A stretch of DNA of 49,748 bases, from assembly GCA_913031395.1 (NCBI GenBank), contig CAJWDT010000008.1, forward strand, positions 1 to 49,748, read 5' to 3'. The notes beneath the pieces are model-generated. The model made no database searches. It saw nothing but the letters and a program-made list of their open reading frames with translations, and was not told the DNA's origin. This DNA comes from an uncultured Gammaproteobacteria bacterium. GTDB lineage: Bacteria; Pseudomonadota; Gammaproteobacteria; Magnimaribacterales; Magnimaribacteraceae. Made by a program: the position numbers and the translations under genes. Below, in pieces: positions 1 through 49,748 of the stretch (position 1 is its first letter; each line of letters opens with the position of its first letter).

Positions 1-1
1 T

Positions 2-148
2 TTTCATCCAACAACAAATGAAGAAGTGAGTTTCAGGGATGTAACTATTCTCACTCTAGAGAATGAAAAAATTATAAAACAAAGAGGTTTAACTGATCTA
101 TTTTCCTTGTACCTTAAACTAGGCCTAATAGAGCTTCCTCAATCCTGA
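2..148 (+). CDS. SnoaL-like (NTF2-fold) protein, 3' end only
   Basis: An open frame runs from the left edge to a TGA at 146-148 and encodes 48 residues. The tail reads VSFRDVTIL, then LENEKI, then LGLIELP. This matches the last beta strands and C-terminal helix of SnoaL-like ester-cyclase proteins, which often end in a 'LGLI.P' helix. Members of this fold range from polyketide cyclases to small-molecule isomerases, so no substrate can be named. The start lies outside the window. The family call is from remembered pattern only and the fragment is short. Confidence 0.55.
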   Translation, partial: FHPTTNEEVSFRDVTILTLENEKIIKQRGLTDLFSLYLKLGLIELPQS

Positions 149-162
149 AATTTTTGCTTTTT

Positions 163-264
163 GTAGAAGAGCGTAAAGCAGTCAAAGATAATGCCAACAC
201 TAAAGACTCCAAAGAAGGAATGCTATCTTTCCTAGAAAAAAGAAAACCAATATTTAATAAATGA
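163..264 (+). pseudogene. Decayed C-terminus of an enoyl-CoA hydratase/isomerase (crotonase)
   Basis: Between the SnoaL-like stop and the flavoprotein gene, one frame reads EERKAVKD, then TKDSKEGMLSFLEKRKP, then IFNK and a TGA at 262-264. The pattern 'S/TxDxKEGxxxFLEKRKPxF' is the signature C-terminus of crotonase-family proteins. The intact crotonase at 30972-31781 in this window ends in the equivalent 'SEEFKEG..AFLSKRKPNF'. Everything upstream (active site, oxyanion hole, CoA-binding region) is absent: the same frame has a stop at 115-117, and the upstream DNA codes for another protein in a different frame. I read it as a relic left by a deletion or recombination. It has no plausible ribosome-binding site of its own. 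Confidence 0.6.
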
Positions 265-295
265 TAATATCTTTTTTAGAAAGGAGTCTAAGAAA

Positions 296-1087
296 ATGGC
301 AGTGCTTATCAGAAAATTAAAAGTTATAAATTCTCAGGAATTAGGAAAGAACATGAGGAGAATTACTCTTCAAGGAAATGACCTAGCTGATTTTCCAGAA
401 AATCAAGAAAGTGGATATGTGAAAATGCGCTTTCCAAAAAATTCAGACCACGAACCCACAGATACAAAAAAAAACTTCGACTTACGTTCTTATACAATCA
501 GGGCATTTAATTTAGAAAAAAGAGAACTGGTTCTGGATTTTCTTTTGCATGGGGACAGTGGTCCGGCTAGTAAATGGGCTTCCTCAGCACAAATAGGCGA
601 TAGTATTGAGATAGCAGGACCAGGTCCCGCAATATTAGCTGCCGATGCTGCTGATTGGTATTTATTTGTTGGCGATATGACTGCTTTACCAGCAATAGCT
701 GTAAATCTTGAAAAATTATCACCTGAATCGAAGGGCATTGCGTTATTAGAGATAAATTCTTCGGAAGACAAACAGGACTTAAAGAAACCCGAGGGTGTAG
801 AGGTAAAGTGGATAATAAATTCAGACCCTTTGACTGGATGCGAAGATCTTATCAAAGCTCTTAGTTGTGTTGAAATCAAAGGGGTAAATCCTTTTGCATG
901 GGTTGCAGGAGAATTTGAATTACTTCGTTTTGCTAGAAAGCTTCTCAAACATGACAAAGCTCTTCCCAAAGATTCTTTATACTTAAGTTGTTATTGGAAA
1001 ATAGGGGAAGATGATCCTGGAATGAAAAAAGCTAAGGCAGCATTAATTCTTTTTGACTCTATAAAAAATCTTTTTAGTTTTAAGTAA
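296..1087 (+). CDS. Siderophore-interacting protein (SIP/ViuB-type flavin reductase)
   Basis: This 263-residue protein fits the siderophore-interacting family: an FAD-binding beta barrel followed by an NAD(P)H-binding domain, used to reduce ferric siderophores in the cytoplasm. The flavin motif RSYTIR is at about 64-69, the family motif HGDSGPASKWA at about 85-95, and GDMTALPAI at about 126-134. The C-terminal signature YLSCYWKIGEDD is near 227-238. An AAGGAG-type ribosome-binding site precedes the ATG. The 3' end overlaps the convergent minus-strand gene by 8 bp. No siderophore receptor or synthesis gene is adjacent; the nearest TonB-dependent receptor is about 3.4 kb away, so a role in iron release is from family knowledge only. 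Confidence 0.85.
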   Translation: MAVLIRKLKVINSQELGKNMRRITLQGNDLADFPENQESGYVKMRFPKNSDHEPTDTKKNFDLRSYTIRAFNLEKRELVLDFLLHGDSGPASKWASSAQIGDSIEIAGPGPAILAADAADWYLFVGDMTALPAIAVNLEKLSPESKGIALLEINSSEDKQDLKKPEGVEVKWIINSDPLTGCEDLIKALSCVEIKGVNPFAWVAGEFELLRFARKLLKHDKALPKDSLYLSCYWKIGEDDPGMKKAKAALILFDSIKNLFSFK

Positions 1088-1526
1088 CAGGTGAGGAGTG
1101 GTGAACTTTTATTTTTAAATTGTCACCGATCTTTATAAAGATAAAAGTAAAAGCAACTAAAGTGGTCTCTTCTTTCTTATATGGTTTAAATTTAAGAGTG
1201 CCCATTGCTGCAGTAAGACCTTCTTCTGTCAGAGTATTTAATTCGTCTAGCTGGATATCTTCCCAAGGCTTAAGTGCAAAGCCATTATCTTCAGGGATGT
1301 CGCCTCCTATGAAGTAGGATAGTGCATCTTTTTTATTATTTCTAAAAACTGTTTCTTTTGTAAATGTTGGTTTAAATAACACATCAGTTTCTTCGAAAGC
1401 GTAGTGAGTATTGATAAAGTTTTTGGCACTTTTTATATAATCTCCACCTTCTCTGTGAATCTTACCAATTTCTATAACTCCTTTTCTCCATGCAGATAGA
1501 AACCCATCTATTTGCTCAGAATCCAT
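1080..1526 (-). CDS. NTF2-like (SnoaL/DUF4440-type) small protein
   Basis: A 148-residue protein with the conserved run of a bacterial NTF2-like family: DVLFKPT near 48, YFIGGD.PEDNGFAL.PW near 71-90, AMGTLKFK near 107-114, and a closing KVHHSSP. Family members are cone-shaped dimers with a small hydrophobic pocket. Some have been labelled phosphoribosyl-AMP cyclohydrolase in databases, but the sequence gives no reason to believe that. It starts 6 bp after the stop of the cupin gene, so the two are probably one transcript. Function unknown. Confidence 0.7.
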   Translation of the reverse strand: MDSEQIDGFLSAWRKGVIEIGKIHREGGDYIKSAKNFINTHYAFEETDVLFKPTFTKETVFRNNKKDALSYFIGGDIPEDNGFALKPWEDIQLDELNTLTEEGLTAAMGTLKFKPYKKEETTLVAFTFIFIKIGDNLKIKVHHSSPVT

Positions 1527-1532
1527 TAAGAC

Positions 1533-1982
1533 CTAAACCCTTTTTTTAAGGATTTTTTTCATGGAGGCTACACTCAGCACTTTACCATCTTGACTAAGTG
1601 TTTCTGCCAGAGATCCGTCTCCTTCAGGGGCATAGATGTTAAATAGAACTAAAGCACCCTCTGGCCCGCCTTTTTCCATGTGTATATCTCCAGGCTCTTT
1701 GTGCACAAAATCCCCAACTTTTCTAATTCTGGTTGAAGTTTTATTACCTGAATTAATATCTATATCTGAGACATGTAATTCACCCTGAATTACAACAGAA
1801 CTTGTTTCGGCTGTATGTCTATGAAAATGACAAAAAGAATTAGGTTCCCATTTTACTAAAATTTCTAGCCTTCCATCCTCTCGAGCATCTAAAACTGCAT
1901 CGTAGTAATCGATAGGGAAATCAAAATTTTTATCATCTTTATAATGTTTCCATTTGATGTCTTGGTCATTTATTAGGTTCAT
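1533..1982 (-). CDS. Cupin-domain protein
   Basis: A 149-residue single-domain cupin. Motif 1 is visible as HFHRHTAETSSVVIQGE (about residues 53-69), supplying the usual His, His and Glu metal ligands. Motif 2 is KVGDFVHKEPGDIHME (about 88-103) with a further His. The spacing is that of ChrR-like or dihydroxyacetophenone-dioxygenase-like cupins, which bind Fe, Zn or Mn. It could be a small dioxygenase or isomerase, or a sensor; the sequence does not decide. It is the first gene of a two-gene minus-strand unit with the NTF2-like gene, divergent from yghU. Confidence 0.8.
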   Translation of the reverse strand: MNLINDQDIKWKHYKDDKNFDFPIDYYDAVLDAREDGRLEILVKWEPNSFCHFHRHTAETSSVVIQGELHVSDIDINSGNKTSTRIRKVGDFVHKEPGDIHMEKGGPEGALVLFNIYAPEGDGSLAETLSQDGKVLSVASMKKILKKRV

Positions 1983-2144
1983 CGCCTCTTTATATCAACT
2001 TTTACTTAAATTTCAATAATCCGAGCTTAATTACTTATTTGTCTTACAAAGAGGCATGGAGTGAGTTATTCTTATCTTAGCCTTCCAAATAAAAATAAAA
2101 GGTTATAAAAGTTAAAAATAAGTATTGATAATTAAGGAGCATCT

Positions 2145-2993
2145 ATGAGTAATTCCTCGGAATACATACCACCTAAAGTCTGGACTTGGGATACTGAGAG
2201 TGGTGGAAAATTTGCAAACATAAATAGACCGATAGCGGGTGCTACACATGAAAAGGAATTGCCGGTTGGAAAGCATCCTTTACAACTTTATTCATTAGGC
2301 ACTCCAAATGGAATAAAGGTAACTATCTTATTAGAAGAACTTTTGGCATTGGGTCATGAAGGTGCAGAGTATGACGCATTTCTTATCAATATAGGTGAAG
2401 GTGCACAGTTTAGTAGTGGTTTTGTAGACATTAATCCAAATTCAAAAATACCAGCATTATTAGATACGAGTACTGATCCTTCAACCCGCGTTTTTGAATC
2501 AGGTGCCATATTAGTCTACTTAGCTGAAAAATTTGGAGAATTTCTTCCTACTGATTCCTCGGCAAGAGCAGAATGTATGTCTTGGTTATTTTGGCAGATG
2601 GGGAGTGCTCCATATTTAGGTGGAGGATTTGGTCATTTTTATGCTTACGCGCCAGAGAAATATGAATACCCTATTAATAGATATGCCATGGAAGTAAAAC
2701 GCCAATTAGATCTTCTTGATAAGAATCTAGAATCAAGAGAGTACTTGTGCGGTGGTGATTACAATATTTCAGATATTGCTGTTCATTCTTGGTACGGTAC
2801 TTTGGTGTTAAACAATGCTTACAACGCCTCTGAATTTCTTGAAGTTGAATCTTATAAACATCTAGGGCGATGGGCCAAGCAGATAACTGAGCGTCCTGCA
2901 TACAAAAGAGGCTCTTTGGTAAATAGAAAACCTAATGGGCCAGATGATAAGGAAATCCTAGAAAGACACGATGCAAGTGATATAAAACTTTAG
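2145..2993 (+). CDS. yghU: Glutathione-dependent disulfide-bond oxidoreductase YghU
   Basis: The 282-residue protein follows E. coli YghU closely along its whole length. It has the KVWTWD opening, ANINRP.AG.THEK..PVGKHPLQLYSLGTPNG (about 23-57), the thioredoxin-fold GST domain with PNSKIPAL and VFESGAIL.YLAEKFG, the helical domain with GGGFGHFY.YAP, and the RHDAS tail. YghU is a Nu-class GST homologue that binds two glutathiones and reduces disulfides and organic hydroperoxides. An AAGGAG site precedes the ATG. A second Nu-class relative is at 43842-44570. Convergent with the purine permease, with only 2 bp between stops. Confidence 0.93.
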   Translation: MSNSSEYIPPKVWTWDTESGGKFANINRPIAGATHEKELPVGKHPLQLYSLGTPNGIKVTILLEELLALGHEGAEYDAFLINIGEGAQFSSGFVDINPNSKIPALLDTSTDPSTRVFESGAILVYLAEKFGEFLPTDSSARAECMSWLFWQMGSAPYLGGGFGHFYAYAPEKYEYPINRYAMEVKRQLDLLDKNLESREYLCGGDYNISDIAVHSWYGTLVLNNAYNASEFLEVESYKHLGRWAKQITERPAYKRGSLVNRKPNGPDDKEILERHDASDIKL

Positions 2994-2995
2994 TT

Positions 2996-4294
2996 TCATA
3001 GAAAGATAAATTTAGCTACAAATATTAGAGTCAGGAACCAGGCTCCAGAAGAAATTTTTCTTATTTCACCAACAAACACTTTTATAGATACATAAGCTAA
3101 AAATCCCAATGCAATACCGTTTGCTATTGAGAATGTAAGTGGAATCATGACTACCATTATCAGAGCAGGTAACAATTCTGATTGATCATCCCAGTTCAAA
3201 CTTTCCATTCCGCTTAACATTAAGATTGCAACATAAATCAAAGCCCCTGCAGTTGCATAAGCAGGAACTGCTGCAGCCAAAGGAGAAATGAAAGTGGCTA
3301 GAAGAAATAATACTCCGACAATAACTGCTGTCATCCCTGTTCTTCCCCCGGCCTCAATTCCTGCTGAACTTTCAACATAGCTTGTCACAGGAGCGCAACC
3401 CAGAAAAGATCCAAAAACACTAGAACTACTGTCAACTTTTAGCGCCTTATCTAAATCTTGGATATCACCTGACTTTTCTATTAAATTTGCTCTAGTTGCA
3501 ACGCCAAATAGAGTTCCGGCGGTATCGAATAAATTTACAAAAAGAAATGACACTATGACACTAAGCATCGCTACGTCCAAAGCTCCAATGATATCTAATT
3601 CCATGAGAACCGGAGTTACATCAGGAGGAAGAGCAAAGACACCATCAACCTCTACTAGGTTTAAAAAAATACTAATTAACGTTATGGTTAATATTCCAAT
3701 AATGATTGCTCCAGGTATTTTTCTTATGGAGAGTATCGAAATAAGCAAGAAGCCCAAACCAGCTAATAAAGTACTTGGATTTGTAAAGTCACCTAAGCTT
3801 AAAAAAGTAGCACCATTAGCAACAATAATTCCGCCATTCTTAAGTCCAATAAAACCAATGAATAAACCAACTCCTGCACCCATTGCAATTCTAAGATTTA
3901 AAGGAATGCTATCTAACATCCATCGCCTCAAAGGAGTGATACTCATTATGAAAAATAAAATGCCTGCTATAAAGACAGCACCTAATGCGACTTGCCACGA
4001 ATATCCCATTTCACCCACAACTGTATAAGTAAAAAAAGCATTCAAGCCCATTCCTGGAGCAAGACCAACAGGCCAATTTGCATATAGACCCATAAATATG
4101 CAAGCAAAGGAAGCAGCGAGGCAGGTCCCTACAAATATCGCTCCATAATCCATGCCTGACTGTGCCATCATCTGAGGATTAACAAAGATAATATAAGCCA
4201 TGGTGATAAACGTAGTTACTCCAGCTAATATTTCTTTTTGAATACTAGTATTGTGAGCTTCGATGGCAAAAAATTTTTCTATTGCAAGTTTCAT
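2996..4294 (-). CDS. NCS2 family purine permease, AzgA-like
   Basis: A 432-residue, strongly hydrophobic protein with about 12 or more membrane segments. The family signatures are clear: LAGVTTFITMAYI near the N-terminus, GLAPGMGLNAFFTYTVV near 77-93, LFDTAGTLFGVATRANL in the middle, and VTSYVESSAGIEAGGRTG near 305-322. These define the AzgA-type branch (COG2252) that imports adenine, guanine or hypoxanthine with protons. Which base is carried cannot be read off. An AAGGAGAT site lies about 11 bases upstream of the ATG. It is transcribed away from the TonB-dependent receptor, with a purine-type phosphoribosyltransferase just beyond, suggesting purine salvage. Confidence 0.88.
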   Translation of the reverse strand: MKLAIEKFFAIEAHNTSIQKEILAGVTTFITMAYIIFVNPQMMAQSGMDYGAIFVGTCLAASFACIFMGLYANWPVGLAPGMGLNAFFTYTVVGEMGYSWQVALGAVFIAGILFFIMSITPLRRWMLDSIPLNLRIAMGAGVGLFIGFIGLKNGGIIVANGATFLSLGDFTNPSTLLAGLGFLLISILSIRKIPGAIIIGILTITLISIFLNLVEVDGVFALPPDVTPVLMELDIIGALDVAMLSVIVSFLFVNLFDTAGTLFGVATRANLIEKSGDIQDLDKALKVDSSSSVFGSFLGCAPVTSYVESSAGIEAGGRTGMTAVIVGVLFLLATFISPLAAAVPAYATAGALIYVAILMLSGMESLNWDDQSELLPALIMVVMIPLTFSIANGIALGFLAYVSIKVFVGEIRKISSGAWFLTLIFVAKFIFL

Positions 4295-4378
4295 GATGAA
4301 TTGAAATCTCCTTGATTACTACTTTAAAGATTTATTGATTGGTTACTATTAAATTCTTAAAAAAAAGTGAAATTGAGT

Positions 4379-4427
4379 AAAGAAAAGTAAATTTAAGGAA
4401 CAATTTATAAATTTATTTACTTTCTTT
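4379..4427. repeat. Imperfect inverted repeat in the divergent permease/receptor spacer
   Basis: The arm at 4379-4392 (AAAGAAAAGTAAAT) is nearly the reverse complement of 4415-4427 (ATTTACTTTCTTT), differing by one extra A. The loop is about 22 bases. It lies just upstream of the likely receptor promoter and could be an operator or an RNA hairpin. The arms are AT-rich, so chance is possible. Confidence 0.35.
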
Positions 4428-4437
4428 CGGGTAACTC

Positions 4438-4465
4438 TTGCAAGTCAATTACTGAAGAGTAGAAT
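4438..4465 (+). promoter_or_regulatory. Probable sigma-70 promoter of the TonB-dependent receptor gene
   Basis: TTGCAA at 4438-4443 and TAGAAT at 4460-4465 are separated by 16 bases, a good -35/-10 pair. The start of transcription would fall near 4472, giving a short leader to the ATG at 4496. This argues against use of the in-frame TTG at 4472 as the start codon. Confidence 0.5.
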
Positions 4466-4495
4466 ATCTTTTTGATTGCAAGACAAGGATTTTTA

Positions 4496-6835
4496 ATGAA
4501 ATTATCAAATTCCCTTTTCAGGTCTTTCCTCTCAATTTCTCTTGCGCTATCAATAACCTCAATTAGCTCAAACATCCTCTCTAACGAGTTGGTGATTGAC
4601 GAAGTTATTGTTACAGCAGAGAAAAGAGTAGAAAGCTTACAAGACGTTTCGAAGGCTGTTACTGCTTTGAGTAGTGATGAGATAGAAAGAAAAAATATAG
4701 TAGATTTTGTTGGTCTCAGTGCTATAGCACCTGGAGTTACGGTAGCAAAAAATGAGGGCTATAAGACTATTATTTCGATCCGTGGTGTTGGAGACGAAAC
4801 TAATCAGAATGCTATTGCGGCTCCCTCTGTTGCGTTGCATATGGATGGAATATTTATAGCTTCGAAGTTCTCTCTAAGAACTGATTTTATAGACCTAGAT
4901 AGAATTGAAGTATTAAGAGGACCCCAAGGCACGCTTTTTGGGCAAAACTCTACTGGAGGAACGGTTAATGTTATAAATACCTTACCTTCATTTGATAGTT
5001 TGAACGGGAAAGTTGACCTGACTCTAGGTGATTATGACTTAACTAAGGCAAGAGGAGGGCTGAATATACCTTTATCTGACACTGTTGCTACTCGTTTCTC
5101 TTGGGTCACAACGGATCAAGATGGATTTTCTGAAAACTTAGTTAATGGTCAAGATCTAGACGATACAAATCATACGACTTTAAGAACCGATTGGCTTTTT
5201 GATTTAAATGAAACATCAACCCTAAGGGTATTTGCTCAATATTTTGAAGCCGAGAATAATGGAGCCGCTATGAAAGGCTTAGATGATTCTGTTTCTGATC
5301 CAAGAAAGTTAAGACAAGATTCTCCTTCAGTTTATGAGCTAAGCTCTGAAATATTTGCTGGTATTTTTAATACAGACTTAGGTTTTGCAAACCTCAAGAT
5401 TCTTGCAAGCATGCAAGAGGATGATATTTATGTAAGTAGAGACAACGATAGGCATAACTTTGGTGATGTTCATGCTAATGGTCCTATGGCTGGATTTCCA
5501 TATAATCGATCTGAATACAGACCGGAAACTTCGGTAGTTGAAACCACAACTTTTGAGATTAATTTGATTTCTAATGAACCTATTTTTGGAAATACAGACT
5601 GGATACTTGGTGCATTTTATTTTGATCACGAAATTGCCAATAGAATATATGAAGTTAAAGATGTAAATAATAATAAACAAGCTGATTTAATGGATGGTCA
5701 ATTTACTCCCTATACACATGCTCCAATCTGCGCAACAAATCCATTTGAGGGTATTTGTTTTGCGGCATTTGATGCTGAATTAGGATTTGTATCAGAGGCT
5801 TATCCATCAAGAGAGTCCCAATCTTTATACGGTCAAGCAACAGTTAATATCGATGATGAAAACAGATTAGTTTTCGGATTGAGGTATACAGAGGATGAGT
5901 TTGCTAGTGATGTTACTAACTTCTTCGGTTTGCAAAAATATCTAATACAAGATGAATTAGATGAAACAACAGGAAGACTTGCTTACGAACATGATATTGA
6001 TGCAGACACTATGGTTTACGTTTCATACACAAAAGGATTTAAACCTGGAGGAAGTAATCTTACTTTTGGATATCCAATGGATAATGAAGGATTTGGCGCT
6101 GCACCAGCACCGCAATTAATTTTCCCTTTCTTTGAGAGTGAAATGATAGATGCTTATGAAGTTGGTTTAAAGACTGATTTTATGGATGGTCGAATGAGGG
6201 CTAATGTATCTGCTTTTGCCTACGATTACGAAAATTTGCAATTCCAGTCTACAGATCCAGATATATACAGAGGAGGTGTGGCAAACATACCTGAATCTGA
6301 AATGAAGGGTATAGAGCTTGAGTTAATTGGACTGGTTTCAGAGTCATTATCGTTTGATTTGAGAGTAGCATATCTTGATACTGAGATAACTTCTTCATAT
6401 GAAGCTCTAGACAACTTGCAAGCAGAGCTGTACTTCTTCGGAGAAGAACCAATACGTTACTCATTAAGAGAAAACTTAAGAGGAAATGAATTAGCAAAAA
6501 GTCCTGAATTAACTGCCAACCTCGGTATTGAATATAATACTGATACTCGTTATGGACTTCTGACTACAACCGCTGAACTCATCTATCGTGGTGATTTTCA
6601 ACAAAGGGTTTTCAATAATCCTATAGTGGATCAGGTGGATTCTTATTCCATAATGAATTTCACAGCTAGTTTGGATCTCACTGGAGATCAATGGGGCGTC
6701 GACTTAATGCTTCTTAACGCAGGTGATAAGGACGGAATGAACTCAAGCATGACAGATGTATTTGGAGTTGCGGGTACAGGCATAGAATATATACCTCCTA
6801 GACAAATCATGGGAAGAGTAAGCTATAAGTTTTAA
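4496..6835 (+). CDS. TonB-dependent outer-membrane receptor
   Basis: A 779-residue protein from the ATG at 4496, preceded by AAGGA. It has a signal peptide of about 30 residues, then IDEVIVTAEKR (TonB-box region) and a plug domain (about 45-160) containing LQDVSKAV, SIRGVGD and the classic DRIEVLRGPQGTLFGQNSTGGTVNVI. A beta barrel follows, with AYEVGLKTDF, a late segment with EYIPPRQ, and the terminal phenylalanine (SYKF) typical of outer-membrane proteins. It imports a substrate using TonB-ExbBD energy. The substrate is unknown. Genes for purine uptake and salvage on both sides hint at a purine-containing substrate, but that is inference. A 24-base upstream extension to a TTG is rejected. 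Confidence 0.93.
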   Translation: MKLSNSLFRSFLSISLALSITSISSNILSNELVIDEVIVTAEKRVESLQDVSKAVTALSSDEIERKNIVDFVGLSAIAPGVTVAKNEGYKTIISIRGVGDETNQNAIAAPSVALHMDGIFIASKFSLRTDFIDLDRIEVLRGPQGTLFGQNSTGGTVNVINTLPSFDSLNGKVDLTLGDYDLTKARGGLNIPLSDTVATRFSWVTTDQDGFSENLVNGQDLDDTNHTTLRTDWLFDLNETSTLRVFAQYFEAENNGAAMKGLDDSVSDPRKLRQDSPSVYELSSEIFAGIFNTDLGFANLKILASMQEDDIYVSRDNDRHNFGDVHANGPMAGFPYNRSEYRPETSVVETTTFEINLISNEPIFGNTDWILGAFYFDHEIANRIYEVKDVNNNKQADLMDGQFTPYTHAPICATNPFEGICFAAFDAELGFVSEAYPSRESQSLYGQATVNIDDENRLVFGLRYTEDEFASDVTNFFGLQKYLIQDELDETTGRLAYEHDIDADTMVYVSYTKGFKPGGSNLTFGYPMDNEGFGAAPAPQLIFPFFESEMIDAYEVGLKTDFMDGRMRANVSAFAYDYENLQFQSTDPDIYRGGVANIPESEMKGIELELIGLVSESLSFDLRVAYLDTEITSSYEALDNLQAELYFFGEEPIRYSLRENLRGNELAKSPELTANLGIEYNTDTRYGLLTTTAELIYRGDFQQRVFNNPIVDQVDSYSIMNFTASLDLTGDQWGVDLMLLNAGDKDGMNSSMTDVFGVAGTGIEYIPPRQIMGRVSYKF

Positions 6836-6842
6836 TCCTTTA

Positions 6843-6879
6843 AAAGCCCTCTTTTACTTTAAAGCAATAAGAGGGCTTT
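6843..6879 (+). terminator. Hairpin terminator after the receptor gene
   Basis: An 11-bp perfect stem, AAAGCCCTCTT at 6843-6853 with AAGAGGGCTTT at 6869-6879, and a 15-base loop, lies 7 bases past the receptor stop codon. The following T tract is short (TTTGTGATT), so it may be weak or partly Rho-assisted. It separates the receptor from the phosphoribosyltransferase gene. Confidence 0.7.
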
Positions 6880-6938
6880 GTGATTAACCCTAAATCAAAT
6901 TAGTTAATGTATTATTTAGTTCTATAAAATATTAAATT

Positions 6939-7502
6939 ATGGAAAAACATTACATTGGAGCAACTGAGCTACTAGAAGATTCCTTCAAGCTGGCTTGGAA
7001 AGTTTACGAAAGTGATTATCGTCCAAATTATATCGTTGGAGTCTGGCGGGGTGGAGCACCCATCGGTATTGCAGTTCAAGAATTGTTTGATGTCTTAGGA
7101 GTAGATTCTGATCATATAGCAATAAGAACTTCCTATTACTCGGGAATGGGAGAAAGAAACGACAGCGTCCAAGTATACGGTTTAAGTTATTTAATTAAAA
7201 AACTTGAATCAGAAGATTCTTTACTGATCGTTGATGATGTTTTCGATACAGGAAAATCAATCAATCAAATCATTCTTGATTTAAAGACCGCTTGTAAAAA
7301 GAATACTCCTGAAATTCGCATAGCTACACCATATTTTAAACCTTCACAGAATAAGACTGAAAGGAAACCAGATTACTATCTACACGAAACCGATAAGTGG
7401 TTGGTTTTCCCTCATGAACTTGAGGGCCTTTCGGCTGAAGAAATTATCCGGAATAAACCCGAACTCAAAGATCTTCTAGATAAAATAACCCCAAAACTTT
7501 AG
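6939..7502 (+). CDS. Purine-type phosphoribosyltransferase
   Basis: A 187-residue type I PRTase. The pyrophosphate loop is GVWRGGAP (about 34-41), and the PRPP-binding motif is LLIVDDVFDTGKS (about 95-107) with the paired acidic residues. The tail YLHETDKWLVFPHE resembles the COG2236 / yeast Hpt1-like branch acting on xanthine, guanine or hypoxanthine. It converts a free base plus PRPP to the nucleotide in the cytosol, fitting the AzgA-type permease on the other side of the receptor gene. It has no clear Shine-Dalgarno sequence. Base preference is not determined here. Confidence 0.8.
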   Translation: MEKHYIGATELLEDSFKLAWKVYESDYRPNYIVGVWRGGAPIGIAVQELFDVLGVDSDHIAIRTSYYSGMGERNDSVQVYGLSYLIKKLESEDSLLIVDDVFDTGKSINQIILDLKTACKKNTPEIRIATPYFKPSQNKTERKPDYYLHETDKWLVFPHELEGLSAEEIIRNKPELKDLLDKITPKL

Positions 7503-7544
7503 CTTCTTTCTCTTTGAATGCTAATATAGCAACAGGGGGAAAAT

Positions 7545-8756
7545 ATGACTTACGCACCAAACAATAGAAGCTTCTATGACGCAGATAGCCACGTTATGGA
7601 GTTACCAAACTTTATCATTGACTACGCCGATAAAGAATTTAAAAACCTAATACCACCAGTTAACTATAAAGCGAGTTTAGTGACTGATGAAGAAGTTGAT
7701 GCAATAGTTCAAAATGGAGGTCAGCACAGTAAAGAGCATGTAGATGCTCAAATTGCTCTCGGCGATAGACTGATTGTTGAGTCTAAAGAAATCCAAGCTT
7801 TAGGTGCTTTCAATAGAGATGATCGCAGTACAGCAATGGATATGCTTGGATTTAAGAAGCAATTAGTTTTTGCTACTCATAGTGTTGTTACTCCCTTCAG
7901 AGATTTGAGAGGTAAGGCAAAATACGTTGATAAGCAAGGTATACAAATTACACCTGAACTAAGATATGGCGCAACAAGAGCTCATAATAGAGCTATGTCT
8001 GATTTTTGCTCTACAGATAAAAGATTGATGGGTGTCGGGGTAATTCCGCTTCATGAACCTGAATTAGCTATGATTGAATTAGATTTTGCTATCAAAGCAG
8101 GCCTAGAGGCTATATGGATTCCTCATTACGCGTGTGGTGATAGGTCGCCAGGACACCTTGCTCTCGATCCCTTTTGGGAAAAACTTTCTGAAGAAGGTAT
8201 TCCATTTCTGATGCATGTAGGAGGATCACCTTTGCAACTTGATAAGAGTTGGTCTGATAATGGAAAGCCGCCTAGCAAAGATTGGATGGGAGGAGGAGAG
8301 AATGTGCGTGCTAAGGACATGGTCGTCATGCATCAAGGTCCCGAGGTTTTCGTTTCTATGATGGTTCTGGATGGAGTATTCGAGAGGCATCCTAAACTGA
8401 AAGGAGCTAGCGTTGAATTGGGCGCAGGCTGGGTACCTGAAATGCTCAAAAGATTAGATTATGTAGTAAGGACTTGGAGTCGAGTTGATAAGAACTTAAG
8501 CGAGATTAAAAGAAAGCCTTCCGAACAACTAATTGAGCAAATGGCTTTTACCCCGTTTCATCATGAAGATGTAGGAATGCTAATGGATTTATCTGATCCC
8601 GAGCTGTACCTTTTTTCAAGTGATTATCCACATGTAGAAGGTACAACTGATCCCATTGGTAAATTTGAGAGATTTTTAACAGATCGCAATGAGTCTACTA
8701 AGAATTTATTTTACTCTGAAAACTTTTTAAGATTATTTCCTAACGCAAGAGTGTAA
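7545..8756 (+). CDS. Amidohydrolase 2 family metal-dependent hydrolase/decarboxylase
   Basis: This 403-residue TIM-barrel protein belongs to the amidohydrolase-2 (ACMSD/gamma-resorcylate decarboxylase/LigW-like) family. Visible metal-site elements are D-A-D-S-H at 12-16 after the first strand, IWIPHYACGDRSP in the middle, FLMHVGG.P after it, and SSDYPHVEGTTDP near 361-373 with the late catalytic Asp. Relatives decarboxylate or hydrolyse aromatic and ring-cleavage acids. It is the first gene of a tight five-gene run, 4 bp before the TPR lipoprotein. A GGGGG-rich ribosome-binding site precedes the ATG. The substrate is unknown. Confidence 0.82.
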   Translation: MTYAPNNRSFYDADSHVMELPNFIIDYADKEFKNLIPPVNYKASLVTDEEVDAIVQNGGQHSKEHVDAQIALGDRLIVESKEIQALGAFNRDDRSTAMDMLGFKKQLVFATHSVVTPFRDLRGKAKYVDKQGIQITPELRYGATRAHNRAMSDFCSTDKRLMGVGVIPLHEPELAMIELDFAIKAGLEAIWIPHYACGDRSPGHLALDPFWEKLSEEGIPFLMHVGGSPLQLDKSWSDNGKPPSKDWMGGGENVRAKDMVVMHQGPEVFVSMMVLDGVFERHPKLKGASVELGAGWVPEMLKRLDYVVRTWSRVDKNLSEIKRKPSEQLIEQMAFTPFHHEDVGMLMDLSDPELYLFSSDYPHVEGTTDPIGKFERFLTDRNESTKNLFYSENFLRLFPNARV

Positions 8757-8760
8757 AGCT

Positions 8761-10437
8761 ATGATTACTTCTTATAATGCTTTTAGGGTATTTATAATTT
8801 CTTTTATTTTAATCAGCTGCTCTAATGAAAATCCAGTCATAAAAGGAGAGCCAAAAGCCATTTTAATTGATGGAAGTGGCACTTACAGCAGGAAAATATC
8901 TACTAATATACCCTTGTCTCAAACTTTCTTTGACCAAGGACTCCGTTTTGCTTGGGGCTTCTACTTTCCCGAATCTATTGCTTCCTACCAAGAATCTTCT
9001 AGATTAGATCCAAATCATCCTATGCCTTATTGGGGAATGGCCCATGCCATGGGTCCAAACCCTAATTCTAGATACGCAAGAATGCCAGATGATCCTCAAG
9101 GCGAGGGATTGAAGGCTATTAAAAAAGCTTTAAAAAGAATTCAAAAAGCAGATCCTCTAGAAAGAAGAATTATCGAGGCCATGTATATTTTTTATGACAA
9201 AGAATCTATCTCTGATCCAAAAAAAAGAGACCAAGCTTATTTAGCTGAAATGAGAGCACTAAATAATGAATTTCCTGATGATCCGGATATAGCTGCTCTC
9301 TATGCCGGAAGCTATATGTCTATAAGGCGATGGGACTATTGGGATAGTGACGGTAGACCTAAAGGAGAAACAATAGAGGTAGCTGAGGCTTTAGAGCGCA
9401 TAATTAATAATGGCCAAGCTCATCCAGGAGTTTACCATCTGCACATTCACTTGATAGAGGCTTCTATGGAGCCTGAAAGAGCTTTAGTTTCTGCAAATGC
9501 ATTAGAGGAAACGGTACCTATTGTGGGGCATGTTGTTCATATGCCAGCTCATATATACGTAAGGCTAGGTAATTACCAAAAAGCTATTGAGAATAATATA
9601 AGATCACAGAAAGTCGATCGCGAATTAGCTAAATTATGGGGTGATATGCCTCTACCAAATATTGGAACTTATCCTTTATCTCATAAAATACACGCAGGCC
9701 ATGCACTTGATTTTGTAAGGTATGCAGCAACTGTGCAAGGTAATTTTGAAATTGCAAACAAGGCCGCTTGGACTATGGCTAATAGAATTAAAGGAGATGC
9801 TGTTATGGTTATGGGGGGACAGAAAAGAGTATCTGCGCCTTGGCTGGTATTAAAGATATTCGGAAAGTGGGATGAAATTCTCTCTCTAGAACCTGAACAC
9901 CAAGGAACTCCTTACCTTGATGGTATTTGGTCATATGTTCTTGGAAGCGCACATCTTGCTAAAGGAAACTTTGATTTAGCTAAAATTGAACTCGATAAAC
10001 TTAATAATTTAGCTAATTCTCCTAATGCCGATCAGTACAGAGTTGGAGCAACTCCAGCTTCATCAGTATTAAAAGTTGCAGCTTATGGTCTTCAGGGAGA
10101 ATTTTTTTCAGCTTATGGAGAGCATCTTAAGGCGGTTAATTCTTTTCAAAAGGGTGTCAATCTTGAAGATAAGAATAATTACACAGAACCACCAGATTGG
10201 GCACAACCTATGCGCCATTATCTTGGTGCAGCATTATTAAAATCAGGTAAATTTCAAGAAGCTGAACAAACTTATAGAAGAGACCTTAAATGGAATCAAA
10301 ACAATGGTTGGTCTCTATACGGTTTACACCAATCCCTTGAACTTCAAGGCAAAGAAAAAGAATCAGAGGAAATTTATAAACAATGGAACATAGCTTGGAA
10401 AGCTTCAGATATCAAAATCAAAGCTTCTCATCTTTAG
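8761..10437 (+). CDS. TPR-repeat lipoprotein
   Basis: A 558-residue protein. Its N-terminus has a hydrophobic signal ending in a lipobox (LISC, Cys near 20), so it is probably an acylated lipoprotein. The mature part is rich in helix pairs of the tetratricopeptide type: FDQGLRFAWGFYFPES..SYQES near 60-82, then YQKAIENNIRSQ and FQEAEQTYRRDLKWNQNNGWSLYGL near the end. Two His-rich stretches (HLHIHLIEAS, and VGHVVHMPAHIYVRLG) are conserved-looking and might bind metal. TPR proteins usually act as scaffolds. It lies between the amidohydrolase and a GST gene. Function unknown. Confidence 0.78.
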   Translation: MITSYNAFRVFIISFILISCSNENPVIKGEPKAILIDGSGTYSRKISTNIPLSQTFFDQGLRFAWGFYFPESIASYQESSRLDPNHPMPYWGMAHAMGPNPNSRYARMPDDPQGEGLKAIKKALKRIQKADPLERRIIEAMYIFYDKESISDPKKRDQAYLAEMRALNNEFPDDPDIAALYAGSYMSIRRWDYWDSDGRPKGETIEVAEALERIINNGQAHPGVYHLHIHLIEASMEPERALVSANALEETVPIVGHVVHMPAHIYVRLGNYQKAIENNIRSQKVDRELAKLWGDMPLPNIGTYPLSHKIHAGHALDFVRYAATVQGNFEIANKAAWTMANRIKGDAVMVMGGQKRVSAPWLVLKIFGKWDEILSLEPEHQGTPYLDGIWSYVLGSAHLAKGNFDLAKIELDKLNNLANSPNADQYRVGATPASSVLKVAAYGLQGEFFSAYGEHLKAVNSFQKGVNLEDKNNYTEPPDWAQPMRHYLGAALLKSGKFQEAEQTYRRDLKWNQNNGWSLYGLHQSLELQGKEKESEEIYKQWNIAWKASDIKIKASHL

Positions 10438-10455
10438 CATATTAGGACGATCAAA

Positions 10456-11205
10456 ATGAATAATAAAATAATTTATGGCGTGCCTTTCTCGCAGCCTGTT
10501 AGAGCAGTCTTATGGTTAATGCTCATTAAGAAAGTACCTTTTGAGTTGAAGTTAATTAATCCTGGTTCTACTTCAGAAGGTGGAAGTCGTAATCCTGATT
10601 ATCTTAAGAAATTTCCTACTGGCACTATTCCAAGTTTTGAGGATACAGAAATAGGATTACTTATCTCAGAATCACATGCCATTATGTGTTACCTATGTAA
10701 TAAGTATGGTTGGAATGATTTATATCCAAGTAATGCTGAGTCTAGAGCGAAGGTAGACTCTTATCTTCATCTCCATCATAGAAATGTAAGAGAGGCTTCT
10801 ATTGGGTTAGTTGCTCCAAAAGTTAGAAAAGATCTCAATTTCTCAGAAGATTTTCTAGCAACTTCAAATGCAATTATAAAAAAAGCATTTCAAGCAATAG
10901 AGGATGGTTGGCTTTCAAATTCACGATTTTTGGCTGGAGATGATTTCACAATTGCCGATATATCAGCTTATGTCGAAATAGGTCAGTTACAAAATATTTT
11001 TACTAATGTTTATAATTTTGAAGATTATCCAAATATACAGAGATGGCTTGATGATATGAAGAAAGTAGATTCTCATGATGATATCCATGCTGCTCTTTAC
11101 GAGCTAGGCGATATAAGTGAAGAAGCCCCTCCAATGGAAAAAATAATAAATGCAAATAAAAAGGCTTTAATAGTTATCCAGGAAAGGCTAGCCAACATTA
11201 ATTAA
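10456..11205 (+). CDS. Glutathione S-transferase, theta-like
   Basis: A 249-residue GST. The N-terminal thioredoxin fold carries the FSQPVRAV segment (about 11-18, with a candidate catalytic Ser), then FPTGTIPSFED and the glutathione-contact SESHAIMCYL (about 75-84). The C-terminal helical domain has the N-capping motif DDFTIADISAYVEI. The longish C-terminal helix after residue 215 is usual for theta-like members, which often dehalogenate or conjugate small hydrophobics. It sits between the TPR lipoprotein and the SDR, in a run that suggests catabolism of a ring or ether compound. Confidence 0.85.
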   Translation: MNNKIIYGVPFSQPVRAVLWLMLIKKVPFELKLINPGSTSEGGSRNPDYLKKFPTGTIPSFEDTEIGLLISESHAIMCYLCNKYGWNDLYPSNAESRAKVDSYLHLHHRNVREASIGLVAPKVRKDLNFSEDFLATSNAIIKKAFQAIEDGWLSNSRFLAGDDFTIADISAYVEIGQLQNIFTNVYNFEDYPNIQRWLDDMKKVDSHDDIHAALYELGDISEEAPPMEKIINANKKALIVIQERLANIN

Positions 11206-11217
11206 AGGAGTTTAAAA

Positions 11218-12102
11218 ATGAATGAGTTTGAAGGAAAAACAGCTGTCATAACAGGTGCAGCAAGTGGAATTGGCAAGGCTTTAGCGGAAAGATTTGCAAA
11301 AGAGAAGATGCAAGTAGTTCTGGCTGATATCGAGGAAGAAGCTTTAGAGAAGACTGTTGAAAGTTTAAGACAGTATCAGCATCGAGCTATTGGAGTTAAG
11401 ACTGATGTACTTGTGGAAGAATCTATTAAAGAATTATTCGCAAAAGCAACTGAAGAATACGGAAATGTTCATATTCTATGCAATAACGCAGGAATAGGAG
11501 CTAATTCAGGTAATAAAGCGATCTGGGAAATTGAAAATTATGATTGGGATTGGGTTATGGGTGTGAATTATCAAGGCGTCCTTCAAGGTATACAAACCTT
11601 TCTTCCGCATATGATTGAACACGGCGAAGATGGGCATGTTGTTACAACGGTGTCCATGGCTGGATTGCTTCCAGGTGCAGGCACTTACGGTGTCAGTAAG
11701 CATGCTGTCATGGCATTAACAGAAGCTTTAAGTCGAGATCTGATTAATAGGAATACAAAAATCAATGCTTCAGTCTTATGCCCAGGTTTTGTAGACACTA
11801 ACATAGATAAATCAGAAAGAAATCGACCGAATCATTTGGGTGAGACCCCAGAAGTTGTACCTGAGATGGGAGCAGAAATTATGTCAGCCATGCTTCGTCA
11901 AGGTAAGAAGCCTGAAGAAATTGCAGATATAGTCCTTGATGGTATAAAAGAAAATATATTTTATATCTTATCTCATCCAGCATGGGACGATACTCTAAGA
12001 TCGCATTTTGACAATATCCTATCTAGAAAAGAGATAGAACGAAATTCTGAAGAAGAAATAGCAAAATTCTTTTCTCCTAGGGAGGATGGAGAAAAATATT
12101 AA
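11218..12102 (+). CDS. Short-chain dehydrogenase/reductase (classical SDR, 294 aa)
   Basis: All classical SDR landmarks are present: the cofactor motif TGAASGIG at 12-19, an acidic residue after strand 2 (LADIEEE, indicating NAD preference), NNAG at 89-92, Ser146, and the YGVSK catalytic Tyr157/Lys161. The protein is about 40 residues longer than typical. Its tail (PEEIADIVLDGI, ENIFYI, HPAWD) resembles the subgroup that includes LigD-type C-alpha alcohol dehydrogenases, which matters because a GST gene lies 12 bp upstream. That resemblance is from memory. An AAGGAG site precedes the ATG. The 3' end abuts or overlaps the flavoprotein gene. Confidence 0.87.
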   Translation: MNEFEGKTAVITGAASGIGKALAERFAKEKMQVVLADIEEEALEKTVESLRQYQHRAIGVKTDVLVEESIKELFAKATEEYGNVHILCNNAGIGANSGNKAIWEIENYDWDWVMGVNYQGVLQGIQTFLPHMIEHGEDGHVVTTVSMAGLLPGAGTYGVSKHAVMALTEALSRDLINRNTKINASVLCPGFVDTNIDKSERNRPNHLGETPEVVPEMGAEIMSAMLRQGKKPEEIADIVLDGIKENIFYILSHPAWDDTLRSHFDNILSRKEIERNSEEEIAKFFSPREDGEKY

Positions 12103-12106
12103 AACT

Positions 12107-13420
12107 ATGACACTAATAACAGATAAACTCGATCTTCCTTGTGGCGTAGAAATAAAAAATCGTATTTGCAAAGGTGCAATGACCGAAGGACTTGCGGATG
12201 CGCAAAATAGAGCAACCTCTCAACATGTAAATTTATATGATAGATGGTCTTCTGGTGGTGCAGGAATATTACTAACTGGAAATGTGCAAGTTGACCACCG
12301 TTTTCTTGAACGACCCGGAAATGTCGTGATAGAGGGACAACAAACAAACGAACAATTATCAAGATTAATTTCTTATGCTGAAGCTGGTACTAAAAATGAC
12401 ACTCACTTATGGATGCAAATATCTCATGCTGGAAGGCAAACTCCTGCATCAGTTGCCGAGACTCCTGTGGCGCCTTCTGAGGTTCAACTTCAAATGCCAG
12501 GAGCTCAATTTGGGAAGCCACGAGCTTTATCGCATGAAGAGATTCTGGATATCATCCAGAAATTTGCTCACTGCGCCAATATAGCTCAAGACACGGGATT
12601 TACTGGTGTGCAAATTCATGGAGCCCATGGATATTTAATTTCTGAATTCCTTTCTCCTGATATAAATTTGCGAGAAGATGAATGGGGTGGAACTCTAGAG
12701 AAGAGAGCAAAATTCTTAATTGAAACCGTTAGATCTGTAAGAAAAGCGGTAGGAGAAAATTTCCCAGTATCAGTTAAATTAAACTCCGCAGATTTTCAGA
12801 AAGGTGGATTCTCGCATGAAGATGCTATTCAGGTTGCTACTTGGTTAAATGAAGAAGGGTTAGATCTTCTTGAGATCTCTGGCGGCACCTATGAACAACC
12901 TCATTTAGTTGGAATTGATATGGGCTTAAATCCCGAAAGAGCTGAAAAAAGACGTGAAAGCACCATAGCTAGAGAAGCTTATTTTTTAGATTATGCTAGA
13001 GATATTAGAACTGTTTTTAATGGTCCATTAATGGTAACAGGAGGGTTTAGAAGTACTAAAGGAATGAATAATGCTTTAAATGAGAATGCCTGTGATGTTA
13101 TAGGAATAGCTAGACCGTTTTGTATTGATCCTGATATAGCTAATAAACTTTTAAGTAATAATGTATCTGAAACTCCAACCCTGGAGAAAACTATGCAACT
13201 TGGGCCAGGTTGGCTGGGATTAAACTCTCCTTTCTCAGTCATAAAAGGCATCAATGGATGGGGTCAGCAGGCGTTTTGGTGTTTAAACTTAATTAGAATG
13301 GGAGAAGATTTAGATCCAGATCTTAATCTAGGTATTTTTAAAGCATTTCGTGATTATCAAAAAAATGAAAAGAATGCTGCCAAGCAATACAAAGCTCATT
13401 TACAAAGCATCGAATTATAA
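12107..13420 (+). CDS. NADH:flavin oxidoreductase, old yellow enzyme family
   Basis: A TIM-barrel flavoprotein of about 437 residues. Visible elements are IKNRICKGAMTEGLAD at the N-terminus, LWMQISHAGRQ (FMN contact), IHGAHGYLISEFLSP with the substrate-binding His residues, NLREDEWGG, and VTGGFRS plus DVIGIARPF near the C-terminus for phosphate binding. It lacks the C-terminal NADPH domain of the long 2,4-dienoyl-CoA reductase type. Such enzymes reduce activated C=C bonds. I prefer the ATG at 12107, 4 bp after the SDR stop. An ATG at 12086 would add seven residues but has a Shine-Dalgarno sequence with no spacer. Last gene of the 7545-13420 run. Confidence 0.85.
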   Translation: MTLITDKLDLPCGVEIKNRICKGAMTEGLADAQNRATSQHVNLYDRWSSGGAGILLTGNVQVDHRFLERPGNVVIEGQQTNEQLSRLISYAEAGTKNDTHLWMQISHAGRQTPASVAETPVAPSEVQLQMPGAQFGKPRALSHEEILDIIQKFAHCANIAQDTGFTGVQIHGAHGYLISEFLSPDINLREDEWGGTLEKRAKFLIETVRSVRKAVGENFPVSVKLNSADFQKGGFSHEDAIQVATWLNEEGLDLLEISGGTYEQPHLVGIDMGLNPERAEKRRESTIAREAYFLDYARDIRTVFNGPLMVTGGFRSTKGMNNALNENACDVIGIARPFCIDPDIANKLLSNNVSETPTLEKTMQLGPGWLGLNSPFSVIKGINGWGQQAFWCLNLIRMGEDLDPDLNLGIFKAFRDYQKNEKNAAKQYKAHLQSIEL

Positions 13421-13509
13421 ATAATTAGAGCTAATTCTATCCTTCTTATATTAATGATCTTATTGTTCAAAATGTTGTAAGATATTTAGATATAACTTAA
13501 ATTTTAAAT

Positions 13510-14304
13510 ATGAATATTGAAGCAGATTTTAACTACAGAAAACCGTTAAAAGAAAATGAGGCTAAACCTGCCTTTGGCTTGGCCGAGGAAGATCCTAATT
13601 TACCAAATCATAAATCATTTAAAAAGATTGTTCATAATGCCAGAGAAGCAGACTTTGACATCACGATGGGTGGATTTGAGTTAATAAATCATGTTTCTTC
13701 TGTAAAAGATTTTTATAACGAAGAAGATGTAGTTGGTACTTATTACGAAGAAATGGCCAGTCATGTTAAGGAAAAAGTAGGGGCAAACACCGTTCAGATT
13801 TTTTCTCACATTACTAGAAATGAAGCTCAGGCTGAGTCTGGTGAAAGAAAAGGTGGACACAGACTAGTCCATAACGACTTTACAACAAGTTTTGGGGCTA
13901 CACTGGATCCATTTTTAAAAGAAACAGGAATCAATCCAAAAAGAATTGTTGTTTATAATCTTTGGAGAAGATTTGATAAGGATGGAGTCGATACACCTTT
14001 TGCAGTATGTGATAAAAGATCAGTTTCTGAAAAAGAATTAATACCTACTGATTTATTTAATTATTTACCTGATCAGCCAGAAGCTTTAACAGTAGAGATT
14101 TGTCAGTCATCTCATAGTGATTCTCATAAATGGTACTTTTATCCAGAGATGAACAGAGATGAAGTTCTTATGTTCAAAACATATGATTCTGATGAACAAC
14201 CTTTTATTCCTACTTTACACAGCGCGTTTGATCATCCTGAGACTCCCGAAGGAGTTTCAGCTAGAGAAAGTATAGAAGTCAGAGCCGTTTGTTTCTTTGA
14301 TTAA
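13510..14304 (+). CDS. CmcJ/NvfI-family oxidoreductase
   Basis: This 264-residue protein fits the CmcJ/NvfI-like family, named from a cephamycin methoxylation protein and a fungal Fe(II)/2-oxoglutarate endoperoxidase. Candidate iron ligands are H121 and D123 in RLVHNDF, with H206 (HKWYFYPEM) or H237 (TLHSAFD) as the third. YNLWRRF near 149-155, AVCDKRSV near 165-172, the segment MFKTYDS, and the closing ARESIEVRAV are family hallmarks. A reaction cannot be assigned. It lies 6 bp before an aminotransferase gene, suggesting one pathway. It has no obvious Shine-Dalgarno sequence. Confidence 0.75.
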   Translation: MNIEADFNYRKPLKENEAKPAFGLAEEDPNLPNHKSFKKIVHNAREADFDITMGGFELINHVSSVKDFYNEEDVVGTYYEEMASHVKEKVGANTVQIFSHITRNEAQAESGERKGGHRLVHNDFTTSFGATLDPFLKETGINPKRIVVYNLWRRFDKDGVDTPFAVCDKRSVSEKELIPTDLFNYLPDQPEALTVEICQSSHSDSHKWYFYPEMNRDEVLMFKTYDSDEQPFIPTLHSAFDHPETPEGVSARESIEVRAVCFFD

Positions 14305-14310
14305 TCTTGA

Positions 14311-15531
14311 ATGAAAAATTCTACCTACGAAGTAAAAAAATCTGACGAGTATCTAACTAAAGCTAAAGAAGTCATTCCAGGCGGTATATTTGGACACTAT
14401 AAATACGCTATACGTGATACCGGTCCTAAGTTTTTTTCTAGATCAGAAGGAGCCTATTTCTGGGATTTAGATGATAACCGTTATGTAGATTTGATGTGTG
14501 GTTATGGCCCGTCAATATTAGGATACAACCATCCAGAAGTAGAAGAAGCTTTTAAATTATCTTCTGATAAAGGTAATACAGTCAGTCTTGCTTCACCTGT
14601 AATGGTTGATTTAGCTACAGAGCTTGTTGATATGGTTGATATTGCTGATTGGGCCTTGTTTGGTAAAAATGGCGGTGATGCCACTAGTCTAGCTGTCATG
14701 ATAGCTCGCGAACATACCGGAAAGAAAAAGATAATCAAAATTGATGATGGTTACCATGGAGTCGCACCTTGGATGCAAGACAAAAGCAGACCTGGAATTA
14801 TCTCTTCAGACAACGAACATGTATTGAAGATAAAATGGAATGATTCAGAAGCCCTTGAAGAATTACTAGACAAACATGGCAATGATATTGCCTGCTTTAT
14901 TTCTTCACCATATGATCATCCTGTCTCAAGAGACAATTCTTTACCTGATGATGGTTATTGGGAAAAGGTTACATCTTTATGTAAGAAGCATGAAGTTTTA
15001 ACCATAGTAGACGATGTGAGAGCAGGGTTTAGAATAAATCTACACGGCTCAAATGTAGCTTTCGGTTTTTCTCCTGACATGATTTGTTTTGGTAAAGCAA
15101 TTGCTAATGGTCACCCTTTAGCATCTTTAGTAGGATCTAACGATATAAAAAAAGCTGCAGAAAAAGTGTATTTTACTGGCACTCAATTTTTTAGTGCCCC
15201 GCCCATGGCAGCATCTTTAGCAACTCTCAAAGAATTGCGTAAGGCAGATGCACCAAATAAACTCATTGAATATGGTAAAAAACTTAACGACAGATTAGTC
15301 AAAGTAGCAAAAGAGGAAGGATTTAACTTAATAGCATCTGGTATGCCTTCTATGCCTTATTACCGACTTGAGGGTGTTGATTTTGAAACTCATTTTAAGT
15401 GGATTGATGAGTGTGTAAGAAGAGGGGTTTATATGCTGGGCTATCATAATCATTTCATCTCTCTTGCCCATACCGACGAAGATATAGATTTTGTAGAAAC
15501 CACAGCAAAACAAGCATTTAAAAGCCTTTAA
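14311..15531 (+). CDS. Class III aminotransferase, glutamate-1-semialdehyde-aminomutase-like
   Basis: A 406-residue PLP fold-type I enzyme. The opening VIPGGI resembles GSA aminomutases. YWD/FWDLDDNRYVDLMCGYGP follows near 50-67, DDGYHG near 145-150, the PLP-pyridine Asp in TIVDDVRAGFR (about 231-241), and the Schiff-base Lys262 in CFGKAIANGHP. The usual 'NSGTEA' loop reads KNGGDAT here. It is unlikely to be HemL because it sits between a CmcJ-like gene and a PhoD-like gene with 5-6 bp gaps. It probably transaminates or aminomutates an unknown metabolite. Confidence 0.82.
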   Translation: MKNSTYEVKKSDEYLTKAKEVIPGGIFGHYKYAIRDTGPKFFSRSEGAYFWDLDDNRYVDLMCGYGPSILGYNHPEVEEAFKLSSDKGNTVSLASPVMVDLATELVDMVDIADWALFGKNGGDATSLAVMIAREHTGKKKIIKIDDGYHGVAPWMQDKSRPGIISSDNEHVLKIKWNDSEALEELLDKHGNDIACFISSPYDHPVSRDNSLPDDGYWEKVTSLCKKHEVLTIVDDVRAGFRINLHGSNVAFGFSPDMICFGKAIANGHPLASLVGSNDIKKAAEKVYFTGTQFFSAPPMAASLATLKELRKADAPNKLIEYGKKLNDRLVKVAKEEGFNLIASGMPSMPYYRLEGVDFETHFKWIDECVRRGVYMLGYHNHFISLAHTDEDIDFVETTAKQAFKSL

Positions 15532-15536
15532 AGGCT

Positions 15537-17132
15537 ATGTACACAAGAAGAACCTTCCTAAAAATTTCAGGAATACTAGCTACTCTTTTAGCAGGAGGTT
15601 ATGTATTTAGAAATTCAAATAGTTTAGAAGTAAAACATATTCTATCTTCCGCAAGCCATGAAAAACTTGCGGTTACTCTATCTTTATCTAAAGGTACTTC
15701 TAGTTTAGAGCTTATTTTAAATAATAATGTTTTAGTAGAAGGTAGACCAATGGATCGGGAGGGCAAGCATTGGCAATTTATAGCGAATGATTTATCACCC
15801 AACAGATCTTATAATCTTGAACTGATTTCAGAAGGCGAAACTATTTTTGAACCATGGGATTTAAAGACTTTTCCAGGTCCTGAATCTGAGATTAATAGTG
15901 TTGCTATGATGGCTTTTACTTGTGCCGGCGGTGGAGATGGTTTTAAGGCCTCAGGAAAAGAATTCTTTAAGCCTCATAAATTTAGACAAAAGATCTTTGA
16001 TGAAGGTTTGTCTAAAAAACCTGATTTTGTAATTTCGATTGGAGATCATATCTACTTTGATCTTAGGGGTGAAAATTTCCCCCCAGTTGGAAGAAATAGT
16101 AAGTTGATTAAATTCTTCGTAGGAGGCTTTTTAAAATTTAGGTACGGTGTTTTCAATAGGCTTGAGAGTGCAGGCAGTGAAAATAATGAATCAATACTAA
16201 AACTTGTGGGTAATGATCAAATCGCCTCTCTATACGGAACTAAATTTAAAAGTACTCCGATTTTCTTTATACCAGACGATCATGATTATTTTGAGAATGA
16301 CGATGCAGAGGAAGATTTAGTAACTTTTCCAGCAGACGATTTCAGTAAAGGGGCTTTCAAGAAAATGGCAGATCTCTTTTATCCTCCGTTACTTGATACT
16401 CCTAACAAAAAACCAGGAAGAAAGACTGGAAGAATCAGATACGGTAATGCCTTTGAAGGTCTCATAGCTGATTGTGCTGGCAATATGACTTTAGGTGGTA
16501 ATAAAGCAGTCCTAATATCTGATGAGGATGAAAAATGGCTCAAGGCCAGAATGAATAGTTCAAAAGCAAGGCACCTAGCATTTATTCCATCTCATCCTAT
16601 GGGATATACCGCCGGTAAATGGAGGGAATGGTATCCGGATGTTGTTGCAGAAGAGGGGGCATCGGGCACAATAATAAATGAGTTACTTTCTGGTAGAAAA
16701 GGATCTTTAACAACTAATGTTAATAAATATTTATGGCAAGAGGGTTGGTTTCTCCAACACCAACGTTTACTCCAATCCTTATCAGAGAGGTATGGATCAA
16801 GATTTATTTTTTCTGGAGACATTCATGCCATTGGGGCAGCCTCAATAATTAAATCAGGTTCTGTAAGGCTTGAACGTGAGATTAAAACATTTTTAGTAGG
16901 TCCAGTTAGTAGTTCTACTGGCACATGGCCATCATTTGCGCGCGGTATTACAGCAGCAAATCCTGATTATCTAGAATGTGAATCTTTGCATTCTATTCGA
17001 GAAGAAAATGGTTTCACTTTCTTTAATATTGATAATGATCAAGCCTCGGCTGAGATTATTTCTTGCGGAGGACATAATCCTGAGAAAGGGGAAAGTGGGC
17101 AACTAGTATCTAAGGATACTATTGATATATGA
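15537..17132 (+). CDS. PhoD-like metallophosphatase with Tat signal
   Basis: A 531-residue protein. The N-terminus reads TRRTFLKISG followed by a hydrophobic stretch, a twin-arginine export signal. An all-beta N-terminal domain (to about 120) is followed by a calcineurin-like catalytic domain. Metal ligands are seen in AFTCAGGG, SIGDHIYFD (about 166-174), IPDDHDYFEND (about 245-255), AFIPSHPMG and FSGDIHAIG. PhoD-family enzymes hydrolyse phosphodiesters or monoesters in the periplasm, usually with Fe/Ca. It starts 5 bp after the aminotransferase stop and so is probably co-transcribed. No Pho box was recognised. Confidence 0.82.
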   Translation: MYTRRTFLKISGILATLLAGGYVFRNSNSLEVKHILSSASHEKLAVTLSLSKGTSSLELILNNNVLVEGRPMDREGKHWQFIANDLSPNRSYNLELISEGETIFEPWDLKTFPGPESEINSVAMMAFTCAGGGDGFKASGKEFFKPHKFRQKIFDEGLSKKPDFVISIGDHIYFDLRGENFPPVGRNSKLIKFFVGGFLKFRYGVFNRLESAGSENNESILKLVGNDQIASLYGTKFKSTPIFFIPDDHDYFENDDAEEDLVTFPADDFSKGAFKKMADLFYPPLLDTPNKKPGRKTGRIRYGNAFEGLIADCAGNMTLGGNKAVLISDEDEKWLKARMNSSKARHLAFIPSHPMGYTAGKWREWYPDVVAEEGASGTIINELLSGRKGSLTTNVNKYLWQEGWFLQHQRLLQSLSERYGSRFIFSGDIHAIGAASIIKSGSVRLEREIKTFLVGPVSSSTGTWPSFARGITAANPDYLECESLHSIREENGFTFFNIDNDQASAEIISCGGHNPEKGESGQLVSKDTIDI

Positions 17133-17157
17133 GGTTATCTGTTACAAAAAATAAAGC

Positions 17158-17907
17158 ATGGAATTAGATTTAATTTTAATCTTGATTCTCGCTGCTACCT
17201 TTGCAACTGCCTTTCTGTCTTCAATTTTTGGAATGCTTGGCGGCTTAATTTTAATGGGCATATTGATAAGCTTCCTTTCCGTAGGGCCTGCAATGGTCTT
17301 GCATGGATTGATTCAAGCTACTTCTAATGGATATCGGGCTTGGCTCAATAGAAATGATATTGATTGGAAGATCGTCATTACTCTCATGCTTGGAAGTACT
17401 ATCTCTTTAATTGTTTTATTTTTCATTGCTTTTGAGCCTAGTCAAATTTTAGTTATTTTTGCTCTTGGGCTCTTGCCTTACATTGCGTGGGCAGTTCCCA
17501 AAGAACTCTCTTTAGACGTTACTAAACCACTTATAGGAGTTCTAGCAGGTGGGGTAGTGGTTGGTACTAACCTTGTAGCCGGTGTTGGAGGACCTTTGCT
17601 TGATGTTTTCTTCCAGAGAGTAGACATGACAAGACATCAGGTTGTCGCTACAAAGGCAGTAGCGCAAACTGTAGGGCATATTTCTAAAATCATCTTTTTT
17701 GGTGGTCTTTTAGTTGCTTTTAGTTTCGAAAATTGGCCAAATCCATCTTTTCTTTTGATAGCGATTGTCTTGTCGGTTATTGGGACTACTCTAGGTAAGA
17801 AGATTTTGGATACAATAGACGATAAGTTCTTCTTCAGATGGACGCAGATCATAGTTTTATCTGTCGGAGCTATTTTTATTGCTAGAGGCCTTTTCTTGTT
17901 AACCTAA
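17158..17907 (+). CDS. TauE/SafE-family membrane permease
   Basis: A 249-residue membrane protein with about seven or eight hydrophobic segments. The two half-repeats carry the family's glycine-rich motifs: FGMLGGLILMGILI near 22-35 and GVLAGGVVVGTNLVAGVGGPLLDVFF near 127-152. Family members export or import small organosulfur anions such as sulfite or sulfoacetate, but most are unassigned. It follows the Tat-PhoD gene by 25 bp and may belong to that transcript. Confidence 0.82.
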   Translation: MELDLILILILAATFATAFLSSIFGMLGGLILMGILISFLSVGPAMVLHGLIQATSNGYRAWLNRNDIDWKIVITLMLGSTISLIVLFFIAFEPSQILVIFALGLLPYIAWAVPKELSLDVTKPLIGVLAGGVVVGTNLVAGVGGPLLDVFFQRVDMTRHQVVATKAVAQTVGHISKIIFFGGLLVAFSFENWPNPSFLLIAIVLSVIGTTLGKKILDTIDDKFFFRWTQIIVLSVGAIFIARGLFLLT

Positions 17908-17939
17908 TGATTTAGCCTAGACCTTAATTAAAAATATTT

Positions 17940-18707
17940 ATGAATAGATTAGAAGATAAAGTAGCCATAATTACTGGCGCTACTGGTGGTATAGGTGAAG
18001 CAACTGTTGACCTTTTTATCAAAGAAGGAGCCAATGTACTTATGGTAGATTTAAGTGAAGATGAACTTATCTCTGTCTCAAATAAAATTGGTTCTAATAA
18101 ATTAAGTTATTTTCAGGGAGATGTCACTAATGCCTCTGATAATCAAAGAGCCGTTGAACTTGCAGTAGAGCGGTATGGCGGTTTAGATATTTTTGTAGCT
18201 AATGCTGGAGTAAGTGGAGATGTAAGTTCAATTACAGAATACAATGAAGAAGTTTTTGATCAGGTTATGTCTGTTAATGCTAAAGGTCCTTTTCTTGGTC
18301 TTCAAGCAGCTATTCCTTTTATGACTGAGAGAGGTGGAGGAAGTTTTGTGGCTATCTCCAGCATAGCTGGAGTATCAGGTGCATCACTTTTAGCTCCATA
18401 TGTAATGAGCAAGCATGCAGTAGTAGGCTTAATTAAATCCGCTGCAAAAGAATGTGCAGAAATGAATATCAGGGTGAATTCGGTGAACCCGTCACCTGTA
18501 GAGACCAAAATGATGAGAATTCTTGAAGATGGAATGGGTGATTTAAGTGAAGAAAATGATCCTAAAACCCAGATAGAAGCAAACATTCCACTTGGAAGAT
18601 ATGCTGAGCCTGATGAAATTTCTAAATTAATTCTTTTTTTATCGGGTGATGAGAGTCAATTTATAACAGGATCCGTTCATATGATTGACGGAGGGAGTAC
18701 AGCTTAA
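17940..18707 (+). CDS. Short-chain dehydrogenase/reductase
   Basis: A 255-residue classical SDR: TGATGGIG (about 13-20), MVDLSEDE with an acidic residue after strand 2 (NAD-type), ANAG (about 88-91), SSIAG with the catalytic Ser, YVMSK with the catalytic Tyr and Lys, and the end motif FITGSVHMIDGG. It is compact and ordinary, similar to 3-oxoacyl-ACP reductase-like or hydroxysteroid-dehydrogenase-like enzymes; substrate unknown. The photolyase ATG lies one base after its stop codon, so they are translationally coupled. Confidence 0.87.
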   Translation: MNRLEDKVAIITGATGGIGEATVDLFIKEGANVLMVDLSEDELISVSNKIGSNKLSYFQGDVTNASDNQRAVELAVERYGGLDIFVANAGVSGDVSSITEYNEEVFDQVMSVNAKGPFLGLQAAIPFMTERGGGSFVAISSIAGVSGASLLAPYVMSKHAVVGLIKSAAKECAEMNIRVNSVNPSPVETKMMRILEDGMGDLSEENDPKTQIEANIPLGRYAEPDEISKLILFLSGDESQFITGSVHMIDGGSTA

Positions 18708-18708
18708 T

Positions 18709-20148
18709 ATGACAGAAGGAACTGCAATACATTGGTTTAGGCAGGATTTAAGAATAAAGGATAATCCTTCTTTGGAGTCTGCAGCCAAATATAAATCTTT
18801 TATCCCTATTTATATTTTAGATGATGAGAATGCTAAAGAGTTTGCTATGGGGTCAGCAAGTAGATGGTGGCTACATCATTCATTACAGACTTTAAATAAA
18901 AGCTTAGGAGGAAATCTTTTATTTTTTAAAGGCAATCCTGAAGAAATATTTAAACAACTCTTAGAAGATCAAGATATTTCTTACGTGTCATGGAATAGAT
19001 GCTATGAACCCTGGCGGATAGATAGAGATAAAAAAATTAAAAAAAACCTCGAAGAAAAAAATATACAAGCTGAGAGTTTTTGTGGCTCTTTGCTCTGGGA
19101 ACCATGGACTATTTCTAAGGATGATGGAACTCCTTATAGGGTATTCACCCCTTTTTATAAAAAAGGATGCTTGAACTCTATTGAGCCAAGATTACCAAAT
19201 GATTCTTCAAGTCTTAAAAATGTAAATACACATAAACTTCATTCATCCTCTTTGGACTCTTTAGATCTTATGCCAAAAATAGAATGGTATAAAGGTTTTG
19301 AAAGTGAATGGAGTCCAGGTGAGGATGGGGCAGACAAAAGCTTGGATGAGTTCTTAGATTCTGGATTGATTAATTATAAAGAAGGAAGAAATTTTCCATC
19401 ACAAAAGTTTGTTTCTAGGCTCTCACCTCATTTACATTTTGGAGAAATTTCACCAAATGAAGTTTGGTATAGAGCCAAGACTAAGGAAACCTTAAATGGT
19501 ATAGAGAAAAGCCTTGCTCATTTTCATAGTGAATTAGGTTGGCGTGAATTCTCTTATTATCTCCTCTATCATTTTCCAGACCTTCCTTCAGTTAATTTTC
19601 AAAGAAAATTTGACACTTTTCCCTGGCAAAAGAATGATGAGCTCTTACAGCTTTGGAAAAAAGGTATGACCGGATACCCCATAGTTGATGCAGGCATGAG
19701 GGAGTTATGGAAAACCGGTTATATGCACAATAGATTGAGAATGGTTGTTGGCTCATTCCTAGTTAAAAATCTTTTAATAGACTGGCGCGAAGGTGAGGCG
19801 TGGTTTTGGGATTGCCTTATAGATGCTGATTTAGCGAGTAATAGTGCGAGTTGGCAATGGGTTGCTGGTTCAGGCGCAGATGCTGCACCTTATTTTAGAA
19901 TTTTCAACCCTATAACCCAGGGTTTAAAGTTTGATCCTGAGGGAGAATATACCAAGAAATATGTACCAGAACTTAAAGATTTACCTAATAAATATTTATT
20001 CAATCCATGGGAAGCACCAAAAGAAGTTCTAGAAGTGGCTGGCGTAGAATTAGGAAAAGACTACCCTGAGCCAATTGTAGATTTAAAAATATCAAGAGAA
20101 CTTGCTCTTGAAGCTTTTGCAACAACTAAAAAAGATAGTAATGAGTGA
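18709..20148 (+). CDS. phrB: Deoxyribodipyrimidine photolyase (class I CPD)
   Basis: This 479-residue protein repairs UV-induced cyclobutane pyrimidine dimers with light. The N-terminal antenna domain opens IHWFRQDLRIKDNPSL. The FAD domain has LGWREFSYYLL, the MTGYPIVDAGMREL segment, TGYMHNRLRMVVGSFL, and DADLASNSASWQWVAG followed by PYFRIFNP. These match bacterial class I photolyases rather than cryptochromes. I chose the ATG at 18709, one base after the SDR stop. An in-frame TTG at 18685 adds eight residues inside the SDR gene and is less likely. A photolyase fits a sunlit marine habitat. Confidence 0.93.
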   Translation: MTEGTAIHWFRQDLRIKDNPSLESAAKYKSFIPIYILDDENAKEFAMGSASRWWLHHSLQTLNKSLGGNLLFFKGNPEEIFKQLLEDQDISYVSWNRCYEPWRIDRDKKIKKNLEEKNIQAESFCGSLLWEPWTISKDDGTPYRVFTPFYKKGCLNSIEPRLPNDSSSLKNVNTHKLHSSSLDSLDLMPKIEWYKGFESEWSPGEDGADKSLDEFLDSGLINYKEGRNFPSQKFVSRLSPHLHFGEISPNEVWYRAKTKETLNGIEKSLAHFHSELGWREFSYYLLYHFPDLPSVNFQRKFDTFPWQKNDELLQLWKKGMTGYPIVDAGMRELWKTGYMHNRLRMVVGSFLVKNLLIDWREGEAWFWDCLIDADLASNSASWQWVAGSGADAAPYFRIFNPITQGLKFDPEGEYTKKYVPELKDLPNKYLFNPWEAPKEVLEVAGVELGKDYPEPIVDLKISRELALEAFATTKKDSNE

Positions 20149-20596
20149 CTTACCCTTACAAAACAATCAGGATGATCGAATATCTTGGAGTTGCCGTCAT
20201 ACTTGGAGGCAATCTTCAGTAAACACGCTTTGGTGTTTATTAGGATGTTCTATAGGAGATTTTGGAACAATTCTTTTTTTCCAGATCAATGAAATCCCTT
20301 TTCCTATGCTAGGTATTATGACTTTGGCGATTATCAATGGTCTCATTACATCTATCATTTTAGAAACCATAATTCTTTCTAAACAAATGAATATCAAAGA
20401 AGCATTTAATACTGCTACAGGAATGTCTTTAATATCCATGATATCTATGGAAGTCGCTATGAATACTGTAGATGTCATCTTTGCTGGAGGAGTATTGGTT
20501 TGGTGGGTCATACCAATTATGTTGATAGCAGGTTTTATTACTCCTTTGCCCTACAATTACTATAGGCTTAAGAAATACAACTTGGCTTGTCATTAA
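20141..20596 (+). CDS. DUF4396 membrane protein
   Basis: A 151-residue protein with about four membrane segments and the family's distinctive run: WRQSSVNTLWCLLGCSIGDF near the N-terminus, ATGMSLISMISMEVAMN.VD in the middle, and GFITPLPYNYYRLKKYNLACH at the C-terminus. The Cys and His pairs at each end could bind metal, but that is speculation. The ATG at 20141 lies in the photolyase's last codons (8-bp overlap), so expression is coupled. No function is known to me for the family. Confidence 0.82.
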   Translation: MSDLPLQNNQDDRISWSCRHTWRQSSVNTLWCLLGCSIGDFGTILFFQINEIPFPMLGIMTLAIINGLITSIILETIILSKQMNIKEAFNTATGMSLISMISMEVAMNTVDVIFAGGVLVWWVIPIMLIAGFITPLPYNYYRLKKYNLACH

Positions 20597-20598
20597 AC

Positions 20599-21000
20599 AT
20601 GCATGGTCAAACTGATTTAAAAGAAATCTTAAAAAATATAGATCCACATTTGGTTGATGAATCTTTTATTTTTATGACAACAGATCAGTCCCTCAATACA
20701 ATCAGCAATTCTCTTAATCCTATTGCTTCTTTTTTGGAAAATGAGGGTCTTTCTTTAGTAATCACACAAGCTACAGCAGATAAAAATGCCATTACATACG
20801 ATTCTGTATTTAGTTGCATATCTCTCGGTGTGCATTCTAGTCTTGAAAGCTACGGACTGATATCAGCAATATCAAAAGAGTTAACACAAAATAAAATCTC
20901 AACAAATGTATTTTCAGGTTATTTCCATGATCATATTTTTGTACAAAGTGATAAGGCTCATGAGGCCTTAGAAATCATTTCTAAAATTGGAAGTTTATAG
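20599..21000 (+). CDS. ACT-domain protein (ACT_3/DUF2241 type)
   Basis: A 133-residue cytoplasmic protein matching a small ACT-fold family. It begins GQTDLKEILKNIDP, has FLENEGLSLVIT near 44-55, then SLGVHSSLESYGLISAIS near 75-92, and NVFSGYFHDHIFV near 105-117. ACT domains usually bind amino acids; this stand-alone type is distantly similar to the arginine-sensing CASTOR fold. The ATG at 20599 is 2 bp past the DUF4396 stop. A TTG four codons upstream is rejected because it lies inside that gene. Confidence 0.82.
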   Translation: MHGQTDLKEILKNIDPHLVDESFIFMTTDQSLNTISNSLNPIASFLENEGLSLVITQATADKNAITYDSVFSCISLGVHSSLESYGLISAISKELTQNKISTNVFSGYFHDHIFVQSDKAHEALEIISKIGSL

Positions 21001-21003
21001 GAC

Positions 21004-21031
21004 TTTTACGGACCATTTTTATGCTTATAAT
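21004..21031 (+). promoter_or_regulatory. Probable promoter upstream of GST gene
   Basis: TTTTAC at 21004-21009 and a perfect TATAAT at 21026-21031 are 16 bases apart. An AGGAGA ribosome-binding site follows and the ATG is at 21056. This is one of the few gaps in the long plus-strand run, so it may start a new transcript running toward the sterol-desaturase and apt genes. Confidence 0.42.
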
Positions 21032-21055
21032 AGTTTTAAACAATAGGAGATAGTT

Positions 21056-21667
21056 ATGTTAAAACTTCATTTTGCACCTAATTCAAGAGCAGGAAGGATT
21101 CTTTGGTTGCTTGAAGAGCTTCAACTGCCGTATGAACTTAATAAAATGGCATTTAGCCCTACAGATTTAAAGTCTGATGAACACAGAGCTCGGCATCCTT
21201 TAGGAAGAGTTCCCGTTTTAGAAGATGGTGATACACAAATATGGGAATCGGGAGCCATAACAGATTATATTCTAGAAAGGCATAAGAATGGAGGCCTCAA
21301 ACCTTCAGTGGATTCCAAGCATTTTGCTAAGTACCTGCAATGGTTTCATTACTGCGAAGGTATGGTTATGCCTCCTATGAATACTATAGTTGTTCATACA
21401 GTTATTCTTCCTCCCGAACGAAGAGATGAGACAGTTCTAGGGCAAGCACAAAGATTGCTAGCTAATGCGTTAAAACCTGTAAATGAAGATTTAGAAGGAA
21501 AAGATTATTTAATCGGTGAATTCTCTGGTGCGGATATTATGCTTGGCCATTCTTGTTTTATGGCTAATAGATTAGGCTGTGTCTCAGATGAAATGACCAA
21601 TATTAAATCTTATGTAGAAAAAATAGAAAGTAGACCTGCTTTCAAGAAAGCTATCGAGACTCAATAA
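21056..21667 (+). CDS. Glutathione S-transferase
   Basis: A 203-residue GST of the bacterial type. The N-terminal domain begins LKLHFAPNSRAGRILWLLEEL (Ser at about 9 is a candidate catalytic residue), with HPLGRVPVLEDGD near 46-58 and the glutathione-binding WESGAITDYIL near 62-72. The helical domain has LIGEFSGADIMLGHS. Detoxification by conjugation or peroxide reduction is the family role. It is followed 3 bp later by a second, dissimilar GST-like gene that starts with TTG. Confidence 0.87.
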   Translation: MLKLHFAPNSRAGRILWLLEELQLPYELNKMAFSPTDLKSDEHRARHPLGRVPVLEDGDTQIWESGAITDYILERHKNGGLKPSVDSKHFAKYLQWFHYCEGMVMPPMNTIVVHTVILPPERRDETVLGQAQRLLANALKPVNEDLEGKDYLIGEFSGADIMLGHSCFMANRLGCVSDEMTNIKSYVEKIESRPAFKKAIETQ

Positions 21668-21670
21668 ACT

Positions 21671-22450
21671 TTGGCAAAAATAAGGATATTTTCTTATCTT
21701 CCAAATCCTAGAGTTTGGAAATCACTTATCGCTGCCAAAATTGGTGGTGTTGAAGTTGAAGTTGTAGGCGATAAACCAAATCAATTAACAGATTGGCTTT
21801 GGGATTTTGACGCTAAGTTTCTCTCAGAACAGGAAAAATTAGAACTAGGTACTTTTAAAAGAGATAGTAAGCGAGGATTTAGTGGTGCTATTTATAAAAC
21901 TGATAACTTTATGCGCGAACACCCCTTCGGTACAGTTCCAGCAGGATTTATTGGAAATGAAAAGATAGGAGTATTTGAATCGAATAGCATTCTAAGAGCC
22001 GTGGCTAGACAAAGTCAGGATGACACTCTGTACGGAGGAAAAAACCATGAACTACAATCTCGAATTGATAGTTTCCTAGATGTTAATTTAGTATTTTCAA
22101 GAGAATTTCAAGTTTACTTATTAGAGATGGACTCTCTCACTAGCTATACCTATGACCGCACTAAAGCAGCTTATGAATTCTATCTAGATGGTATAGAGAA
22201 GGTTCTTTCTGTATCGGATTTCATAGTAGGGGATAATTTAACAATAGCTGATATTTCATATGTTTGCGAAATTTCTCAATTTTTAAGAGAAGCTCGATAT
22301 GAAAAACAGCTTCTTGAGATTAATCAAAAGCCTATAAGCTCAGAGTTTCAAACAAAATATCCTTTAAGCTTTTCCCATATGAAAACTCTTTCTAAGAAAA
22401 AAGAATTCAATGAAATTATGGGGTCTTATTTAGACTGGTATAAAATGTAA
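21671..22450 (+). CDS. GST-like protein with TTG start
   Basis: A 259-residue protein with two GST-like halves. The first strand and helix read KIRIFSYLPNPRVWKSLIAAKIGGVEVEVV, giving the thioredoxin-fold start seen in eEF1B-gamma-type GSTs. An unusual insert of about 50 residues (DWLWDFDAKF to FMREHPF) separates it from HPFGTVPAGF and FESNSILRAVARQ. The helical domain carries FIVGDNLTIADISYVCEIS. The only start that retains the first strand is TTG at 21671. An ATG appears much later and would cut the fold. Function unknown; tandem with the preceding GST. Confidence 0.75.
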   Translation: MAKIRIFSYLPNPRVWKSLIAAKIGGVEVEVVGDKPNQLTDWLWDFDAKFLSEQEKLELGTFKRDSKRGFSGAIYKTDNFMREHPFGTVPAGFIGNEKIGVFESNSILRAVARQSQDDTLYGGKNHELQSRIDSFLDVNLVFSREFQVYLLEMDSLTSYTYDRTKAAYEFYLDGIEKVLSVSDFIVGDNLTIADISYVCEISQFLREARYEKQLLEINQKPISSEFQTKYPLSFSHMKTLSKKKEFNEIMGSYLDWYKM

Positions 22451-22453
22451 CAT

Positions 22454-23656
22454 ATGGATTATGTTGAGTTAGCCGTACCTTTCTTTTTAATAGCCTTGGT
22501 CGTTGAAGCTATTTATGGAAAGTTAATAAACCAGAATACTTATAGACTTAATGACACGATAAGTAGTCTATTTATGGGTTCCTTGAGGGGTGCTAGTGGC
22601 ATACTCAAAATTGGTTTTAGTGGATATATTTATTATCAAATAGAATCTCATTTTGTCCTTTGGAGAATGGATAGTGATCTATTAATCACATGGATATTTG
22701 CATTCATAGCTTACGACTTCTTTTATTATTGGATGCATAGGATAAGCCATGAAAGACAAATATTCTGGGCCTCTCATGTTGCCCATCACCAAAGTGAAGA
22801 ATATAACCTATCTACTGCTCTAAGGCAGACTGGAACAGGCTTCTTGATATCTTGGGTTTTCTACATTCCCTTATTCTTAATTGGTGTACCTTCTTACGTA
22901 ATGGTTTCAGTAGCTTCTATAAATTTAATATATCAATTCTGGGTCCATACAAGACATATTCCGAAATTAGGCTGGTATGAGTATATTTTCGTTACCCCTT
23001 CGAATCATCGAGTGCATCATGCACAAAATGATCTATATATAGATAGAAATTATGGTGGTGTTTTTATTATTTGGGATAGGATCTTTAAAACCTTTCAAGA
23101 AGAAAATGAAAATGAAGAATGTATTTATGGAATAAGAGGCTCAATTCAAACTTTTGACCCTATCAAAGCAAACTTACATATTTATTCAAAAATCTTTAAA
23201 GATATTTCTTATTCTTTAACTTTCTCAAATATTATTAAGGTCTTAACAGCAAAAACTGGATGGTCTCCTGATGGAAATCTTCAAGCATCTTCTACTAAGA
23301 AATTTAATAAATCTGAATTTAAAAAACACAATCCTGAAACGAGCACATTTATTAAGGTTTATGCTTTAGTCCAGTTTTTATGTATGAGTTATGCGGCTGT
23401 GGTTTTATTTCCGAGCACAATTGAATACTATCAAGGCTTAATTTTATTGTTCGTCGTATCTTTTTCTATGTACTGTACGGCTAAATGGCTTGATGCAAAG
23501 AAAATAATTGGTCTTGAGTACTTAAGATTAGCGATGATTTTTGTTTGTTCAGCGTATTTATATTCAATAAGTCCTCAAATGTTTCTTTTTTACATTTTAT
23601 TCATTTATTTAATTATCAATATTATATTTCTCCCTTTTCTTAGAAGGGCCATATAA
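22454..23656 (+). CDS. Sterol desaturase/fatty acid hydroxylase family membrane protein
   Basis: A 400-residue integral membrane protein with about eight hydrophobic segments. It carries the di-iron histidine clusters of this family: WMHRISHE (HxxxH), HVAHH, HTRH, and NHRVHHAQND (HxxHH). These enzymes are membrane di-iron oxygenases that hydroxylate or desaturate lipids, or cleave ether lipids (alkylglycerol monooxygenase-like). The C-terminal third adds several extra membrane segments, a length seen in alkylglycerol-monooxygenase-like members. It starts 3 bp after the GST-like gene. Confidence 0.85.
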   Translation: MDYVELAVPFFLIALVVEAIYGKLINQNTYRLNDTISSLFMGSLRGASGILKIGFSGYIYYQIESHFVLWRMDSDLLITWIFAFIAYDFFYYWMHRISHERQIFWASHVAHHQSEEYNLSTALRQTGTGFLISWVFYIPLFLIGVPSYVMVSVASINLIYQFWVHTRHIPKLGWYEYIFVTPSNHRVHHAQNDLYIDRNYGGVFIIWDRIFKTFQEENENEECIYGIRGSIQTFDPIKANLHIYSKIFKDISYSLTFSNIIKVLTAKTGWSPDGNLQASSTKKFNKSEFKKHNPETSTFIKVYALVQFLCMSYAAVVLFPSTIEYYQGLILLFVVSFSMYCTAKWLDAKKIIGLEYLRLAMIFVCSAYLYSISPQMFLFYILFIYLIINIIFLPFLRRAI

Positions 23657-23664
23657 ATTCTGAT

Positions 23665-24180
23665 ATGGATAATCTTGAGAAATGGATACAAGTTTTTCCT
23701 GACTTCCCTTCAAAAGGTATTCTGTTTAGAGACATCAGTCCTTTGTTAGCAGATCCTGTCGCTCTAAGAATAGTAAAAGAAAGGTTGTGCAAATCTATAA
23801 AACCTTTTCAACCTGATTATATTGCCGGGATTGATGCGAGGGGGTTTTTGTTTAGTACCTTAGTGGCGGAACACTTAGAAATAGGCTCACTCATGGTGAG
23901 AAAATCCGGAAAACTACCAGGTAAAATTGTTGAGAAAAGTTATAACTTAGAATACGGATCTAATACTTTAAGTATGCAAATAAAACCACTTAATCAAAAG
24001 AAGGTTGTGATAATAGATGATTTATTGGCGACAGGCGGTTCAATGCAGTGTTCTAAGGACCTATTAGAATCTCAGCAAGCTGAAGTTGTAGGAGGGGCTG
24101 TAATTATTGAATTAAAATCATTGAGAGGAGCTGAATTCTTAAAAATGCCTATTATCAGCTTATTAAGCTATGACGACTAA
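23665..24180 (+). CDS. apt: Adenine phosphoribosyltransferase
   Basis: A 171-residue protein aligning with bacterial Apt. It opens with PDFPSKGILFRDISPLLADP, has the pyrophosphate-loop GIDARGFLF near 55-63, MVRKSGKLPG near 78-87, and the PRPP loop VVIIDDLLATGGSM near 112-125. It makes AMP from adenine and PRPP. The last 11 bases overlap the start of a nucleosidase gene whose product would release adenine, so the two form an adenine-recycling pair. Confidence 0.93.
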   Translation: MDNLEKWIQVFPDFPSKGILFRDISPLLADPVALRIVKERLCKSIKPFQPDYIAGIDARGFLFSTLVAEHLEIGSLMVRKSGKLPGKIVEKSYNLEYGSNTLSMQIKPLNQKKVVIIDDLLATGGSMQCSKDLLESQQAEVVGGAVIIELKSLRGAEFLKMPIISLLSYDD

Positions 24181-24730
24181 AATTAAAAAAGACGAAACTC
24201 TAATCGTTGTAGCTCTTGAAGATGAACTCAATAAAAATGATTTAGTTGGATGGAGAATTGTTTATACCGGAATAGGTAAAGTAAATGCCTTGATAGCTTT
24301 AGGTCGTGCAATAAGAGAAAAAAGGCCTTCTAAAATAATTAATTTTGGAACAGCAGGATCATCAAGGACAGAATTGAGTGGCCTTCATGAAGTAACACTA
24401 TTTAAACAAAGAGATATGGATGTCAGACCTCTTGGATTTGAATTAGGAGAAACTCCTTTAGATGAGATTAATGATATTAATTTGAATCGACCAGGCTTGA
24501 GTTGTGCAACAGGAGATAGTTTTGTTGATTCTTCTCAGGATATTGAAGCAGATTTATTTGATATGGAATCTTATGCTATTGCAAAGCTATGCGTGATAGA
24601 AAAAATAGACTTTTCTTGCTTTAAATACGTTAGTGACAATGCAGATGGAGATGCTTCGCAAGATTGGAAAAGAAATGTATCTTCAGGATCATCTGTTTTT
24701 AAAGAATTATTAGACTCTCTTGATGGATAG
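24170..24730 (+). CDS. MTA/SAH-type nucleosidase, compact form
   Basis: A 186-residue protein of the PNP/MTAN superfamily. It retains VVALEDEL at the start, YTGIGKVNALIALGRAI near 31-47, NFGTAGS near 57-63, the CATGDSFV loop, DMESYAIAKL with the catalytic-site Glu, and YVSDNADGDA with the catalytic Asp. It is about 45 residues shorter than E. coli MtnN, mostly because the central loops are trimmed. It would release adenine from methylthioadenosine or S-adenosylhomocysteine, matching the overlapping apt gene. The exact nucleoside is inferred. Confidence 0.78.
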   Translation: MTTKIKKDETLIVVALEDELNKNDLVGWRIVYTGIGKVNALIALGRAIREKRPSKIINFGTAGSSRTELSGLHEVTLFKQRDMDVRPLGFELGETPLDEINDINLNRPGLSCATGDSFVDSSQDIEADLFDMESYAIAKLCVIEKIDFSCFKYVSDNADGDASQDWKRNVSSGSSVFKELLDSLDG

Positions 24731-25196
24731 ATTAGCTATAGAGCCTTACCATAGTAAATATCAATCTGATTTTGAGATTCTCAACAGAGAATGGATAGAA
24801 GAATATTTTAAGATGGAACAAGAGGATTTAAATATCCTACAAAATCCAGAAGAATACGTAATTAAAAAGGGTGGAGAAGTCTTTTTTGCTCTCCTAGATG
24901 GCAGAGTGGTAGGTACGGCAGCTATGGTCCTGACTGAAACGAGGGTTTATGAGTTAGCAAAAATGGCTGTTAATAAAAAATATCAAAGAATGGGCATCGG
25001 AAGATCATTAATTCAAAGGAGTATAAAGCTTGCTCTTGACGAGAATGCTAAAGAAATCTTTTTAATTACAAATGATGCTTTAAAGCCAGCCCTTAATTTA
25101 TACCTTTCTAGTGGTTTTGTTTTATGCCCCCAAAATGATGATAATAGGTATGAAAGAGGTAATACTAAAATGAACTTAATCCTTGGAGAGAAATAA
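24723..25196 (+). CDS. GNAT-family acetyltransferase
   Basis: A 157-residue protein from the ATG at 24723, overlapping the nucleosidase stop by 8 bp. The acetyl-CoA-binding motif is VNKKYQRMGIGRSLIQRSIKLA (about 91-112), with VVGTAAMVL before it and LNLYLSSGFVL after it, as in GNAT N-acetyltransferases. Relatives acetylate small amines, amino acids or proteins. No substrate can be inferred beyond its place in the apt operon. Confidence 0.83.
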   Translation: MDRLAIEPYHSKYQSDFEILNREWIEEYFKMEQEDLNILQNPEEYVIKKGGEVFFALLDGRVVGTAAMVLTETRVYELAKMAVNKKYQRMGIGRSLIQRSIKLALDENAKEIFLITNDALKPALNLYLSSGFVLCPQNDDNRYERGNTKMNLILGEK

Positions 25197-25197
25197 A

Positions 25198-25980
25198 ATG
25201 ATAAATTTAGATTTAACCGGTAAAAGAGCAGTTGTAACTGGAGCTAGCCTAGGTATTGGTGAGGCAACTGTAAAAATGTTGGCCGAACATGGAGCAGATG
25301 TTTCTTTTTGTGCAAGAACACCTGAATCTGTAGATAAACTTGTATCTTCAGAAATATCAAATGGTTCTATAAAGGGCTTCGTTGCTGATATGGGAGAAAG
25401 AGAGTCTACTCAGTCATTTATCGATAATGTTCTTACAGAAGGAAATATAGATATTTTAGTAAATAATGTAGGTGCATCTCCTTCAAGAAATTTTTTATAT
25501 ATGACAGATGAAGATTGGCAAGATTTACATGAACTCAATCTTCTATCTGCGGTCAGATGTACAAGATCTTTTCTTCCAGGTATGCGAGAAAAAAAATGGG
25601 GTAGGGTGGTTATGATTTCAAGTTCGGCAGGAAAATATCCTAATGCGGCATTAATAGATTATGGAGCAACTAAAGCCGCAATGATTTCAATATCTAAGTC
25701 TTTGGCAAAGAAATATGGTTCTGATGGAGTATTAATAAACTCCGTTTTACCTGGCTTGATTCATACGGCAATGTGGGAAAGGGCCGCAACTGAGATTGCT
25801 GAAGCATCAGGAGGAAAAATGGAAGATGTTATCAAGGGAAATGGCTTATCAGTACCTATTGGAAGATATGGCACTGCTGAGGAAGTCGCTTCATTAATAA
25901 CTTTTTTATGTTCAGAAGCTGCTTCTTATATAAGCGGAACTTCTATTGAGGTTGATGGAGGTCAGTCAGGGCATATTTAA
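25198..25980 (+). CDS. Short-chain dehydrogenase/reductase
   Basis: A 260-residue SDR: TGASLGIG near 14-21, CARTPES after strand 2 (Arg suggests NADP preference), NNVG in place of NNAG near 87-90, SSSAG with the catalytic Ser, YGATKAA with the catalytic Tyr and Lys, and SGTSIEVDGGQSG at the end. An ATG at 25198 with a GGAG site 8 bases upstream is preferred over a TTG at 25183. Similar to 3-oxoacyl-ACP reductase-like enzymes. The next gene starts directly after its stop codon. Confidence 0.85.
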   Translation: MINLDLTGKRAVVTGASLGIGEATVKMLAEHGADVSFCARTPESVDKLVSSEISNGSIKGFVADMGERESTQSFIDNVLTEGNIDILVNNVGASPSRNFLYMTDEDWQDLHELNLLSAVRCTRSFLPGMREKKWGRVVMISSSAGKYPNAALIDYGATKAAMISISKSLAKKYGSDGVLINSVLPGLIHTAMWERAATEIAEASGGKMEDVIKGNGLSVPIGRYGTAEEVASLITFLCSEAASYISGTSIEVDGGQSGHI

Positions 25981-26337
25981 ATGAAAGAATTTTCAGGTTC
26001 CTGCCATTGCAAAGTTGTAAGTTTTAAGTTCTTTACAAAAGATATTCTTGATGGGCTTTATAAATGTAATTGTTCTTTATGTTTGAAGAAATCTATAGTC
26101 ATGAAGCCTATCAAGAAAGATGACTTTTATCTTATCTCTGGAGAGGATGATCTAAATAGTTATAAATGGAATAAAGAAATTGCTAATCATTTTTTCTGCG
26201 ATGTTTGTGGAGTTTATACACATCATATTCGTAGAAGAGATCCTTCACAGATAAGTATAAATATAATGTGTGTTGATGATATATTGTTGCCTTCTACCCT
26301 TGAAGTTAAAAATATAGATGGAGCCAGTCACGACTAA
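25981..26337 (+). CDS. GFA-like (CENP-V/Mis18 fold) zinc protein
   Basis: A 118-residue protein with the cysteine arrangement of the glutathione-dependent formaldehyde-activating (GFA) family: GSCHCKV near 6-12, KCNCSLCLKK near 28-37, and FCDVCGVYTHH near 72-82. These bind one or two zinc ions. The original GFA adds glutathione to formaldehyde, but most homologues are uncharacterised. It begins directly at the SDR stop codon with no spacer, and precedes the membrane module by 5 bp. Confidence 0.82.
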   Translation: MKEFSGSCHCKVVSFKFFTKDILDGLYKCNCSLCLKKSIVMKPIKKDDFYLISGEDDLNSYKWNKEIANHFFCDVCGVYTHHIRRRDPSQISINIMCVDDILLPSTLEVKNIDGASHD

Positions 26338-26342
26338 ATATA

Positions 26343-26957
26343 ATGTTAATTGATAAGAAACAGAATTATTTACTTCTTAAAGCATCATTATTGCTCTCTC
26401 TGATTGTTTTTGCAGGCTATTTGATATTTTACTTAGGCCTCTTTGAGTTAATTATTGAATCGGACAGAAGCAGAATATCTGTCCTGATTTTAGTGATTTA
26501 TCTTCTTGCGACAGTGCACTGGTTTATGAATGTCTTATCTTTAGACAAAGAGATTGCAAGTATTGATAAACCGTCTAGAGAAACACTTATTGGTAGGTTT
26601 AATATAGAGATGACAAGAGTTAATGAGAAAGATCATGGCTCTAAATTAGGTTTACTTGAAGATGAACTTTCTAATAAGAATGCTCTAGGTTATATGATTG
26701 TTGATATCCTTCTAAAATTGGGTTTAACAGGAACAGTAATTGGCTTCATTTTAATGTTACTGCCAATAGGGGAGATAAAAGATTTTGATCCTCAGATTTT
26801 ACAAAAATTGTTATCAACTATGAGCGGAGGTATGGCTGTTGCTTTATACACAACTCTTACAGGCCTCATTTCAAGTATGCTCTTAAAGTTTCAATACTTC
26901 TTGATAGATTCAAGCTTAAGCCAAACGCTTAACTACCTTAATTCAAAATATGAATGA
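26343..26957 (+). CDS. MotA/TolQ/ExbB-like proton-channel protein
   Basis: A 204-residue inner-membrane protein with four predicted segments (about 11-38, 45-66, 115-142 and 160-187) and a short cytoplasmic linker of about 48 residues. The last two segments carry the channel motif: LLKLGLTGTVIGFILMLLPIG, then MSGGMAVALYTTLTGLISSML. Both resemble the pore-lining helices of MotA, TolQ and ExbB. The linker is far shorter than in MotA and there is no long coiled-coil tail as in ZorA. The next gene overlaps by 4 bp and encodes a single-pass protein of stator-partner topology. The pair could use proton or sodium flow to drive a periplasmic process. Confidence 0.75.
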   Translation: MLIDKKQNYLLLKASLLLSLIVFAGYLIFYLGLFELIIESDRSRISVLILVIYLLATVHWFMNVLSLDKEIASIDKPSRETLIGRFNIEMTRVNEKDHGSKLGLLEDELSNKNALGYMIVDILLKLGLTGTVIGFILMLLPIGEIKDFDPQILQKLLSTMSGGMAVALYTTLTGLISSMLLKFQYFLIDSSLSQTLNYLNSKYE

Positions 26958-27568
26958 AGAATAAGATTCTTATAAAATCTGAAGAACAAGATGTTTTTAC
27001 AGATCTTCTCTTCAATGCTTTATTGGGATTTGCTTTTATGTTTGCTATAGCTTTCATGCTTATTAATAGCTCTGAGGAGGAAGGAAATATTAATACAAAA
27101 GCAGAAGTTTTAATCTCAGTTCAATGGCCCAACGAACATCCTGATGATGTAGATGCTGTGGTTGAAGATCCACAAGGTAAGTTGGTTTGGTATCACAATA
27201 GAGATTCTGGATTGATGCATTTAGATAGAGATGACAGAGGTAATTTGGCAGATAATATCAATATCAAAGGTGATGTTGTATCAAGCCCAATCAATCAAGA
27301 AACAGTAACTGTGAGAGGACTCCAGAGTGGTGAGTATGTTATTAATTTACTTCACTACAAGTCAAACTTCAAAGAACCTTTACCAGTAACCGTCAAAGTA
27401 GAGAAACTAAACCCAACAGTTGAACTCATTTATTATGGGCAACATTTTCTAAACGGAGTAGGGGATGAGATTACAGCGCTTAGATTTTTAGTAAATGGAG
27501 ATAAAGAAGTTGCCGAAATCAATCAATTACCCAAAAGATTGTTAACAAAGGCACTTGGCTCTAAATAA
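26954..27568 (+). CDS. Single-pass membrane protein with periplasmic beta-rich domain (stator-partner-like)
   Basis: A 204-residue protein. One membrane helix (about 18-37) is preceded by FTD, placing Asp17 where ExbD, TolR and MotB keep their proton-carrying Asp. The rest, presumably periplasmic, has no OmpA peptidoglycan-binding and no TolR/ExbD-type domain that I can see. It looks beta-rich: EVLISVQWPNEHPDDVDAVV, DPQGKLVWY, then MHLDRDDRGN, and TVTVRGLQSGEYVINLLHY. The run 'DDVD..V.DP.G' and the Asp-rich LDRDD suggest a calcium-binding beta sandwich. Assigned as partner of the preceding channel by 4-bp overlap and topology. Confidence 0.68.
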   Translation: MKNKILIKSEEQDVFTDLLFNALLGFAFMFAIAFMLINSSEEEGNINTKAEVLISVQWPNEHPDDVDAVVEDPQGKLVWYHNRDSGLMHLDRDDRGNLADNINIKGDVVSSPINQETVTVRGLQSGEYVINLLHYKSNFKEPLPVTVKVEKLNPTVELIYYGQHFLNGVGDEITALRFLVNGDKEVAEINQLPKRLLTKALGSK

Positions 27569-27570
27569 TA

Positions 27571-28131
27571 ATGATAGAAGAAAGGCTTCTATTAACCCTA
27601 GCTTATGTCATTACTTCAGCTTTGTTACTTTTATTTTGTTTTTACACAAGCTTTTCTAAAAAAATCAAATTAAGTGGTGTTGTTGCTTTAACGGTTTTCT
27701 ATATATTTAGCTGGCAAGGTTATTTAGGTATCTTAGGCTGGCCAACTTCAGAAGAACTGCCTGAAAAATTTAATATTAATTGGGTTGTTATAGAAGAGCC
27801 TAATAAAGTATTAAATCAGGAAGGTGGTCTTTTTTTATGGGTTAGAGAGTTAAATGATGCAGATAAACCTATAGGTGACCCAAGGGCTTATAAGTTATTT
27901 TGGAATATCGAGAACCAGAAGAAAGCCCAAGATGCCCTTCACAGAATTAAAGAAGGAGAACAGCTTAACGGAAGAAAATCCTATGGTGTTTTAAATAAAG
28001 ATAATGAAGGTAAAAAATCTAATGCTTATGAGGTTCAGGAGGGTGAGCCGGAACTGGGAAGGCCTTCCTTTGAATTTGTTGAAGTGCCTTCTCCAGATCT
28101 CCCTCCCAAAACACTGATCATGGATCAGTAG
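27571..28131 (+). CDS. Unrecognised membrane protein, third member of the channel module
   Basis: A 186-residue protein I do not recognise. Two hydrophobic helices (about 5-27 and 36-54) flank a basic KKIK turn. By the positive-inside rule the turn is cytoplasmic and both ends are periplasmic. The soluble C-terminal part has LGWPTSEELPEKFNINWVVI, GGLFLWVRELND, DPRAYKLFW, and a Pro-rich end (PSPDLPPK). It starts 2 bp after the preceding stop and ends head-to-head with the alcohol dehydrogenase gene. It may anchor or regulate the channel pair. Confidence 0.6.
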   Translation: MIEERLLLTLAYVITSALLLLFCFYTSFSKKIKLSGVVALTVFYIFSWQGYLGILGWPTSEELPEKFNINWVVIEEPNKVLNQEGGLFLWVRELNDADKPIGDPRAYKLFWNIENQKKAQDALHRIKEGEQLNGRKSYGVLNKDNEGKKSNAYEVQEGEPELGRPSFEFVEVPSPDLPPKTLIMDQ

Positions 28132-28132
28132 T

Positions 28133-30343
28133 CTATTCCTCTTCTTGACCAAACCAAGTAAATTGAGGAGCTTCCATATTTCCTAAAGCCACCTCTCTAT
28201 CTTCATGTGCCCTAGCTTTGACATAGTGATGAATATTCTCTACTTCTTGTTCAGATAAAACGTCTGCAAACGATGCCATACCATTACTTGCTAACAAGCC
28301 TTCCAAGACAATCTGATTGAAAGCATCATGCGTACCTGCAGACATTTTCCTTAAATCAGGTATGCCTCCGGCAGATTTAACAACAAACCCATGACAAACG
28401 GCACAATAATCATTGTAGTTACTCTCCCCATTCTGCATTTGATCAATACTTACTTGCATCAATTGCTGTTCAGGAATGGTTTTATCTCTCACATTTGGAA
28501 TAGGCAATGTTTTATCACCCCCTAGTTTGAATGTCAGCATTCTTCCAAAGTTGTTATAAGTTAACGAGGCTTGAACTTCAATAGGCGGCAGAGGCTCTCC
28601 ACCAAACATATCGCCACCACCTGAACCTGTAAGGATTGAAACATATTGTTCACCATTGATCTCAAATGTGATTGGAGGGGCTAACATAGAAGTGTAAGTA
28701 TTAAATTCCCATAATCTCTCACCGGTTTCTTTGTCGTATGCAGAAAACATACCTAAAGCATCGCCTTGAAAAACTAATCCCCCTGCTGTGCCCAAAACTC
28801 CGCCATTCCAGTAATGAGGTATAGGAACAGACCATTTTGTTTCACCCGTAAGGGGATCAAAGGCTTTTAAAAACCCTCCAGGTTTAGGCTGAGATTCAAG
28901 ATTATTCAAGATATTCTGAGCCAAAGAACTCATCTCTATTCCCATATTCCATCTTCCTGGATTTCTTTTATAGACTCCTGTTTTTTTATAATCTTCTTGA
29001 ATTGCATAGAAGAAAGGATTCTCTTGTGTGGGTATGTAAGCCAATCCAGCATCAATATCAATCGACATAGCCTGCCAATTATGGGCCCCTAAAGGACCAG
29101 GTAGAACCCAGGCACCATTATCTGAGTAATCTACTTCTGGATTTTCAACTGGCCTTCCTGTCTCCAGATCAACATGCGTAGCCCATGTCACAGCAGCAAA
29201 TGGATGAGCTCTAAGTACTTTCCCATTTTCTCGGTCAATAACATAAAAGAAACCATTTTTTGGAGCCTGAAGCAGAACTTTTTTCATTTCCCCATCAATC
29301 TCCATATCTGCCAGTGACATATCTTGAACAGCTGTATAGTCCCAATTATCCTCAGGCGTAGTTTGATAATGCCATTTATAAACACCCGTATCTGCATCAA
29401 CTGCAACTATAGATGAAAGAAATAAATTATCACCACCGCCAGGTGAGCGTATTTCTCTTGTCCAAGGAGAGCCATTTCCAACACCAAGATAAATATTATT
29501 AAAATCAGGATCAAAGACTATTGAGTTCCATACTGTTCCTCCGCCTCCAAATTCCCACCAGTTAGTTCCTTTCCAAGTTTTTGCAGCCATTTCCATTGCA
29601 GGATCTTCAAAGCCTAAATCAGGGTTACCAGGGACTGTATAAAATCTCCATTCCTGTTCTCCGCTTTCTGAGTCATAAGCAGTAACATAGCCTCTTACAC
29701 CATATTCAGCTCCCCCATTTCCAATATAGACTTTACCTTTAGCTACTCTTGGAGCTCCTGTTATTGTGTAGGCTCTTGTTCTATCAATGATGGTGTCAAC
29801 TTCCCAAACTTTTTCACCTGTCTCTGCATTTAATGCAAACAATCTTCCGTCAAGACTCGCAGAGTAGACTTTTCCGTTATAAACAGCTACTCCTCGATTG
29901 ACAATATCACAGCAAGCTTTTCTCGCCCATTCTCCGGGAACTTTTGGATCAAATTTCCAGATGGTTTCGCCAGTTAAGGCATCGACTGCATAAACCCTAC
30001 TCCAAGTACTGGTAAAAAACATTATTCCATCTACAACTATAGGTGTTGCTTCCAAGGCTCTATTTGTCCCCATATCCTTGGACCATACGAGTCCAAGATC
30101 TTCAATAGTTTCTTTATTAATTTGCTTCAGAGGAGAAAATCTCTGTTCTTCGTAAGTCCGTCCATAAGCTAACCAATTGCCTGGTTCTGATTCAGCAGAT
30201 AATATTCTTCTATCATTGATTAAACCTATTGATGCAGAGCCTGAAGTAATTGATTCTTCAGAAACCATTTCTTGATCTGAATTATTGCATCCAGAAATAA
30301 TTATTGTCAGTGTGAGTGCTAAAAAGTAAAACTTGTTTTTCAT
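28133..30343 (-). CDS. PQQ-dependent quinohemoprotein alcohol dehydrogenase, lipoprotein
   Basis: A 736-residue protein from the internal ATG. The signal ends in a lipobox (ISGC), predicting a lipid-anchored periplasmic enzyme. The eight-bladed propeller shows WARKACCDIVNRG with the adjacent cysteines, NWWEFGGGGTVW, and the catalytic stretch TPEDNWDYTAVQDM. The residue two after the catalytic Asp is Thr, as in calcium enzymes, not the Asp of lanthanide enzymes. The C-terminal cytochrome c domain has YCAVCHGF. It oxidises alcohols to aldehydes and passes electrons through haem. No PQQ synthesis gene is in the window. An upstream extension of 18 residues is considered untranslated. Confidence 0.88.
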   Translation of the reverse strand: MKNKFYFLALTLTIIISGCNNSDQEMVSEESITSGSASIGLINDRRILSAESEPGNWLAYGRTYEEQRFSPLKQINKETIEDLGLVWSKDMGTNRALEATPIVVDGIMFFTSTWSRVYAVDALTGETIWKFDPKVPGEWARKACCDIVNRGVAVYNGKVYSASLDGRLFALNAETGEKVWEVDTIIDRTRAYTITGAPRVAKGKVYIGNGGAEYGVRGYVTAYDSESGEQEWRFYTVPGNPDLGFEDPAMEMAAKTWKGTNWWEFGGGGTVWNSIVFDPDFNNIYLGVGNGSPWTREIRSPGGGDNLFLSSIVAVDADTGVYKWHYQTTPEDNWDYTAVQDMSLADMEIDGEMKKVLLQAPKNGFFYVIDRENGKVLRAHPFAAVTWATHVDLETGRPVENPEVDYSDNGAWVLPGPLGAHNWQAMSIDIDAGLAYIPTQENPFFYAIQEDYKKTGVYKRNPGRWNMGIEMSSLAQNILNNLESQPKPGGFLKAFDPLTGETKWSVPIPHYWNGGVLGTAGGLVFQGDALGMFSAYDKETGERLWEFNTYTSMLAPPITFEINGEQYVSILTGSGGGDMFGGEPLPPIEVQASLTYNNFGRMLTFKLGGDKTLPIPNVRDKTIPEQQLMQVSIDQMQNGESNYNDYCAVCHGFVVKSAGGIPDLRKMSAGTHDAFNQIVLEGLLASNGMASFADVLSEQEVENIHHYVKARAHEDREVALGNMEAPQFTWFGQEEE

Positions 30344-30435
30344 TAATGTCCCCATATTTGTTATTACTCTAACTCTTTTTTTTAACTTTTGAAACATAAC
30401 ATCTTCGCTAGATTTGATATATGATTATGCTATAT

Positions 30436-30978
30436 ATGAAAAGACTAATTATCATTATAAGCTTCATTTTTCCTCTAATACTTATGTCAAAAGTTATTGA
30501 TAATCTAAATGATAAAACAATTGAATGGATACCTTTTTCAGATCAGGTTATGGGCGGTATCTCTGAAGTTAATTTTGTAGAAAGAAAAGAAAATGGTCTC
30601 TCTTATTACCACATGGAAGGGAAAGTCAGTACTGAAAATAATGGTGGTTTTATCCAATTCAGAGCTGAAGTAGAAATAGACAATGCTCCTTACAACGGCA
30701 TAAAAATAAAAACTAGAGGTAATGGAGAAGAATACTATCTCTTTATCAGGACCTCTAAAACTAGACTACCTTGGTTGTACTATGGTTCATCTTTTATAGC
30801 TTCTGAAGAATGGACTTGGCTTGATATCCCTTTTTCCTCCTTTAAGAAAAGTGACGGAAGGTTTAGTCGCTTTGTTCCTGAAGAATTTGATCTGACTACA
30901 ATTAAGAGTATCGGTATCGTTGCTTATGGTAAAGATTTCTATGCTGATATAGATGTAGCAGGCCTGGAACTTTATTGA
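30436..30978 (+). CDS. CIA30-family (NDUFAF1-like) secreted protein
   Basis: A protein of about 180 residues. MKRLIIIISFIFPLIL forms a signal peptide, so I chose the third ATG (30436). The mature part opens with WIPFSDQVMGGISEV, then a beta-sandwich pattern ending GIVAYGKDFYADIDVAGLELY, which matches the CIA30 family. The mitochondrial member helps assemble complex I; bacterial ones are mostly uncharacterised galactose-binding-like proteins. It diverges from the alcohol dehydrogenase and its last 7 bp overlap the convergent crotonase gene. Confidence 0.78.
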   Translation: MKRLIIIISFIFPLILMSKVIDNLNDKTIEWIPFSDQVMGGISEVNFVERKENGLSYYHMEGKVSTENNGGFIQFRAEVEIDNAPYNGIKIKTRGNGEEYYLFIRTSKTRLPWLYYGSSFIASEEWTWLDIPFSSFKKSDGRFSRFVPEEFDLTTIKSIGIVAYGKDFYADIDVAGLELY

Positions 30979-31781
30979 TCTAAATCTCTAAAATTAGGTT
31001 TCCTCTTACTAAGAAACGCCCCAACACCTTCTTTAAATTCTTCACTATCTAATAAAACTCTTTGAGTATCCCTTTCATGATCTAGTTGTTCATTTAAAGT
31101 ACCAGAAAGAGCTTTATTGTGTGCTTTAGATACCGCTTTTAAGCCCTTAATAGCTCCATCAGCCAGTCTGTTAGCTATTTTTAGCGTTTCTTCCATGAAT
31201 TGGTCATCAGGATAATAGTCCCAAATTAATCCCCATTCTTTAGCTTGTTTAGCTGGTATATCATCTCCAAGCAATCCCATGCCATTAGCCCTTGCTCTTC
31301 CTACTAGGTTAGGCACAAACCAAGAAGCGCCAACATCAGGGATGATTCCAAGATTGGGTCCAAAGACTAATTTAAATTTTGCAGATTCAGAAGCGACTAT
31401 TAAGTCTCCTGATAGAGCTAAACCTACACCACCCCCAGCTGCCATACCATTTATTGCTGTTATAACTGGTTTATCTATAGAAGTAATTAATCTTATCAAA
31501 GGATTAAAACCAATTTCCATATTGTTTGCACCTATCTCGCCTCCCGACAGACCTTCTTCGCTCGGCCAACCACCATTTGCAAGATCTGCTCCAGAACAAA
31601 ATCCTCTTCCTTCTCCTGTAATAATTATCACCCTAGAATCTTTTTCTTTCTCTATTTCTTGGAAGATCTCGTAAAGACCCATGATTAAGTCTTTATTCAT
31701 TGCATTAAGAACTTCAGGTCTATTGAGAGTTAAAATCAAGACCCCATTATCTTTTAACTCTTTTTTTACAGCTGTATTCAT
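30972..31781 (-). CDS. Enoyl-CoA hydratase/isomerase, PaaG-like
   Basis: A 269-residue crotonase. It shows LILTLNRPEVLNAMN at the start, the oxyanion-hole GRGFCSGADL, and ITAINGMAAGGGVGLALSGDLIVA. GPNLGIIPDVGASWFVP holds an Asp where PaaG-type isomerases act, and the tail SEEFKEGVGAFLSKRKPNF closes the fold. The Asp instead of the paired Glu residues suggests isomerase rather than hydratase activity. I chose the ATG at 31781, 7 bp after the MFS gene's stop. A longer frame into that gene is rejected. Probably co-transcribed with the transporter. Confidence 0.87.
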   Translation of the reverse strand: MNTAVKKELKDNGVLILTLNRPEVLNAMNKDLIMGLYEIFQEIEKEKDSRVIIITGEGRGFCSGADLANGGWPSEEGLSGGEIGANNMEIGFNPLIRLITSIDKPVITAINGMAAGGGVGLALSGDLIVASESAKFKLVFGPNLGIIPDVGASWFVPNLVGRARANGMGLLGDDIPAKQAKEWGLIWDYYPDDQFMEETLKIANRLADGAIKGLKAVSKAHNKALSGTLNEQLDHERDTQRVLLDSEEFKEGVGAFLSKRKPNFRDLDQ

Positions 31782-31788
31782 ATTTATT

Positions 31789-33036
31789 TTAATCAAATTG
31801 TTTATCAGTACTGGCAAAGAGGAAATAAAAGATTCCTCCAAAGAAAGTTATACCAGCTACTACATAAAATACCATATCCCATGAATTTGTTGCATCAAGA
31901 ATTATTCCTGTCAACACACCTCCAACAAGACCAGGAAGTGCAGCAACCATATTAGTAATGCCCATTAATCTTCCTGTGTGTTTGGGGCCAATATCAGCAT
32001 GATTCACGATAAAACCTCCTGCACTAAAACCACCGAAAACATTTCCTAAACACATAATTGCAATAATTCCAGCAACACTTTCTAGCTCTGGAACAATACA
32101 CAAACATATCCCGCTTCCTCCAAATGCTATTGAATTACAAAGCTTTCTAACGGTAAGAAGGTGAATCCCTTTATTAGTTAAGTAGTCCGCAAAGTAACCA
32201 CCAATATTAATAAATATGAAAGACGCAATGTGTGGCAGCATAGCCAGAATACCTACTGCTGCCATTGGCACACCCAGACCATCTTTTATGAATATGGGTA
32301 GCCACGATAAGAAAACAAATAAACTATAGTTACTGCAGAAATGAGCAACGGTTATTGCCCATAAAGCGCGATTTGATCTCCATTCAGAAAAAGGAAGGGC
32401 TTCAGCTTTATCATTTGCAGGAGCATTCTCTGTAATAAACTTTAATTCTTCAGAAGTAATATTTTGATCTTCTTTTGGAGAAGACTCGACTATTCTTTGC
32501 CAAAAAATATACCACACAAAACCAAGTCCCCCATATAGATAGAAAGCCCATTGCCATCCTAAATTTAAAATTATGATTGGCGTTACGACTAGTCCAAAAA
32601 TCGTACCTATAGGAATTGCACTATTTGTTATTGCCACTGATCGAGCTCTCTCGCTAAAAGGAATCCAACGTGCGTATAGACTATGCCAAGCAGGGAAGGT
32701 TATACCTTCACCCAAGCCCATACCTATTCTTGCGATGATTAAAGAAATCATGCCACCAAAGAAAGCCCAAGGGGTTATGAGGGTAAATATAGACCAAACA
32801 ACCAATCCAACACCCAAAACTATTTTTGCACCTATCCTATCTGAAAGTAGACCTCCATAAATCTGGGTTACCATGTAACCAATATAGAAACTGCCAAGAA
32901 TGATTCCTTTTTGTGTTTCCGACCATCCTGCTTCGGCGCTCATAGGTATAATAGCCAAAGAAATCACAACCCTGTCTATATAGCATATAAAAACTGCTGA
33001 CACTGTTAGTGCTATAACTTTGAATCTTTGTTGCAT
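31789..33036 (-). CDS. Major facilitator superfamily transporter (organic anion type)
   Basis: A 415-residue protein with about 12 membrane segments. It has the anion:cation symporter look: CYIDRVVISLAI in helix 1, GSFYIGYMVTQIYGGLLSDRIGAK (motif A) between helices 2 and 3, and MGLGEGITFPAWHSLYARWIP in helix 4. Family members import sugar acids, aromatic acids and similar anions with protons. The ATG at 33036 has GGGGA about 8 bases upstream and is preferred over an ATG 39 bases further up. Divergent from the CoA-transferase gene, which could activate the imported acid. Confidence 0.87.
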   Translation of the reverse strand: MQQRFKVIALTVSAVFICYIDRVVISLAIIPMSAEAGWSETQKGIILGSFYIGYMVTQIYGGLLSDRIGAKIVLGVGLVVWSIFTLITPWAFFGGMISLIIARIGMGLGEGITFPAWHSLYARWIPFSERARSVAITNSAIPIGTIFGLVVTPIIILNLGWQWAFYLYGGLGFVWYIFWQRIVESSPKEDQNITSEELKFITENAPANDKAEALPFSEWRSNRALWAITVAHFCSNYSLFVFLSWLPIFIKDGLGVPMAAVGILAMLPHIASFIFINIGGYFADYLTNKGIHLLTVRKLCNSIAFGGSGICLCIVPELESVAGIIAIMCLGNVFGGFSAGGFIVNHADIGPKHTGRLMGITNMVAALPGLVGGVLTGIILDATNSWDMVFYVVAGITFFGGIFYFLFASTDKQFD

Positions 33037-33140
33037 ATATTTATCCCCAATAAGAAGTTTACAAGATACCTTCAAATAAGATTAATTAAAAATTATTTTA
33101 TAAATTAGTTATTATAAATTCTAAGAATTTGGAGAAAATT

Positions 33141-34370
33141 TTGGAAAAAGAAAATAAAGACCCTCTTTTAAAAGGTTTAAAAGTAATTGATGCCGCTAGT
33201 TTTATTGCAGGGCCATCAGCCGCAACAATTATGTCTGACTATGGTGCAGAAGTAATTAAGATAGAACCTGAGAGTGGCGATAGTCTTAGAAACTTAATTT
33301 CTAATGGTAGGATGCCAGAAGGCCCTGAGAACTATTGTTGGGAACTTACATCTAGAAACAAGAAAAGCATTTCATTGAACCTCAAAGATCAAGAGGCTCA
33401 TAAAATCTTGATTAATCTTGTTAAAGAGGCAGATGTCTTTATAACAAATATGCCTTTTCCGGTAAGAAAAAAACTTAACATTACAGTAGAAGATATCAGA
33501 CCTCATAATCCAAGTTTAATTTATGCTTCTCTTACTGGTTATGGGGAAGTTGGACCCGATGCAGATAGAACAGCATATGATTCAATGGCTTGGTGGGCTA
33601 GAAGTGGTCTAATGGATTTTGTCAGGCCTTCCAATAGTCACCCGGTGGCCTGGTCAACTCCAGGAATGGGAGACCATCCCACTGGCATGGCACTTTATGG
33701 AGCAATTATGACAGCGCTTTACAAGAGAGAAAGGACTGGAGAGGGTAGTGAAGTGTCAACCTCATTAATGGCTAATGGGGCATGGGCTAATGGTGTTTTC
33801 ATCCAAGCTGCTTTAATGAATATAGAGTTTCCTGAAAGACCTGAACCATTACCAAGGCATCCGTTTTATGACTTTTATTCTACGAAGGATAATAGAGAAT
33901 TTGCACTGGGAATGATTAATTCAAGGATAGAGTGGCCAAAGCTCATCAGCATTCTGAACAGGACTGATTGGGAAACAAGAGAGCTTTTTTCATTCGATGA
34001 CCCTTTTGCAAATGCAGATACTATAAGAACCGAACTTTCAGAGGAATTTAAAAGTAGAGATCTAAATGTAATTGATAACTTGCTAAGAGATTCAGGTGTA
34101 ACCTATGGTGTTTTAGGAAGAACAACCGATCATGCACATGATAAACAATTTTTAGAAACAGAAACACTAGTGCCTTTAGAGCATGAATCTTTTGAAAACT
34201 TAATGACCATAAATAGTCCTTTTAGAATAGAAGAAGAAGAAAAGGTTGAATTCAGTAGAGCACCCAAAGTAGGTGAACACACTAAGGAGGTCCTTAAAGA
34301 AATGGGCTTTAAAGATACTGATTTAGAAGAGTTGAAGAATAATAAATCTATCTTTTGGTCAGATATATAA
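33141..34370 (+). CDS. Class III CoA-transferase (CaiB/BaiF family)
   Basis: A 409-residue protein. It opens GLKVIDAASFIAGPSAATIMSDYGAEVIKIEP, the family's Rossmann start. Catalytic Asp is in TAYDSMAWWARSG, and LMDFVRP, HPTGMALYGAIMTALYKRERTG and SEVSTSLMANGAW follow. It moves CoA between carboxylic acids. I choose TTG at 33141 because GGAG lies exactly six bases upstream; an in-frame TTG at 33129 sits before that site and would need another. Followed 12 bp later by the YtcJ-type lipoprotein gene. Confidence 0.88.
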   Translation: MEKENKDPLLKGLKVIDAASFIAGPSAATIMSDYGAEVIKIEPESGDSLRNLISNGRMPEGPENYCWELTSRNKKSISLNLKDQEAHKILINLVKEADVFITNMPFPVRKKLNITVEDIRPHNPSLIYASLTGYGEVGPDADRTAYDSMAWWARSGLMDFVRPSNSHPVAWSTPGMGDHPTGMALYGAIMTALYKRERTGEGSEVSTSLMANGAWANGVFIQAALMNIEFPERPEPLPRHPFYDFYSTKDNREFALGMINSRIEWPKLISILNRTDWETRELFSFDDPFANADTIRTELSEEFKSRDLNVIDNLLRDSGVTYGVLGRTTDHAHDKQFLETETLVPLEHESFENLMTINSPFRIEEEEKVEFSRAPKVGEHTKEVLKEMGFKDTDLEELKNNKSIFWSDI

Positions 34371-34382
34371 AGGAAAATTAGA

Positions 34383-36062
34383 ATGAACATTTATAAAAAT
34401 TTATCATTAGGTATTGTTGTCATGCTTCTTTCAGCATGTGAGACCGAACAAGAATGTAAAGAAGCAGATTTAGTTATTTTTAATAGCGAGATTTACACTG
34501 CCAATGAAAGACAAGTCAAAGTAGAGGCCTTAGCAGTACTTGATGGAAAATTTATATTTGTAGGTTCTAATAAAGATTCTTTAGCTTATCAATGCGGAAC
34601 GACAGAAATTCTAAATCTTGAGAATTCTTTTGTTTATCCGGGCTTTATAGATGCACATGCTCATTTAAAAGGTATTGGATATAGAGAGATCAATCTTAAT
34701 CTCCAAGGGGCAGAGAGCTTAAAGGGAATGCTTACACAAGTTAAGATTCATTCAAATAAAGTATCAGAAGGTTCCTGGGTTATAGGAAGAGGGTGGATAG
34801 AAAAGAAATGGCCTGAAGCTCGATTTCCTACCATAGAAGAATTAGATGCGATCTCAAAAGATAAACCCATTGCCCTTGAGAGGGCAGATGGCCATGCCAT
34901 TATTGTAAACAGCCTTGCACTTAAGCTTGCTGGTATTACTAAGAATACTCCGGACCCAATTGGAGGAAAGATTGATAAAGATTCAAATGGAGAACCCAAT
35001 GGAGTCTTGATTGATAAAGCATCGCTTCTTGTAGAATCCATAATACCCAAGAAAACAAGGTTAGAAGAAAAGGATGCTTTAAAAAAAGGACTGAGCAGAA
35101 CTGCACAGATGGGGTGGACGCAATTGCATGATGCCGGCTCGCCACTATCAGATTATGAACTCTTAAAGGAAATCAAAGATGAAGAGGGCTTACCTGTAAG
35201 GATACAATTTTATGTAAGTGACGGAGTGGATGCTTTGAAATTTATTGATAACGGTCCGTATTTTGATGAAGATCATATGCTCACAGCAAGAGGTGTAAAG
35301 CTTTATGCTGATGGAGCAATAGGATCAAGAGGTGCTGCATTTTTTAAGAAATATGATGACTACGAAACTAAAGGTTTTCTTATTTTTCAAAAAGATAAAA
35401 CAATGCCTAAGCTGATAAAGGCCCTAGTGAATGGAATACAGGTTCAAACACATGCCATTGGAGACTTGGCTAATAGTGTCACTCTAGATTGGTACGAGGA
35501 GGCTTTCAATACTGTCTCGTCTGCTAATAGAATGATTCAAGAGCCAAGATGGAGAATTGAGCATGCTCAAAACATATTACCAAATGATCAACAAAGGTAT
35601 GCTGATTTGAATGTGATTGCTTCTATGCAACCTTCCCATGCTATTGGGGACTTACACTTTGCCCATAAACGCCTGGGGGAAGAGAGATTGAATAATGCAT
35701 ATACTTGGAGAAATTTAATCGATTTGGATGTACTTGTAGCTGGAGGATCAGATGCTCCTGTTGAGATAGGAGATCTTAGGGTTGAATTTAAGGCAGCTGT
35801 TAGCAGAAAAGATCTGGATGGTTATTATCAAGATTATTGGAATCTTGAACAATCTGTTACGAGAGAAGAAGGTCTTTACATGTTTACCAAATGGGCCGCT
35901 TATTCAGTATTTGAAGAGGACATAAAAGGTACTATCGAAGTTGGAAAGCTTGCTGATTTAACTATCCTATCTAAAGATATTATGACTATTCCAGAGGATG
36001 AAATTATGTCATCACAAGTTGAGATGACGATTGTTGATGGATCAATTGTTTATTCAAGGTAA
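34383..36062 (+). CDS. YtcJ-type amidohydrolase, predicted lipoprotein
   Basis: A 559-residue protein with a signal ending in LLSAC (lipobox) and Glu at +2. A metal-dependent amidohydrolase follows: YPGFIDAHAHLKG near 87-99 (HxH), GRGWIEKKWPEARFPT, ERADGHAIIVNSLALKLAGI, KLYADGAIGSRGA, QTHAIGD, WRIEHAQN, and GGSDAPVE with the late Asp. The C-terminus has GTIEVGKLADLTILSKDI. YtcJ enzymes cleave N-acyl or carbamoyl bonds, usually in the cytosol, so membrane-anchored export is notable. It ends at a strong hairpin terminator. Confidence 0.85.
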   Translation: MNIYKNLSLGIVVMLLSACETEQECKEADLVIFNSEIYTANERQVKVEALAVLDGKFIFVGSNKDSLAYQCGTTEILNLENSFVYPGFIDAHAHLKGIGYREINLNLQGAESLKGMLTQVKIHSNKVSEGSWVIGRGWIEKKWPEARFPTIEELDAISKDKPIALERADGHAIIVNSLALKLAGITKNTPDPIGGKIDKDSNGEPNGVLIDKASLLVESIIPKKTRLEEKDALKKGLSRTAQMGWTQLHDAGSPLSDYELLKEIKDEEGLPVRIQFYVSDGVDALKFIDNGPYFDEDHMLTARGVKLYADGAIGSRGAAFFKKYDDYETKGFLIFQKDKTMPKLIKALVNGIQVQTHAIGDLANSVTLDWYEEAFNTVSSANRMIQEPRWRIEHAQNILPNDQQRYADLNVIASMQPSHAIGDLHFAHKRLGEERLNNAYTWRNLIDLDVLVAGGSDAPVEIGDLRVEFKAAVSRKDLDGYYQDYWNLEQSVTREEGLYMFTKWAAYSVFEEDIKGTIEVGKLADLTILSKDIMTIPEDEIMSSQVEMTIVDGSIVYSR

Positions 36063-36092
36063 AAAAAAGGGCACCGAAGTACCCTTTTTTTT
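36061..36092. terminator. Bidirectional Rho-independent terminator
   Basis: A run of eight A, then GGG, then C-AC, the tetraloop CGAA (36075-36078), GT, A, CCC and eight T form an almost perfect hairpin with one C-A mismatch. The T tract follows on the plus strand and, read from the minus strand, likewise. It serves both the YtcJ gene and the convergent TonB-dependent receptor. Confidence 0.88.
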
Positions 36093-36102
36093 CAGATCCA
36101 AT

Positions 36103-38643
36103 TTAGAAATCTAAACCTACTTTAAAGTAGTAGAAAGCACCATTGAATCCTAAAGGTGAACCTTCAGGGTACTTCATACCACAACATAGAGTAGATGCAG
36201 GATTATCAGGGACTTCATCAGTAACATTTTGTGCTCCTAATGTAAGTGTGTAAGCTCCTAAATCTCTTCTTACTTCTAGATCAAGAGTAAACATATCATC
36301 AACTGTTTCAGAGAAAACAGGATCAGCATATATATCCCACCAGATCCACTCATCAACCCAGTTATATCTCGCCATTAATGACCAGTCACCAGTATTGTGA
36401 ACAGCTGTAAGGTTCCATCTTGATTCAGGCAATAAACTTTCTAATTGACCGATTCTTGCTGCACCAACTAGACCACTAGTTTTATCAACTTCTGTTTCAA
36501 CAGTACTCCAGACAAAAGTTAAGTCTGTATTGCCATTGAACATTTCAGCTGAGTATGTAGCAACTAAGTCCACACCTTCAGTAGTTGTATCAAAGTCATT
36601 TACATAGAATCTAAAGTTAGTTAAGTCACCAGCTCCAGGCACACCTTGTGCTAGAAGACTAGCGATGTCGGCCGAAGTAAGTGATACATCACTACCTTGT
36701 GTAATTCTATCCTCTAATTCAATTGAATAAGCATCTAGAGTAATTGATAAGGCGTCAGTTGCATTCCAAACAACACCATAAGATACGTTAAAAGATTCTT
36801 CAGGTTGAAGTTCTTTACCACCGTAAGCTACGGATACAGGGTTCGTTGGAGCAAGTGTTCCTTTTTGAAACAACACACCATCAGTTCCAGAAACTGTAGA
36901 AATATTAGATATATTTCCTTGTCCAGGAGTAGGTGCTCTAAAGCCTGTACTAGTTGTGAATCTTAAGCTCAGATCATCATTAACTGTGTATAGACCAGAT
37001 ATTTTGAAATTACTTGTAGTTCCGAAAGTATCAAAGTCTTCATATCTTCCAGCAAGACCCATTAAGAATCTTTCTGTTAGGTCAGCTTCAAGATCTAAAT
37101 ATACTGCAACATTACTTCTATCCCAAACTCCAGCCATATCAGGATTGAATCCACCAAAACCATTAGATCCGATTCCAAATCCTTGGTTAAAGTATGGTCC
37201 AATTTCCCAACTTTCCTTGTTTCCAGATACAACAGTAAACTGCTCTTCTCTAAATTCAAGACCGTATGCAACGTTTAAGTCAGATGCCCAACCATCAACA
37301 GTTACAGGCGTTACAAAATCAACGTTGAAATTCTTTTCAAGTTGGATGTAACTACCAGGATTAAATGAAGTAGGAGAGTCAGGTCCCAAAGAACCATTTA
37401 ATGTATTCTCTATGTAGTAATCAGCTGTATTTTCTCCAACACTCACGCTGATATCATACATAGTACCTGAATCCATAGTTCCTCTGATTCCTGAAGCTAT
37501 ACTCCAGTCAGAAACACTTCCACCAAAGCTTGGTGTAAATCCACCAGGAAATACTTGATTGAATACGAAACAGTTAGGATTAGCTATGATAGCTGCTAGA
37601 GCTGAATCAGAAGCTGATCCTGCACCTGCTGCAGGAACCGGCACAACAGGACAAGTTCTGTCTGCACCAGTCGTAGCTTGCGCTACGTCTCCAACTAGCC
37701 TAGTAGTTCCACCATCAGTTGAAAATATTCCACCTCTGTTGGTAGGATTCCTAAAGAAGAAACCACCAAGGACTTTTCTTTCTGCATAATTACCAAAAAG
37801 ATAAAATTCTTTGTTCGCATCTAATTCAAGACCTATATTTGCTACCAATTTAACATCATCACTAACATCAGGTGATCCCCATGTTTGTGCTGGATTAGGG
37901 TAGTTCCAAATAGCGGCATTTCCACCATCATAAAGTGCTTGAGCATCGCCCCTTTGAACACTTCTGCTAGTAGCATCGCTTTCTTGTAATTCTATAGAAA
38001 CGTTTGCAAAACCATTTGCTGTGAAAGGCATACCAACATTAGCTGCAATTCTATACATATCGCCGTCGCCATCTGCGTATTCACCGCTTCTGATTTCTAT
38101 TTGAGTACCTTCAGCATTGTCTTTATAGACAAAGTTCATAATACCGGCAATAGCATCTGATCCATACTGAGCAGCAGCTCCATCTCTTAATACTTCAACT
38201 TGCTTTAAAGCAATTGAAGGTATAGCTGAGATATCTGGACCTTGCGCACCATCAGATATACCACTTCCTAAGAAAGATATAACAGCACCTCTGTGCCTTC
38301 TCTTTCCATTTACCAAAACCAACATATTGTCGGGCGGAAGACCTCTTAAGTTAGCTGGTCTAATTAAAGTAGCAGCATCACTTATAGGTTGTGTATTTAC
38401 ATTAAAGGAAGGAACGAGAGTTCTGATCATGTCAGGAAGGTCCGCAGCTCCTTGATTAGTGAAATCAGATCCACTAATAATATCAACAGGAGCGGGAGAA
38501 TCACCAACAGATCTAGCTTCTCTTCTGGTACCTATGGCCACAACTTCTTCAACTTCGTCAGCAGCTGCAACGAAAGAAGGAATTGAAGGTATAAGTACAA
38601 GTGAAAGAGCAATCGCTAATCCGCTTATTCTTGTTTTAAACAT
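36103..38643 (-). CDS. TonB-dependent outer-membrane receptor
   Basis: An 846-residue protein from the ATG at 38643, which has GGGG eight bases upstream. The signal peptide ends near AAADEVEEV, followed by a TonB-box-like VVAIGTRREARSV. The plug domain has LRGLPPDNMLVLVNGKRRHRG and QVEVLRDGAAAQYGSDAIAGIMNFV. The beta barrel ends in FYYFKVGLDF with a terminal phenylalanine. VTDEVPDNP and a CCGMKYPEG motif near the C-terminus recall receptors of SAR86-like and related bacteria. Substrate not known. It has its own terminator and a repeat-bearing upstream region. Confidence 0.93.
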   Translation of the reverse strand: MFKTRISGLAIALSLVLIPSIPSFVAAADEVEEVVAIGTRREARSVGDSPAPVDIISGSDFTNQGAADLPDMIRTLVPSFNVNTQPISDAATLIRPANLRGLPPDNMLVLVNGKRRHRGAVISFLGSGISDGAQGPDISAIPSIALKQVEVLRDGAAAQYGSDAIAGIMNFVYKDNAEGTQIEIRSGEYADGDGDMYRIAANVGMPFTANGFANVSIELQESDATSRSVQRGDAQALYDGGNAAIWNYPNPAQTWGSPDVSDDVKLVANIGLELDANKEFYLFGNYAERKVLGGFFFRNPTNRGGIFSTDGGTTRLVGDVAQATTGADRTCPVVPVPAAGAGSASDSALAAIIANPNCFVFNQVFPGGFTPSFGGSVSDWSIASGIRGTMDSGTMYDISVSVGENTADYYIENTLNGSLGPDSPTSFNPGSYIQLEKNFNVDFVTPVTVDGWASDLNVAYGLEFREEQFTVVSGNKESWEIGPYFNQGFGIGSNGFGGFNPDMAGVWDRSNVAVYLDLEADLTERFLMGLAGRYEDFDTFGTTSNFKISGLYTVNDDLSLRFTTSTGFRAPTPGQGNISNISTVSGTDGVLFQKGTLAPTNPVSVAYGGKELQPEESFNVSYGVVWNATDALSITLDAYSIELEDRITQGSDVSLTSADIASLLAQGVPGAGDLTNFRFYVNDFDTTTEGVDLVATYSAEMFNGNTDLTFVWSTVETEVDKTSGLVGAARIGQLESLLPESRWNLTAVHNTGDWSLMARYNWVDEWIWWDIYADPVFSETVDDMFTLDLEVRRDLGAYTLTLGAQNVTDEVPDNPASTLCCGMKYPEGSPLGFNGAFYYFKVGLDF

Positions 38644-38756
38644 ATTGTTTACCCCAAAGTTTATTAATAATTGCTTCAAGCTTATATTAGAGAGTAGAAA
38701 AAGGGACGAAGATTATTCTCCGTTTTAGCCATTTTTTTACATCGCTGCAATAGGAT

Positions 38757-38800
38757 CAAAGCACGATATGCGCATTTTAAAGGCCTTAAAGCATATATGC
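38757..38800. repeat. Tandem AAAGCA-ATATGC motif and palindrome upstream of receptor
   Basis: Two copies of AAAGCA-N(1-2)-ATATGC lie about 30 bases apart (around 38758-38771 and 38788-38800). The second contains the perfect palindrome GCATATATGC at 38791-38800. Between them is the palindrome AAGGCCTT. The arrangement looks like paired operator sites for a dimeric regulator between divergent genes; no regulator gene is adjacent. Confidence 0.4.
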
Positions 38801-38848
38801 AAACTAAAAAAGTGTAAAATCTTATGAAAGATATTTAAATTTATTATA

Positions 38849-38871
38849 TGTACCTTTAATTTTTGTACCTT
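38849..38871. repeat. Direct repeat TGTACCTT, 15-base step
   Basis: TGTACCTT occurs at 38849-38856 and again at 38864-38871, immediately upstream of the GNAT start at 38876. The step of 15 bases is not a whole number of helical turns. It could be an operator or a chance match in AT-rich DNA. Confidence 0.3.
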
Positions 38872-38875
38872 ATTT

Positions 38876-39409
38876 ATGCTAATTCATAGAAAAGCACTCC
38901 TAAAAGACAGCTCAAATATCAAAAAGTTAATGAATATTTCCATCTCAAGTTTACTTGGTGGGATGCTAGAGCCTAATCAGCTAGAAGCGGCCAGAGAATC
39001 TATGGGCCTAGATACTCAATTGATTAAGGATGAAAGTTATTTTCTAATATTTAAAAATACTAAATTAGTTGGGTCGGGTGGATATAGCAATAGAAAGACA
39101 TTGTTTGGAGGCAATCATACTCCAAATAGATCAAATGATTTATTAATCCCAGGCAAAGATTCAGCCAAAATTAGAGCAATGTACACTCATCCAAATCATA
39201 CCAGACAAGGAATAGGGACTTATATTTTGACATTAGTAGAAGGAGAGTCTAAAAAATTAGGCTTCAGGAAGTTTGAATTGATGGCTACAGTCTCTGGAAT
39301 ATTGCTCTACGAAAGAAAAGGTTATGAAGTAACAGAAAAGATTGAGTATATTAGTAAAAAAGGAAATAAGGTCCCGATGTATAAAATGAAAAAAGATTTA
39401 GATGATTGA
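38876..39409 (+). CDS. GNAT-family acetyltransferase
   Basis: A 177-residue protein with GNAT features. An N-terminal IHRKALLKDSSNIKKLMN resembles the first strand and helix. LVGSGGYSNRKTLFGG precedes the acetyl-CoA motif IRAMYTHPNHTRQGIGTYILTLVE (about 102-125), and FELMATVSGILLYERKGYEV closes the fold. It is probably a small-molecule acetyltransferase. It is the first gene of a three-gene unit with DUF2237 and tadA; its last 8 bp overlap DUF2237. Confidence 0.82.
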   Translation: MLIHRKALLKDSSNIKKLMNISISSLLGGMLEPNQLEAARESMGLDTQLIKDESYFLIFKNTKLVGSGGYSNRKTLFGGNHTPNRSNDLLIPGKDSAKIRAMYTHPNHTRQGIGTYILTLVEGESKKLGFRKFELMATVSGILLYERKGYEVTEKIEYISKKGNKVPMYKMKKDLDD

Positions 39410-39779
39410 AGAGACTCAATTAAATATTTTTAATGAACCAATTGAGGACTGCAGTCATGATCCACTAACTGGATTCTTTAGATCAGGGTGCTGTGAAACA
39501 TCAAATCAAGATGTAGGTAACCACACAGTTTGTGCCTTAATGAGTAATGAATTTTTAGAATTTAGCTTTAATAGAGGAAATGACCTTATAAATCCTGTAC
39601 CGGAATTTAACTTCCCCGGCCTAAAAGAAGGAGATAGATGGTGTCTTTGTGCAAATAGATGGGTTGAAGCCTATGAAGCTGGGGTAGCACCACAAATCGT
39701 TTCAAGGGCTACAAATGTAAAAGCTTTAGAGATAATACCACTTGAAAACCTAAAGCTATTCGCGGTTGATATAGTGTGA
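39402..39779 (+). CDS. DUF2237 family protein
   Basis: A 125-residue protein matching the DUF2237 family over its full length: NIFNEPIEDCSHDPLTGFFRSGCCET, then HTVCALMSNEFLEFSFNRGNDL, PEFNFPGLKEGDRWCLCANRWVEA, and ATNVKALEIIPLENLK. The conserved Cys-Cys and Cys-x-Cys could bind metal, but I know of no proven role. It overlaps the upstream GNAT gene by 8 bp, and tadA downstream by 4 bp (GTGTGA). Confidence 0.88.
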   Translation: MIEETQLNIFNEPIEDCSHDPLTGFFRSGCCETSNQDVGNHTVCALMSNEFLEFSFNRGNDLINPVPEFNFPGLKEGDRWCLCANRWVEAYEAGVAPQIVSRATNVKALEIIPLENLKLFAVDIV

Positions 39780-40228
39780 AAAAAGATTTCTTCTTCATGA
39801 ACAGAGCATTAAAACAGGCTCAAAAAGCTTTTGATATTGGAGAAGTTCCCGTAGGTGCAGTTCTTGTTTATAAAGAAGAGATAATAGCTGAATCTCATAA
39901 TAGCCCTATATCAACTTGCGATCCTAGTGCACATGCTGAAATAAATGTTATTAGGGATGGTGCAAAGTTTCTAAAGAATTACAGGCTAAACAATACATCT
40001 CTTTATGTAACACTTGAACCTTGTGCGATGTGTTGTGGCGCATTAATTCATGCAAGAGTGGAAAATCTTATTTTTTCTGCTGCGGATTTAAAGTCAGGGG
40101 CAGTAGTAAGTAATGGTAATTTATTGGACTCTGATTTTATAAATCATAAAGTGAATTATTTTCAAGGACCTTTGAAAGATGAATCTTCAGATTTATTAAA
40201 GAGATTCTTTTCTCAGAAAAGACTATAA
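39776..40228 (+). CDS. tadA: tRNA-specific adenosine deaminase TadA
   Basis: A protein of 150 residues with GTG start or 143 from the ATG at 39797. The deaminase zinc motifs are present: [10 protein letters not shown] (His with the catalytic Glu) and [17 protein letters not shown] (PCxxC). It converts A34 to inosine in the arginine tRNA anticodon. GTG at 39776 overlaps the preceding stop and is plausible for coupling, while the ATG gives [11 protein letters not shown], the usual first helix. It overlaps xthA by 6 bp at the 3' end. Confidence 0.92.
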
Positions 40229-41035
40229 ATCAAATGTAGTCCAAATTGGCGCGTGATCAGAAGGTTTTTCCATGCCTCTTATTTTGTAATCAACTCCAGA
40301 GTCTTTTACTACTTTGTTTAGCTTCTGAGTAACCCATATGTGGTCAATCCTTAATCCTCTTTTAGGTTTGTCTTCAAATCCCTTGCTTCTATAGTCAAAC
40401 CAGCTGAACTCGTTATCTTTATCAGGATATAAAGTTCTATAAGAATCGAAAAGCCCCCAGTCAGTTAAAGTTGATAGCATTTCTCTTTCTTCAGGTAAGA
40501 AGCTACATTTTCCCGTCCTAAGCCACCTTTTTTTATTCTCCTCTCCAATTCCAATGTCAATATCCTGAGGAGAGATATTTAAGTCTCCCATGACCATCAG
40601 ATGATCTTTGGGATCATAATTTTTTTCAAGATGAGTCATAAGATCTTTGTAAAATTTTACTTTATATGGAAACTTAGTTGGATGTTCTCTCTCTTCACCT
40701 TGCGGAAAGTATCCATTAAGAATATGTATCTTTTTCTTCCCTTTTTTTAAGGTTACAGAAATGAACCTTTTTTGAGCTTCTTCATCATCAGTTTCAAACC
40801 CCTTTGAAACAGACAGCGGTTCATCTTTAGTTAATATTGCAACCCCATAGTGTCCTTTTTGACCATGTATATGGGCTTTATACCCAAGCGATTCAGGAAT
40901 TTCATAAGGAAAATCGTCATCATGAACTTTTGTCTCTTGAAGACCTATTGCATCAGGTTGATACTTTTTTACAATCGCTTCTACTTGATGTGGCCTTGCC
41001 CTGATACTGTTGATATTGAATGAGATAACTTTCAT
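40223..41035 (-). CDS. xthA: Exodeoxyribonuclease III
   Basis: A 270-residue AP endonuclease/3'-5' exonuclease. It shows the EEP-fold motifs: [28 protein letters not shown] with the catalytic Glu, [24 protein letters not shown] with the catalytic Asp-Asn, and [12 protein letters not shown] plus PSDHAPIW with the catalytic Asp-His. Its length matches E. coli XthA. It repairs abasic sites and blocked 3' ends. It starts 2 bp after prc stops, so the two form one transcript. Confidence 0.92.
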
Positions 41036-41037
41036 GT

Positions 41038-43095
41038 TTATCCGGTTTGATTATTCATAGCCAAAATTGGCTCGTTTTTAAGTTCTACGAGATCTATTAA
41101 TATATTAGCCGCTTCTCCTAGAATCTCTTCATCAATATCTAAGATTTCAGGATCATCTTCACGTTCTATAAAATCTTTGTAGGTAAGAAAAGTTGGCAAG
41201 CCAAGCTCATTTCTTAATGAGTTCTCATTTGATAACAAAAACGTTTCGATATTATTTTTTTGTTTTGTTCTCGACTCAAGATTCAAGTCTAGTAATTCAA
41301 TTTCATTATTATCTTGCCATTTTTTTCTAAGCTCAACACTTCTAAACAAGGGCGATTGATTCACCCGAGTAAAACTTTTTTCTTTTAAAATGTTTTTATA
41401 AGAACTCACCCTATTAAAATTCTTAAAAGAAGTTTCTGGAATTGTGTCATGAGCAAGAGCTCTATCTAGTTTACTTTCACCTATTTCATCAATATTAAAT
41501 AAAGAGGGAAGATTTACATCTGGTTCAACTCCAAGATTTTGTGTACTGCTTCCCGATACTCGATAAAATTTAGATTCTGTAAATTTAATTTGACCTGAAG
41601 AGAGAAGATCAACCTTCTGGACCGTACCCTTTCCAAATGTACTAGTCCCAACAATCAGTCCTCTATCATAGTCTTGGATTGCACCAGCTAGAATTTCCGA
41701 TGCGGAAGCACTAAATTTATTTACAAGTACTACTAGAGGTTTATCAAAAAATTGATAACCCCACCTTTCTCCAAGGCCTTGAATATTGCCATTTGAACTT
41801 TTGACTTGAACGGTTGTGCCTCTTCCTAAAAAGAGATGTGCCAAGGCATTCGCTTCGTAAAGCGATCCCCCGCCATTGTTTCTAAGGTCTATTACAAGAC
41901 CATCAATGTTTTCTCTTTTAAGTTCTTTAAGTAATTTTTTAACATCTTTACTGCTACTCTTATAGTTATAGTCTCTTTTCTGATAGGCATCAAAGTCAAA
42001 GTAGAATGCAGGGAGTGCTATTACGCCTACTTTGTAATCTTTATTATTTCTTTTTAGGGACAAAACTTTTTTCTCTGCTGCTTGATCTTCTAATTTGACT
42101 ATGTTCCTAACTATCTTTATTTCTTTTGTTTCTGTTTCATCTAGCGATGTTGAGGGTATGACCTCAAGTCTTACGGTAGACCCTTTCGGACCTCTTATGA
42201 GTTCTACAACATCATCAATTCTCCATCCAATGACATCAACAATCTCACCTTCTTGTTCCTGGCCCACTCCAACTATTTTATCTTTAGGTTTAAGCATTTC
42301 AGTTTTTTCGGCAGGCCCACCAGGCACTAAAGATGAAATAGATGTATAGAGTCCGTCAGAAGAAAGCAGGGCACCTATGCCCTCCAAAGAAAGACTCATA
42401 TTAATATCAAAGTCTTCTGAATTTTTTGGAGACATGTAATTGGTATGCGGACCATAAATGGAGGCTATTGAGTTGATAAAAATATTGAAAACATCTTCAT
42501 TTCTAGTTTGTGCAAAATAATTAAGTTGATTGTCCATTCTCTTAATTGTTTTATCAGCAGCTTTTTCTAAGTCATTACCAGAAAGCATTAATTGAATAAC
42601 ATCATTAGTGCTTAAATCGATCCATAGTTTTTCAAGTTCAACAATAGAGTTTTGTCTTTTATTCTCAGACAGATCTCTTAATAAAGTTCTATCTGTATTG
42701 AAACGGATCTCTTGGGCTTGGCCCAAGAAATTCACCTGCATTTTATATCTTGCATGATACCTGTCAGAGTATAAATTAAAGAAATCAAATGCCAGCCCCA
42801 AGTCGTTATTTATACCTTCGCTTTCTCTAACTCTTTGTTGAAAATGAGTAACTTCAGCATTTGTAAAGATTGTTTTATTTGGATCCAGTCTCTTAGTGAA
42901 CACTTCAAAAGCATTGTCACGTATGGAGGCATAGTCTTTTTTTATAAGATGGTTAATCTCAAGAGTTTCAATAATCTCAGAAGCTAAAGAGACTTGTTGT
43001 TCATTAAAGTTAAAGTCCTCATTAACTTCAGACACTGAAGAGAAGATTACAAGAGAAGTTGTTAATAGGAATATAAAGCCTAATTTTTTATACAT
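41038..43095 (-). CDS. prc: Carboxy-terminal (tail-specific) processing protease Prc
   Basis: A 685-residue protein from the internal ATG giving [18 protein letters not shown], a signal peptide. The N-terminal helical region ([14 protein letters not shown] and others) is that of gammaproteobacterial Prc. A PDZ domain lies near 235-320, with [14 protein letters not shown] and LVPGGPAE. The S41 protease core has [25 protein letters not shown] with the nucleophile Ser, and STFGKGTVQ with the catalytic Lys. It trims periplasmic proteins from the C-terminus and controls cell-wall hydrolases. A 27-base upstream start is less likely. Confidence 0.92.
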
Positions 43096-43243
43096 ACTAG
43101 TCGTTAGGATGGGCAAATTCATTTTATAGAAAAATTAGATTCATTAAATTATTATTTTGATTTTTTTAAAAAACAATAATCATAAAGGTAACTAGAAAGC
43201 ATGTTATTGTTTGGTTGATAGTTGAGTTAAATTTAAAGAAATA

Positions 43244-43837
43244 ATGAAAAAAATAGAGTACTTCTTAGACTGCAGCAGTCCGTGGACTTATCTTTCTTTT
43301 AGTGGAATTATGAAATTAAAAGAAGAGAAAGATTTTTCGATAGAATGGAAGCCAATTCTAGTAGGGGGAATATTTAATTCAATAAATCCAAGCGTCTACG
43401 AGAGTAGAAAAAATCCTATAAAAGAAAAACTAGAATATTCTCAAAAAGACATGCACGATTGGTCGCGTTTAAGAGGCATTACTATCAATTGGCCTAAATT
43501 ATTCCCAATCAATAGCGTGAAAGCTATGAGAGGAGCCTTTTATTTTATAGATCATGGAGGAGTGGAGTTATATCTTGAATCTGTATTTCGATCTTATTGG
43601 ACTGAAGGGAAAGATATCTCTGAGGATAATTGTCTAATCTCTATCGTTTCAAGTCTTGATATTTCGCCAGATAATTTTTTAGAATTCATTAATACAGATA
43701 CAACAAAGGATAGGTTGGTTAAAAATACACAAGAACTTATGGATAGAGGCGGTTTTGGTTCTCCTACTTTTTTTATCGGTGAAGAGGATATGTATTTTGG
43801 AAATGATAGGTTGCAACTGATAAAAGAAATTCTTTAG
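43244..43837 (+). CDS. 2-hydroxychromene-2-carboxylate isomerase-like (DsbA/kappa GST fold)
   Basis: A 197-residue protein. It opens with KIEYFLDCSSPWTYLSFSG, where Ser in the CSSP segment replaces the redox Cys as in HCCA isomerase and kappa GST. A helical insert is followed by the hallmark end GFGSPTFFIGEEDMYFGNDRL. HCCA isomerase uses glutathione in naphthalene breakdown, but most marine homologues are unassigned glutathione-linked isomerases. It is transcribed opposite to prc. Confidence 0.85.
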   Translation: MKKIEYFLDCSSPWTYLSFSGIMKLKEEKDFSIEWKPILVGGIFNSINPSVYESRKNPIKEKLEYSQKDMHDWSRLRGITINWPKLFPINSVKAMRGAFYFIDHGGVELYLESVFRSYWTEGKDISEDNCLISIVSSLDISPDNFLEFINTDTTKDRLVKNTQELMDRGGFGSPTFFIGEEDMYFGNDRLQLIKEIL

Positions 43838-43841
43838 ATAA

Positions 43842-44570
43842 TTACTCTTTATCTTTTGCCATTTCGGCGATACTTTTAGAGTCCTGACTGAACATAGTCT
43901 TGAGTCCTTCTTTAGTAATTCCTTTACCAAAGTTTCTACTTTCCTTACCGACTTCTATTCCTTTTCTAACAGCAGGCCTTGATTTGATTGAATCAAACCA
44001 TCTTCTGACATGGGTAAATGAATCTAAATCCACTTCATACCTTTTATAAGCGGTAATCCAAGGAAAAGAAGCCATATCAGCAATAGAATAATCTCCCGCT
44101 AGAAATTCTCTTTTTTCTAAGACCAAATTCATAACTCCTAGCAAACGATCATACTCATTTTTATACCTTTTCTCGGAATAAGAATGGTCTCCTGGAAAGT
44201 TCGGAGCATAATTAACAAAATGGCTCACTTGACCTGCCATAGGTCCAAGACCTCCAATTTGCCAGAAAAGCCACTCTAAAACTTTCTCTCTCTCTGGTGA
44301 TTGTTGAGGGAAGAACTGACCTTGCTTTTCAGCCAGATACATTAAGATTGCACCTGATTCAAAGATACTTAAAGGTTCACCGTTTATTATATTATTATGA
44401 TCAACTATGACGGGCATTCTATTGTTAGGGCTTATCTTTAAGAATTCAGGTTTAAATTGATCACCTTTTCCAAGATTAACAGGTATGACTTTATATTCCA
44501 TCTCGCACTCTTCCAGCATGATAGAGATTTTCCACCCATTGGGAGTAGGGGCATAATATAAATCGATCAT
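43842..44570 (-). CDS. Nu-class glutathione S-transferase (YfcG-like)
   Basis: A 242-residue GST. It opens IDLYYAPTPNGWKISIMLEEC with the Thr-x-Asn-Gly of Nu-class enzymes. Next come NLGKGDQFKPEFLKISPNNRMPVIVD and LSIFESGAILMYLAEKQGQF, then WLFWQIGGLGPMAGQ.SHF and DYSIADMASFPWI. Nu-class GSTs bind two glutathiones and have disulfide reductase activity. Its ATG overlaps the acyltransferase stop by 4 bp (ATGA). Last gene of the minus-strand operon. A paralogue of YghU at 2145-2993 is in the same window. Confidence 0.88.
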   Translation of the reverse strand: MIDLYYAPTPNGWKISIMLEECEMEYKVIPVNLGKGDQFKPEFLKISPNNRMPVIVDHNNIINGEPLSIFESGAILMYLAEKQGQFFPQQSPEREKVLEWLFWQIGGLGPMAGQVSHFVNYAPNFPGDHSYSEKRYKNEYDRLLGVMNLVLEKREFLAGDYSIADMASFPWITAYKRYEVDLDSFTHVRRWFDSIKSRPAVRKGIEVGKESRNFGKGITKEGLKTMFSQDSKSIAEMAKDKE

Positions 44571-45439
44571 TTTTTTAATTCCTCAATATAGTTATCTTTA
44601 TCAAGCCAAATATCTTCAGTCCATTGTTTTAAACTTTCTCTAAATTCAATGTCTTCCTCGTAATTCTTTCCAAGGAGGTTATCAGGTATTTTAATTTGTT
44701 TCACCCGAACAGTTACATCTGACATTCTTCCACATAAAAAATCCCAAAAGGATCGTTTAGACCCCTCATAATAAATTGTAAAATCTAAGAGCATATTTAT
44801 ATATGGCATTGTGGTTAGAGTTAATCCTATCCCTCCAGATTTAGGGTTAAGTAAATTTTTGTAATTAGAAGGCTGGTCAATTTTTTTCTTTTCAGTAAAC
44901 CGAGTCCCTTCGGTGAAACTAAAGATAGAAACAGGATATCTGCTGAATCTATCAAAGGATTTTTCCATTGCCTTTATATCTTTTCCTCGCAACTCAGGAT
45001 TCTTCTCTAACTCCTCTTTCGTATATCTTTTCAAGAAGGGCATGTCTAGAGCCCACCATGCTAATCCTATTACTGGCACCCATATCAATACATGCTTCAT
45101 AAAAAATTTAAGCATAGGTATTTTTCTATTCGTTATACCTTGTAAGATGAAAATATCTGCCCATGACTGATGGTTTGCGACTGATAAGTACCAGTTAGAT
45201 TGATCAAGTGACTCAAATCCTTCAATTTTCCATTCAGGTCTGTGAAGTATTTTTATCCAAACACCATTGCAATAAATCCAACATTCACCGATATTGATTA
45301 TAAATTTTGTGCAAATCCTCTTCCATCCTTGAATCGGTAAAATGAGCTTTAAAACAGCTATGGACAAAAGAAACACGCACCAAAATAAGGTATTCAAGAC
45401 GATTAGAAAAAAGGCTACTATCCCTTTGAGTTCGCTCAT
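44567..45439 (-). CDS. PlsC-like lysophospholipid acyltransferase (YihG-like)
   Basis: A 290-residue protein. Two hydrophobic segments sit near the N-terminus, then the acyltransferase motif VANHQSWADIF (H(X)4D), and FSFTEGTRFTEKKK (FPEGTR motif, here FTEGTR). KSGGIGLTL follows. It probably transfers acyl chains to lysophosphatidic acid or a related lipid at the membrane. The length and FTEGTR fit the YihG-type rather than short PlsC. It begins 9 bp after mazG stops. Confidence 0.84.
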   Translation of the reverse strand: MSELKGIVAFFLIVLNTLFWCVFLLSIAVLKLILPIQGWKRICTKFIINIGECWIYCNGVWIKILHRPEWKIEGFESLDQSNWYLSVANHQSWADIFILQGITNRKIPMLKFFMKHVLIWVPVIGLAWWALDMPFLKRYTKEELEKNPELRGKDIKAMEKSFDRFSRYPVSIFSFTEGTRFTEKKKIDQPSNYKNLLNPKSGGIGLTLTTMPYINMLLDFTIYYEGSKRSFWDFLCGRMSDVTVRVKQIKIPDNLLGKNYEEDIEFRESLKQWTEDIWLDKDNYIEELKK

Positions 45440-45448
45440 TCCAAAATT

Positions 45449-46195
45449 TTAACCCAGTTTCTTGGATTCATCCCAAAGTTCGTCAAGTAAACTTAAATCA
45501 GTATCTTTAAACTCTCTTTTACTCTCAATAAGTTTCTCTTCAATATAACTAAATCGCTTTAAGAACTTTTCATTAGAACCTCTAAGAGCCTCTTCGGAGT
45601 CTACATTCAAGCTTTGAGCTAAATTAGTAAGTATCATGAGCAAATCACCAACTTCTTCTTGCATCGATTCTTTACTTCCAGATTCAATTGCCTGTTCTAA
45701 TTCATTGGTTTCTTCTTTTATTTTTTCAAATATGCCTTTGTGATCAGGCCAATTAAAACCTACTTTTGCAGCTCTCTTTTGAATTTTTTGAGATCTTATT
45801 AATGCAGGTAAGTTCTTAGCAATACCATCTAGAACCCCAATCTGATTCTTAAAAGATCTTTCTTTTTGTTTTATGTCTTCCCATTGTTCTAGTTGTTCAC
45901 TAGAAGAATGATCACGTTTTTTAGAAAATACATAAGGGTGTCTTCTGATTAATTTTTGAGTAATTGTCTCAACAACATCATCAAATTCAAATAAGTTATC
46001 TTCTGAAGCTATCTGAGATAAAAAAACAACTTGAAGAAGAAGATCACCTAATTCATCCTTTAAATCAGTGTGATTAGATCTGTCTATTGCATCGGCAACT
46101 TCATAGGCTTCTTCAATAGTAAAAGGAGCTATGGATTTAAAAGTTTGCTCTTTATCCCACTCACAACCTTCTTCTTTGTCTCTAAGCTGAGACAT
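45449..46195 (-). CDS. mazG: Nucleoside triphosphate pyrophosphohydrolase MazG
   Basis: A protein of 248 residues from the first ATG, with two MazG domains. The first has GCEWDKEQTF, IEEAYEVADAI and KDELGDLLLQVVFLSQIA, with EExxE and ExxD magnesium sites. The second has EETNELEQAI and QEEVGDLLMILTNLAQ. It removes abnormal NTPs and ppGpp-linked nucleotides. Codons just before the ATG read NNIDKLLKV, matching the N-terminus of E. coli MazG, so translation may start at a non-ATG codon around 46225. The gene follows an acyl-CoA dehydrogenase. Confidence 0.92.
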   Translation of the reverse strand: MSQLRDKEEGCEWDKEQTFKSIAPFTIEEAYEVADAIDRSNHTDLKDELGDLLLQVVFLSQIASEDNLFEFDDVVETITQKLIRRHPYVFSKKRDHSSSEQLEQWEDIKQKERSFKNQIGVLDGIAKNLPALIRSQKIQKRAAKVGFNWPDHKGIFEKIKEETNELEQAIESGSKESMQEEVGDLLMILTNLAQSLNVDSEEALRGSNEKFLKRFSYIEEKLIESKREFKDTDLSLLDELWDESKKLG

Positions 46196-46226
46196 AACCT
46201 TTAGAAGCTTATCGATATTATTCAGC

Positions 46227-47366
46227 TTAATAATCGCTTAATGTTGCGTAACGATCAATATGATATTCCGAGTTACCAAATATTTGTTCCGTCACTCTGG
46301 CTCTTTTCATAAAAAGACCCACATCGTATTCATCAGTAACTCCTACACCACCATGCATTTGAACTGCTTCATTGGTAATTAGATGATTTGTTTCACCAGA
46401 TTTAAACTTAGCAAGGCTTGCCATTCTTCTAAGATCATTAGAGTTTTCATCTACGGCATTACAAGCCGCTATAACAGATGACTTTGTAAGCTCAAGCTCT
46501 GAATACATTTCTGCAGCTCTATGCTGAAGTGCTTGAAAGGTGCCAATAACGGCTCCGAACTGCTTTCTTTCTTTTAGATACTCAAGGGTTAAATTAAAAG
46601 CCTGACTCGCATTTCCAAGCATTTCAGCAGAGATAGCAATTTGAGCTCTGTCTAGGACCACTTCGAGCAGAGAAGCTCCATTGTTCTCTTCACCTAAAAT
46701 ATTGTCTGATGACACAGTAACATCGCTAAATTTTATATTTGCGGCATTTCTTGAATCGACCATACTCGTTTTAGTGATCTCTACACCCTGGCTATCTGAA
46801 TTAACTAAGAAAAGCGTAATACCTGATTCGTCATTTACAGAACCTTCTGTTCTTGCAGCTACTATCAGAAGATTCGAACTATGACCATCTATAACAAAAT
46901 TCTTACACCCAGATATTATAAATTGATCACCATTTTTCTTTGCTTGAGTGTCAATAGAGTAGGGGGCATGCCTATTACTCTCTTCTAGAGCCAATGCCGT
47001 AGTTAAGGTTCCATCAACAATTTGAGGTAAGTAGGTTTGTTTTTGGCTATCATTGCCACCAAGCGTAAGCAGACTTGCACCCAACACACCAGTAGAGAAC
47101 AAAGGAGAAGGTGTTAAAGTTTTACCTGCCTCCTCGAGAATACTACCCATACCCACCATGCCAAAATCAAATCCTCCATACTCTTCAGGTATTAGGATTC
47201 CTGACCATCCCAAATTGACCATTTCCATCCATAGAGATTCATCATAGCCAAGTTCATTTTGAGTATCCCTGATTTCTCTAAAATGCGTAACAGGAGCATT
47301 ACTTTGTAAAAACTCGCTAGCAATATCTTTGAGGGATTGCTGTTCCTCATTAAGTATTAATGCCAT
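46227..47366 (-). CDS. Acyl-CoA dehydrogenase, probable non-catalytic partner
   Basis: A 379-residue ACAD. It has LGWSGILIPEEYGGFDFGMVGMGSILEEAG, TTALALEE, ERKQFGAVIGTFQALQHRAAEMY, and MHGGVGVTDEYDVGLFMKRARVTEQIFG. The region that normally holds the catalytic base (E-G-(G)-T) is missing here; it reads RVTEQIFGNSEYH. It starts 2 bp after a second ACAD that has an EGGTSE motif. This resembles paired FadE-type heteromers with one competent subunit. Substrate unknown; long-chain, branched or ring-linked acyl-CoAs are possible. Confidence 0.86.
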   Translation of the reverse strand: MALILNEEQQSLKDIASEFLQSNAPVTHFREIRDTQNELGYDESLWMEMVNLGWSGILIPEEYGGFDFGMVGMGSILEEAGKTLTPSPLFSTGVLGASLLTLGGNDSQKQTYLPQIVDGTLTTALALEESNRHAPYSIDTQAKKNGDQFIISGCKNFVIDGHSSNLLIVAARTEGSVNDESGITLFLVNSDSQGVEITKTSMVDSRNAANIKFSDVTVSSDNILGEENNGASLLEVVLDRAQIAISAEMLGNASQAFNLTLEYLKERKQFGAVIGTFQALQHRAAEMYSELELTKSSVIAACNAVDENSNDLRRMASLAKFKSGETNHLITNEAVQMHGGVGVTDEYDVGLFMKRARVTEQIFGNSEYHIDRYATLSDY

Positions 47367-47368
47367 TT

Positions 47369-48565
47369 TTATTTATCCGGTAAACCTAAGACTCTCTTAG
47401 ATATAACATTTAGTTGAACTTCAGAAGTACCACCTTCAATAGAGTTTGCTTTGGTTCTAAGCCAATCTCTTGTGATTGCTAGCTCTTCCATAGAGAATCC
47501 TTCACCTTCCCAGCCTAGTGCTGATGTGCCCATAGCTTCCAGCATAAGTTCGTATCTAAGCTTGTTATGTTCAGTTCCATAATACTTTGCCATAGCGGCT
47601 GCAGGACTAGGAGATCCAACTTTTGTTTCCTCTCCGACCCTTTGCATAGTCAAACCAAATGCTCTTGAATTTAGATCATGCAGTGTTACTTTTTTTCTAA
47701 AAGCTTTATCAGAAATTTTTTGATCAGAATCAATTCCAGCATATTTTTTACCTATTTCGGCTAATCCAGATTTTGTTTTTTGGCTACCATCTCCACCTCC
47801 GGTGAGTCCCATGGCAGATATCATAGTTCTTTCGTGCTCTAGTAATCTTTTAGCCACAGTCCATCCTTTATTTAAGCCTCCGACCAAATCTTTTTGAGGA
47901 GCTTTAGCATCATCAAAGAATGTTTCACAAAAAGGAGATTTACCACTAATAAGCTTTATTGGTCTTGTAGTAACACCAGGTTGGTCCATATCAATCAATA
48001 AAAAGCTAATGCCTTCATGTTTAGGCTCTTGAGGACCAGTTCTTACTAGACAAAAAATCTTATCTGCTTTGTCAGCATTAGAAGTCCATACTTTTTGTCC
48101 ATTAACTATGTACTGATCACCATCTTCAACAGCCTTTGTACTCAAAGAGGCAAGATCAGATCCTGAACCAGGTTCGCTGTAACCCTGACACCACCAAATC
48201 TCACCCTTAACTATCTGAGGTAGGTGCTCCTTCTTTTGTTCTTCAGTTGCAAACTCTAAAAGTGCGGGTCCAAGCATCCAAATACCAAAACTTGCAAGGG
48301 GTGATCTTGCACCTATTGCCCCCATTTCTTCTTGAAGAATTTTATTTTCTTCTTTACTAAGACCTCCACCACCGTACTCACTAGGCCAAGTAGGGCATGT
48401 CCATCCTTTATCTCCCATTCTTTCCAACCAAATTTTTTGGTCAGGATGAGAGTATTGAGCATTTCTTCCTCCCCATGCAACGTCGCCAGGCTTTCTCATT
48501 TCCGGAGGGCAATTGGCTTCAAGCCAATTCTTTGTTTCTTCTCTAAAAGTTTGTAAATCAGTCAT
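47369..48565 (-). CDS. Acyl-CoA dehydrogenase, catalytic partner
   Basis: A 398-residue ACAD. It has WTCPTWPSEYGGGGLSKEE, ASFGIWMLGPALLEFATEEQK, and WCQGYSEPGSGSDLASLSTKA with the FAD-contact run. Then YIVNGQKVWTSNADKAD and LRTKANSIEGGTSEVQLN, where Glu of EGGTSE is in the catalytic-base position. It introduces a trans double bond into acyl-CoA and passes electrons to ETF. It is the first gene of a five-gene minus-strand operon (ACAD, ACAD, mazG, plsC-like, GST), divergent from the zinc alcohol dehydrogenase. Confidence 0.88.
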   Translation of the reverse strand: MTDLQTFREETKNWLEANCPPEMRKPGDVAWGGRNAQYSHPDQKIWLERMGDKGWTCPTWPSEYGGGGLSKEENKILQEEMGAIGARSPLASFGIWMLGPALLEFATEEQKKEHLPQIVKGEIWWCQGYSEPGSGSDLASLSTKAVEDGDQYIVNGQKVWTSNADKADKIFCLVRTGPQEPKHEGISFLLIDMDQPGVTTRPIKLISGKSPFCETFFDDAKAPQKDLVGGLNKGWTVAKRLLEHERTMISAMGLTGGGDGSQKTKSGLAEIGKKYAGIDSDQKISDKAFRKKVTLHDLNSRAFGLTMQRVGEETKVGSPSPAAAMAKYYGTEHNKLRYELMLEAMGTSALGWEGEGFSMEELAITRDWLRTKANSIEGGTSEVQLNVISKRVLGLPDK

Positions 48566-48585
48566 CTAAATCCTTTATAGTTTAT

Positions 48586-48612
48586 TTGTGTTGTGGTGAT
48601 TATAGATATAAT
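48586..48612 (+). promoter_or_regulatory. Possible promoter of the zinc alcohol dehydrogenase gene
   Basis: A perfect TATAAT at 48607-48612 lies about 35 bases before the ATG. TTGTGT at 48586-48591, 15 bases upstream of it, is a fair -35. A GGAGA ribosome-binding site follows. The shortened spacer makes this only moderately convincing. Confidence 0.35.
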
Positions 48613-48646
48613 CTAATCATAACTAAACAAATTCTGGAGAAGACTT

Positions 48647-49699
48647 ATGAAAGCATTTCAAGTAATAGAAAACGGAAAGCCATTAGAAGAAAGAGAGCTG
48701 GATACGCCTACTCCGTCAGGAAGGGAAGTAGTTTTGAAGACTGTAGCATGTGGAGTTTGTCACTCTGATGTGCATATACATGACGGTTACTTCGAATTAG
48801 GAGGTGGCGTTCAGCTACCTTCGCCTTTACCTGGAGGACAGCCATTAACGATGGGTCATGAAATTTTTGGAGAAGTAGTAGCCATAGGTGATGAAGTAGA
48901 AGGAATAAGTCTAGGAGAAAGATATGTAGCTTACCCTTGGATGGGATGCGGTGATTGTGATCTTTGTAATGATGATATGACTCACTATTGTGCCAATAAT
49001 TCTAATTTAGGCATTCATGTAGCGGGAGGTTACGGAGATCATGTCTTAGTTCCAGATCAAAAATATTTATTCCATGCTGCAGATACTCCTGATAGCCTGG
49101 CAGGAAGTTATGCTTGTAGAGGTTTAACTGCTTATAGTGCCTTAAAGAAAGCAGGACCTTATAAGAAAGATAATTCCCTAGTCATAGTCTCTGCTGGTGG
49201 TTTAGGTGTTTTAGCTTTAAAAATTGCACAAGCCGCTTATGGAATAAATCCCATAGTTGTAGATATAGATGATGAAAAACTTGGAATGGCAAGACAACTA
49301 GGCGCATCCGCAACTATAAACTCTTCTGAAGATGGAGCTGCAGAGAAACTAATGGAATTAACTGAAGGAGGTGCTAGATCAATTGTCGATTTTGTAGGAG
49401 CTGAAGCCTCAGTAAATTTTGGCTATAACCTATTAGCAAGGGGTGGAAGTTACGTTATTGTAGGTCTTTTTGGAGGACAAATTACTCTTCCTCTACCGTT
49501 ACAAGCACTTACAGAAAAAAGACTTATGGGCTCTTATGTTGGGAGTTTAGGAGATATGAAAGAGCTTATGGAATTAGTTGTAGCAGGGAAGATCGACCCT
49601 GTTGCTGTTGAGACTAGAGACGTTTCAAAGGCTAATGAAACCCTCCAAGAGATGAAGGATGGAAAACTATTAGGATTAGTTGCACTTACTCATGACTAA
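48647..49699 (+). CDS. Zinc-dependent alcohol dehydrogenase (GroES-like)
   Basis: A 350-residue MDR-family enzyme. Catalytic zinc ligands are seen in ACGVCHSDVH and TMGHEIFGEV. The structural zinc site is GCGDCDLCNDDMTHYC with four Cys. The NAD-binding Rossmann fold has VSAGGLGVLALKIAQAA and an Asp after strand 2 (VVDIDDEK), favouring NAD. It oxidises alcohols or reduces aldehydes. It is divergent from the acyl-CoA dehydrogenase pair. A GGAGAAG site precedes the ATG. Confidence 0.9.
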   Translation: MKAFQVIENGKPLEERELDTPTPSGREVVLKTVACGVCHSDVHIHDGYFELGGGVQLPSPLPGGQPLTMGHEIFGEVVAIGDEVEGISLGERYVAYPWMGCGDCDLCNDDMTHYCANNSNLGIHVAGGYGDHVLVPDQKYLFHAADTPDSLAGSYACRGLTAYSALKKAGPYKKDNSLVIVSAGGLGVLALKIAQAAYGINPIVVDIDDEKLGMARQLGASATINSSEDGAAEKLMELTEGGARSIVDFVGAEASVNFGYNLLARGGSYVIVGLFGGQITLPLPLQALTEKRLMGSYVGSLGDMKELMELVVAGKIDPVAVETRDVSKANETLQEMKDGKLLGLVALTHD

Positions 49700-49733
49700 A
49701 ACTTAAAGAGATATTCCAGAAAGGACTTCAGAA

Positions 49734-49748
49734 ATGTCTTGTTTTATT
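49734..49748 (+). CDS. Start of the next gene, cut by the window edge
   Basis: AAAGGA, then 8 bases, then ATG at 49734 followed by TCT TGT TTT ATT to the end of the window. The spacing and position 34 bp past the alcohol dehydrogenase stop suggest a new coding start, probably co-transcribed. Nothing can be said of the product. Confidence 0.4.

Follow-up and report, generated by a model that had tools for sequence, protein, structure and literature searches.

A MotA/ExbB-like gene triad of marine SAR86 bacteria and many phages, a candidate proton-driven envelope machine

The stretch of DNA analysed here (the window, 49,748 nucleotides) is contig C8 of the 1.08 Mb, 81% complete genome of a marine SAR86 bacterium. 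Three of its genes, called A, B and C in the following, lie on the forward strand in close succession (Table 1). A and B overlap by 4 bases and C starts after a gap of 2 bases, and the three reading frames, their positions and their spacing agree with the original prediction for this locus. The motifs named there were also found, TGTVIGF and GGMAVALYTTLTGL in A and DDVD and LDRDDRG in B, together with an aspartate at the head of the single helix of B. Searches of B and C against Pfam, NCBIfam and PADLOC yielded nothing of note. Upstream of A lie GFA-like, SDR and other genes, which were considered as parts of the module and discarded because they differ among relatives.

Table 1. Genes and residues of the triad locus (positions in the window)
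Feature	Position	Strand	Description
A	26343..26957	+	MotA/TolQ/ExbB-like channel subunit, 204 aa; PF01618 match
B	26954..27568	+	single-helix partner, Asp17, periplasmic DUF2135-like beta-sandwich, 204 aa
B Asp17 codon	27002..27004	+	candidate ion-carrying residue; invariant
C	27571..28131	+	two-helix protein, novel small domain, LPxK-type C-terminal end, 186 aa
PQQ-dependent quinohemoprotein alcohol dehydrogenase, C-terminal cytochrome c domain	28133..30397	-	convergent to C; TIGR03075 627 bits

The assignment of A to the MotA/TolQ/ExbB-like proteins was borne out by a match to the Pfam family MotA_ExbB (PF01618) of 34.1 bits, above the cut-off of 22.9, with an E-value of 2.6e-8. Four helices are predicted, at about residues 9–40, 43–67 and 115–146 and one near 160–185. 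Among up to 199 homologues, very divergent phage proteins included, threonine 131 is conserved in 98% and threonine 171, glycine 127 and glycine 130 in 100%. When A was compared by hhalign with the canonical homologue of the same genome, residues 119–200 aligned with an E-value of 6e-4, threonine 131 falling on the motif GTVWG and threonine 171 on ATAIGL, the sites at which ExbB and TolQ carry their pore threonines. Judged by its sequence, that is by the profile match and by pore threonines kept in its final two helices, A is a member of the MotA/ExbB superfamily. Aspartate 41 in the loop between helices 1 and 2 (window positions 26463–26465) occurs in 100% of 198 sequences, phages included. 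The cytoplasmic loop of A is short, about 45 residues, and the large cytoplasmic domain of MotA is absent, which counts against the main explanation given below, an ion-driven machine. Searches of PDB sequences with A and with B gave marginal or chance matches only.

In B, aspartate 17 is invariant in 64 out of 64 cellular and viral sequences, as are tryptophan 58, aspartates 65, 67, 93, 94 and 100, arginines 92 and 121, glycine 96, asparagine 114, and glutamate 116. The aspartate-rich invariant residues may form a metal site. An AlphaFold2 model calculated from the family alignment (pLDDT 86) consists of a helix from residue 9 to 44 and a beta-sandwich beginning at residue 50. The profile of B detected the DUF2135 domain of a large protein from a different genome (G514) with an E-value of 3.5e-7, and the Pfam profile of DUF2135 (PF09906) in turn matched B of genome G240 with 22.3 bits at a cut-off of 22 and B of genome G497 with 19 bits, below the cut-off; B of the window itself was below the detection of this profile. 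As these matches are reciprocal, the periplasmic head of B is homologous to DUF2135, with which it has the aspartate-rich beta-sandwich motif in common. In contrast to B, the G514 protein (L210:1083–4439) is large, about 1100 amino acids, with the domain that is detectably related to the B head at its C-terminus. Foldseek found no match of the B model in the PDB at E≤0.001. Viral models gave five significant matches, all uncharacterised or unnamed viral proteins, and a tellurium-resistance-like phage protein at an E-value of 0.0036, a resemblance of fold only. PHROG 1735 (function unknown) matches the head of B weakly, and profile searches with the alignments of B and C yielded marginal or chance matches only.

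C was originally described as an unrecognised protein with two helices, and so it appears here. Its AlphaFold2 model from the family alignment (pLDDT 86) shows helices at residues 2–25 and 30–54 and a small alpha/beta domain, for which Foldseek found no match in the PDB at E≤0.001, and no curated family covers it. Both termini are predicted to be periplasmic. Proline 104, arginine 105, proline 178, and lysine 180 are invariant or nearly so, the hallmarks being PRxY and the LPxK-like end. In five loci (L157, L161, L164, L166, and L180) C occurs in tandem duplicate after B.

Like ExbB-ExbD and TolQ-TolR, the triad combines a MotA_ExbB channel subunit with two pore threonines and a single-helix partner with an aspartate at the helix head in a (P)FxD motif. 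That B is a diverged ExbD/TolR protein, and the triad a degenerate Ton or Tol system, is nevertheless extremely unlikely. The (P)FxD-L motif at the helix head is common to both, but the ExbD profile PF02472, which matched both canonical ExbD proteins that the genome encodes, missed B even at E≤1. Alignment of B with ExbD by hhalign gave a sole match of 16 columns (E-value 0.03, probability 1.6%) that puts aspartate 17 on the aspartate of ExbD; this correspondence is suggestive, and since it spans only 16 columns the helix of B could be convergent. The triad also differs from these systems in the four-helix topology of A with its short loop and in the DUF2135-like head of B, whose modelled beta-sandwich argues against an ExbD/TolR fold, and Pfam identifies C neither as TonB nor as TolA. 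Moreover, besides the triad the host genome has its two canonical ExbD proteins and another three MotA_ExbB matches, so that the triad is not the Ton or Tol system of that genome. An OmpA-like peptidoglycan-binding domain was not found in B by Pfam. The periplasmic domain of B is thus unlike those of ExbD/TolR or OmpA, as had been proposed, but it does have relatives, the domain being DUF2135-like.

With MotA-MotB and PomA-PomB the triad shares the four-helix topology of A and the pore motif; it differs from them in lacking the large torque-generating domain in the cytoplasm, the plug, and the OmpA-like domain. No flagellar genes were seen in the triad neighbourhoods examined. Nonflagellar members of the MotA/ExbB superfamily have been reported as 'generic ion transporters' of unknown function (PMC12505986). 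In contrast to the triad, domains appended to the A protein (DUF3450, DUF2341) are mentioned for these in the passages of that paper considered here, and none of these passages mentions phage-encoded members.

The three genes form a conserved unit in related genomes and in much more distant ones. With profiles of A, B, and C the complete triad was detected in 116 of 120 cellular loci, in this order and with all three genes on the same strand. Among the four exceptions two contigs start at B (L117, L133), one is short with A undetected (L179), and one locus is broken (L182). The median gaps in cells are 21 bases between A and B and 2 bases between B and C. Two loci (L138, L156) have inserts of 2.1–2.3 kb between A and B, B and C remaining adjacent. 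Within the order B was found in 29 of 151 genomes, all of one family and with A-B-C at every such locus; of the sampled genomes of this SAR86 family 29 of 35 have B, several of the misses being incomplete assemblies. In the class as a whole 42 of 369 genomes have B at E≤0.01, and 39 of these have it at E≤1e-11. The gene order A-B-C also applies to Alphaproteobacteria which we take to be Bradyrhizobium-like, the annotation 'Bll5685' on the B relative of phage AF3 agreeing with this name. In two loci of this group (L207, L211) the genes for a histidine kinase and its response regulator partner are divergent from A, and regulation by this pair is possible. Plasmids were searched for relatives as well, and none were found.

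The triad is also widespread in phages. A scan of IMG/VR with B gave 264 relatives, of which the best 80, as ranked by their similarity to the cellular family, were kept. Iterated profiles detected B and C in all of these best 80 of 264 contigs and A in 78, the two contigs without A beginning at B. With 116 of 120 loci in cells and 78 of 80 in viruses, the recurrence of the three genes in the same order and on the same strand is not due to chance. No viral relatives came up in a scan with only A of the window as query, because a pattern made from a single sequence extends to close relatives only. Cultured phages with the triad include Rhizobium phage 16-3 (p038, p040, p042), P10VF, RHph phages, and Sinorhizobium phages, in which the genes are annotated as hypothetical with no function given. 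Open-access searches by title and abstract yielded no literature on the triad family and no paper on a phage-encoded MotA/ExbB gene set of this kind, and the terms p038, p040, MotA, and TolQ are absent from a paper on AP-16-3 (PMC10460002). In rhizobial phages the triad is often followed by a metallophosphoesterase-like gene (of the 16-3 p044 type), and a trypsin-like, probably periplasmic protease is encoded near it (L308 7247–8146, L311 9564–10256, L312 5577–6224, L313 5075–5797), for example in 16-3, RHph_X2_25, and RHph_N3_13.

Neighbours of the viral triads include PHROG terminases, endolysins, head-tail genes, and replication genes. In one lineage (L256/L263–L266) an endolysin lies just upstream, and in the members examined the i-spanin-like (Rz-like) and o-spanin-like (Rz1-like) genes directly precede A. 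Endolysin genes are likewise close to the triads of L286/L288, L290, and the prophage-like L209. These lysis genes would suit a phage device for lysis timing or disruption of the outer membrane which bacteria had recruited for another purpose, a reading that we regard as rather improbable, as most viral triads sit by nucleotide-sugar, replication or terminase genes. Lysis is accordingly not universal to the surroundings of the triad, which in other phages adjoins nucleotide-sugar or replication genes.

The many phages and prophage-like elements with the triad, together with the MotA-like core common to A and ZorA of Zorya ZorA-ZorB, could also be explained by a module for superinfection exclusion or defence that senses injury of the envelope in a Zorya-like manner. 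We consider this very unlikely. The PADLOC ZorA match of A is weak, at best 9.9e-5, and confined to the channel, which is accounted for by the shared MotA fold; PADLOC found nothing for B or C. In contrast to Zorya, A is without the ZorA tail, B without the ZorB-type OmpA domain, and C is unrelated to Zorya proteins; neither ZorC, ZorD or ZorE nor another effector adjoins the triad, and no effector was seen in the neighbourhood in the window. In addition, presence in 29 of the 35 sampled genomes of the SAR86 family with synteny kept is unlike the patchy occurrence of defence genes. The proposal that the locus is not a known ExbBD, TolQR, MotAB or Zorya system is therefore upheld by the miss of PF02472, the lack of an OmpA domain, and the lack of Zorya partners. 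Of the two outcomes that the original prediction gave as contradicting it, a profile match of B to the ExbD/TolR family and a triad not kept together in related genomes, neither was observed.

A tree of 100 B sequences sheds light on the relation of the cellular to the viral triads. The main cellular clade of 43 rows, Gammaproteobacteria together with the Bradyrhizobium-like ones, is monophyletic (100/99) and nested among viral lineages, a viral clade of 33 being its neighbour (94/90). A second, distant mixed group is also found in the tree. The topology fits one transfer between phage and cell. As viral diversity is deeper, the direction from phage to cell appears more likely; with the root of the tree and with viral rows that are only the best 80 of 264, ranked by cellular likeness, it is favoured, not proven.

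Three contexts of the triad were distinguished in bacteria. In the first, a gene for a PQQ quinohemoprotein alcohol dehydrogenase lies convergent on the 3' side of C, as in the window, where the best PDB match of the product is 1kv9, a type II quinohemoprotein alcohol dehydrogenase. A scan of GTDB contigs for relatives, of which the best 80 of 123 were kept, showed this arrangement in 71 of these 80 loci and a distance of at most 200 bases from C in 59 of them. In the second context a VWA-FHA gene follows C and an L,D-transpeptidase-like gene lies upstream, followed by tilS-accA-dnaE. In the third a lipoprotein gene follows C in most loci, and the triad is situated in or beside clusters of lanthanide-type PQQ dehydrogenases: XoxF/PedH-type clusters with SoxYZ-like and SoxH-like genes contain or adjoin it in six genomes (G223, G338, G175, G743, G728, and G256), and in G783 such a XoxF/PedH-type cluster is near. 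An uncharacterised lipoprotein-like gene of about 235 amino acids directly after C (L163 8485–9189, L169, L177, L202, L203, and others) occurs in lanthanide-type PQQ dehydrogenase loci and in some others.

Co-occurrence points in the same direction. Among 39 genomes with B, 28 gave a strong TIGR03075 match, as did 36 of the 330 genomes that lack B. This amounts to an odds ratio of 20.8 (Fisher p 6.5e-16), the genomes counted not being phylogenetically independent. The triad is thus associated with PQQ alcohol dehydrogenases by two unrelated arrangements and by co-occurrence. This link is strong but not obligate, because 11 genomes with B have neither the dehydrogenase nor pqqC, a gene which the same profile does find in other genomes; strict dependence of the triad on PQQ was rejected for this reason. 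The dehydrogenase is accordingly regarded as a genomic associate, not a proven part of the machine. SAR86 genomes with the PQQ quinohemoprotein alcohol dehydrogenase lacked pqqC (six tested) and pqqE (five tested) in a set that comprised the window genome, G000, G005, G009, G021, G025, G033, and G017, some of them incomplete and G005 being one contig of 95%. These genomes may therefore need imported PQQ. Phage carriage, the DUF2135 homology, and the link to PQQ alcohol dehydrogenases had all been missed in the original prediction.

Taken together, A-B-C is probably a proton-driven machine of the MotA/ExbB type. In such a machine A would be a pentameric inner membrane channel with two pore threonines and B a central dimer with aspartate 17 as ion-binding residue. 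The output of B would be the periplasmic DUF2135-like aspartate-rich beta-sandwich in place of the ExbD/TolR domain or the OmpA-like peptidoglycan-binding domain. C would be an obligate third subunit, which adds a second periplasmic domain and may serve to couple the motor or to gate it. The flow of protons would set the B heads in motion in the periplasm and, together with C, perform work on a target in the envelope. The use of protons, a 5:2 stoichiometry, motion, direct contact of A, B, and C, the envelope target, and the task itself are all inferred.

As to this task, our first choice, tentative and held with clearly less than even confidence, is general work on the envelope, that is on peptidoglycan or the outer membrane. 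It is hinted at by the L,D-transpeptidase-like gene upstream of the triad in 12 cellular loci and by the endolysin, Rz-like, and Rz1-like genes beside phage triads. The neighbours of the triad differ between phages and bacteria, which counts against one common task. The main rival is a dedicated energiser of periplasmic PQQ alcohol oxidation, serving, for instance, to mature the dehydrogenase or to bring PQQ, metal or substrate in through the outer membrane. It would agree well with the convergent dehydrogenase, the XoxF/PedH-type clusters, the co-occurrence, and a possible import of PQQ by SAR86, but is unlikely in view of the 11 triad genomes without dehydrogenase and pqqC, the VWA-FHA gene that takes the place of the dehydrogenase in the second context, the lack of independence of the genomes counted, and the observation that no PQQ genes occur among the phage-triad neighbours examined.

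The tasks known for ion-driven machines of the MotA/ExbB kind are a handful: flagella, Ton, Tol, gliding, and Zorya. What is new here is the linkage of A, B, and C in cells, the triad in phages, the cellular clade inside viral diversity, and the associations with PQQ and lysis genes. These findings suggest an unrecognised class of envelope machine common to viruses and bacteria. It is a real possibility, if somewhat short of an even one, that this class as a whole is proton-driven, widely phage-borne, captured once from a phage, and now a core possession of a SAR86 family and of other Proteobacteria, often together with PQQ alcohol dehydrogenases. One more class of this kind, having a new output domain and occurring in abundant uncultured ocean bacteria as well as in many phages, the temperate laboratory phage 16-3 among them, would extend this list by a new task and, if true, would mean that viruses carry a proton-powered envelope machine of their own.
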